This document shows positions 1-35,199 of a stretch of DNA of 35,199 bases, piece after piece. The DNA lies in IMG/VR virus record IMGVR_UViG_3300020470_000081, positions 1 through 35,199 of that record. One strand, written 5' to 3'. Origin of the DNA: a virus. The position numbers and the translations under genes were made by a program. The stretch's first letter is position 1. Each line of letters begins with the position of its first letter. Under the pieces are notes generated by a model, which was not told the origin of the DNA, ran no database searches, and was given only the letters and a program-made list of their open reading frames with translations.

Positions 1-29
1 CCATAAGTCTTTATCACTACTATGTAGAT

Positions 30-58
30 AGTATAACATTTATCTTAAGACTTGACAA
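30..58 (-). promoter_or_regulatory. sigma70-like promoter P2 at the left edge
   Basis: On the minus strand a -35-like TTGTCA (58-53) and a -10-like TATACT (35-30) are separated by exactly 17 bases. An ATG occupies positions 4-2, about 20 bases downstream of the expected start, so this would drive the next gene beyond the window. In T4-like marine phages gp55 often follows uvsW, but the gene itself is not visible here. The promoter is read from sequence only. Confidence 0.5.
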
Positions 59-64
59 GTTCTA

Positions 65-91
65 ATTATACCAATAGAATAACTCTGTCAG
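65..91 (-). promoter_or_regulatory. sigma70-like extended -10 promoter P1
   Basis: The minus strand shows a perfect TATAAT (70-65) preceded by TGG, an extended -10 (TGnTATAAT). A CTGACA lies upstream (91-86) with a short 15-base spacer. It is in tandem with P2 and points the same way. An extended -10 can work with a weak or badly spaced -35. It lies just after the stop of the small protein at 108-518. Confidence 0.45.
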
Positions 92-107
92 GGTTGAAGA
101 GAAAGAC

Positions 108-518
108 TTAGCTTTTATTATTTGTATCTTTAGTATCTTTTTTATTATAAATTTTTTCTAATACTTTTTTAGCTTCTTTTACGTTACTTAAATATCCCAT
201 TTTACGATTCATTTTAGACCTTGCAATATTACTAGATTCTTTTGCAAAATTTTGATGCATCATAATCATTTCGGGATCCATTGATTCTGATAAAGTTATA
301 ATATTATCCATATTAATTACAAACATATCTTCTCTAGTTGTCTTTAACCAAGGTTCTAGACGATATCCTACAATACTTTCTTTTGCTTTTATTGCTGTTA
401 TAATTACTGGATTATGAACAACTAGCATAGTCCTATTTTCTTCTTCAGAAGCTACGACCAAGGCGAAAACTTCTTCACCTGTTTTAAGTTTTAGTGTTGC
501 ATAAAAATCGTCTTCCAT
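108..518 (-). CDS. conserved small phage protein, possible Sm-like fold
   Basis: This encodes 136 residues and starts at ATG 518 with a good AAAGGAT ribosome site 5 bases upstream. It begins one base after the uvsW stop, so the two are probably cotranscribed. The first half looks like a small beta barrel: LKLKTGEE, then a strand ending VVHNPV, then EPWLKTT and a strand around MFVINMDNIITL. This pattern resembles Sm/LSm-type domains. The second half is helical and lysine-rich with a charged tail. I recognise it as a type conserved next to uvsW in T4-like marine phages, without a known function. An RNA-binding or transcription-linked role would fit the fold but is inference. No catalytic motif is visible. 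Confidence 0.75.
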   Translation of the reverse strand: MEDDFYATLKLKTGEEVFALVVASEEENRTMLVVHNPVIITAIKAKESIVGYRLEPWLKTTREDMFVINMDNIITLSESMDPEMIMMHQNFAKESSNIARSKMNRKMGYLSNVKEAKKVLEKIYNKKDTKDTNNKS

Positions 519-519
519 A

Positions 520-2004
520 TTATCCTTTTAAGTTAATTGACATTATTTCATAGTTGAAATTCTCTTCATTGTAAATTTTGATTCTTTCTATAAAATGGTT
601 TAGAGTGTAATTTCTCTTCGTTTTAAGTGAGCAATCATCTGATATATCATATAGAATTGCTTTTACTTTGTTAGTTCCTTTCCTGAGAACCCTTCCAATG
701 GATTGGAGATTTCTAACTCTGGACTTTGAGGGACTGGCGAAGATGACGTTGTGCAGCCGCTTAATGTTAATCCCAGTACTAAAAGTACCATAACTCGCAA
801 TGATGATCGCATGTTCCTCCTGTTCAGTAATCTCTCTAACCATTTCTCTCTCATTGGCATTTACGCCACCATGAATAAAGAATACTTTACGACTAGATTT
901 CTTATTTCTATTTATTAAATCATAAAGAACCTGACCGTGGGTTTCTACCCTACTATACAAAACTAAAGTATTACCTTTCAAATCAAGAGTTAGATTTTTA
1001 ATAAAATTATTTCTTTGTTCATGTGATATTAAATATTCTATTTCATCATTATAAGTATCAAATTTTCTAGGAGTATGTTTTAATACAATACACTGAATAT
1101 CTAATTGGGAAAGATGTCCCTGTTTCATCAATTCATCAGTTTTAGTTACCTTATATGCTGGCCCAAATAATCCTTCCAATACCCACTTATGAGTTTGTGT
1201 TCCATCTAATGTACCAGTAAATCCAAACCTATATTTTGCATGGTGTAATTTTGTCATTATAGATATTAAGGACTTACTTTTAAACAAGTGAGCCTCATCA
1301 CCGATAACCACGTTATAATCTTCAAAAAAGGATCTCTCTAATTTATAGACAGATTGCCATGTAGTTATAGTAACTGGGAACTCGTTGGTCTTTTCTTTTC
1401 CTGCATATATCTTGTGGCAAAATGAGTCAGCGTCCCATCCGTAATCTTCAAAGTCCTTATACATCTGCTCTACTAGGGATGTCGTTGGAACAACTAAGAG
1501 TATTTTTTGGTCTTTATGAACGTAATATCTTACAAGAGAATAAATCATCAACGATTTGCCAGAAGCAGTTGGTGATATCAGTAGTTTTCTATTATGTTTT
1601 AGTGCATCGCATACTCCCTCAACTTGGTATTTTCTTGGGTTATGGGAGCAAATAGATTGCATATAATCTCTTACACCTTCATATGAAATACCATCATTTG
1701 ATTCAAATGGTGCTCCATAATACTGGTTGTCTTCAAACTTATAGGTATAATCATGCCTATCACAGAAAGCAATAATTTTATCTAATAATCCTACATATAT
1801 TTTCTTCGACCTCATATCATATAAATGAATCTCTCCATTCCAATTCCTATTACGATATTGAGGCATAAACTTTGCACCTTCTACCTCAAAGGTAAAGTGA
1901 TCCCTTAGTTCATACTCAATATGAGGTTCTGTATCAATTTTTAAAAATACTTCGTTAGACTTAGATATAACGACATTAGCAGACGTATCAATCACATAGT
2001 ACAT
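520..2004 (-). CDS. uvsW: UvsW-type ATP-dependent helicase
   Basis: This is a 494-residue superfamily 2 helicase. Visible motifs: RKYQVEG (Q-type, about 124-130), Walker A PTASGKS (145-151), DEAH box (236-239), motif III TGTL (263-266), and motif VI QSIGRVLRKG (434-443) with arginine fingers R438 and R441. The N-terminal ~110 residues match the place of the substrate-binding domain of T4 UvsW. In T4, UvsW unwinds R-loops and branched DNA and drives the switch from origin- to recombination-dependent replication late in infection. T4 UvsW is a similar length. No Shine-Dalgarno is seen; a CATAAATA octamer lies only 12 bases upstream of ATG 2004, which suggests late expression on a very short leader. 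It is downstream of uvsY and the 2OG oxygenase. Confidence 0.93.
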   Translation of the reverse strand: MYYVIDTSANVVISKSNEVFLKIDTEPHIEYELRDHFTFEVEGAKFMPQYRNRNWNGEIHLYDMRSKKIYVGLLDKIIAFCDRHDYTYKFEDNQYYGAPFESNDGISYEGVRDYMQSICSHNPRKYQVEGVCDALKHNRKLLISPTASGKSLMIYSLVRYYVHKDQKILLVVPTTSLVEQMYKDFEDYGWDADSFCHKIYAGKEKTNEFPVTITTWQSVYKLERSFFEDYNVVIGDEAHLFKSKSLISIMTKLHHAKYRFGFTGTLDGTQTHKWVLEGLFGPAYKVTKTDELMKQGHLSQLDIQCIVLKHTPRKFDTYNDEIEYLISHEQRNNFIKNLTLDLKGNTLVLYSRVETHGQVLYDLINRNKKSSRKVFFIHGGVNANEREMVREITEQEEHAIIIASYGTFSTGINIKRLHNVIFASPSKSRVRNLQSIGRVLRKGTNKVKAILYDISDDCSLKTKRNYTLNHFIERIKIYNEENFNYEIMSINLKG

Positions 2005-2015
2005 GCGTCTATGCG

Positions 2016-2023
2016 TATTTATG
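2016..2023 (-). promoter_or_regulatory. late-promoter octamer before uvsW
   Basis: The minus strand reads CATAAATA, one base from the T4 late consensus TATAAATA. If the start is placed as in T4, the uvsW leader would be about 6 bases. T4 uvsW is also a late gene. Confidence 0.45.
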
Positions 2024-2031
2024 AAGTTATG

Positions 2032-2739
2032 TCAAGCCCTCTCTACATCCAAATTTATTGCAAGAGATATATTACCTGATATAGAAATTCTATCCTCATC
2101 AGTTTCGTAAAATGGATTTACTAAATGACGCAATTCTGATGGAAAGAATAACATTCTACCTTCAAATTCTTTTCCTAATTTATATGGAATAGAAGATGGA
2201 TTTCCTAACATATCAAATACTTGAAATTGAAATTCTCCTGGTGCTTTAGAATCTTCATCCATATTATCTAAAAAAGATAATTTGCATTGCTCTTCATTAT
2301 CATAAGGAATTTTTAACCAAATAACAAATGAAAATACACCGCCATGATTATGAATGGGATTAAACTCATGCTTCTTTTGATAATTAACCCAAAATGTATT
2401 TAATTCTAAAGTAGAAGTTATAGGTTCTATTTTTTTATTATTTTTATCCTTTAATATATAATTACTACTAAAAGCATTGATATGTTTAATATGTTGTTTT
2501 CCTTGATCATGTTGCATATAAAAATCAATAGTATCTTTTAATACATTTTTAAAAAACCAATCATCTTCATCTTCTATATAAAAACTTTGACTGATATTTC
2601 CTGCCAAACCTTCTTTAGCATTTTTTAAATCACTAGCCTTATTAACAATTTTCCATAGAAAATCAATACTTTCTTTACTTAATTGTAAACCTACCCAACC
2701 ACCAGTAGATGGGTTAAACCATTTTATATCATCAATCAT
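2032..2739 (-). CDS. 2OG-Fe(II) oxygenase family protein
   Basis: The 235-residue protein has the double-stranded beta-helix pattern of the 2-oxoglutarate/Fe(II) dioxygenases found in marine T4-like phages. The metal site is suggested by H130-N-H132 in NPIHNHGG and by H205 in FPSELRHLVNPF. R217 in DRISISGN is placed to bind 2-oxoglutarate. The first pair is H-x-H rather than the classical H-x-D, which to my knowledge is seen in the 2OG-FeII_Oxy_5-like group. The start at ATG 2739 overlaps the uvsY stop by one base (TAATG), indicating translational coupling. The substrate is unknown; hydroxylation of a phage or host protein or a nucleic-acid modification are possibilities. Placement between two recombination genes is typical of marine relatives. 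Confidence 0.85.
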   Translation of the reverse strand: MIDDIKWFNPSTGGWVGLQLSKESIDFLWKIVNKASDLKNAKEGLAGNISQSFYIEDEDDWFFKNVLKDTIDFYMQHDQGKQHIKHINAFSSNYILKDKNNKKIEPITSTLELNTFWVNYQKKHEFNPIHNHGGVFSFVIWLKIPYDNEEQCKLSFLDNMDEDSKAPGEFQFQVFDMLGNPSSIPYKLGKEFEGRMLFFPSELRHLVNPFYETDEDRISISGNISLAINLDVERA

Positions 2740-3176
2740 TAGCCCAACCCCGAATTAAATCTCATAAACTCTATTGCATTCTTAATTTGATATGTTCTAT
2801 TCTGTATTACTTTAAGAATACTTTCTAAGTATACTAACATTGTATCATAATAATCAATCTTTAACGATGTATTAGATAGTTTTTCATCTGCATCAAGATA
2901 TTTCTGCATTGTATCTTTATCCCTTATCTTTTTTGGGAATGGATTTTCTACATACACCTCTGGTGCTGCCTTTCCACTAAAATATTCATACCGTTCATGA
3001 CGGATATTCTTTCTTTGTTGCTCTGCTTTCTTCCTTAATAAGAAGATAGTATTATAAAGTTCAAAGTATTTTGCATGAAGAGAGGGGACATTCAATGATT
3101 CTTCGTGTAGATTATCTCTATCTATTTTTGCATCTCTTTCCCACATCTCTTGAAGTTTATCAAGATCAATGCTCAT
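2739..3176 (-). CDS. uvsY: UvsY recombination mediator
   Basis: This protein has 145 residues; T4 UvsY has 137. The pattern follows T4: an N-terminal LQEMWERDAKID, a central long helix with YEYFSGKA (T4 DYYSGRG-like), a downstream SLKIDYYDTML helix and a C-terminal IEFMRFNSG. UvsY loads the UvsX recombinase onto gp32-coated single-stranded DNA and works as a hexamer. The ATG overlaps the TGA of the gp3-like gene (ATGA, 4 bases), so it is translated from the same message. Finding a recombination gene downstream of the capsid operon matches the layout of marine T4-like phages. The assignment is by remembered similarity along most of its length. Confidence 0.88.
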   Translation of the reverse strand: MSIDLDKLQEMWERDAKIDRDNLHEESLNVPSLHAKYFELYNTIFLLRKKAEQQRKNIRHERYEYFSGKAAPEVYVENPFPKKIRDKDTMQKYLDADEKLSNTSLKIDYYDTMLVYLESILKVIQNRTYQIKNAIEFMRFNSGLG

Positions 3177-3748
3177 AAAGGATTATTTTGTATATCAGTT
3201 AGGTTGTATATAGTATACTTGAAAGATACGTCTGCTGTAAAGTACTCGATATCTGTATCAGTTGCATCAAAGTCAATAGTAGAAAGAGAGTATGGCCACA
3301 ACTCTTTAAATACTACTTGATATTTTGGTATATTATTACTACTTAAAATTTGTAATGTACCATCAGAAAAAATATCTGCAAACTTTCCTTGAGGGCCAAT
3401 AATTGCTTCCTTTGCCATATCACTAAACTGATCAAGGTTTTCTGGGAAACCCAAACCCCTAATCCATTTTTGTATTTCCATATAGTTGACTAAATCTTCA
3501 TCAACTAAAAAAGTAATAGTTAAATCACCAAATTGTATTTTATCACCTGGTCTATCAATATCCTTAAAGTAAGTTGGTTGTTGAGCAATACCCAAATCTA
3601 AACTTGGAATATTTGCCTTATTACAAAAGAATGTTGCAGCAGGACATCTTTTTATTGAAAACCTAAACCCAGTAGGAGATAAGAAATTCCTATTTTCAAT
3701 GGGAGTTCCTGTTCTTTCTTTAGGTGGTTTTCTTTTCGCAAGTGCCAT
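3173..3748 (-). CDS. 3: gp3-like tail completion / tail-tube terminator protein
   Basis: This is a 191-residue protein (T4 gp3 is about 176). The first ~20 residues are basic and proline-rich, followed by FRFSIKRCPAATFFCNKA, then FGDLTITFLVDEDL and NYMEIQKWIRGLGFPE. The last part is the tail-tube fold signature shared with gp19-type proteins, and gp3 and gp15 cap the T4 tail. The position, just downstream of gp23 and upstream of uvsY, is where marine T4-like genomes carry gp3. It starts at ATG 3748; GGAG lies about 14 bases upstream, a long spacing. It is separated from gp23 by a strong terminator and has its own TCTAAATA octamer. The gp3 name rests on fold and context more than on residue identity. 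Confidence 0.72.
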   Translation of the reverse strand: MALAKRKPPKERTGTPIENRNFLSPTGFRFSIKRCPAATFFCNKANIPSLDLGIAQQPTYFKDIDRPGDKIQFGDLTITFLVDEDLVNYMEIQKWIRGLGFPENLDQFSDMAKEAIIGPQGKFADIFSDGTLQILSSNNIPKYQVVFKELWPYSLSTIDFDATDTDIEYFTADVSFKYTIYNLTDIQNNPL

Positions 3749-3774
3749 TAGTTCGTGCAGGTCTCCATATATTA

Positions 3775-3782
3775 TATTTAGA
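3775..3782 (-). promoter_or_regulatory. late-promoter-like octamer before gp3
   Basis: The minus strand reads TCTAAATA, one mismatch from TATAAATA, directly after the gp23 terminator. The predicted start is about 21 bases before ATG 3748. It would restart transcription of gp3-uvsY-oxygenase-uvsW. Confidence 0.4.
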
Positions 3783-3783
3783 C

Positions 3784-3812
3784 AAAAAAAGAGACCCCCG
3801 AAGGAGTCTCTT
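3784..3812 (-). terminator. intrinsic terminator after gp23 with UUCG tetraloop
   Basis: Transcribed leftward, the arms AAGAGACTCC and GGGGTCTCTT form a 10-bp stem (one G-U pair) around a TTCG loop closed by C-G. A run of T's overlaps and follows the 3' arm (3784-3790 as A's on the plus strand). C(UUCG)G hairpins are a hallmark of strong T4 terminators. It lies 20 bases after the gp23 stop. A second weak 5-bp hairpin overlaps the gp23 stop codon (3821-3835). Confidence 0.9.
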
Positions 3813-3832
3813 GAGAAATATAAGCATCTCGC

Positions 3833-5254
3833 TTACATGAGGTTCTTAACAGAAACACGTCTGTAGTAACGGTTAGAGTTAACGTCAAGATCGCCATTAC
3901 CTTTTGTAAGACCTTCAGCGAATGGGTTTGCAACCATACCGTATCTTGTCTTAAAGCCGATCTTAGGCTGGAATGAATTCTCTCCAACTGCACGAACCAT
4001 CTGTAGTGGAACGTATGGGCAATAGAATAATCCAGCGTCATAAGGAGAAGTACCCTTATAACCAACAACATAGTACTGATTACCAGGTGTGCCGTTACCA
4101 GCAGTTAGGTTAGCAGCATATGGGTCGATGTAGACCTTGTACTTACCTTGTAGAGTACCAGCAAATGTGTTACCAGTATCATCAACATTAAGGTTAGCAT
4201 TAAGTGCAGGAGTGTAGTCAAGTACACCAGCCATTGTTAGTGCAGAAGCAACGTCAGCAGAACAAAGGATGATGTTACCCTTTCCACGACGAGTTCTCTG
4301 TGCGATAGCGTTTGCATCACGCTCGATTTGGAATAGAAGTCCCTTGAACTTCTCAACTGACCAACGACCATTACTGTCGATATCTAGGTCAAATATTCCT
4401 GGAGTTGCAACGTTCTGTGCAGCACCCTGTTCAGCAGTCTTGTAGATAGTTCTAATAACTTCTCTGTTGATTTCCGCAAGGATCTCAGTAGAAAGGATAT
4501 TAGCAAGTTCTGCTTCAGCGTTCAATCCGTGGATTGCCTTAAGGTCTTGAGCAAGCTCTAGTGAGTACTCAGCCTTTAACGCACGAGATTTCGCAGTAAC
4601 TGTTACTTTCTCGATGCTGAATGCCATCTGGTTGAAGGCATCGTTGCCTGTACCATCAAGTCCTTCAGCAGAATCAGTACGTAGACCCTGACCTGTGTTA
4701 TATGCTTTCTGTGTAGCAGTAGTTGAAGGGTTCAACGCACCTGGGTTAGATCCAGCCTGTGATGTTGTACCCATACCAACGGCAGCATCAGTGAAGCCGT
4801 TTGCATCATCAAGTCCCTTAGGCTGACCTGAGAATGCTGTGTTTACTTCGTCGTAGAATGTCTCAGCACCATCGTTAGATGTATAGCGAGATCTCATTGC
4901 GAAGATAAGTCCAGTAGGACCACTCATTGGTTGAACACCAGCAAGGTCATAAGCGACCAAGTTTGGCATAGAACGACGAATAAGTGAGATCAATACAGGG
5001 TCGAAACCTTGCATTGCACCTGTTGTAGCAGCACCAAGACCTGGATTAGCACCAGATGCTGTGTTGTTTGTTGGAACTGCTTCTGTTAAGAATGAGCCAG
5101 ACTCATTAAATGCTGACTGTTCTCTTTGGAATTTTTCTTGGTTTTCGAGCAGGACGGCTGTAACCGCTTTTCTATGGGGATCCTTAATTGGTTCTGAACC
5201 TTCATGGTTAAGAAGTGGAGCCCACTTTTCCTGCAACTGTTCTGAATGGAACAT
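3833..5254 (-). CDS. 23: gp23 major capsid protein
   Basis: This 473-residue protein is the hexameric shell protein of T4-like heads. The N-terminus has the T4-type pattern LQEKWAPLL and LLENQEK, then GSFLTEA. The site L56-T57-E58|A59 fits the gp21 protease rule (I/L)-x-E|(A/G), so about 58 residues would be removed on maturation, close to the T4 value. The next block, RRSMPNLVAYDLAGVQPM, is the most conserved gp23 signature. T4 gp23 is 521 residues; the shorter size is typical of marine relatives. The start at ATG 5254 has AGGTAAC upstream. No TATAAATA octamer stands directly before it, so it is probably read from the gp22 promoter. Its base composition is visibly more GC-rich than its neighbours. 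Confidence 0.96.
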   Translation of the reverse strand: MFHSEQLQEKWAPLLNHEGSEPIKDPHRKAVTAVLLENQEKFQREQSAFNESGSFLTEAVPTNNTASGANPGLGAATTGAMQGFDPVLISLIRRSMPNLVAYDLAGVQPMSGPTGLIFAMRSRYTSNDGAETFYDEVNTAFSGQPKGLDDANGFTDAAVGMGTTSQAGSNPGALNPSTTATQKAYNTGQGLRTDSAEGLDGTGNDAFNQMAFSIEKVTVTAKSRALKAEYSLELAQDLKAIHGLNAEAELANILSTEILAEINREVIRTIYKTAEQGAAQNVATPGIFDLDIDSNGRWSVEKFKGLLFQIERDANAIAQRTRRGKGNIILCSADVASALTMAGVLDYTPALNANLNVDDTGNTFAGTLQGKYKVYIDPYAANLTAGNGTPGNQYYVVGYKGTSPYDAGLFYCPYVPLQMVRAVGENSFQPKIGFKTRYGMVANPFAEGLTKGNGDLDVNSNRYYRRVSVKNLM

Positions 5255-5297
5255 TTGCTTGTTACCTATGTAAAAGTTTGTTTAATGTTAAAATCAG

Positions 5298-6422
5298 TTA
5301 TTTGTTAAGACTAGAAAGTGTCTTTAAATAATGAGCCATTGTACCAGATGCTACTGCTTCTGATGAATCGACTCCTTCTGATAAACTCTCTGACTTAACT
5401 GCTGGAGTTGATTTTGTAGGGAAATAAGATTCCTTTAATGTCTCCAACTTGTCACGATATTGTGTCTCACTATCAAACTCTACACTTTCAGCAAGTGAAG
5501 CGAGCTTCTCTTTCTGAGTAGCAGCAAGGCCATCAGAAACAGACTCAAGAATGCTATCGGCAACAGACTCTGCAAGTCTCTTGTTTAAACCGACATTCTT
5601 CTCAATTTGCTCATTGAGCTTGGTCTCCATGTCATCTAGTTTTTCTACCATACTCTGTAGTACATCATATTTTTCTTCAGGGATTGATACATAATGTTCT
5701 TCAAAAAGACTCTTAAGACCAGTCATAAAGGATTCTGTAAGTTCTTCCTTAAGACCGCCTTCTACTGCGAGTTGATTCTCAGTGAACCACTCTTCAGCCA
5801 CATATTCTAGGTAGGAATCAACACGCTCGTTAAGAGCACCTTTGATTTCCTCGACTTCCTCGACGAGTTTTTTCTCGTAATCAGACTCAAGGTTTTCCTT
5901 GATCTGTGTTACTTTGCCTTTAATGGCTGCTTCAAGAATTGTTTTTGCTTTGTTCTTGAAATCTTCGGAAAGTTCTTCACCTTCTACAAGAGCAGTAACA
6001 TCTTCTTCGATGTCAATCTCTGTGTAATCAGGTGCTTCAGCAACAACTTCCTCTTCAGTAGTCTCTTCTTCAGATACCACTTCTTCAGTTGTTGTTTCTT
6101 CTTCTGCTACTACTTCATCTGTAGTAGTCTCTTCTTCCTCAATAACTTCCTCGGAAGTTTCAACTTCTTCTGCTTTAACAGCCTTCTTGTTAACTACATC
6201 CCTAACTTGCTTCAACGTACCAGCAGCATCCTTAAGTTTTGCTGAGTCGTTAGTTGGACTATAGTTTTCTGGTGTTGGACCGCCAAGGTCTTCCACTGTA
6301 GGTGGTGTTCCACCAGTGGAAAGCTTCTCCATAGGCTGAGCTGGTGCTGCGTTAGCATTTACTGCAGTCTTGGATTGCTTAACGTCCTCTTCCATTGCTT
6401 GTAAGTTTTTGTCACTAGACAT
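5298..6422 (-). CDS. 22: gp22 prohead core scaffold
   Basis: This 374-residue acidic protein lies between gp21 and gp23, the fixed position of the main scaffold. The N-terminal ~80 residues are disordered-looking. Residues ~86-130 form an 11-residue tandem repeat rich in Glu, Val and Thr. The remainder is a long, mostly helical and coiled-coil region (LSEDFKNKAKTILEAA, SYLEYVAEEWF, LKSLFEEHYVSIPEE) matching marine gp22. Scaffold is cut to small peptides by gp21; candidate sites include LVE|G and LSE|G. The start ATG 6422 has GGAG 9 bases upstream, and a perfect TATAAATA lies about 45 bases upstream. The C-terminus is longer and more acidic upstream than in T4 (269 residues). Confidence 0.92.
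   Translation of the reverse strand: MSSDKNLQAMEEDVKQSKTAVNANAAPAQPMEKLSTGGTPPTVEDLGGPTPENYSPTNDSAKLKDAAGTLKQVRDVVNKKAVKAEEVETSEEVIEEEETTTDEVVAEEETTTEEVVSEEETTEEEVVAEAPDYTEIDIEEDVTALVEGEELSEDFKNKAKTILEAAIKGKVTQIKENLESDYEKKLVEEVEEIKGALNERVDSYLEYVAEEWFTENQLAVEGGLKEELTESFMTGLKSLFEEHYVSIPEEKYDVLQSMVEKLDDMETKLNEQIEKNVGLNKRLAESVADSILESVSDGLAATQKEKLASLAESVEFDSETQYRDKLETLKESYFPTKSTPAVKSESLSEGVDSSEAVASGTMAHYLKTLSSLNK
6037..6150 (-). repeat. 33-base tandem repeat in the scaffold gene
   Basis: The translated repeat has hydrophobic pairs at residues 93-94, 104-105, 115-116 and 126-127, an exact 11-residue period. Each pair is followed by a run of Glu and Thr. At DNA level this is a degenerate 33-base unit rich in GAA/GAG and ACT/ACA. 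Confidence 0.75.
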
Positions 6423-6466
6423 TTGAAGTTTCTCCGATTCTCGTAAATTGTGAAAAAATCTATATT

Positions 6467-6474
6467 TATTTATA
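6467..6474 (-). promoter_or_regulatory. late promoter TATAAATA for gp22-gp23
   Basis: There is a perfect T4 late-promoter octamer on the minus strand. A second overlapping copy, AATAAATA, lies at 6463-6470. The predicted leader to gp22 is about 39 bases and contains a good GGAG. Confidence 0.75.
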
Positions 6475-6484
6475 ATGTAAGACT

Positions 6485-7135
6485 TTACAATGAGTTAATA
6501 AACTCATTAAAGAGATCTAATTTGTTCTCTTCTAGCCTTTTTTGATCAACTAAAGTGTTAATTCTCCTCTTTGTATCAGAGGCTAATTTTTCTCTGAGTA
6601 TGCTTCCTTCCCATACCCACTCTTTACCTTCCATAATTCCCTCAACAAATGCATCGGGAGCAGAAGGATCAGCAACTATATCTGCTGCTGTTGCTAACAT
6701 AAAGTCTTCACCAACAACATTGAATCCCTCTTTGGTTGGTTTTAATGAACCAATACCACGAGAGGAAACACCGAGTTTTACACCTTCCTCTATAAGATTA
6801 GATGCAATTTTACCCATTGGTGTATTCAAAATTTTTGCTTTTCCAATAAAATTAGAACCACTTTCTTTTAGTGATACAATCTTGTGTGAAACACGATCAA
6901 GATTAACAGTTGGGCCATCAGGATGACCTAATTCCCCAAGTGCTCTACCACTTACAATATTAGACTCATTATATCTTTCGACCTCTTTGCGAAGAGTGTC
7001 TAATGGATACATTCTTCCGTTACGGTTTTTGATATTACCTTGAAGGAATATACCTTCTATAAAAAGAGATTTTTTACCTCCTTTTGCTTCAGTAATAATC
7101 TTTACCGATTCAATTTCTTCTCTTATGAGTTTCAT
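6485..7135 (-). CDS. 21: gp21 prohead maturation protease
   Basis: This is a 216-residue serine protease of the gp21 prohead protease family (T4: 212). The catalytic residues are recognisable: H71 in GELGHPDG, a serine in GVSSRG (S124 or S125), and an acidic residue in AADIVADPSAPDAF (D152 or D156). It has a likely self-cleavage site near the N-terminus, I14-T15-E16|A17, that fits its own specificity. It degrades the scaffold and trims gp23 inside the prohead. The start ATG 7135 has CGGAAT upstream and a perfect TATAAATA octamer about 32 bases upstream. It lies between the gp67-like gene and gp22, as in T4. Confidence 0.95.
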   Translation of the reverse strand: MKLIREEIESVKIITEAKGGKKSLFIEGIFLQGNIKNRNGRMYPLDTLRKEVERYNESNIVSGRALGELGHPDGPTVNLDRVSHKIVSLKESGSNFIGKAKILNTPMGKIASNLIEEGVKLGVSSRGIGSLKPTKEGFNVVGEDFMLATAADIVADPSAPDAFVEGIMEGKEWVWEGSILREKLASDTKRRINTLVDQKRLEENKLDLFNEFINSL

Positions 7136-7166
7136 TTTATTCCGAAACTAATATTGCATTAATAGT

Positions 7167-7174
7167 TATTTATA
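7167..7174 (-). promoter_or_regulatory. late promoter TATAAATA for gp21
   Basis: There is a perfect late-promoter octamer on the minus strand in the 40-base gap between the gp67-like gene and gp21. The predicted leader is about 26 bases. Confidence 0.75.
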
Positions 7175-7175
7175 A

Positions 7176-7418
7176 TTACTCTGCGTCAGATGCCTCTGGG
7201 GTCTTATCAGCACCAGAAATTACATCCGCAGCATCCGAAACTGCTTGATCTACAGCCTCTTGATCTGCTGGATCAACACCAAAAGTAGAAGCTGCTACTG
7301 AACCTTTAACAGCATCAATTTTTTCTGCTGATTTTGCAAACAGAATATCCTTGATCTTATCGCTAATATTGGATGGAGACTCATCAGAAATGATCATATC
7401 CATTAAGTTGTCTTCCAT
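7176..7418 (-). CDS. small acidic prohead core protein, gp67-like
   Basis: This 80-residue acidic protein lies between the portal (gp20) and protease (gp21) genes, the slot held in T4 by the prohead core genes 67 and 68. The N-terminal half is helical with a conserved-looking DILFAKSAEKIDAVK. The C-terminal half is rich in Asp, Ala, Glu and Ser, similar in character to T4 gp67 (also 80 residues). It is probably part of the core that sets head shape and is removed by gp21. No enzymatic motif is seen. The identification is by size, charge and position; residue similarity to T4 is weak. It has its own perfect TATAAATA octamer overlapping the end of gp20. Confidence 0.62.
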   Translation of the reverse strand: MEDNLMDMIISDESPSNISDKIKDILFAKSAEKIDAVKGSVAASTFGVDPADQEAVDQAVSDAADVISGADKTPEASDAE

Positions 7419-7446
7419 GTTAAATCAAAAACATATATAGTCCTAA

Positions 7447-7454
7447 TATTTATA
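7447..7454 (-). promoter_or_regulatory. late promoter TATAAATA for the gp67-like gene
   Basis: There is a perfect octamer on the minus strand, overlapping the gp20 stop. The predicted leader to ATG 7418 is about 23 bases. Confidence 0.75.
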
Positions 7455-9096
7455 TCTCTCCACCAGAGGGGATATTTACAGAATCAGTAGCTTGTGCCTG
7501 TTTTTCTAAATCAGGTTCCATAATAGGAGCTCCCAAATCTTGCATTGGTTGTCCAGTCTCAGGATCAACTGGAGCCATTGGATCAGGTATAACACCATCT
7601 GCAATTTCTTTCTTCATAATCTTATCTTGCTCAAGAATCTCTTCATCAGTTTGCCTTAGAAGTTTTCTTCTTACCCAATCTTGAGAATAATATCTTCCAA
7701 CATATGGTTCTGCTGCTGTTGCAGCTGCCATTCTTTCATTAAATAACTCAGTTTCTTTTAATTCTGAGAAGTGATTATCATATAAGAAGTCATATTGTAT
7801 ATGTTCACTCATTGTTTCCCAATCTTCTGGGGTAATGATATTCTTAAGAAGTAATTGAGTTCTTAACATATCATTGAACAAATGAGAGAATCTTTTTCTC
7901 AAACGTCCAACAAATTTACTAAATTTTAATTCATCTCTTAGTATTTCTGATGATCTACCAAGGTTAAAACCACCATCTCCTTCAATTCTAGAGATAGGAA
8001 CATTAAGTGACTTGAATAATTTCTTCTTAAAGTATTCAATATCAGTAATTTCACCTAAGTTTTGTCCACCAGGTAAGGTAGTAATCTCTGTTCCTCTACC
8101 ACCTTCTCTTCTTGGAAGCCAGAAATCTTCCAACATTGCCATATATTTCTTATCATCACGAACTTCACCAGTGTTAGCATCATAAACTAACTTATTTCTA
8201 TAGCGAGACATAACATCACGAAGATATTGTTCTGCTTTAACTTTAGGAAGATTACCTACATCAATATAGAATATTCTTCTTTCTGGTGCTCTTGATAATC
8301 TGTATATGACAAGACTATCCTCAATCATTCTTAATTGATTAAGAGATTTGATTGCTTTTTGTAAGAAAGATAAGGTATTACCTTTATTTCTATCAACTAA
8401 TCCAGATGTGCAATATGCAATGGAATCTTTTGTCATCTTAATTCCACCACCAGCAGATGCAGATCCACCAGTAGGATATCCTGCTTTAGGATTGTAAATA
8501 AAATATTCTTCTATTTCAGGCCAATCATAATCCATTGGATTATCAGTTCTGCCTATAGGATTCCTAAATCTATCTTCTTCTTTCTTTTTTTGCTGCCTAA
8601 TATAACGCATTTTTATTGCGTCAATATATCTTAATTCCTGTATTCCTTCTTGAGGATTTTTTAAATCTATTATTTTATGATAATATAATCTACCATCTAT
8701 ATACCAGTTACGAAATATTTCATGTGCTTTTTTATCAAAATCTAATAAATCTTTTATATATTTGAATTCATCTCTAAGTTTTTTCTTAATACCATCACTG
8801 GCATTTAAATGATCTAAGTCCAATTCTACAGGACTATCATTCAAATCTGAAACTATAGCTTCCTGAATAACATCTTCAATAGCACTATCGCATTCTGGAT
8901 GCAATGCCATTTCACGATATCTTCTTATTAATTCATATTCTGTCTTATAGATTCCCTCTATATCAACATAAGAACCAAAAAATCCACTACTTAAATAGTA
9001 GTCAACCCCGTCCTCCTTATTTGGAGGTACGGGGGAAACTGTAGTGGGTGAAATTGGTTCGTTATCCTCTATTGAGAATCCAAACAATTTAGCCAT
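7450..9096 (-). CDS. 20: gp20 portal vertex protein
   Basis: This 548-residue protein (T4: 524) forms the 12-subunit portal through which DNA enters and leaves the head. Diagnostic blocks are ALHPECDSAIEDVIQEAI near residue 70, FRNWYIDGRLYYHKIIDL near 130, RAPERRIFYIDVGNLPK in the middle, and LPGGQNLGEITDIEYFKKKL before the stem and channel region. The C-terminus is Pro/Asp/Glu-rich (DPETGQPM). gp20 nucleates prohead assembly and docks the terminase. The start is ATG 9096 with a weak AGAAG site; an AATAAATA octamer lies 27 bases upstream. The marine gp20 gene is the common diversity marker for this phage group, and this sequence fits it throughout. Confidence 0.96.
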   Translation of the reverse strand: MAKLFGFSIEDNEPISPTTVSPVPPNKEDGVDYYLSSGFFGSYVDIEGIYKTEYELIRRYREMALHPECDSAIEDVIQEAIVSDLNDSPVELDLDHLNASDGIKKKLRDEFKYIKDLLDFDKKAHEIFRNWYIDGRLYYHKIIDLKNPQEGIQELRYIDAIKMRYIRQQKKKEEDRFRNPIGRTDNPMDYDWPEIEEYFIYNPKAGYPTGGSASAGGGIKMTKDSIAYCTSGLVDRNKGNTLSFLQKAIKSLNQLRMIEDSLVIYRLSRAPERRIFYIDVGNLPKVKAEQYLRDVMSRYRNKLVYDANTGEVRDDKKYMAMLEDFWLPRREGGRGTEITTLPGGQNLGEITDIEYFKKKLFKSLNVPISRIEGDGGFNLGRSSEILRDELKFSKFVGRLRKRFSHLFNDMLRTQLLLKNIITPEDWETMSEHIQYDFLYDNHFSELKETELFNERMAAATAAEPYVGRYYSQDWVRRKLLRQTDEEILEQDKIMKKEIADGVIPDPMAPVDPETGQPMQDLGAPIMEPDLEKQAQATDSVNIPSGGEI

Positions 9097-9122
9097 TATC
9101 TAAACTTCTATAGTTACTGTAG

Positions 9123-9130
9123 TATTTATT
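9123..9130 (-). promoter_or_regulatory. late-promoter octamer before gp20
   Basis: The minus strand reads AATAAATA, one base from the T4 consensus, in the 64-base gap between gp19 and gp20. The predicted leader is about 21 bases. Confidence 0.55.
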
Positions 9131-9160
9131 ATACCACAAATATGCAAATAATACAGAGTT

Positions 9161-9745
9161 TTAACCTTCAGTATTATTCTTAACTAGTGGGGCCCAGTAG
9201 TTAACTTGGAATTCCACTGTGAATTCTTCAATTACATCTGAAGAATCGTAAGATAAATCAATAGCACTAACATTTGTTGGCCAAATGTCATAGAATCTAT
9301 ACTGACCAGCATCAGTTCTAGAACCTTCAGTTCCAGTACCAGATGTTTTGCCCATATCAGATTTATCTCTAAGTAATTGAGAAACTGTCGCCTCTCTCAT
9401 ATAATCACCAGGATCTGTAGAACCAGAACCATCTTTATATTGTGCTATGGTTTGCATCCAAGTTTCCATTGCATTTCTGATTGCAAAATCAGTATCATTG
9501 ATAACTGTGATTGACCAAGGTGCAAATGTTCTGTCACCTGCAACTTTAAAAGTTCTTCCTCTAAAAGGAACTTCTACCAGACCAACTGTTGATTCTGGTA
9601 ATTGTGCTCCTTTACATAAGAACTTAATATCTTCACCAACTGCATCGGTATATCCTGGGAAATCTGAAATTGTTACCTCAAACAGATTAGGTCTTGCACC
9701 ACCACCTGCAAGAATTGATTTAAATTTGGTTAGAGTGTTAGCCAT
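9161..9745 (-). CDS. 19: gp19 tail tube protein
   Basis: This 194-residue protein (T4: 163) stacks as hexameric rings to form the inner tail tube inside the gp18 sheath. The features fit the T4 gp19 family: VTISDFPGYT, a hydrophobic strand IKFLCKGAQLPE, RTFKVAGDRTFAPWSITVIND, and the signature AIRNAMETWMQTI. The C-terminus FTVEFQVNYWAP is the last tube strand. The start ATG 9745 has the strongest ribosome site in the window, AAAGGAGG about 11 bases upstream, consistent with very high expression. No late octamer lies between gp18 and gp19, so both are probably on one message. It is about 30 residues longer than T4 gp19, mainly in the loop around SGTGTEGSRTDAG. Confidence 0.94.
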   Translation of the reverse strand: MANTLTKFKSILAGGGARPNLFEVTISDFPGYTDAVGEDIKFLCKGAQLPESTVGLVEVPFRGRTFKVAGDRTFAPWSITVINDTDFAIRNAMETWMQTIAQYKDGSGSTDPGDYMREATVSQLLRDKSDMGKTSGTGTEGSRTDAGQYRFYDIWPTNVSAIDLSYDSSDVIEEFTVEFQVNYWAPLVKNNTEG

Positions 9746-9780
9746 TTTTTTCGTGTCCTCCTTTTATTAATGTGCTAGAT

Positions 9781-11970
9781 TTAAACTCGACCTGCTACTT
9801 CCTCGAAGCTAACACCTGTTCGTGTAGCAACAAAGGTAAGAGTAACATAGTTGATTGACTTAGCAGGCTTCAGGAAGATGTCTGCTCTAAACTCATTATT
9901 ATCAATAACATCAGGTGTGTTATTGGTCTCATCACAAATAACGAGGAATCCGTTAAGGCCTCTCTTTGCTTGAACATCACGTAGATATGGTTCAACAATT
10001 GCTCTAAAGTTTGCTCTTGTTAAATCATCATTCAACTCAAACAACTGAGCATTTGCTGCACTTTCAAGTGCTTGCTCAACTGTAAGGAACAAGCGACGAA
10101 CGTTAATTCTGTCGAATGCAGATTGATATCCTAATCCAGTCTTATCACCGAATAGAATTGTTCCAACACCAGGTTGTGTAACAACTGGGTTAATTCTCGC
10201 AGGATAAATCTTATCTCTTTGAGCTTTTGTTGGGTTGTATGCAAGTTTGATTGCATTATTAATAGTACCACGCTGTTGTCCTGCTGGTGAGAACCAAGGA
10301 TAAGCAACAAGGTTTGTACGTGTCATCAGTCCAGCAATGTCTCCATTGACAGGAACATATCTAAACTTATTATTAAATCTATCATAAACGTACTTATAAC
10401 CACTATCAAATATTGCATAAGATGATGAAGTTAGTGGACTAAAGAAGTTTATTAAGTTTGTAGTCTGAGTGTCAGTATTTGCTATATTAACAATATCTGC
10501 TCTGTGTGGCCCAATAGTTGTAACACAATCTTTTCTTAACTCAGCAATTGCAATCAAACTGTTTGCTTTTGCTTGAGATTCGGACTTAGTTGAACAACCT
10601 GGTCCCATGATTAGGTAATCAACTTCTACTTCAGGATTTCTGAATAGATCATAAGAAGTCTTAAGACTTCCTAATGTTGCAGTTAAGTTACCTGCAGATC
10701 CAGCAGCACCTGTACTGTAGTTCTTACCACCTGTTAGAGTGTATGTAACATTACCGATTGCAGCAAATGTTACTCCTTGAGCATCTTGTCCCCAAAGACC
10801 ATCGCCATCAGTAACTTTTGTATATGCAGCAGAGAATCCAGTAGCAGTCGGTGTTGGTATATCAGCACGATATGTTGTTAATCCAACTGATGATGGGTTA
10901 GCACTTGCAAAAAGATTTGCTGAATTTAATGCAATAAAGTCTTCATAGTATACTTTCTGTGGAGCATTAACTGCAGAAACTGCATCCTTTGCTTTAGAAA
11001 GACCTATGTGCTTCTCAATAATATTACCTTTGATTCCACTAACGGTTCCAAAGTCATCTACGACAACAACATGGATCTCATCATTTTTAGCATTTCTATC
11101 ATTTGCATATGATGTAGTAGCAGGTTTTGATGCAATTTCTTTCCAGAAAATATTTGCATTAGTAAGAGTCAATTGTTGCTGATCATACCAGTCAACAGCA
11201 GCTGTTGCTGTATGAGCACCACCTGCAACAACTGAACCAGAGTTGTTAATTATATTAAGAACTGCAGTTGAAGAGAATGCTGCAAAATCAGTTCCCTCTG
11301 CATAATCAATTGCTGTTTCTGTACCAGCAGTATCTACTCTTGAAACAACCTTAACATCAAGTGTATTAGCTGTTGCATCTTTGCCAGTAATAATACCTTT
11401 AATATGTCCAGTAAATGCGGATGTACTTCCTGCACCAGGAATTACTATATTAGAAACAGATTCAGTAATACCAAATCCAACTGTTGCTGCAGTAACTGCT
11501 GCTGCTGGAACTGTAATTCTTTGATCTGCTTGAGCATCAATAGTACATACTTTTAAGTTCTCGGCCCAAGTTCCTGGATTCTTAGCACCGTAGAAGAAAG
11601 TAGAACCATCTGCATAATTCTCAACGTAATCTTCATATCCTTTTACTTTAACGTCTGCAGCTGCTACTTGAACACCAGAGTTAGCATTCTTAAGATCGTC
11701 ATCATCTGTTCTTACTACTTTAAGAACACCACCATATGAAAGGTAAGATGATGCACTCATCCAATATTCGTATTGTGCGTCTGTATTCTGTGGTTCTCCA
11801 AAAACATTTAATAGATCTTGTTCTGTTGCAATATCAACAGGATCGTCAATTGGTCCTTGTAAAAATGGTCCTGCTATTGCTCCTATGTTATCTAAAACAT
11901 TTTCAGCTCTACCTACGGTGAGGTCAACCTCCCTTATCAGTACTCCAGGAGATAATTGGGGAGTAGCCAT
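9781..11970 (-). CDS. 18: gp18 contractile tail sheath protein
   Basis: This 729-residue protein (T4: 659) forms the contractile sheath. The N-terminus ATPQLSPGVLIREVDLT and the C-terminal blocks NPVVTQPGVGTILFGDKT and RINVRRLFLTVEQALE are classic gp18 signatures. The central ~350 residues are a variable Ala/Thr/Gly-rich protruding region. I place the start at ATG 11970, which has GGAG 9 bases upstream and gives the family N-terminus. An upstream in-frame TTG at 11994 would add 8 residues but has no ribosome site. An AATAAATA octamer lies 37 bases upstream. It is followed closely by gp19, as in T4. Confidence 0.95.
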   Translation of the reverse strand: MATPQLSPGVLIREVDLTVGRAENVLDNIGAIAGPFLQGPIDDPVDIATEQDLLNVFGEPQNTDAQYEYWMSASSYLSYGGVLKVVRTDDDDLKNANSGVQVAAADVKVKGYEDYVENYADGSTFFYGAKNPGTWAENLKVCTIDAQADQRITVPAAAVTAATVGFGITESVSNIVIPGAGSTSAFTGHIKGIITGKDATANTLDVKVVSRVDTAGTETAIDYAEGTDFAAFSSTAVLNIINNSGSVVAGGAHTATAAVDWYDQQQLTLTNANIFWKEIASKPATTSYANDRNAKNDEIHVVVVDDFGTVSGIKGNIIEKHIGLSKAKDAVSAVNAPQKVYYEDFIALNSANLFASANPSSVGLTTYRADIPTPTATGFSAAYTKVTDGDGLWGQDAQGVTFAAIGNVTYTLTGGKNYSTGAAGSAGNLTATLGSLKTSYDLFRNPEVEVDYLIMGPGCSTKSESQAKANSLIAIAELRKDCVTTIGPHRADIVNIANTDTQTTNLINFFSPLTSSSYAIFDSGYKYVYDRFNNKFRYVPVNGDIAGLMTRTNLVAYPWFSPAGQQRGTINNAIKLAYNPTKAQRDKIYPARINPVVTQPGVGTILFGDKTGLGYQSAFDRINVRRLFLTVEQALESAANAQLFELNDDLTRANFRAIVEPYLRDVQAKRGLNGFLVICDETNNTPDVIDNNEFRADIFLKPAKSINYVTLTFVATRTGVSFEEVAGRV

Positions 11971-12006
11971 GTTTTCTTTCTCCGAATTTATCAATTAATC
12001 TTCAAA

Positions 12007-12014
12007 TATTTATT
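12007..12014 (-). promoter_or_regulatory. late-promoter octamer before gp18
   Basis: The minus strand reads AATAAATA, in the short gap between gp17 and gp18. The predicted leader to ATG 11970 is about 31 bases and contains the GGAG site. Confidence 0.55.
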
Positions 12015-12025
12015 AAAAAGTAACT

Positions 12026-13681
12026 TTACGACAGGTATTCCCACATATATGTTTTATCGCCATACTCATCTGCCTTAAACCATCTATCCCCATCATCATC
12101 AACAAAGTTATCTTCACCCATTCCATCATCCATAAATCCAAATGGAGCCATGTCTTGTTCAATTGCATTTCTCTGTTCTTCATATAACCTTTTTCTTACA
12201 TCTTGATCAGTAAGTTCTTTAAAATAATCAGTTTGAACTAACCATGCATATATTACCAAGCACATTGCAAGGTCATCATGACACCCTTCTTCTGCTTCAA
12301 ATGAATTACTTTTTTGAATGAATGTCGTCAATTCACTCATGATATCATAATCACAAGATAATAACTTATCAGATTCAATAAGAGTTTTTAAATTAAGAGC
12401 ACCAACTTTCTTAACAGTTTTTGACATCTTAACTCCAAGTTGAGTCTTCTTACCAGAGAATCCCTGACCAACAACTTGTCCTGCTCTACCTCTCATAGAA
12501 CACATAAGAAGATTTTTATATTCCATATCATAGTTTAATATAGATGCTACCTGATCTCCTATATCATTTACTTCACATAAAATGAATGCATCATTATAAC
12601 TCTTTCCTACCTCCTCAATAATACTTGGGAAAAGCATTGGTTTAATTTCATTATTTCTATACTTTGCTACTACAGAATGAGGGAATTCTGAGATATCGAT
12701 TACAACAAAGGCTGAGTAGTCTTTATTTACTCCTCTTGCAACGTCAACAGTTATAGCATAATCATGTCCTTTTTGTGGATCAACATAAACATCAAGACCA
12801 GCATTTGTTTTTTCTGGTGTTTGATATACCATACTCCGCAATTTACTTGGAGCAATTAGTGTATCAACAGATCCTAAGAACTCACATTCAAACTCAACTT
12901 TGAACTGTTGTTCTGATGTGTTTGCAATCGTTTGTTCTTTCCAAACTTCGTCTCTACCAGGAACTTGACTCCAATGCACATCCGTTGGTACATATTCATT
13001 CTTACTTTTTTCTGCATCGTGCCACATGCGGTAGAAATGATTCATACCGTGCGGTGTAGAAACTATAATTACTTTTGTATTTTGACCAGAAGTAATAGTA
13101 GGATAAACACTAGCAAAGAAAGAATCAGCGATGTGATTGGGAACAAAAGCAAACTCATCCAAGAAGAGGATGTTGAAAGACATACCCCGAACAGCACTAG
13201 CACTAGTGGAAGCCGCCAAGATTTTACTACCATTTTCTAACTCCAGTGAACCTCTATTCCATGACAAGACACCTTGCTGCATCCACTTAGGAACATTCTC
13301 ATATGCAGTTTGTAATCTACCAAGCAGTTCTCTTGCAGTTGCTGCCTTGTTAGCAAGGATACCAATATTTACACTATCATTAAAAAGTAGATAATGTAAA
13401 AGATATGATATAACAGTTGTAGACTTACCAGTCTGACGAGGCATCTTACAAATGTTAAATCTATTTTCGTGGAAATTATTAATTAATTCTTGTTGAAAAT
13501 CATATGGTTCAAAAGGCATCAAACCATGATCAAGAGTAACAATCTTTACATGTTTTTGAGCAAAATAAACAGGATCATTCTTACATGCCATAAACTCAAG
13601 AATTTGTTCTTGAGTAAATTCTATTGGGGTATTTGCCCGTTTTAGATTCGGGTTACCTAAGTAAATGTCATGTTCTGCCAT
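12026..13681 (-). CDS. 17: gp17 large terminase (packaging ATPase and nuclease)
   Basis: This 551-residue protein (T4: 610) is the DNA-packaging motor. The ATPase shows Walker A MPRQTGKST (80-88), Walker B ILFLDE (171-176) with catalytic E176, and coupling motif STP (208-210). The RNase H-like nuclease shows D313 (VDVARG), E370 (FILCEVND) and D469/D470 (GCHDDLAM), the triad used to cut concatemers. The acidic Asp/Gly-rich C-terminus is family-typical. It starts at ATG 13681. It is split from its partner gp16 by a cassette of four virion genes, whereas gp16 and gp17 are adjacent in T4. No clear late octamer is seen before it. Confidence 0.96.
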   Translation of the reverse strand: MAEHDIYLGNPNLKRANTPIEFTQEQILEFMACKNDPVYFAQKHVKIVTLDHGLMPFEPYDFQQELINNFHENRFNICKMPRQTGKSTTVISYLLHYLLFNDSVNIGILANKAATARELLGRLQTAYENVPKWMQQGVLSWNRGSLELENGSKILAASTSASAVRGMSFNILFLDEFAFVPNHIADSFFASVYPTITSGQNTKVIIVSTPHGMNHFYRMWHDAEKSKNEYVPTDVHWSQVPGRDEVWKEQTIANTSEQQFKVEFECEFLGSVDTLIAPSKLRSMVYQTPEKTNAGLDVYVDPQKGHDYAITVDVARGVNKDYSAFVVIDISEFPHSVVAKYRNNEIKPMLFPSIIEEVGKSYNDAFILCEVNDIGDQVASILNYDMEYKNLLMCSMRGRAGQVVGQGFSGKKTQLGVKMSKTVKKVGALNLKTLIESDKLLSCDYDIMSELTTFIQKSNSFEAEEGCHDDLAMCLVIYAWLVQTDYFKELTDQDVRKRLYEEQRNAIEQDMAPFGFMDDGMGEDNFVDDDGDRWFKADEYGDKTYMWEYLS

Positions 13682-13697
13682 AATAATAAAATATTAA

Positions 13698-13952
13698 TTA
13701 TCTATTCGTATAGATTAAAGGATCTCCAGTTTCATGATCGGTTACATCATAACTAAAAACTTTTGAATTAGGATAAACCTTATTTAATTCAACTTGAATA
13801 TCTCTTCTTGACGGAATCTTTATTTGAGGAAAAAACATTTTAATCATATATCTCTTCCCTCTCCAACCAAAAATAATACGCATAACAACTCCAACCTTCC
13901 TGTTAAGGATTGTCTTTGATGCTTCTGAAATAAATTGGTTGAGATCTTTCAT
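13698..13952 (-). CDS. small basic protein with capsid-targeting-like N-terminus
   Basis: This 84-residue protein is not recognised as a named family. It begins MKDLNQFISEA, which resembles the capsid-targeting sequences of T4 internal head proteins (MKTYQEF-type, ending in a gp21 site). I8-S9-E10|A11 fits the gp21 cleavage rule. The predicted mature 74 residues are basic (14 Lys/Arg against 6 Asp/Glu), as expected for a DNA-associated internal protein. The middle part, FGWRGKRYMIKMFFPQIK, looks like a short beta hairpin. No Shine-Dalgarno is seen; a CATAAATA octamer ends 6 bases before the ATG. Not a small terminase: gp16 is found elsewhere. A packaged, co-injected protein is inference, and it could also be an ordinary head or tail protein. 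Confidence 0.7.
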   Translation of the reverse strand: MKDLNQFISEASKTILNRKVGVVMRIIFGWRGKRYMIKMFFPQIKIPSRRDIQVELNKVYPNSKVFSYDVTDHETGDPLIYTNR

Positions 13953-13957
13953 GTTTT

Positions 13958-13965
13958 TATTTATG
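13958..13965 (-). promoter_or_regulatory. late-promoter octamer abutting the start of the 84-residue gene
   Basis: The minus strand reads CATAAATA, 5 bases of spacer from the ATG at 13952. With T4-like spacing (octamer at about -13 to -6) transcription would begin at the A of the start codon, giving a leaderless message. It may instead be chance in AT-rich sequence. Confidence 0.3.
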
Positions 13966-14332
13966 ATTTAACAGCTGAGTAAATGACTTTGAAAGTAGTA
14001 GTGCTTGCAGTACCAGGATATCCAAGTAACTGTACTGTATTTGAATCAATTTGTGCAGAAAATGTTGCTATACCTACTGGTTGATTTAAAGTACCATATT
14101 CTGTCATATATGCATTAGTTCCATCATGAAGAACATTAATTGATGTTGTATTATAATTACTTCCTTGTATAACTTGTATTTGATAATTAGCAGATCTATA
14201 AATTGATGATGCAATTGATACTAGAGTAGATACACCAACACTAGTCGTTGTTGATATCGTAGAGTCAACAAGACCAGCACTTAAAAGAAGTGTTTGTTTT
14301 GTTACTGGTTGTGTTCCGACTATGTATGGCAT
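13961..14332 (-). CDS. small beta-rich virion protein of the fibre cassette
   Basis: This 123-residue protein is composed almost entirely of Ser, Thr, Val, Ile and Tyr strands. The block IYRSANYQIQVIQGSNYNTTSINVLHDG is of a type I recall from the C-terminal parts of cyanophage fibre and structural proteins, which suggests a fibre tip, adaptor or decoration domain. There is no transmembrane segment and no catalytic motif. It follows the 110-residue protein by one base and precedes the 84-residue gene, all on one message. Receptor binding or fibre attachment is possible but unproven. Confidence 0.68.
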   Translation of the reverse strand: MPYIVGTQPVTKQTLLLSAGLVDSTISTTTSVGVSTLVSIASSIYRSANYQIQVIQGSNYNTTSINVLHDGTNAYMTEYGTLNQPVGIATFSAQIDSNTVQLLGYPGTASTTTFKVIYSAVKS

Positions 14333-14333
14333 C

Positions 14334-14666
14334 TTAATTAGCTGTTTCTAGGATACTAACAATAATTTTTAATGTATCATTTCTTTGAGAAGAAATTCTA
14401 ATAGAATCACTTGTTTCTAATACTAATTTACCAGACATAGGAACAAAAGCTTCTGCAACAGGTACATTTGCACCTTTAATTATTTCAGTTGATGTACTAG
14501 ACCTTTTATGTTTCATAGTAACAGTGGAATCTTGAGTTCCATAGTTAGCAATATGTGCATACAAAACAATCGCAGTATAACCAGTGGGTGCAGTATAAAC
14601 TGTTTGTTCCGCAGTGGTTACCTCAAAAGTAACTGTTTGAAATTTATTGAGTGCTAACTGAGCCAT
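14334..14666 (-). CDS. small beta-rich virion protein of the fibre cassette
   Basis: This 110-residue protein has alternating hydrophobic strands: FQTVTFEVTTAEQTVYTAP, TAIVLYAHIANYG, a basic turn MKHKRSS, then KLVLETSDSIRIS and LKIIVSILE. This is a compact beta sandwich without Cys or catalytic motifs. It starts at ATG 14666, one base after the stop of the 1165-residue fibre gene, so it is translationally coupled to the fibre. The context suggests a fibre accessory or head/tail decoration protein. I recognise the general type from marine T4-like phages but not a named function. Confidence 0.68.
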   Translation of the reverse strand: MAQLALNKFQTVTFEVTTAEQTVYTAPTGYTAIVLYAHIANYGTQDSTVTMKHKRSSTSTEIIKGANVPVAEAFVPMSGKLVLETSDSIRISSQRNDTLKIIVSILETAN

Positions 14667-14667
14667 A

Positions 14668-17600
14668 TTAACTTAATGCCAATATAAATGGTGTCATTTC
14701 AGCGAATAAACTTTTACTAAAAGCTCTTCCACTGATTGTACCTGTATTTTGGTTGATTTGTAAATCATTACCTATTCTAAAATTACCTGCTTGGTCTGTA
14801 CTTGTGTAAATTACCACACCTCCATCAGATGAAATAACTTCATTTTCCTGAACAGTAACCCCACCACGTTTAGGAGTAGCAGATGTAATATTATTACCTG
14901 CACCAACATACTCAAATGTATGTGAACTTGCAATAATTTTACTTTGTTGGAAAAAGTATACTGTAGATCCTACACCAACTGTATTCAATAAATTTGTATC
15001 AAGAGTTAGAGTGGATATTCCAGACACCACTGGGGTTGAACTATTTATTGTGTAATAAATAGACGACATATTGGCAGTTGCAGATGCACCAGATCCACCT
15101 CCTCCACTAATAGTTACATTTGGTGTTGAAGTATATTGATTACCACTACTAATAAGAGTAATAGAAGAAACAGAATCACCTTCTAGAGTTGCAAATGCAG
15201 TAGCAGTTTCTCCCGTTGGTGAAGCATCAATTGTTACTTCTGGAGTTGATGTATATCCTGTTCCACCAGATGTAACAGTAATACTTTCTACGGTTTTATA
15301 TAAAGTATCGAAATAAGCCACTTGCCCATCATAAGGTCTATCTATATCAACTTTTGCAGTTCCACCAGAAACATAAGTATGAGCAAGAGTAGATATTCCA
15401 ACATTAACTACAAATTTTCTAGCAGTTGGTATTTCATCAACTTCAAAAATATATGGATTCTTATGTGGATATGTTTTAGATCCATATGCACATGTTAAAC
15501 CAATACCTGCAAGAGTAACACCCATTCCAACTGAAAAACTATGGTCTGCAGTTGTTGTTACAGTAGCTACACCTGTCTGATGGGTATATTGGAAATTGGA
15601 TATGTTTAAAGTAGGAGTACTTAAATTAACAGTAACATTATCTTGCGATACAGCAGCCTCTGAACTAACAGTACCAGTAAATTGCAATGCACCAGTTCCA
15701 CGAGAAACTAATCCCTTTGTTCCAAAACTACAGTTACTATTTGCAAGGTCTGCTTGACCACCAGCATCACATGAAATTGCTTCATCGCAGCAAATAGTGA
15801 ATACAGAAACTAACTGAGCAAATCCACTATTAGTTACAGCAACACCAACTCCACCTTGATTGTATTGAGTGAATGAGTCAACATTCATTGCTTTTAATGA
15901 CCTTGCTTGTTTTCCATCAATACGAATACCAACTCCTGTAGTTGTATCACTTGTACAGTTCTGAACATATGGTCCTTTCCATTTACCACCACCTACATTT
16001 TCTGCAATTTCAGTAGTAGGGAATCCAACAGCAGCTGCAGGTGCAGTATGTCCACTAAATGTCATATTTGCGAGTTTACATCCTTTCCTTACATGGAATA
16101 AATCTTTATTTGTTGTATTTGGAAGTACTTTTACGGATCTTTGGTCATCACCAACAACAGCAACAAATGCAGGAAGTTCTATTGGATTTTGCTCAACATA
16201 ATTACCAGAAAGAACTTTAACTGTTGATCCAGACTCAGCAATACCAACAGCAGCTTTAATAGTTAAAAATGCATTGTCAATAGATGTTCCATTATTAGTA
16301 TCATTACCATCCTTAGCGACATAATAGACATTAGGTGCAGAGTTAATACCAGATGCTGTAGAATCAATACTTACATTATCACCAACAGTAACTGATTCAT
16401 TAGTAATGGTAACAATACCAACACTGACCTGTTCTGCTTCACCATCAATAGTAATAGAAGATCTACCAACGGTAAGTACTCCAATAATCCTTGCATCACC
16501 ATCAACAATTAAGGTAGTATTACCAGATCCAACAAATACTGTTCCTACTCCACTAGTATCACCTATGGTAGTAACACCTGATAACCTAGCATTACGTTGG
16601 ATATCAAGATCTTTTCTACCAGTAATAATGCCAATAGAATCAACATTAATAATATCTTGTTTAGTTATAGTTCCTGCTACAGATATATTTCCTGTTATCT
16701 CAGCATCACCAAATACATATAACGCACTATCTAATCTTGCAGTAGATCCAATACCAACATTTTTGACAGTATGAATACCAACAGTACCTACTCCCCAAGT
16801 TCCAGCAACTCCAGTAGGTTGTTCTCCACCAGTGTTTACAACCCATTTTTGATTCTTTCTAGTATACTCTTGTCCATCTGAAGGGGCATCTTCTATACCA
16901 CCTCCACCAAATGAGGCTAGTTGTTGCTGAACTCTATTAACAAATAGTCTATAGTTCTCTTGAAGTTTTTCAAAGGTTACAAACTTCTGATCTAATGGTG
17001 TTAGTGGATCAGAATTATCTTCATCAGGAGGAATATTTAAAAGTCCCTCAGAAATAACTTCCTTATCAAACTTATTAAAAGTTTCTTCAAGTTTTTCAAT
17101 TTTATTTTGAAGACTTTGATTCTTTTCTTCAAATGAAGAATATATCTTTTTTATTTCACCATCATAAGATTTTGCTTCGGGTATCTTAATAGATGAAACT
17201 TTTTTAAATAAATTTACAATTTCCTTATTAAGGCCTTTAATTTCTTCATCATAATATTTTACTTCTGGAACTGTTGGTATAGAATCTTCTACATTTGATA
17301 TCTTATCTTTTAATTCTTGTATATCAACATCATAATACCTTATTTCAGGTATTGTTGGAATTTTATTAGATAGTTTTTCAAGTAATTCCTTTACTTCATC
17401 AATATCATTATCATAATGCTTTATCTCAGGTAGATTAGATAATGAAGATTCTATTTTCTTTATCTGAGATTCTATACTAGAAATTTCCTCATCATAATAC
17501 TTTATCTCAGGTATTTCAGGAACTGTAGGAATATCTTCCTTTACACCTTCAATTAGATCTAATATTAAATTTAATTCTTTTTCATAATATCTTACTTCAG

Positions 17601-18165
17601 GAACTTCTGGGATACTTTCCTTTACTTGTTCTATTAATCCTTTTATTTCATCTATCTGATCATCATATAAAACAGGTTCTGGGATAGTGGGAATCTCAGA
17701 ACGAACAAATTCAATTCTTTCTTTTAATGATGCGAGGTTTGAATTGATATTTGATGGATCAAATTGTTCAGGTATACTTCGTTCTACTTCTCTTATTTCA
17801 GAGCGAAGTATTGTAATATCTCCATCATAACTTGCCTTATCAGCAACAGTATCTATTCTTTCTTTTAAACTTTCTAATTTATTAAAAACTTCAGTTAAAT
17901 CTGTTTCTTCAGGAATTAACCCTACTACTGACTGTATATCAGACTTAAGTGAATTTATTTCTTCTAGATATGGATCAACTTTTACTTCTTCTGAAATTAT
18001 TGCAGCAGGTTCTTCTACGACCTTATTTTCACCAAAATGTTTCTTTGGAGCATCGATTTTTTTATTTTGTAATTTTTGTTCCTCTAATTTTTTTTGAGCC
18101 TGTTCTTCTTTCAAAGAATCATCTTTCTTTCTCTTAAAAAAATCCGAGGGATTTCTAATCGACAC
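14668..18165 (-). CDS. long tail-fibre-like protein: coiled-coil shaft, beta-helix, C-terminal domain
   Basis: This is a 1165-residue protein. The start is GTG at 18165, supported by AGAGG 7 bases upstream; no nearby ATG fits. Residues 1-60 are highly charged and lysine-rich. Residues ~85-345 form a coiled coil with a 27-residue repeat (see the repeat entry). A hinge at 420-440 has a GGGG and APSDGQEYTRKNQKWV. Residues ~455-605 are Gly/Val/Thr repeats. From ~611 (NVYYVAKDGNDTNNGTS) to ~830 there is a pectate-lyase-like parallel beta-helix (DUF1565-like opening). Two GxGY modules lie at ~960-1033, and the terminal GNFRIGNDLQINQNTG block is common at the ends of cyanophage fibre proteins. The likely role is host recognition or a head or neck fibre. 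It lies between gp16 and gp17, unlike T4. Confidence 0.82.
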   Translation of the reverse strand: MSIRNPSDFFKRKKDDSLKEEQAQKKLEEQKLQNKKIDAPKKHFGENKVVEEPAAIISEEVKVDPYLEEINSLKSDIQSVVGLIPEETDLTEVFNKLESLKERIDTVADKASYDGDITILRSEIREVERSIPEQFDPSNINSNLASLKERIEFVRSEIPTIPEPVLYDDQIDEIKGLIEQVKESIPEVPEVRYYEKELNLILDLIEGVKEDIPTVPEIPEIKYYDEEISSIESQIKKIESSLSNLPEIKHYDNDIDEVKELLEKLSNKIPTIPEIRYYDVDIQELKDKISNVEDSIPTVPEVKYYDEEIKGLNKEIVNLFKKVSSIKIPEAKSYDGEIKKIYSSFEEKNQSLQNKIEKLEETFNKFDKEVISEGLLNIPPDEDNSDPLTPLDQKFVTFEKLQENYRLFVNRVQQQLASFGGGGIEDAPSDGQEYTRKNQKWVVNTGGEQPTGVAGTWGVGTVGIHTVKNVGIGSTARLDSALYVFGDAEITGNISVAGTITKQDIINVDSIGIITGRKDLDIQRNARLSGVTTIGDTSGVGTVFVGSGNTTLIVDGDARIIGVLTVGRSSITIDGEAEQVSVGIVTITNESVTVGDNVSIDSTASGINSAPNVYYVAKDGNDTNNGTSIDNAFLTIKAAVGIAESGSTVKVLSGNYVEQNPIELPAFVAVVGDDQRSVKVLPNTTNKDLFHVRKGCKLANMTFSGHTAPAAAVGFPTTEIAENVGGGKWKGPYVQNCTSDTTTGVGIRIDGKQARSLKAMNVDSFTQYNQGGVGVAVTNSGFAQLVSVFTICCDEAISCDAGGQADLANSNCSFGTKGLVSRGTGALQFTGTVSSEAAVSQDNVTVNLSTPTLNISNFQYTHQTGVATVTTTADHSFSVGMGVTLAGIGLTCAYGSKTYPHKNPYIFEVDEIPTARKFVVNVGISTLAHTYVSGGTAKVDIDRPYDGQVAYFDTLYKTVESITVTSGGTGYTSTPEVTIDASPTGETATAFATLEGDSVSSITLISSGNQYTSTPNVTISGGGGSGASATANMSSIYYTINSSTPVVSGISTLTLDTNLLNTVGVGSTVYFFQQSKIIASSHTFEYVGAGNNITSATPKRGGVTVQENEVISSDGGVVIYTSTDQAGNFRIGNDLQINQNTGTISGRAFSKSLFAEMTPFILALS
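17130..17830 (-). repeat. 27-residue coiled-coil repeat (consensus PE-(I/V)-K-YYD-x-(E/D)-I)
   Basis: Tyr anchors occur at residues 113, 167, 194, 224, 251, 278, 305 and 334. The spacing from 167 is 27, 30, 27, 27, 27 and 29, and 113 to 167 is twice 27. Each unit is a ~20-residue helix capped by an IP-x-(I/V)-PE turn. The DNA repeat (about 81 bases) is degenerate. Confidence 0.85.
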
Positions 18166-18199
18166 TAATAACCTCTATCATTTTATATATCTAATGAAA

Positions 18200-18207
18200 T
18201 ATTTATT
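18200..18207 (-). promoter_or_regulatory. late-promoter octamer before the fibre cassette
   Basis: The minus strand reads AATAAATA, in the 53-base gap between gp16 and the fibre gene. The predicted leader to GTG 18165 is about 29 bases and contains the AGAGG site. It could drive the whole four-gene cassette and gp17. Confidence 0.55.
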
Positions 18208-18218
18208 TTAGCAAGAAA

Positions 18219-18665
18219 TTACTGATTTTTCAAGTTTTCTTGTTTGATCATTTTTGCTAGTTCTGCAGTAGATCCAACAAATAATGCGTTGTTAGTTACA
18301 CTAGTTGGTGATTTTTTATCCTCCTCATTTACATCTTTTAATTTCTTTTGAAGATCCATTAACTTATCAGTTGCATCAGACACACTCTTAATAAGTTGTC
18401 CTGCAACTTCATATGCTCTTGGTTGCTCACTCTCCTGTGCAAGTTCAAGAATACCATCAATGGCTTCTTGACCCTTTTCAATTATACTATAAAGATTACC
18501 TCTTGTATATTCATAATCTTTAGATATATCATTTTTAGTTAATCTATCAGGTTTCTCAGGTCTGGTAACATTAGTAAGTTGTTCCTTCTTAGGAGAACAT
18601 CCATTTTCTGGAGTAGTAGATACTTCGACAGGAGTGATGTTAAATGCCTTATCTAATTGTTTCAT
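18219..18665 (-). CDS. 16: gp16 small terminase subunit
   Basis: This 148-residue protein (T4: 164) recognises DNA and regulates gp17. The central helices match T4 gp16: DYEYTRGNLYSIIEKGQEAI and ESEQPRAYEVAGQLIKSVSD, forming the antiparallel coiled-coil oligomerisation core. Next come LMDLQKKLKDV and a C-terminal NNALFVGSTAELAKMI, a near copy of the T4 ATVFMGSPTELMDEI pattern. The N-terminus is variable. The start ATG 18665 overlaps the gp15 stop by one base, so it is coupled to gp15. Its partner gp17 lies about 4.5 kb further downstream, beyond the fibre cassette. Confidence 0.9.
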   Translation of the reverse strand: MKQLDKAFNITPVEVSTTPENGCSPKKEQLTNVTRPEKPDRLTKNDISKDYEYTRGNLYSIIEKGQEAIDGILELAQESEQPRAYEVAGQLIKSVSDATDKLMDLQKKLKDVNEEDKKSPTSVTNNALFVGSTAELAKMIKQENLKNQ

Positions 18666-19660
18666 TAGAAGGTACTCCCGTCAAATCCAAAGTCATCACC
18701 TTCAGGAATTAATACATCATCTGCATCGGTAATTAAACCAATTGCATCACCCCTTAGATGAGACGCAGGAGTTGTACCATCTCTACCTCTCTCGACTGTA
18801 AGATTATTACCATCTTTCTTAATAACCTTCATCTCTTCTTCACCAATAGTAATGAATACTCTTGTAGTATTTGTACTTGCAGAAATGTTACTTGCATCTT
18901 CTACAGGAATAACAATATCATTTATCAATATATCAGATGCTAGATTAGTTGTAACATCACCAGTGTAATTTTTAATTGCTCTAGGTGCAACTGAATAGGT
19001 AACGTCTCTTTGACCAGGAAGAGATTTTCCACCTCTGTAGTTGACAGTAGACTTCTTGATAATATCCTTGGAAGCATCGGATACAGGGCCAAATAGATAT
19101 GTCTTTGCAGTAAATCTCAATGTATAAAGAAGTACTCTTCTCTGAGTGAAATCTCCTTCATAATCATCTTGCATTGTAATATTTTCCAATACAATAGGAA
19201 TATCTCTTTTCTCTTTAATTGAAGAAACCAAGTTAACAGTTACATTATATGCTGGTTGAAAATATGGTAATATTTGTTCTGTAATTTGTAGTGCATCATC
19301 ATTCAACTTACACATAATAGCAAGTTCAAATTGCATATTATATGGAACAGGTAGATATGCCTTCTTTGAATCTTTTCCTGTATCAGGATCTTTAACAGTA
19401 AATTGTTGAGTAGTAGTTACTTTTCTTGCAGGATCATATGTGAGTCCAGTAAACTCAAAAGACATCCTTGGTAAGGTTATTGCAGTAGCCTTATTCAAAT
19501 CAGGTGACTGCTCTAATCTTGCCAAAAACTTTTGGGTAGGACCATATGCCAATGGTACTTTGATAGTAGAATCATCTTGCTTAACGGTTATGCCATTAAA
19601 CAAAGTACCAAAAGAAATAATGGTTCTTCTCAGAATCTCGTTATAAAAATATTCAAACAT
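18665..19660 (-). CDS. 15: gp15 tail terminator / sheath stabiliser with extra C-terminal domain
   Basis: This 331-residue protein (T4: 272) caps the tail tube and sheath and joins the tail to the neck. The N-terminus MFEYFYNEILRRTIISFGTLF and the centre QITEQILPYFQPAYNVTVN match T4 gp15 closely; RRVLLYTLRFTAKTYLFGPV is also family-typical. From about residue 245 there is an added ~80-residue domain: DILINDIVIPVEDAS, IGEEEMKVIKK, and NNLTVERGRDGT. It resembles a segment of the 2513-residue structural protein, so it looks like a grafted module. It lies between gp14 and gp16, as expected. Confidence 0.92.
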   Translation of the reverse strand: MFEYFYNEILRRTIISFGTLFNGITVKQDDSTIKVPLAYGPTQKFLARLEQSPDLNKATAITLPRMSFEFTGLTYDPARKVTTTQQFTVKDPDTGKDSKKAYLPVPYNMQFELAIMCKLNDDALQITEQILPYFQPAYNVTVNLVSSIKEKRDIPIVLENITMQDDYEGDFTQRRVLLYTLRFTAKTYLFGPVSDASKDIIKKSTVNYRGGKSLPGQRDVTYSVAPRAIKNYTGDVTTNLASDILINDIVIPVEDASNISASTNTTRVFITIGEEEMKVIKKDGNNLTVERGRDGTTPASHLRGDAIGLITDADDVLIPEGDDFGFDGSTF

Positions 19661-19682
19661 TGTTATAGTCCTGGTATATTAT

Positions 19683-21128
19683 TTAGGGAGTACCAAATGG
19701 GTTTTGTTCAGTAAAGTCTAATATCTTATCTGCTTCCGTTTCAATATTAATATTATCTGCAAATCCATCATCAGTAGGTTCAGTATTAACTAATCTTAGA
19801 GCATGAACTGCACCTGATAAGGAACCAGTTATATTCTCTCCAATAGAGAATGTTCCAGATATTGAAGATACTTCTAAAATATTCGATACAGAATCCCATG
19901 TTCTTACTTTACCAGTTGCACCACTTGTAGCACCAGTTACTGTTTCATTGAATCTATAATCTCCTTCTGATCCTGTTGCTGGAGTAGAGAATGTTGCAGT
20001 GAGTGGAAGATCGCCAGCAGTATAACCAGCACCAGTATTAGTAAATCTAACATCAGTAACAGATCCAGCTGCATTAATAACAGCAACCGCAACAGCAGTG
20101 GTTCCAACACCAGTTGGTCCAGCAAATGTTACAGTTGGTGCAGTCACGAATCCACCACCAGCACTCGTAACAGTTACAACACCCAATGTTCCATCAGCAA
20201 TATATGCAGTTGCTGCAGCACCAACACCACTATCACTAGTAAATGCTACACCTGGAGCAATAGTATATCCTGCACCTGGATTTGCAATTTCAATCGATTG
20301 TACTGATTTTTGATTCTGACTTATATTTAAATTGCAATGTTGAATGCCAGCAATTAATACAGCAGTTGCAATACCTGTTGTTCCACCAGAAGGTGCTGAT
20401 GATAATCCAATAGTAGGAGGTGTAATATATCCACCACCCCTATTTGATATAGTAAAGTAGTTAATAGCACCAGTAGTAACTATTCCAGTATATGCAGCAG
20501 CAGTTGCTGCAGCACCAACCAGAGTAAATGTTTGAGTTGGGCCTAATATTGTTGGAGTTCCATCTTCAGATGTTCCGTCAATATTATCACCTACCAATTC
20601 ATTATCAATTTCTTCAACACCTGTATCAATAACCTCATCCTCGTAACGGAAGAGTTCACATCTTAATTCATAAACATAATTCTTTTGTAACTGATAGAAA
20701 GGTTTTTCATGCTCAACAAACTTAATCTCAAATAACCTATCACCTAATGGGAAATATATTAAGTCTCCTTCCTTTGGTCTGGTTGTTAATTTTACATCTT
20801 CCTCATTCTTCATTAATGGTTCAATGTAATTCTCCCATCTCTCTCTAGAAATTGTAAGAGTTATTTCATTTGTTGCCTCTATACCAAACTTGGTTAAAAG
20901 AATAGGATTTTCAGCATAACCATCATAAGTATCTACATATGCCTCAAGAGGATATGCATCATCAAACTTAGATTGTACAACTTCTCTTATTACTGTATTT
21001 TCTTTAACATACTTACGAGGCATATAATGCACCTCAACACCATACATCCTCAACTGTTCGTTGATTAAATCCTGAACTAAATTTTGTTCAGATCGAGCAC
21101 CTTGCTGAAAATATGGATTAAGTGCCAT
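19683..21128 (-). CDS. 14: gp14 neck protein with repeat-rich extension
   Basis: This 481-residue protein compares with 256 for T4 gp14. The first ~175 residues are clear gp14: LNPYFQQG, EQLRMYGVEVHYMPRKYVKE, EAYVDTYDGYAEN, EGDLIYFPLGDRLFEIKFVE and KPFYQLQKNYVYELRCE. gp14 and gp13 form the neck and complete the head-tail connector. Residues ~190-390 are an insertion of GxGY modules (for example PGAGYTIAPGVAF and AGGGFVTAPTVTF). About 390-450 is a second module type (TGATSGATGKV and FSIGENITGSLSGA). The final NPFGTP is typical of marine gp14. The repeats may form beta-helical decorations projecting from the neck, which is inference. Confidence 0.92.
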   Translation of the reverse strand: MALNPYFQQGARSEQNLVQDLINEQLRMYGVEVHYMPRKYVKENTVIREVVQSKFDDAYPLEAYVDTYDGYAENPILLTKFGIEATNEITLTISRERWENYIEPLMKNEEDVKLTTRPKEGDLIYFPLGDRLFEIKFVEHEKPFYQLQKNYVYELRCELFRYEDEVIDTGVEEIDNELVGDNIDGTSEDGTPTILGPTQTFTLVGAAATAAAYTGIVTTGAINYFTISNRGGGYITPPTIGLSSAPSGGTTGIATAVLIAGIQHCNLNISQNQKSVQSIEIANPGAGYTIAPGVAFTSDSGVGAAATAYIADGTLGVVTVTSAGGGFVTAPTVTFAGPTGVGTTAVAVAVINAAGSVTDVRFTNTGAGYTAGDLPLTATFSTPATGSEGDYRFNETVTGATSGATGKVRTWDSVSNILEVSSISGTFSIGENITGSLSGAVHALRLVNTEPTDDGFADNINIETEADKILDFTEQNPFGTP

Positions 21129-21132
21129 AATA

Positions 21133-21975
21133 TTAACCTATCATATCTAGTGGTGGTATTTCATAAGTATTGGACATTTGCTCTCTGATGATTTCCAGTT
21201 CTTTCTCTGCATCATCATACATTTGCCGTCCATTTAACTCAACACCACCAGGAAGTTTTACTCCTTGGAATTTAATTAAGTTTTGACCCCATTGTCTCTT
21301 CACTAATTGGGTTACGTATCGTTTTAAAAATGAATCATTCCATACTCCAGTAAAACTATCTGGATCTATGGCTCTAAAAACATCAAATACCAAATAATCA
21401 TCTTTTGTGACACCAGACCAATCAATATCAATATAAAGTCTATCTTGACGTTGATTAAATCTAAATTGTTTCTGAGTAGTTAATAAGAAATTAATATCCT
21501 CAAGATAAGTCCTAACCATACTATAGTTTAATAATTCAGTAGCACCATAGTAGTAAATATCATTTAAGAATAATTGATACTTCACACTAAACATATTGTT
21601 AGTAGATGTAGAAGATCCATCGAAATGGAAAATCTTTTCTACTCCAATAATATCTGGAGGTAATGGTAAGTAATTACTGTTCTCTTCAAATTTAAATTCT
21701 GTAGTTAAACCAACATTCTGAGTTACTGTAGTTGTTGTTATTCCACTAACTTCGGTATCAGTTAATCCTCTTCCCCTATCAATATCATCCTGAGTTATTT
21801 TATATTTTATATAATCTTTTGTTACACCATCAAAATGACGCTCTTGAAATATCTGAAGAGCATCATCTACTAAATCATCTATTTGTTCATCAGCTACATT
21901 GATCTCCAATACAGGAGCACCTAATTGCCTCTTGCAATAGTTTATTAAGTCTGTTCTACTTGCTGGTTTTGCCAT
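21133..21975 (-). CDS. 13: gp13 neck protein
   Basis: This 280-residue protein (T4: 309) binds the portal and seals the packaged head together with gp14. The N-terminal blocks are characteristic: LINYCKRQLGAPVLEINV, DEQIDDLVDDALQIFQERH, followed by DGVTKDYIKYKIT. Near the C-terminus it has WNDSFLKRYVTQLVKRQWGQNL and LEIIREQM. The start ATG 21975 has AAGGAG 9 bases upstream. It is followed by gp14 with a 4-base gap, the same neck order as T4. No inserted repeat is seen here, in contrast with gp14. Confidence 0.93.
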   Translation of the reverse strand: MAKPASRTDLINYCKRQLGAPVLEINVADEQIDDLVDDALQIFQERHFDGVTKDYIKYKITQDDIDRGRGLTDTEVSGITTTTVTQNVGLTTEFKFEENSNYLPLPPDIIGVEKIFHFDGSSTSTNNMFSVKYQLFLNDIYYYGATELLNYSMVRTYLEDINFLLTTQKQFRFNQRQDRLYIDIDWSGVTKDDYLVFDVFRAIDPDSFTGVWNDSFLKRYVTQLVKRQWGQNLIKFQGVKLPGGVELNGRQMYDDAEKELEIIREQMSNTYEIPPLDMIG

Positions 21976-21998
21976 TTGCGTCTACTCCTTAACAGTAT

Positions 21999-22391
21999 TT
22001 AGGGTGCAGACGATACACCTGCATAAACCATAATATTACCATTTACTATGTTATATATCGTTGTTCCAGACCCCACTAAAACATTATAAACATATCTTCC
22101 TTCATTTAAAGTTCTTGTATCAACAGAACCTAAAGAAATTTTTACTTTACTCGTAGTTGCTGATGTAGTAATTCCTACAGTAAAGGTTGCTGTTGCACCT
22201 AAAGTTGCACCAACTGCAACACTCTTTGCAATCTGAGAAGATGCAGACCATGCAGTTGTAAATGGATATGGTGAATTTGAGGTATCAACAACATTAAATG
22301 TTGCAGAAAAATCAGAACCACCTTGAATCGTCAAGTTAGATGCAAAAGGTACTCCTGAAGTTGGATCGAATGTAATATTTTTAATGGCCAT
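21999..22391 (-). CDS. small beta-rich virion protein, possible Ig-like fold
   Basis: This 130-residue protein is Ser/Thr/Val-rich with an N-terminal DFSATFNVVDTSNSPYPF and a C-terminal LNEGRYVYNVLVGSG, then NGNIMVYAGV. The pattern of a binding strand, polarised variable loops and a closing GRYVYNV strand is like the Ig-type domains of phage tail-associated proteins. It starts at ATG 22391 with AAGGA 8 bases upstream, overlapping the previous gene by 11 bases. It is placed before the neck genes, near where T4 has wac (whisker), but it shows no similarity to fibritin. It is probably a structural or decoration protein. Confidence 0.65.
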   Translation of the reverse strand: MAIKNITFDPTSGVPFASNLTIQGGSDFSATFNVVDTSNSPYPFTTAWSASSQIAKSVAVGATLGATATFTVGITTSATTSKVKISLGSVDTRTLNEGRYVYNVLVGSGTTIYNIVNGNIMVYAGVSSAP

Positions 22392-22605
22392 TTACCAATT
22401 CCTTGAGTAGATTTTTGATTTCATTAATTTCACCTTTTAAACGTGATAGATCATTTTCCATCATGTCCACCCTATCATTACCTTTATCTCTCACCTTCTT
22501 TCTCATCATATACTTATTAAATTCTTTTGTATTTGTATTTACAATCGAATTTGATTCAAGGTTACGAGATAAAGAAGATTGGTCTTTTACTTGTTGTAAT
22601 TTCAT
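22381..22605 (-). CDS. small coiled-coil protein
   Basis: This is a 74-residue protein if started at ATG 22605. A TTG at 22620 would add 5 residues inside the end of the preceding gene, and I reject it. The N-terminal half is polar (LQQVKDQSSLSRNLES), followed by KEFNKYMMRKKVRDKG. The C-terminal helix has a clear heptad: VDMMENDLSRLKGEINEI then KNLLKEL. The gene starts one base after the stop of the 2513-residue gene without its own Shine-Dalgarno, so it depends on translational coupling. It could oligomerise as a chaperone or connector for the neighbouring large protein; the function is unknown. Confidence 0.68.
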   Translation of the reverse strand: MKLQQVKDQSSLSRNLESNSIVNTNTKEFNKYMMRKKVRDKGNDRVDMMENDLSRLKGEINEIKNLLKELVNGH

Positions 22606-22606
22606 A

Positions 22607-25600
22607 TTATGCAAATGCAATCACTCTCAAAGCTCTCACTTGAGGTACATAAACTTGACTTGTAGAAGTTGCAACTAATTTAATTCTATATGATTTAAAT
22701 GATGGTAAATTATCAACAGTAAATTCATATGGATTAAATTCTAAATTATTTGAATCGAATGATTCTTCATTTGTTGGAGCAATAAATGTGTCAGACTGTC
22801 CATTATTCTTCTCAGGAGAAATAACTTGACCATCCTGATCTAAGTTAGCATATCCAGGGAATGGTATGAATATTGGATTAAAGTTCTGCTTATCACTAAT
22901 TGCATAGAATGCTCTAATATCATTCCTAGAAGTTAAATGTCCTTCTAACATAATTCTTATAGATGTTGAAGGATTAACCAATTCAACTTCTTTAGAAATA
23001 TAACGGAAAGCAGTAGGATCTGCACCCAGTTCATTAACTCTTGGATCAGTTGCAAAATCAGTAACTACATTATTAACACGGTTTGATGTTAATATAAGAG
23101 AAGATCTCTGTAAGTCAATTAATGGACTCAATCTAGAATCTGTTGTTCCCAAAGTCAACTTCAAATGAGCAGATTTATTACCAGGTAATTCTGTTAATTT
23201 GTTTTCTGCATTCACATTTGATGCGATTAGTCTTGGACTATCCATCCAGTTATTATCATTCAAAGTAATAGATTCAAATCCATTATCAACATAAGGTAAT
23301 TCAGTGCCATCCATACTCTGACTCGATACTGTTCTAATTTCACCTGACAAGGTAGTACCAGGAACAGATAATGTCTGAATTGAAGGAGTTACTAACTCAT
23401 ATGCAATATTTTGAGATGCTTGAATAGCATTGCCACCAACTGACTTAGTATTATTCAAATATAATTTAGGGAATGATGTACCAACTGCCCTACTTGTATT
23501 ATTGGCATTAAATGTAGTAGACATATCAACTTTGATATTATAATGATCAAAACCAATAGCCTCACCTTTTCCAGTAGCAGTTGTTGATGCTAAATCATGA
23601 GTTTTATTAATCCTCAACAAGTTAACATCACTTAATTCATACTTATAAACTGGTGTACCTACAGGATAATTTCTAATTCCTGTAAGAGTACTAGAACCAA
23701 TTGATGTAACTTTATCAACTGATCTGGTAATATTACCACCAATATTATTACCACTAACAGCAGTATATTCAATCACTTCATCACCAATCTGTAAGAATCC
23801 AGTATTAGTTGTACCAACTCCTACATTTTCAAATATAGAGAATTCACTTGCATCTTCTACTGATATTGCACCAACAGCATCTGACTTATATTCAGCAGTT
23901 AGTTTTGTTGGTTTGATATCTGATTGTACACCAAATATTCTTACCTTATTATCTGAGAAATACATACCATGATTACTATGGTTCACTTTAATATGTTCAC
24001 CATCACTAGCAGTTATAATATCAGAGATTTGAACATCACCACCATTTACCCAGTTTAATGCAGTTGATACTCCAGCACTATTTGTAAAGAATACAGTATT
24101 TGCTGCACCAACCTTATAATCACCTTGAACATTATCTAAGATAAGTTCATTAACATCCCCGATAGTTGCAACAGATAATCTAGCATTAAGTCCTAGATTA
24201 TTATTACCAATACTTGAGATACCTAAAACATCACCAACTTGATAACCATGACCACCAACTGAGAATGTAGCACCTAATGCCACTCCATTTGATATAGTAA
24301 TATTTGCTTTAGCTCCAGTACCATTACCAGTAATAGTAGTTAAAGTAACTCCATCATATTGATAATGACCACTTGCAGGAGTAAATCCTAAACCTGCTCT
24401 TGTTACAGACAATGTACCTGTTGCAATTCCTGCAGTAGAAACAAGATTTCCTGTAGCACCACTATTCAACTGAGTAACAGTATTACCAACTTTAATTGCA
24501 GAATCTGCAACTGTTGTACCTAATCCAACTCTTAATTGTCTAGAGTTAACAACTAATGCATTTGGATTTAAGTATGGTATCTGATTATTTCCTGTCTTAA
24601 GATCTGCATTATAAAGATCAAATGTTCCACTAGTTAAGAAATCTGCTCTATAAAGAGTAAACTTAAGATCTTCCCACTGACTTGGTTCCCATATAGATGC
24701 GTTCTGTGATTTGAACAATGAACCAAGATATGGTTGTTGAGATACATATGCCTCAGTAATTAGATCATTTTCACCAACTCTAGAAATATAAACAGAATAC
24801 TTAGTTGAACTTGAAAGTAAAGTTAATGCATACTCTCTATTACCACCTTCAAGAAATACAGGAGACTCAAATTCAATTGGTGTTGCAACTGATCCATCTG
24901 CAGATAAATTAATTTCTGATGGACTTAGGGTTACTTCTGAATTTGGGAGAACAGTAGAAATAGGAGCTCCATTTTCTGTTGCTCTTATTTGGAATATGAA
25001 TGGAATATTCATATCATCTCTACTTCTGAAGAAAAGATCAACTCTTGTTAGGAATACTCCTTCAGGGTCTTCAATTTGAACTGTTTGTGCTAATGGATCA
25101 CCCCAACGATTGAATCCCCAACTTCTAGTAGTTGTTCTTCTAGTTCCTGGTATAACCTCGGTGTTTATTGTTCTTTCTATTCCTCTACCATCAGTAACAG
25201 ATTGAGATTCAATTCTTGCATTTCTTGTAGAAACAATATCTTCCTGAACCGTTTCAAGAATACCACTAGACTCAAAAGTTTCTTCTGCAGTTGTTGTTGC
25301 TTTTTCAATACTATTATCTGGATCATTAGTTAGATTTAATACCCTCTTACCAGTCTCAAATCTTGGATGAGTAGTTGAATTGGGATTAGGAATGAATAAA
25401 CTTCCAATCAATGTAGCAGAAGTATCAGAAACTAATCTAAGATTAGTAATTTTTGCTTGTGCTCCACTAGATTGCCCAACTAAAACCATACCTGATTCTA
25501 CCCAACCATAGTAATCTCCTTGAGCTTCTTCTGCCAAAGAACGAATATCTACGTTCAATAATGTAGATGATGCAGAGTAACTTGATGGAATTGACTTATA

Positions 25601-28600
25601 AGTATATGGGTTATCAGAGAATGTTGATGTGGGAATATTATATGGACCACCTTTATGGTTTGGTTGAGCAACTCTGAAAATTGCTCCTGCTGTTGTATTA
25701 GGTGCTGATATATCACCCAATCCAGTTCCATTTTGAGTAGCAACTACTGATTCACCAACTTGGAATGTACCAGAAGTCATTTCAATTTCTAGTAGTTTTG
25801 GAACAATATACTTACTTACATCCTTACCATCAAAGAATGCATACATCCGTGTTAATGGTTTAATTCTCTTAGCAACTATCTGTATATTTCTAGACCTTAA
25901 GAATAAAATAAGATCTCTACTAATAGTCCTATCACCTAATGATTCTCTATCAAACTGTTCAACAACTGCACGTCGTGTTCCAGTTCTAGTTTGAGATCCA
26001 GATTGGATTGTAACTCTTTCTCTTTCAAATGTAGTTGTTCGGATTCTTGTACCACTTCTACCACCATCATGAGAGTGTGTTCTAGTGGTAGTTCCTCTAT
26101 TAACTGTTCTTTCAGTTGTATTGATTCCACCCCAATTAGTCTGCCAAGAATTCCATATAGTTCCTGCAAATCCATCTTGATCAAATCCAAGATTGGCTCT
26201 AGCATCAGCAAGAACAGCAGCAAAATTACCTTCCTGATTAATAACTCTAGCTTCAAGTCTTCTAGTATCAACCCAGTTATCTGTTGCTGGAGTCAATTCA
26301 ACAGTTCCTTGCCAGAAACTTATCATGAATGGAGTTACACTTTCACTTCTGGTTCCAAAGGATTGTTTTACATATTCTACTTCTGCATAATCCAAACTAA
26401 CAATATCACCTTTTCTTCTTACATTAACACCTTCTATTTGAGAGAATGCAGCATCCGCAGTAGTATCAGTATTAACAACAGGTCCAGGAATAAGATCTAG
26501 AGATGTTGTATAATGCTTTGGACGCATTGATTGAGTACTTAAATCAATACTATTAGCAAGTGCAGTAGCAAACGCTGAATCTTGAGCTCCAACTGATGTA
26601 AAATTATCTACAAAGAATCCTGATTTAAATCTATTAAATCCATCCTGATCAGGAACAAACATGCCAGAAGTTGCATTTTCTAGCATTGATAAAGTTGTAT
26701 AATATTCTAGACTCTTAACTCTATCTTCAAGATCCTTAAGATCACTCATCTTAAATCTCTTATATTTTAAGAATTCAATTGAAACATCCTTTACATCATA
26801 AATGTATGGTGGAAGTGTTAATTGTGCTAATTCTAAGGCATCATCAACACCTTCTGGAAGATCTGGTTTATCTGCAGGTTGTCCATATTTTACCTGAAGG
26901 TCAGATTCTTTGGTGATAAAAATTCTATCAATTCTTCCCTGATAATATGAGAATGTAGTTTTAATAACTTCATCAGATGCCAATACATTTGCAGCTGAAT
27001 TTGAAGTAGTTCCAAATGTTCTACCTAAAAATTCAAATGGAGATCTTCCTCCTTCAGTTACAGTATAATCTTGTACTCTTGGTCTAATATCAATAATATC
27101 AGAATTGCTCATTCCATCAAAACTTGGAATTTCTTTACCATAATTATAAGTTTCATATGATTCAACAGTAGTAATATCTCCTGTATCTGTTGCATCATAT
27201 GAACCACTAGCAAAATAAACAATTATTTTTTTAGTTGGAGTATCTGCATCTTCCTTTTTCTCAATTGCACCATAGTTATAAATGGTTCCTTCTTGCCCAT
27301 TATCATAGGAATAATTATTAGATATATCAAAACTAGGAGATTGTAAAACAGTAATAGTTGCAGTAAATTGAGACTCAGAAGATAATATAGATTCTCCTTC
27401 TTTAAATACACTATCATTCTTATAAAGAACTGAAATCTGATTACTTGATAATACTTCTGCTACTATAGCAGCTGCTCCACTAGATTGACCAGTTAGTAAT
27501 TCTCCAACAACATATTCTGCTGTAGTAGTAGATGCACTTAAAATAGAAGATAACGTAAGTTTAGGTGCAGAAGGATCCTGAGTATCCGATGACTCAAATA
27601 TACTATGAATAGTAATAATATCTGGTGTATTAAGAGATATCAAACTATCTTCAACTCTTGTACCAAAAGGATAATTACCATAAATTAATCCATTATTTAA
27701 TGTAGTTGCACCAATACCTGATCCATCATTCTTAGATTTATCAATAATAAGAGATTGTACTCTATTTCTTATTTTTACTTTAGCCTTTGGTTTATCCTTG
27801 GTTAAAGTTGCTGTTAAAGTAGCACCAGTATCATTCGCACCTAAATTATAAATTTGAAGTTGTTTTCCACCACTACCCTCTACAAATTGAACCTTATCGG
27901 AAGTCAATACTTCTGTAGTACCATTCGATCTTGTTAATGAATATCTTTCTTCATCGAATGGTAAGAAACTTTCATTTTCTCCTGCGGTAGGAATGGTTCC
28001 ACCATCTATTTGGTTACCTGCTATATTAACTGTAAATACTTTTCTTATTGTAATAGATGCATCTGTTAAATCAACAGTTGCTACATTATGCTTTGGTAAC
28101 CATGTATATAATGTATCATCACTAGATGTTTGTACATCTGAAGATTGTACAGTTAAATCTGTGACATTTATTGCACTAGCTGGCAAGACACCGTTACATA
28201 TTCCTGCTACAGTTTCTACTCCTTGAATAGTGACTATATTTGAACCAACTGATACAACTTTTGCTAATGTTGGATCATCTGAATTTGCTAAATTAGTAAA
28301 TTTAACAAGATTTCCAACCTCTACTACTTTTGGAAACAATACATTTGTACTTGTTATAGTACTAATTCCTGCTTTTACTTGTGTAATAGAAGCAATACCA
28401 ATACTTGCCTTTAGTGTTGGTATAACATCAGCACTAAATGTATTGACACCAACTAAACCATTATCAGTTGCATATACTGATTTTACATCAGAAATTGTAT
28501 GATTTGTAATTGCAATAGCAATTCTACCATTTGCTTCCCCATTGAATATTAATGGCTCATTAGGATTAAATTCTCCTTGTCTTTCATATACAGTAAGTGC

Positions 28601-30148
28601 AACACCAGCAGTTACTGCATCTTTAAGGAAAGCAGTTGCTCCAGTTTGAGCACCTTTAATAAAGGTAGGAATAGTTAATGTTGTAGATTCATTAACAGTA
28701 ATTTCAGAAGTTGTTTGAACATCAAATAAACTTAAATCCCACTCATTTAAATTTCCGTTTGATGCATTATATGATCCCGATTCTAATTTAAAATCATATA
28801 CTCTTGCCATCCCAATTTCTTTACCAGGCACATCATAACCATTAGCACCAACTCTAGTGTCTCTTAAACTAACAACATAGGTATTTCCAACACCGATTTG
28901 TGCAGAACCATAAACACGATTTAATGATAATGTAGAACCAGTATTATAGGTTAAAGACTGATCAGTTAATGTTTTTGTAGTTCTTGTTTTTGGAGCATCT
29001 ATAAGTGTTGATGCTACTGTTTCTACAGAATATCCTTTAACATATGCTTTACCTGGAGCAACCTTATAAAGCATATCATCATCAGATGCTGTTACTCCAC
29101 CAGGAGTTAATTGACCAGCATTATATACACCATTATTTCCTTGATTATCATTTAATGATTCTAATACTGATACATCAAATGCTCTTGTTATGTAATCACC
29201 AAATGTTTCATATGTTCTTTTTGCTTGATTATCTTTCAAATCTTGACCAAAAACAGCATTACCATTAGTTGTATTTTTATTTTTAGATTTTAAAATACCA
29301 TTTTCTATCTCTGCTAATTCTACAAAATTATCATCATTTAAATCAGAAAGAGTTTTCTTAAAAAGACCCACAGTTATTTTTAATCTATCAGCACCTGGTG
29401 CAGAATAATTATTAAATCCTTGTGAATTATCATTCAGGGTCTCATCCATATCTGAATTGATAATTTGCTCATTCACAAATAACCCAACTCTATAACTTGG
29501 ATTACTACTAAATTGATCAAGAACTAAAGTTTCAGCAGAAACATTTACAAAATTACCTCTAATAAAATATACACCATCTTGAATAGAGAATGATGATCCA
29601 GTTCCAGTTGATCCATTAGGAATAGTAGTAGCTAAAGGACTACCTGCAGTTATTGCAGAATTTCCTAATAATCCAGATGTAATAGTTTTATTGCAAGAAA
29701 TATCCTCACCATCTAAAAATGTTTGTGTCGAATTATCCTGAGTATTTGATGAAAGATAATTTACATATAATGTTAGATATCCTCTTTCAGAATTCTCTGC
29801 TAATAATATCTTATCTACAACAGCAGTAACTCCAGATCTTGAACCTGTAATCTTTGACCCAATTAACTGATCAGCATATGCAGATATAGGAACCCCTTGG
29901 TATGTACTACTTAATTGGACAGCATAATATTGTCTATTATATGAAATATTACCAGGTATTACCTTTGCACCTTCTTTAAAAAAATGTTGACCAAATTTTT
30001 CAACTTGATTCTGTAGTATTGATTGTAACGTCGTTAATTCTCTAGCCTGAACAGGATATCCAGGCTTAAACAGCACCTTATGAAAATCATTTGCTGAATC
30101 AAAATCGTCGAAATATGGGGCTACATTTAAATTCGTTTGCTGTGGCAT
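22607..30148 (-). CDS. giant virion structural protein (DUF4815-type N-terminus)
   Basis: At 2513 residues this gene fills a fifth of the window. The N-terminus (APYFDDFDSANDFHKVLF, KPGYPVQARELTTLQSILQ, FKEGAKVIPG) is the type I know as DUF4815 in marine T4-like phages. Other landmarks are KPLTRMYAFFDGKDVSKYI, an Arg/Thr-rich stretch (TTERTVNRGTTTRTHSHDGG), VDLFFRSRDDMNIPFIFQI, WEPSQWEDLKFTLYRADF, and the C-terminal VYVPQVRALRVIAF. Several SGA- and GxGY-type modules are embedded. It sits where T4 has genes 9 to 12 and wac, none of which is found here. A role as a baseplate periphery or fibre-connecting protein is inferred from position. No frameshift is seen over the whole length. It starts at ATG 30148, 6 bases after gp8. 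Confidence 0.85.
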   Translation of the reverse strand: MPQQTNLNVAPYFDDFDSANDFHKVLFKPGYPVQARELTTLQSILQNQVEKFGQHFFKEGAKVIPGNISYNRQYYAVQLSSTYQGVPISAYADQLIGSKITGSRSGVTAVVDKILLAENSERGYLTLYVNYLSSNTQDNSTQTFLDGEDISCNKTITSGLLGNSAITAGSPLATTIPNGSTGTGSSFSIQDGVYFIRGNFVNVSAETLVLDQFSSNPSYRVGLFVNEQIINSDMDETLNDNSQGFNNYSAPGADRLKITVGLFKKTLSDLNDDNFVELAEIENGILKSKNKNTTNGNAVFGQDLKDNQAKRTYETFGDYITRAFDVSVLESLNDNQGNNGVYNAGQLTPGGVTASDDDMLYKVAPGKAYVKGYSVETVASTLIDAPKTRTTKTLTDQSLTYNTGSTLSLNRVYGSAQIGVGNTYVVSLRDTRVGANGYDVPGKEIGMARVYDFKLESGSYNASNGNLNEWDLSLFDVQTTSEITVNESTTLTIPTFIKGAQTGATAFLKDAVTAGVALTVYERQGEFNPNEPLIFNGEANGRIAIAITNHTISDVKSVYATDNGLVGVNTFSADVIPTLKASIGIASITQVKAGISTITSTNVLFPKVVEVGNLVKFTNLANSDDPTLAKVVSVGSNIVTIQGVETVAGICNGVLPASAINVTDLTVQSSDVQTSSDDTLYTWLPKHNVATVDLTDASITIRKVFTVNIAGNQIDGGTIPTAGENESFLPFDEERYSLTRSNGTTEVLTSDKVQFVEGSGGKQLQIYNLGANDTGATLTATLTKDKPKAKVKIRNRVQSLIIDKSKNDGSGIGATTLNNGLIYGNYPFGTRVEDSLISLNTPDIITIHSIFESSDTQDPSAPKLTLSSILSASTTTAEYVVGELLTGQSSGAAAIVAEVLSSNQISVLYKNDSVFKEGESILSSESQFTATITVLQSPSFDISNNYSYDNGQEGTIYNYGAIEKKEDADTPTKKIIVYFASGSYDATDTGDITTVESYETYNYGKEIPSFDGMSNSDIIDIRPRVQDYTVTEGGRSPFEFLGRTFGTTSNSAANVLASDEVIKTTFSYYQGRIDRIFITKESDLQVKYGQPADKPDLPEGVDDALELAQLTLPPYIYDVKDVSIEFLKYKRFKMSDLKDLEDRVKSLEYYTTLSMLENATSGMFVPDQDGFNRFKSGFFVDNFTSVGAQDSAFATALANSIDLSTQSMRPKHYTTSLDLIPGPVVNTDTTADAAFSQIEGVNVRRKGDIVSLDYAEVEYVKQSFGTRSESVTPFMISFWQGTVELTPATDNWVDTRRLEARVINQEGNFAAVLADARANLGFDQDGFAGTIWNSWQTNWGGINTTERTVNRGTTTRTHSHDGGRSGTRIRTTTFERERVTIQSGSQTRTGTRRAVVEQFDRESLGDRTISRDLILFLRSRNIQIVAKRIKPLTRMYAFFDGKDVSKYIVPKLLEIEMTSGTFQVGESVVATQNGTGLGDISAPNTTAGAIFRVAQPNHKGGPYNIPTSTFSDNPYTYKSIPSSYSASSTLLNVDIRSLAEEAQGDYYGWVESGMVLVGQSSGAQAKITNLRLVSDTSATLIGSLFIPNPNSTTHPRFETGKRVLNLTNDPDNSIEKATTTAEETFESSGILETVQEDIVSTRNARIESQSVTDGRGIERTINTEVIPGTRRTTTRSWGFNRWGDPLAQTVQIEDPEGVFLTRVDLFFRSRDDMNIPFIFQIRATENGAPISTVLPNSEVTLSPSEINLSADGSVATPIEFESPVFLEGGNREYALTLLSSSTKYSVYISRVGENDLITEAYVSQQPYLGSLFKSQNASIWEPSQWEDLKFTLYRADFLTSGTFDLYNADLKTGNNQIPYLNPNALVVNSRQLRVGLGTTVADSAIKVGNTVTQLNSGATGNLVSTAGIATGTLSVTRAGLGFTPASGHYQYDGVTLTTITGNGTGAKANITISNGVALGATFSVGGHGYQVGDVLGISSIGNNNLGLNARLSVATIGDVNELILDNVQGDYKVGAANTVFFTNSAGVSTALNWVNGGDVQISDIITASDGEHIKVNHSNHGMYFSDNKVRIFGVQSDIKPTKLTAEYKSDAVGAISVEDASEFSIFENVGVGTTNTGFLQIGDEVIEYTAVSGNNIGGNITRSVDKVTSIGSSTLTGIRNYPVGTPVYKYELSDVNLLRINKTHDLASTTATGKGEAIGFDHYNIKVDMSTTFNANNTSRAVGTSFPKLYLNNTKSVGGNAIQASQNIAYELVTPSIQTLSVPGTTLSGEIRTVSSQSMDGTELPYVDNGFESITLNDNNWMDSPRLIASNVNAENKLTELPGNKSAHLKLTLGTTDSRLSPLIDLQRSSLILTSNRVNNVVTDFATDPRVNELGADPTAFRYISKEVELVNPSTSIRIMLEGHLTSRNDIRAFYAISDKQNFNPIFIPFPGYANLDQDGQVISPEKNNGQSDTFIAPTNEESFDSNNLEFNPYEFTVDNLPSFKSYRIKLVATSTSQVYVPQVRALRVIAFA

Positions 30149-30154
30149 GATTTC

Positions 30155-31711
30155 TTAGAACTGCAAAATGATCTTGATATCTTCTTTTTGATTCACCGAC
30201 CTAGTTATTGAGGGACGGTTATCGACATATATGATGTTTCCTGAATACTTTTTAGCCTCAGGAGCAGCAATCCCACTCACGAAAGATTGCCCAAGGTTAT
30301 ATGTCCTATTATTTATTACAGTCGATATACCGCTAAACACAGTATCAATACCTAAATTCGAGTTTGTTCCAGACTCTGGAACAATAGTTAAATTACCAGT
30401 ACCAGAGGGAGTGCTTGTAAATTGTAGCAATTCATACCCATATGTAGGGTTTGTAATTGCAGCACCTACAGTAGTAAATCCAGCAAGGGACTTATCCTGC
30501 CAATATTTTAAAACTCCAGTATTAGAATCATAACTTATAACCCTACCAACTGCAGTTTTACCAGTTCCAATAGTTTGTTTAATTAAAGTATCTGCAGTAA
30601 AATTAGCAGAACTATATCCAACACCAGTAAGTCTTAAAGCTGGTACAGCACTTGCCTTATCAGAAGTTAATAAAGTGTTAGAAGTTACTCTTGGATTTTC
30701 AACCACACCAACTCTTGCGATTTGGTTTCCAGTAATAAAATCTGGATTTTCTGTATCATTTTCAATACGAGAATATAAAAGTACATTATATGCACCAAGT
30801 TCTCTGTAAATATCTGCACCATGTCCACCTTCTGGAGGGATGATAACATCAAATGTAGGAATTTCAGTTCCTGTAGGAACTCCACCTGCAACTAAATCAA
30901 CAGAACCATATGTATATCCAGATCCTTGACTAGTAACAGTCACAGAATCAATCTTATATTCATTATTAACAACAACAGTACACTGAGCACCACTACCATT
31001 TCCTTTAATAGGAACATTAGTATATGATGTTGCAGTATTTCCTATTGCAGTTCCCCTATTAGTAACAGTTACAATTTTAAGAGAACCATCAACTGCATTA
31101 TTCCTAACAGAAGCAGCATCAGTAGAATTTTCCCAATCTTGAGGAACTGGTAAGAAATCAGTTGATTCAAACTTTACAATATCACTTGGTTTAATTGTAT
31201 AAAGATACTTCCAAATATAACCGTCACCACTACTACCTGCAGAACGAGGTTCTAAATCAGTAAAAGTAGGTTCATCTAAAGATGGTTTACCATTTGGATT
31301 ATCTGGATCAGTACCATTTTGTAAACACTCATATACTCTAAAATCACTATTCAAAACATAATATGATGCAGCATATAAATTAGTTGCTCCAGAGATCTTT
31401 GCTCTATTAGAACTACTATAATCACCCCGATACATATCATAAATTGTACCAGAAGACCAAACTCTTTTCCTTACTACCTGCCTAACATCAGCTGCATTGA
31501 TTTTTTTCAATGCAATCATAGTATCCCAATATGTATCTTCCTCTTCAAAGTTATCCTTTGGAGCAGGGGGAGATTCATCCCAATCACTTTGAACATCTGA
31601 TGGATTTGGTAAACCAATAAAAGAATAATAGGAATTGCTTGTAGCACCAATACCTGCTACAAAATTCTTCGCATTTAATATTCTAATTTGATCTGTTATA
31701 ATAGCAGACAT
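30155..31711 (-). CDS. 8: gp8 baseplate wedge protein
   Basis: This 518-residue protein compares with 334 for T4 gp8. T4-like blocks are present at both ends: DTYWDTMIALKKI, VRKRVWSSGTIYDMYRG, SDFRVYECLQNG, GDGYIWKYLYTIKPSD, and the C-terminus YVDNRPSITRSVNQKEDI, which closely follows T4 gp8's YMENRPPIIMAMDQTEEI. gp8 is a dimer in each baseplate wedge. The extra length is a central insertion (~210-470) with a GxGY module (SQGSGYTYGSVDLVAGG) and a module around GTGKTAVGRVISYDSNTG. The start ATG 31711 has no Shine-Dalgarno; an AATAAATA octamer lies 14 bases upstream. Confidence 0.9.
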   Translation of the reverse strand: MSAIITDQIRILNAKNFVAGIGATSNSYYSFIGLPNPSDVQSDWDESPPAPKDNFEEEDTYWDTMIALKKINAADVRQVVRKRVWSSGTIYDMYRGDYSSSNRAKISGATNLYAASYYVLNSDFRVYECLQNGTDPDNPNGKPSLDEPTFTDLEPRSAGSSGDGYIWKYLYTIKPSDIVKFESTDFLPVPQDWENSTDAASVRNNAVDGSLKIVTVTNRGTAIGNTATSYTNVPIKGNGSGAQCTVVVNNEYKIDSVTVTSQGSGYTYGSVDLVAGGVPTGTEIPTFDVIIPPEGGHGADIYRELGAYNVLLYSRIENDTENPDFITGNQIARVGVVENPRVTSNTLLTSDKASAVPALRLTGVGYSSANFTADTLIKQTIGTGKTAVGRVISYDSNTGVLKYWQDKSLAGFTTVGAAITNPTYGYELLQFTSTPSGTGNLTIVPESGTNSNLGIDTVFSGISTVINNRTYNLGQSFVSGIAAPEAKKYSGNIIYVDNRPSITRSVNQKEDIKIILQF

Positions 31712-31724
31712 TGTGAAAAGTTTT

Positions 31725-31732
31725 TATTTATT
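31725..31732 (-). promoter_or_regulatory. late-promoter octamer before gp8
   Basis: The minus strand reads AATAAATA, with an overlapping TCTAAATA at 31729-31736. With T4-like spacing the gp8 leader would be only about 8 bases. Confidence 0.45.
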
Positions 31733-31741
31733 TAGATTAGT

Positions 31742-33295
31742 TTATGAAGGTATAATAAAGGATCCTTTCATAGAAGAATGAGATGTACACTCATACTCAT
31801 AAGAAGCAGGAGCATCATGTGGTACAGTAAAGTACTGAATCCCAGTTTGAGATCCACTTACATATGTACCAACACCTGTTGTTGTTCCTGTAAATTGGAT
31901 TCTAAATGGATGACTACCTGTAGTATTATTAAAGATATAAGTAAATCCTCTTTGTAAGTAAAGAGTTGGATCATTAGTTGTATTTAATACACCAGGTCCA
32001 GCAAAACGATAATTAGATGTACCGTCTGCAGTAATATTATATTTAATAGCAAATCCAATATCTGTTCCATCACCAGTTACATCATTAGTATGGAAACTAA
32101 CTGCTGTTGAAACACCAGCATTAATTGTTCCCCCAAAACTTTTAATACGTAATTGTTCAATATTTGATCCACCCCAATGGGTTCTAAATACATGGTCACC
32201 TGGAGAACCACCTGGTGTTCCTGCATATTGTGTTGGTTCAGAACCAATTATAGCCCATAATTTACCAGTATCCCAACGTATAGTTCCATTGTTAATAATT
32301 AGATCGCCACTACTAAGATAAACACTATTAGTTGTAGTTATTCCAGTAATACTAACATCATCTAAATTGGTTTGCCCATCAACATCAATAGCACCAGATA
32401 TATCTAAACTCGTTGCCGTTACAACACCCACATTTAGACTTGGTGTTCCACTGAGACCAGCAGCAGTTCCTGTTGTATTTTGATTTAGTGTAGGAATTCT
32501 AGCAGCATTAATAGTTCCTGTTGTGATATTTGCACCATTAGCAAGATTAGTTGCTGTAGTAGCAGTACCAGTAAGATTACCAGTGACGTTACCTACAAAT
32601 GTAGTAGCCGTTACTATACCTGTAAATTTACCAGATCCAGTGACAGTTAATGCACTTGTTGCTGTAGTTGTTCCTATACCTACAAACGAACTTGTGTGTA
32701 TACCTGTTACATTCTTTTCAAAATATCCCTGCCCACCAGTACTATTAGCATTTATTGTTACGTATCCTTGGTTTGCTGATACACTTATGTTTGTACCTGG
32801 ATTGATATAAGTAACAATTCCAGTTAAAGCATTACCATTTCCGTGAATAGAAGCACCCGTGACTGAACCACCAGCAGAAACCTTTCCAGATGCAGATACA
32901 TCAGTAACTGAAATTGTTGGTGTTCCTGTTAATCCTTGTGCAGTTGATGCAGTACCCGTTACATCACCAGTCACATTACCAGTGACATTACCAGTAACAG
33001 CACCAGTCAAATTACCGATAAATGTTGTAGCTGTTACAACACCAGTTACTTTTCCATCACCAGTCACAGTTAAAGCTGATGTTGGATTTGTAGTTCCTAC
33101 ACCAACGTTAGATAAAGTATTAATTCCTATACTGGTATTTGCCCATCTACCACCGATGTAATTTAAAGAACTTCCATTACCCAAATAATTGTAAAGTTCG
33201 TCAAAATTACCATTAATTTTAACAGCACCAGTTAATAAGGAGTCACCAGTCCCATCGTTCGGATTTGTTCCAGTACTAATGCCTTGTTTAGCCAT
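31742..33295 (-). CDS. tail-fibre-like protein with C-terminal cupredoxin-like domain
   Basis: This is a 517-residue protein. The N-terminus TGTNPNDGTGDSLLTGAVKINGNFDELY is a common opening of marine phage fibre proteins. Two copies of a shaft unit follow (NVGVGTTNPTSALTVTGDGK and FVGIGTTTATSALTVTGSGK), each leading into V-T-G-N repeats. After a Thr/Ile-rich region and a DHVFRTHWGGSNIEQLRIKS block, the last ~90 residues resemble a plastocyanin-type fold: TLYLQRGFTYIFNNTTGSHP, then YEYECTSHSSMKGSFIIP. H462, C503, H506 and M509 have the order of a type-1 copper site (H...C-x2-H-x2-M). The role of such a domain on a virion is unknown; it may be structural. A CATAAATA octamer precedes it. Confidence 0.82.
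   Translation of the reverse strand: MAKQGISTGTNPNDGTGDSLLTGAVKINGNFDELYNYLGNGSSLNYIGGRWANTSIGINTLSNVGVGTTNPTSALTVTGDGKVTGVVTATTFIGNLTGAVTGNVTGNVTGDVTGTASTAQGLTGTPTISVTDVSASGKVSAGGSVTGASIHGNGNALTGIVTYINPGTNISVSANQGYVTINANSTGGQGYFEKNVTGIHTSSFVGIGTTTATSALTVTGSGKFTGIVTATTFVGNVTGNLTGTATTATNLANGANITTGTINAARIPTLNQNTTGTAAGLSGTPSLNVGVVTATSLDISGAIDVDGQTNLDDVSITGITTTNSVYLSSGDLIINNGTIRWDTGKLWAIIGSEPTQYAGTPGGSPGDHVFRTHWGGSNIEQLRIKSFGGTINAGVSTAVSFHTNDVTGDGTDIGFAIKYNITADGTSNYRFAGPGVLNTTNDPTLYLQRGFTYIFNNTTGSHPFRIQFTGTTTGVGTYVSGSQTGIQYFTVPHDAPASYEYECTSHSSMKGSFIIPS
32955..33020 (-). repeat. 12-base (4-residue) V-T-G-N repeat in the fibre shaft
   Basis: The coding strand repeats a unit encoding (N/D)-V-T-G about five times (seen on the plus strand as repeats of accagtnacatt). 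Shorter copies recur near 32540-32600. This is a repetitive shaft of the kind seen in many phage fibres. Confidence 0.8.
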
Positions 33296-33314
33296 TATTT
33301 CTCTATTTTTGAGT

Positions 33315-33322
33315 TATTTATG
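33315..33322 (-). promoter_or_regulatory. late-promoter octamer before the fibre-like gene
   Basis: The minus strand reads CATAAATA, in the 35-base gap after the stop of the right-edge gene. The predicted leader to ATG 33295 is about 14 bases. Confidence 0.45.
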
Positions 33323-33330
33323 AGATTTAA

Positions 33331-35199
33331 TTAAGTATAATCTTGTGATTTCAATGGAGTTGATCTCTGAACAATTGCTGATGTTTTAATACCAACAAAT
33401 CCAGAATCTCCATAAGCATCATAAGTAAGGTCTTCACTTCTTGAATGAAGATCAACTCTACCCCAACTATAATTACCAAAGTATGTAGAGGTTGTAATTA
33501 TTCCACTGAATGATACACTAGATCCTGTTGAATCAAATTTAAATACATTAGAATCAAATGTAACCCCACTAGCATCAAAATTGATAGTAGATATTCCACT
33601 AATTTTTGCAAAGACCCTTCTAACAACAGTTGTTCCAACACCAACTACAGAAGTTGTATAATTTTGAGCAGATTCAACTTGATAGATTGTATCTATTGTA
33701 TTAGTTGCTATGCCAATACGATTAAAACTACTATCAAATGAATAAACTGTAGAACCAATAGTTACATTTGTATTTGATAGTACGAAGAAATCATTAACAC
33801 TCAAACCACTTAATGTTGTAGCAGCCGCAACTAATGTTGTATCTCTCAAATACGAATCTTGAGGTATATGTAGATCAACAATAAGTTTATTTTGGTTACT
33901 AATAGTTGTAGTTCCAAATCCAACAATTACACCAGAATCTCCATGATATGAACTGACATTATCAGTCTCTGTAATTATTGTTGGTGGTTCAATTAGAACG
34001 ACTGGTGGTGTTGTGTAATTTGTTCCAGAATTTGTAAGATTAATTGCAGAAACAGAACCAGAAGATAATGTAGCAGTTGCTGTTGCTTGAGTACCAGTTG
34101 AACCCTGAATAGTAACAATTGGAGTACCTGTATAACCAGCACCTGCATTGGTAATAGTAATTGCATCAACTATTCCTGAAGAATCAATAGATGCAGTTGC
34201 AATAGCACCTACTTTTGAATTTTGTGAAATAATAGTAACTTTATCTTGGAAAGTTTTACTACCATCACTTTCATTAATAGGATTAAAGAATGGTCTAATG
34301 TTATCAACAAATATTGATGTAGATCCAACTCCTACACTCTTAATGAGATATGCTGTTGGATTTACTAGTGGTTCATAAAGTTCTCTAGCTTTAGATACTC
34401 TCTTTTGGTTAATAATTTTATCTTCAGTTTGTTTACACCAATCTACTGGTCTTAATAAATTCTCATCATTAGTATTACCAGGACCATAGTAAATATTGGT
34501 TCCTGCATTATCAATTGAATTGATCTTAGTTACAACTCTCTTATCTTCATCTTCCCAATATTTCTGCCCAAGTTCAGGATCATATCCAATATCTACAGTA
34601 TCACCAGGTTTTACTGAATCAATAATGTCTCTAAAGACAACATCAACATCCCCACTTCCTTTATAGAAAACAATCTTACATGTATCACCTACTTTAGGTG
34701 CTTCTGTAAATGTAATAATACTACCACCTTCAAATATGTAACCTTGACCAGGAATTTGTAAAATATCATTAACAAATACTAGTAGTGTATCTTGAACATT
34801 GATAGGTGATCCTTCTTGTGCTTTAATAGCAAGTGGTTCACCACTAAGTGTTAGAGTAAATGCCTTTTTCTCATTATCAAATAATGAATCAAGTCTATCT
34901 AAAGACTGAAGCATTCCAATAGACCAACCAGTAAACTTATCAGTAACTTCTTCTTGTATTGTTAACTGGAATTCTTCATATGTAGAAGTTGTTGGAATAC
35001 CAAGTGGGCCACCAATAGGAACAGTAAGTATTTCATTAACACCATATCCATAACCTTCATCTCTTATAACAAAGGAAGTAACACTAGATCCTTGACCAAC
35101 AACAATATCAGCAGTTGCACTTGTTCCTACACCTGTAACAGAATTAGATGAGTAAACTAAAGGAATATTACTGTAGGATAATGGTTCATCAATAAGAAC
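33331..35199 (-). CDS. large virion structural protein, 5' end outside the window
   Basis: The reading frame is open from the right edge to the stop at 33331 (622 codons visible). The first ATG, at 34914, is internal: the 95 codons upstream read as normal protein (for example SFVIRDEGYGYGVNEIL and TDKFTGWSIG running into MLQSLDRLD). Visible parts are a strand-rich block VQDTLLVFVNDILQIPGQGY, a block LLRPVDWCKQTEDKIIN and LYEPLVNPTAYLIKSVGVGS that I recall from large marine-phage structural proteins, then two GxGY modules, and an end STPLKSQDY. It sits upstream of gp8, where T4 has gp7, but I cannot show gp7 similarity. Baseplate or fibre role is inferred. Confidence 0.75.
   Translation of the reverse strand, partial: VLIDEPLSYSNIPLVYSSNSVTGVGTSATADIVVGQGSSVTSFVIRDEGYGYGVNEILTVPIGGPLGIPTTSTYEEFQLTIQEEVTDKFTGWSIGMLQSLDRLDSLFDNEKKAFTLTLSGEPLAIKAQEGSPINVQDTLLVFVNDILQIPGQGYIFEGGSIITFTEAPKVGDTCKIVFYKGSGDVDVVFRDIIDSVKPGDTVDIGYDPELGQKYWEDEDKRVVTKINSIDNAGTNIYYGPGNTNDENLLRPVDWCKQTEDKIINQKRVSKARELYEPLVNPTAYLIKSVGVGSTSIFVDNIRPFFNPINESDGSKTFQDKVTIISQNSKVGAIATASIDSSGIVDAITITNAGAGYTGTPIVTIQGSTGTQATATATLSSGSVSAINLTNSGTNYTTPPVVLIEPPTIITETDNVSSYHGDSGVIVGFGTTTISNQNKLIVDLHIPQDSYLRDTTLVAAATTLSGLSVNDFFVLSNTNVTIGSTVYSFDSSFNRIGIATNTIDTIYQVESAQNYTTSVVGVGTTVVRRVFAKISGISTINFDASGVTFDSNVFKFDSTGSSVSFSGIITTSTYFGNYSWGRVDLHSRSEDLTYDAYGDSGFVGIKTSAIVQRSTPLKSQDYT

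Follow-up and report, generated by a model that had tools for sequence, protein, structure and literature searches.

Small internal head proteins that carry a targeting tag and are processed during head assembly are already known from bacteriophage T4. In the T4 record, both IPII and IPIII begin with MKTYQEFIAE|A and IPI begins with MKTFKEFTSTTTPVSTITE|A, where the bar marks the cut by the prohead protease gp21. Genetic work on T4 established that residues 1–10 of IPIII suffice for packaging, that targeting depends on residues 4 and 7 and processing on residues 8 and 10, and that Asp at position 10 blocks processing (PMC9026906). In giant phages of the phiKZ/SPN3US type, the ejection proteins of the head are likewise cleaved behind Glu by a protease resembling gp21. 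Their propeptides are mostly far longer (111–254 residues, with two of 20 and 24), and they are not known to carry an MK-x4-F tag. A third point of reference is T4-GC119 (PHROG 727/10346; S-SM2, Bellamy, S-SCSM1, S-B43), a group of multi-module proteins of 400–715 aa (DUF192, DUF6321, Cys/Lys-rich) that are encoded upstream of gp17 and recorded as "structural protein, cyanophage only". The S-SCSM1 version is labelled "virion protein"; the virion proteins of this phage were determined by mass spectrometry (PMC9602691), and the label presumably reflects such detection.

We analyzed a 35,199-base virus record (the window) that contains a T4-like run of structural genes on the minus strand in the order gp13-like, gp14, gp15, gp16, fibre genes, an 84-aa gene, gp17, gp18, gp19, gp20, gp21, gp22, gp23 and uvsY, with some of these names assigned from size and order (Table 1). 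The 84-aa gene lies at the coordinates given in the earlier note and begins at the first in-frame ATG, five codons after an upstream stop, in an open frame of 89 aa. Its product begins with MKDLNQFISEASKT and has the full sequence MKDLNQFISEASKTILNRKVGVVMRIIFGWRGKRYMIKMFFPQIKIPSRRDIQVELNKVYPNSKVFSYDVTDHETGDPLIYTNR. The start of gp17 follows 16 nt downstream, which agrees with the earlier note that had placed the gene beside the terminase. Among the fibre genes, positions 14668–18165 encode a large fibre-like protein with an N-terminal third of coiled-coil-like "YYDEEI...P.IPEI" repeats. Exact TATAAATA boxes resembling late promoters occur at 6467–6474, 7167–7174 and 7447–7454, 30–50 bases ahead of three head genes; with one mismatch allowed, this motif is not enriched above chance across the whole window.

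Table 1. Features of the window that bear on the 84-aa gene
Feature	Position	Strand	Basis
Candidate internal head protein gene, 84 aa	13698..13952	(-)	ORF, family, synteny, purifying selection
Propeptide MKDLNQFISE, residues 1-10, candidate capsid-targeting sequence	13923..13952	(-)	T4 IPII/IPIII match, tag sharing, site conservation
Predicted gp21 cut, E|A, codons 10/11 of the 84-aa gene	end of 13923..13952	(-)	Site conservation
Mature protein, residues 11-84, 74 aa, net +8	13701..13922	(-)	ORF translation, composition
Folded beta-beta-alpha-beta domain, residues 22-71 (WRGKxYMIKMFFP...KVYP)	13740..13889	(-)	AlphaFold2 model, invariant residues
gp17, terminase large subunit	12026..13681	(-)	PHROG terminase large subunit; synteny 147/148
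gp21 prohead protease, presumed processing enzyme	6485..7135	(-)	42% identity to T4 gp21; PDB 5jbl match; GELGHP and GVSSRG kept
Scaffold-like protein, gp22 position	5298..6422	(-)	Between gp21 and gp23; nine [hydrophobic]-x-E-[AGS] sites
gp23, major capsid protein, site FLTE58|A as T4 FLTE|A	3833..5254	(-)	Named from sequence and order
gp16, terminase small subunit, far end of the gp16-gp17 interval	18219..18665	(-)	Pfam DNA_Packaging 2e-7; PHROG 445 9e-54

Most differences between the 84-aa gene and its closest relatives fall on third codon positions. The ratio dN/dS is about 0.03 for relatives at 98–99% identity and about 0.2 for those at 67–69% identity (range about 0.03 to 0.24). These values near 0.03 and 0.2 identify the ORF as a gene under constraint. 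Kyanoviridae and contigs of marine viruses commonly carry a relative, which we found in 49 phage records and in at least 579 stretches of contigs, and gp17 lies directly downstream of the domain gene at 147 of the 148 loci with enough sequence, mostly within about 150 bases. What is conserved is a domain of about 50–60 residues that occurs alone, behind pieces such as MKKCPPGEYYC plus an Asn/Gly linker, or as part of proteins that are 400–715 aa long. The 84-aa protein has no match in Pfam, and in PHROGs it matches only families of unknown function, weakly. The proposal that the protein is undescribed needs to be narrowed: the domain is already part of T4-GC119 and of the S-SCSM1 "virion protein", but here it stands as a single domain behind a tag. 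The window protein shares with T4-GC119 this domain, the Glu site that precedes it, and the place before gp17, and it lacks the multi-module body ending in DUF6321 that GC119-type proteins have.

The N-terminus MKDLNQFISE|ASKT closely resembles those of the T4 internal proteins. It shares with them the MK start, F7, I8, E10, A11 and a propeptide of 10 residues, and the T4-critical positions are occupied by L4, F7, I8 and E10. Position 4, aromatic in T4, is Leu instead of Tyr or Phe; the same Leu4 is found in tagged genes of Bellamy, Sf-CH8 and S-SM2. The tag ends in I-S-E|A, which fits the pattern hydrophobic-x-E|A/G/S. Calculated from the amino-acid composition of the window, MK-x4-F-[ILVMF]-x-E-[AGS] is expected at a gene start by chance with a frequency of 8e-6 per gene, or 2e-4 over 26 genes. 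Like T4, the window phage has its own gp21, an ortholog that retains the catalytic His and Ser. The mature part is also small and, as the earlier note had stated, strongly basic (K7 R7 D4 E2). Unlike the T4 proteins, the window protein has another mature domain; its gene precedes gp17 whereas the T4 genes lie beside e/denV, and its host is probably a marine cyanobacterium.

We scanned the DNA of seven cyanophage records and that of T4 for the pattern MK-x4-F-[FLIMV]-x-E. Its only matches in the T4 genome are ipII and ipIII. The cyanophages contain ten matches in six of the seven genomes, and those that we looked up are gene starts. A reversed-pattern control gave zero matches. With other codons put in place of Glu, the pattern gave seven non-Glu matches over eight codons; some of these contain an in-frame stop and hence are not gene starts. 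Among the tagged cyanophage genes are T4-GC190 (cytidylyltransferase/NMNAT), genes for very basic proteins, and small ORFs adjoining GC119. Mass spectrometry has located T4-GC190 NMNAT in the virions of S-SM1 and S-SCSM1; a look for such data on the 84-aa protein or its close relatives yielded none. Members of PHROG 1742 (S-SCSM1_30, Sf-CH8_73) carry a related domain (hhalign 95%, E 4e-8) behind the canonical tag MKTFKQFMSE|S; they differ from the window protein by a longer linker and the absence of the MFFP core, and their genes adjoin the GC119 gene. The record of the tagged S-SCSM1 paralog SSCSM1_30 bears no virion-protein label.

A stricter form of the tag, MKxFxQF[FLIMV]xEA, occurs in at least 120 stretches of IMG/VR. 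Among the matches listed, 121 of 121 open an ORF of at least 45 aa; the bodies behind them form 28 mutually unrelated clusters, and 67 matches are NMNAT-like. The Asp-for-Glu form was found in only 15 stretches across the whole collection. The closest parallel to the window tag (MKDLNQFISEASKTIL) is MKSLNQFIEEAAKTVQ from the contig stretch L096, identical at 11 of 16 positions, which heads an unrelated KCPxGxYY body in the gp16–gp17 interval. In sister phages, the near-identical tag MKSLNQFIEEAAKT heads a different body within this interval. A single tag shared by many bodies is the picture expected of a capsid-targeting sequence. Since related marine viruses carry the tag on many proteins that are unrelated to one another, it may list proteins that are delivered into hosts. 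T4-like cyanophages are abundant in the ocean, and the tag provides a readable list of candidate head-borne proteins for proteomics: it selects only ipII and ipIII in T4, but a virion-associated nucleotidyltransferase and many unknown genes in cyanophages.

These neighbors also bear on the idea that the protein helps with packaging, either as a terminase accessory or as a linker between gp16 and gp17. Such a role would explain why the gene has its fixed place before gp17 at nearly all loci. Yet a partner of the terminase would need neither a prohead propeptide nor a gp21 site, and in sister phages the same interval is filled by unrelated tagged genes, which makes this role quite improbable.

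The earlier note had proposed to search relatives for the MK-x4-F motif. Conservation of the full tag is limited to relatives that are at least 67% identical, and most members of the family lack it. In contrast, the predicted cleavage site persists with other N-termini: a Glu site stands directly ahead of the domain in all 85 family proteins examined. Glu occupies P1 in all 52 distinct contexts. A hydrophobic residue (I, V, L, F, Y or M) stands at P3 in 50 of them, P2 shows no preference, and P1' is Ala in 38, Ser in 8, Lys in 3, Gly in 2 and Thr in 1 (Ala, Ser or Gly in 48). The search itself demanded Glu at P1 and one of A, G, S, T and K at P1', and it left P3 unconstrained. The putative family site thus follows the T4 gp21 pattern, also where the domain is internal in long proteins. 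In the AlphaFold model, residues 11–16 have pLDDT values below 50, and the Glu site lies in a low-pLDDT stretch. Because this site is outside the folded part (22–71), folding offers no obvious explanation for the invariant Glu, although part of this invariance could in principle reflect something besides cleavage. A chance resemblance of the N-terminus to a tag, with a Glu that is retained because folding or something else requires it, would be compatible with conservation of the full tag in close relatives only. With the low chance expectation, the position of the Glu outside the confident fold, and a P2 that varies freely next to P3, P1 and P1' residues that follow the gp21 pattern, we consider such a coincidence highly improbable.

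Taken together, the match to T4 IPII and IPIII, the occurrence of the tag on unrelated bodies, the near-invariant Glu site and the gp21 ortholog in the window give good support to the capsid-targeting and gp21-site reading that had been put forward. The 84-aa protein is thus probably an internal protein of the head, brought there by a capsid-targeting sequence of the T4 type and processed by gp21. From these features we infer its targeting, cleavage and packaging as follows. Residues 1–10 would draw the precursor into the prohead core. There the phage gp21 would cleave a disordered linker behind Glu10. The peptide would leave, and the basic beta-beta-alpha-beta domain would stay among the packaged DNA as a minor internal head protein. 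The domain is probably ejected with the DNA into the cyanobacterium, and most likely it would bind there to nucleic acid or to a host nucleic-acid enzyme early in infection; injection and target are guesses.

AlphaFold2 modeled residues 21–70 of the 84-aa protein with 10-residue block means of 89–96. Confident matches of the domain are limited to other cyanophage proteins, and a fold search of the PDB with the domain model gave no significant match. Loose look-alikes with Z values of about 5 are T7 Gp2, YkzG, eL20/LX and phi29 p6. Two of these raise the possibility that the protein binds host RNA polymerase through a T7 Gp2/YkzG-type fold, whether delivered with the DNA or made early: T7 Gp2 (4lk0_M) aligns with Z 5.5 over 50 of 51 residues at 2.5 Å, and YkzG (4njc_E) is the best Foldseek match (E 0.11; VIA Z 5.2). 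Both matches are non-significant and level with unrelated chains, and unrelated proteins of the same simple topology score alike, so that this function appears improbable. Charge and genomic setting favor contact with nucleic acid or with a host nucleic-acid enzyme, which is our guess for the mature domain.

It is rather unlikely, though by no means far-fetched, that the processed protein is kept in the virion in a structural or DNA-organising role and never injected. The same sequence evidence would apply, records of the family carry the labels structural protein or virion protein, and the fold of phi29 p6, a DNA-organising protein, is loosely similar (Z 4.8). On the other hand, published descriptions of the tagged T4 proteins class them as mobile internal proteins, and injection is known for IPI.

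The kind of protein is familiar from T4. New here are the tag repertoire of cyanophages, the domain, and the fact that multi-module proteins retain the site. In the long GC119 proteins, [hydrophobic]-x-E with a permitted P1' precedes 45 of 56 hand-defined module starts within 12 residues, compared to 17% of random positions; since these landmarks were hand-picked and the proteins are related, P values are descriptive only. The strict form [hydrophobic]-x-E-[AGS] occurs 0.84 times per 100 aa in the long proteins versus 0.40 after shuffling, and 0.353 versus 0.348 in other ORFs. Single modules also occur behind tags of their own (L104, L022, L218, L190). These sequence patterns suggest that GC119 proteins may be cut into modules. 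An AlphaFold model of a 591-aa polyprotein had a pLDDT of 36 and was not informative on module borders. We tentatively consider, as a possibility somewhat short of an even chance, that the gp16–gp17 interval of marine T4-like cyanophages is a cassette of head-borne effectors, made either as single tagged proteins or as GC119 polyproteins that gp21 cuts before each module, with several small basic proteins ejected along with the DNA. Retention of the site within multi-module virion proteins suggests that several proteins may be loaded from one precursor, a mode for which we found no description in the literature searched. These searches, whose coverage did not extend to subscription journals and preprints, returned no report of a cyanophage head polyprotein, no paper naming DUF6321, and only one T4 review that cites cyanophages in connection with capsid targeting.

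Several tagged loci are worth recording in their own right. At L032:3234-5231, gp17 is preceded by three genes with products that look processed: one starting MKTFKEFLQE|Q, one with the KCPPG module starting MKSLDRFIEE|A, and the domain gene. The gp16–gp17 interval here has the look of a cassette of head-borne proteins. The NMNAT-like gene of Bellamy (L164:1282-2517; MF351863 144781) is annotated 48 bases too short, and the in-frame start upstream bears the tag MKSLFQFLNEA. S-SM2_065 (L165:1023-1604) is very basic, carries the tag MKTLGQFLAEA, and has a neighbor whose annotation is type II restriction enzyme. One body, present in L289, L295, L299 and L303, has a tag with Asp at position 10 (MKTFKQFMADA). 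Since Asp10 in T4 IPIII targets yet blocks cleavage, this body may be packaged uncut. By eye, the tagged bodies of L175, L284, L257 and L190 resemble cell-wall enzymes of the RlpA-like and FlgJ-like kinds, an acetyltransferase, and a DUF6321 protein that stands alone.
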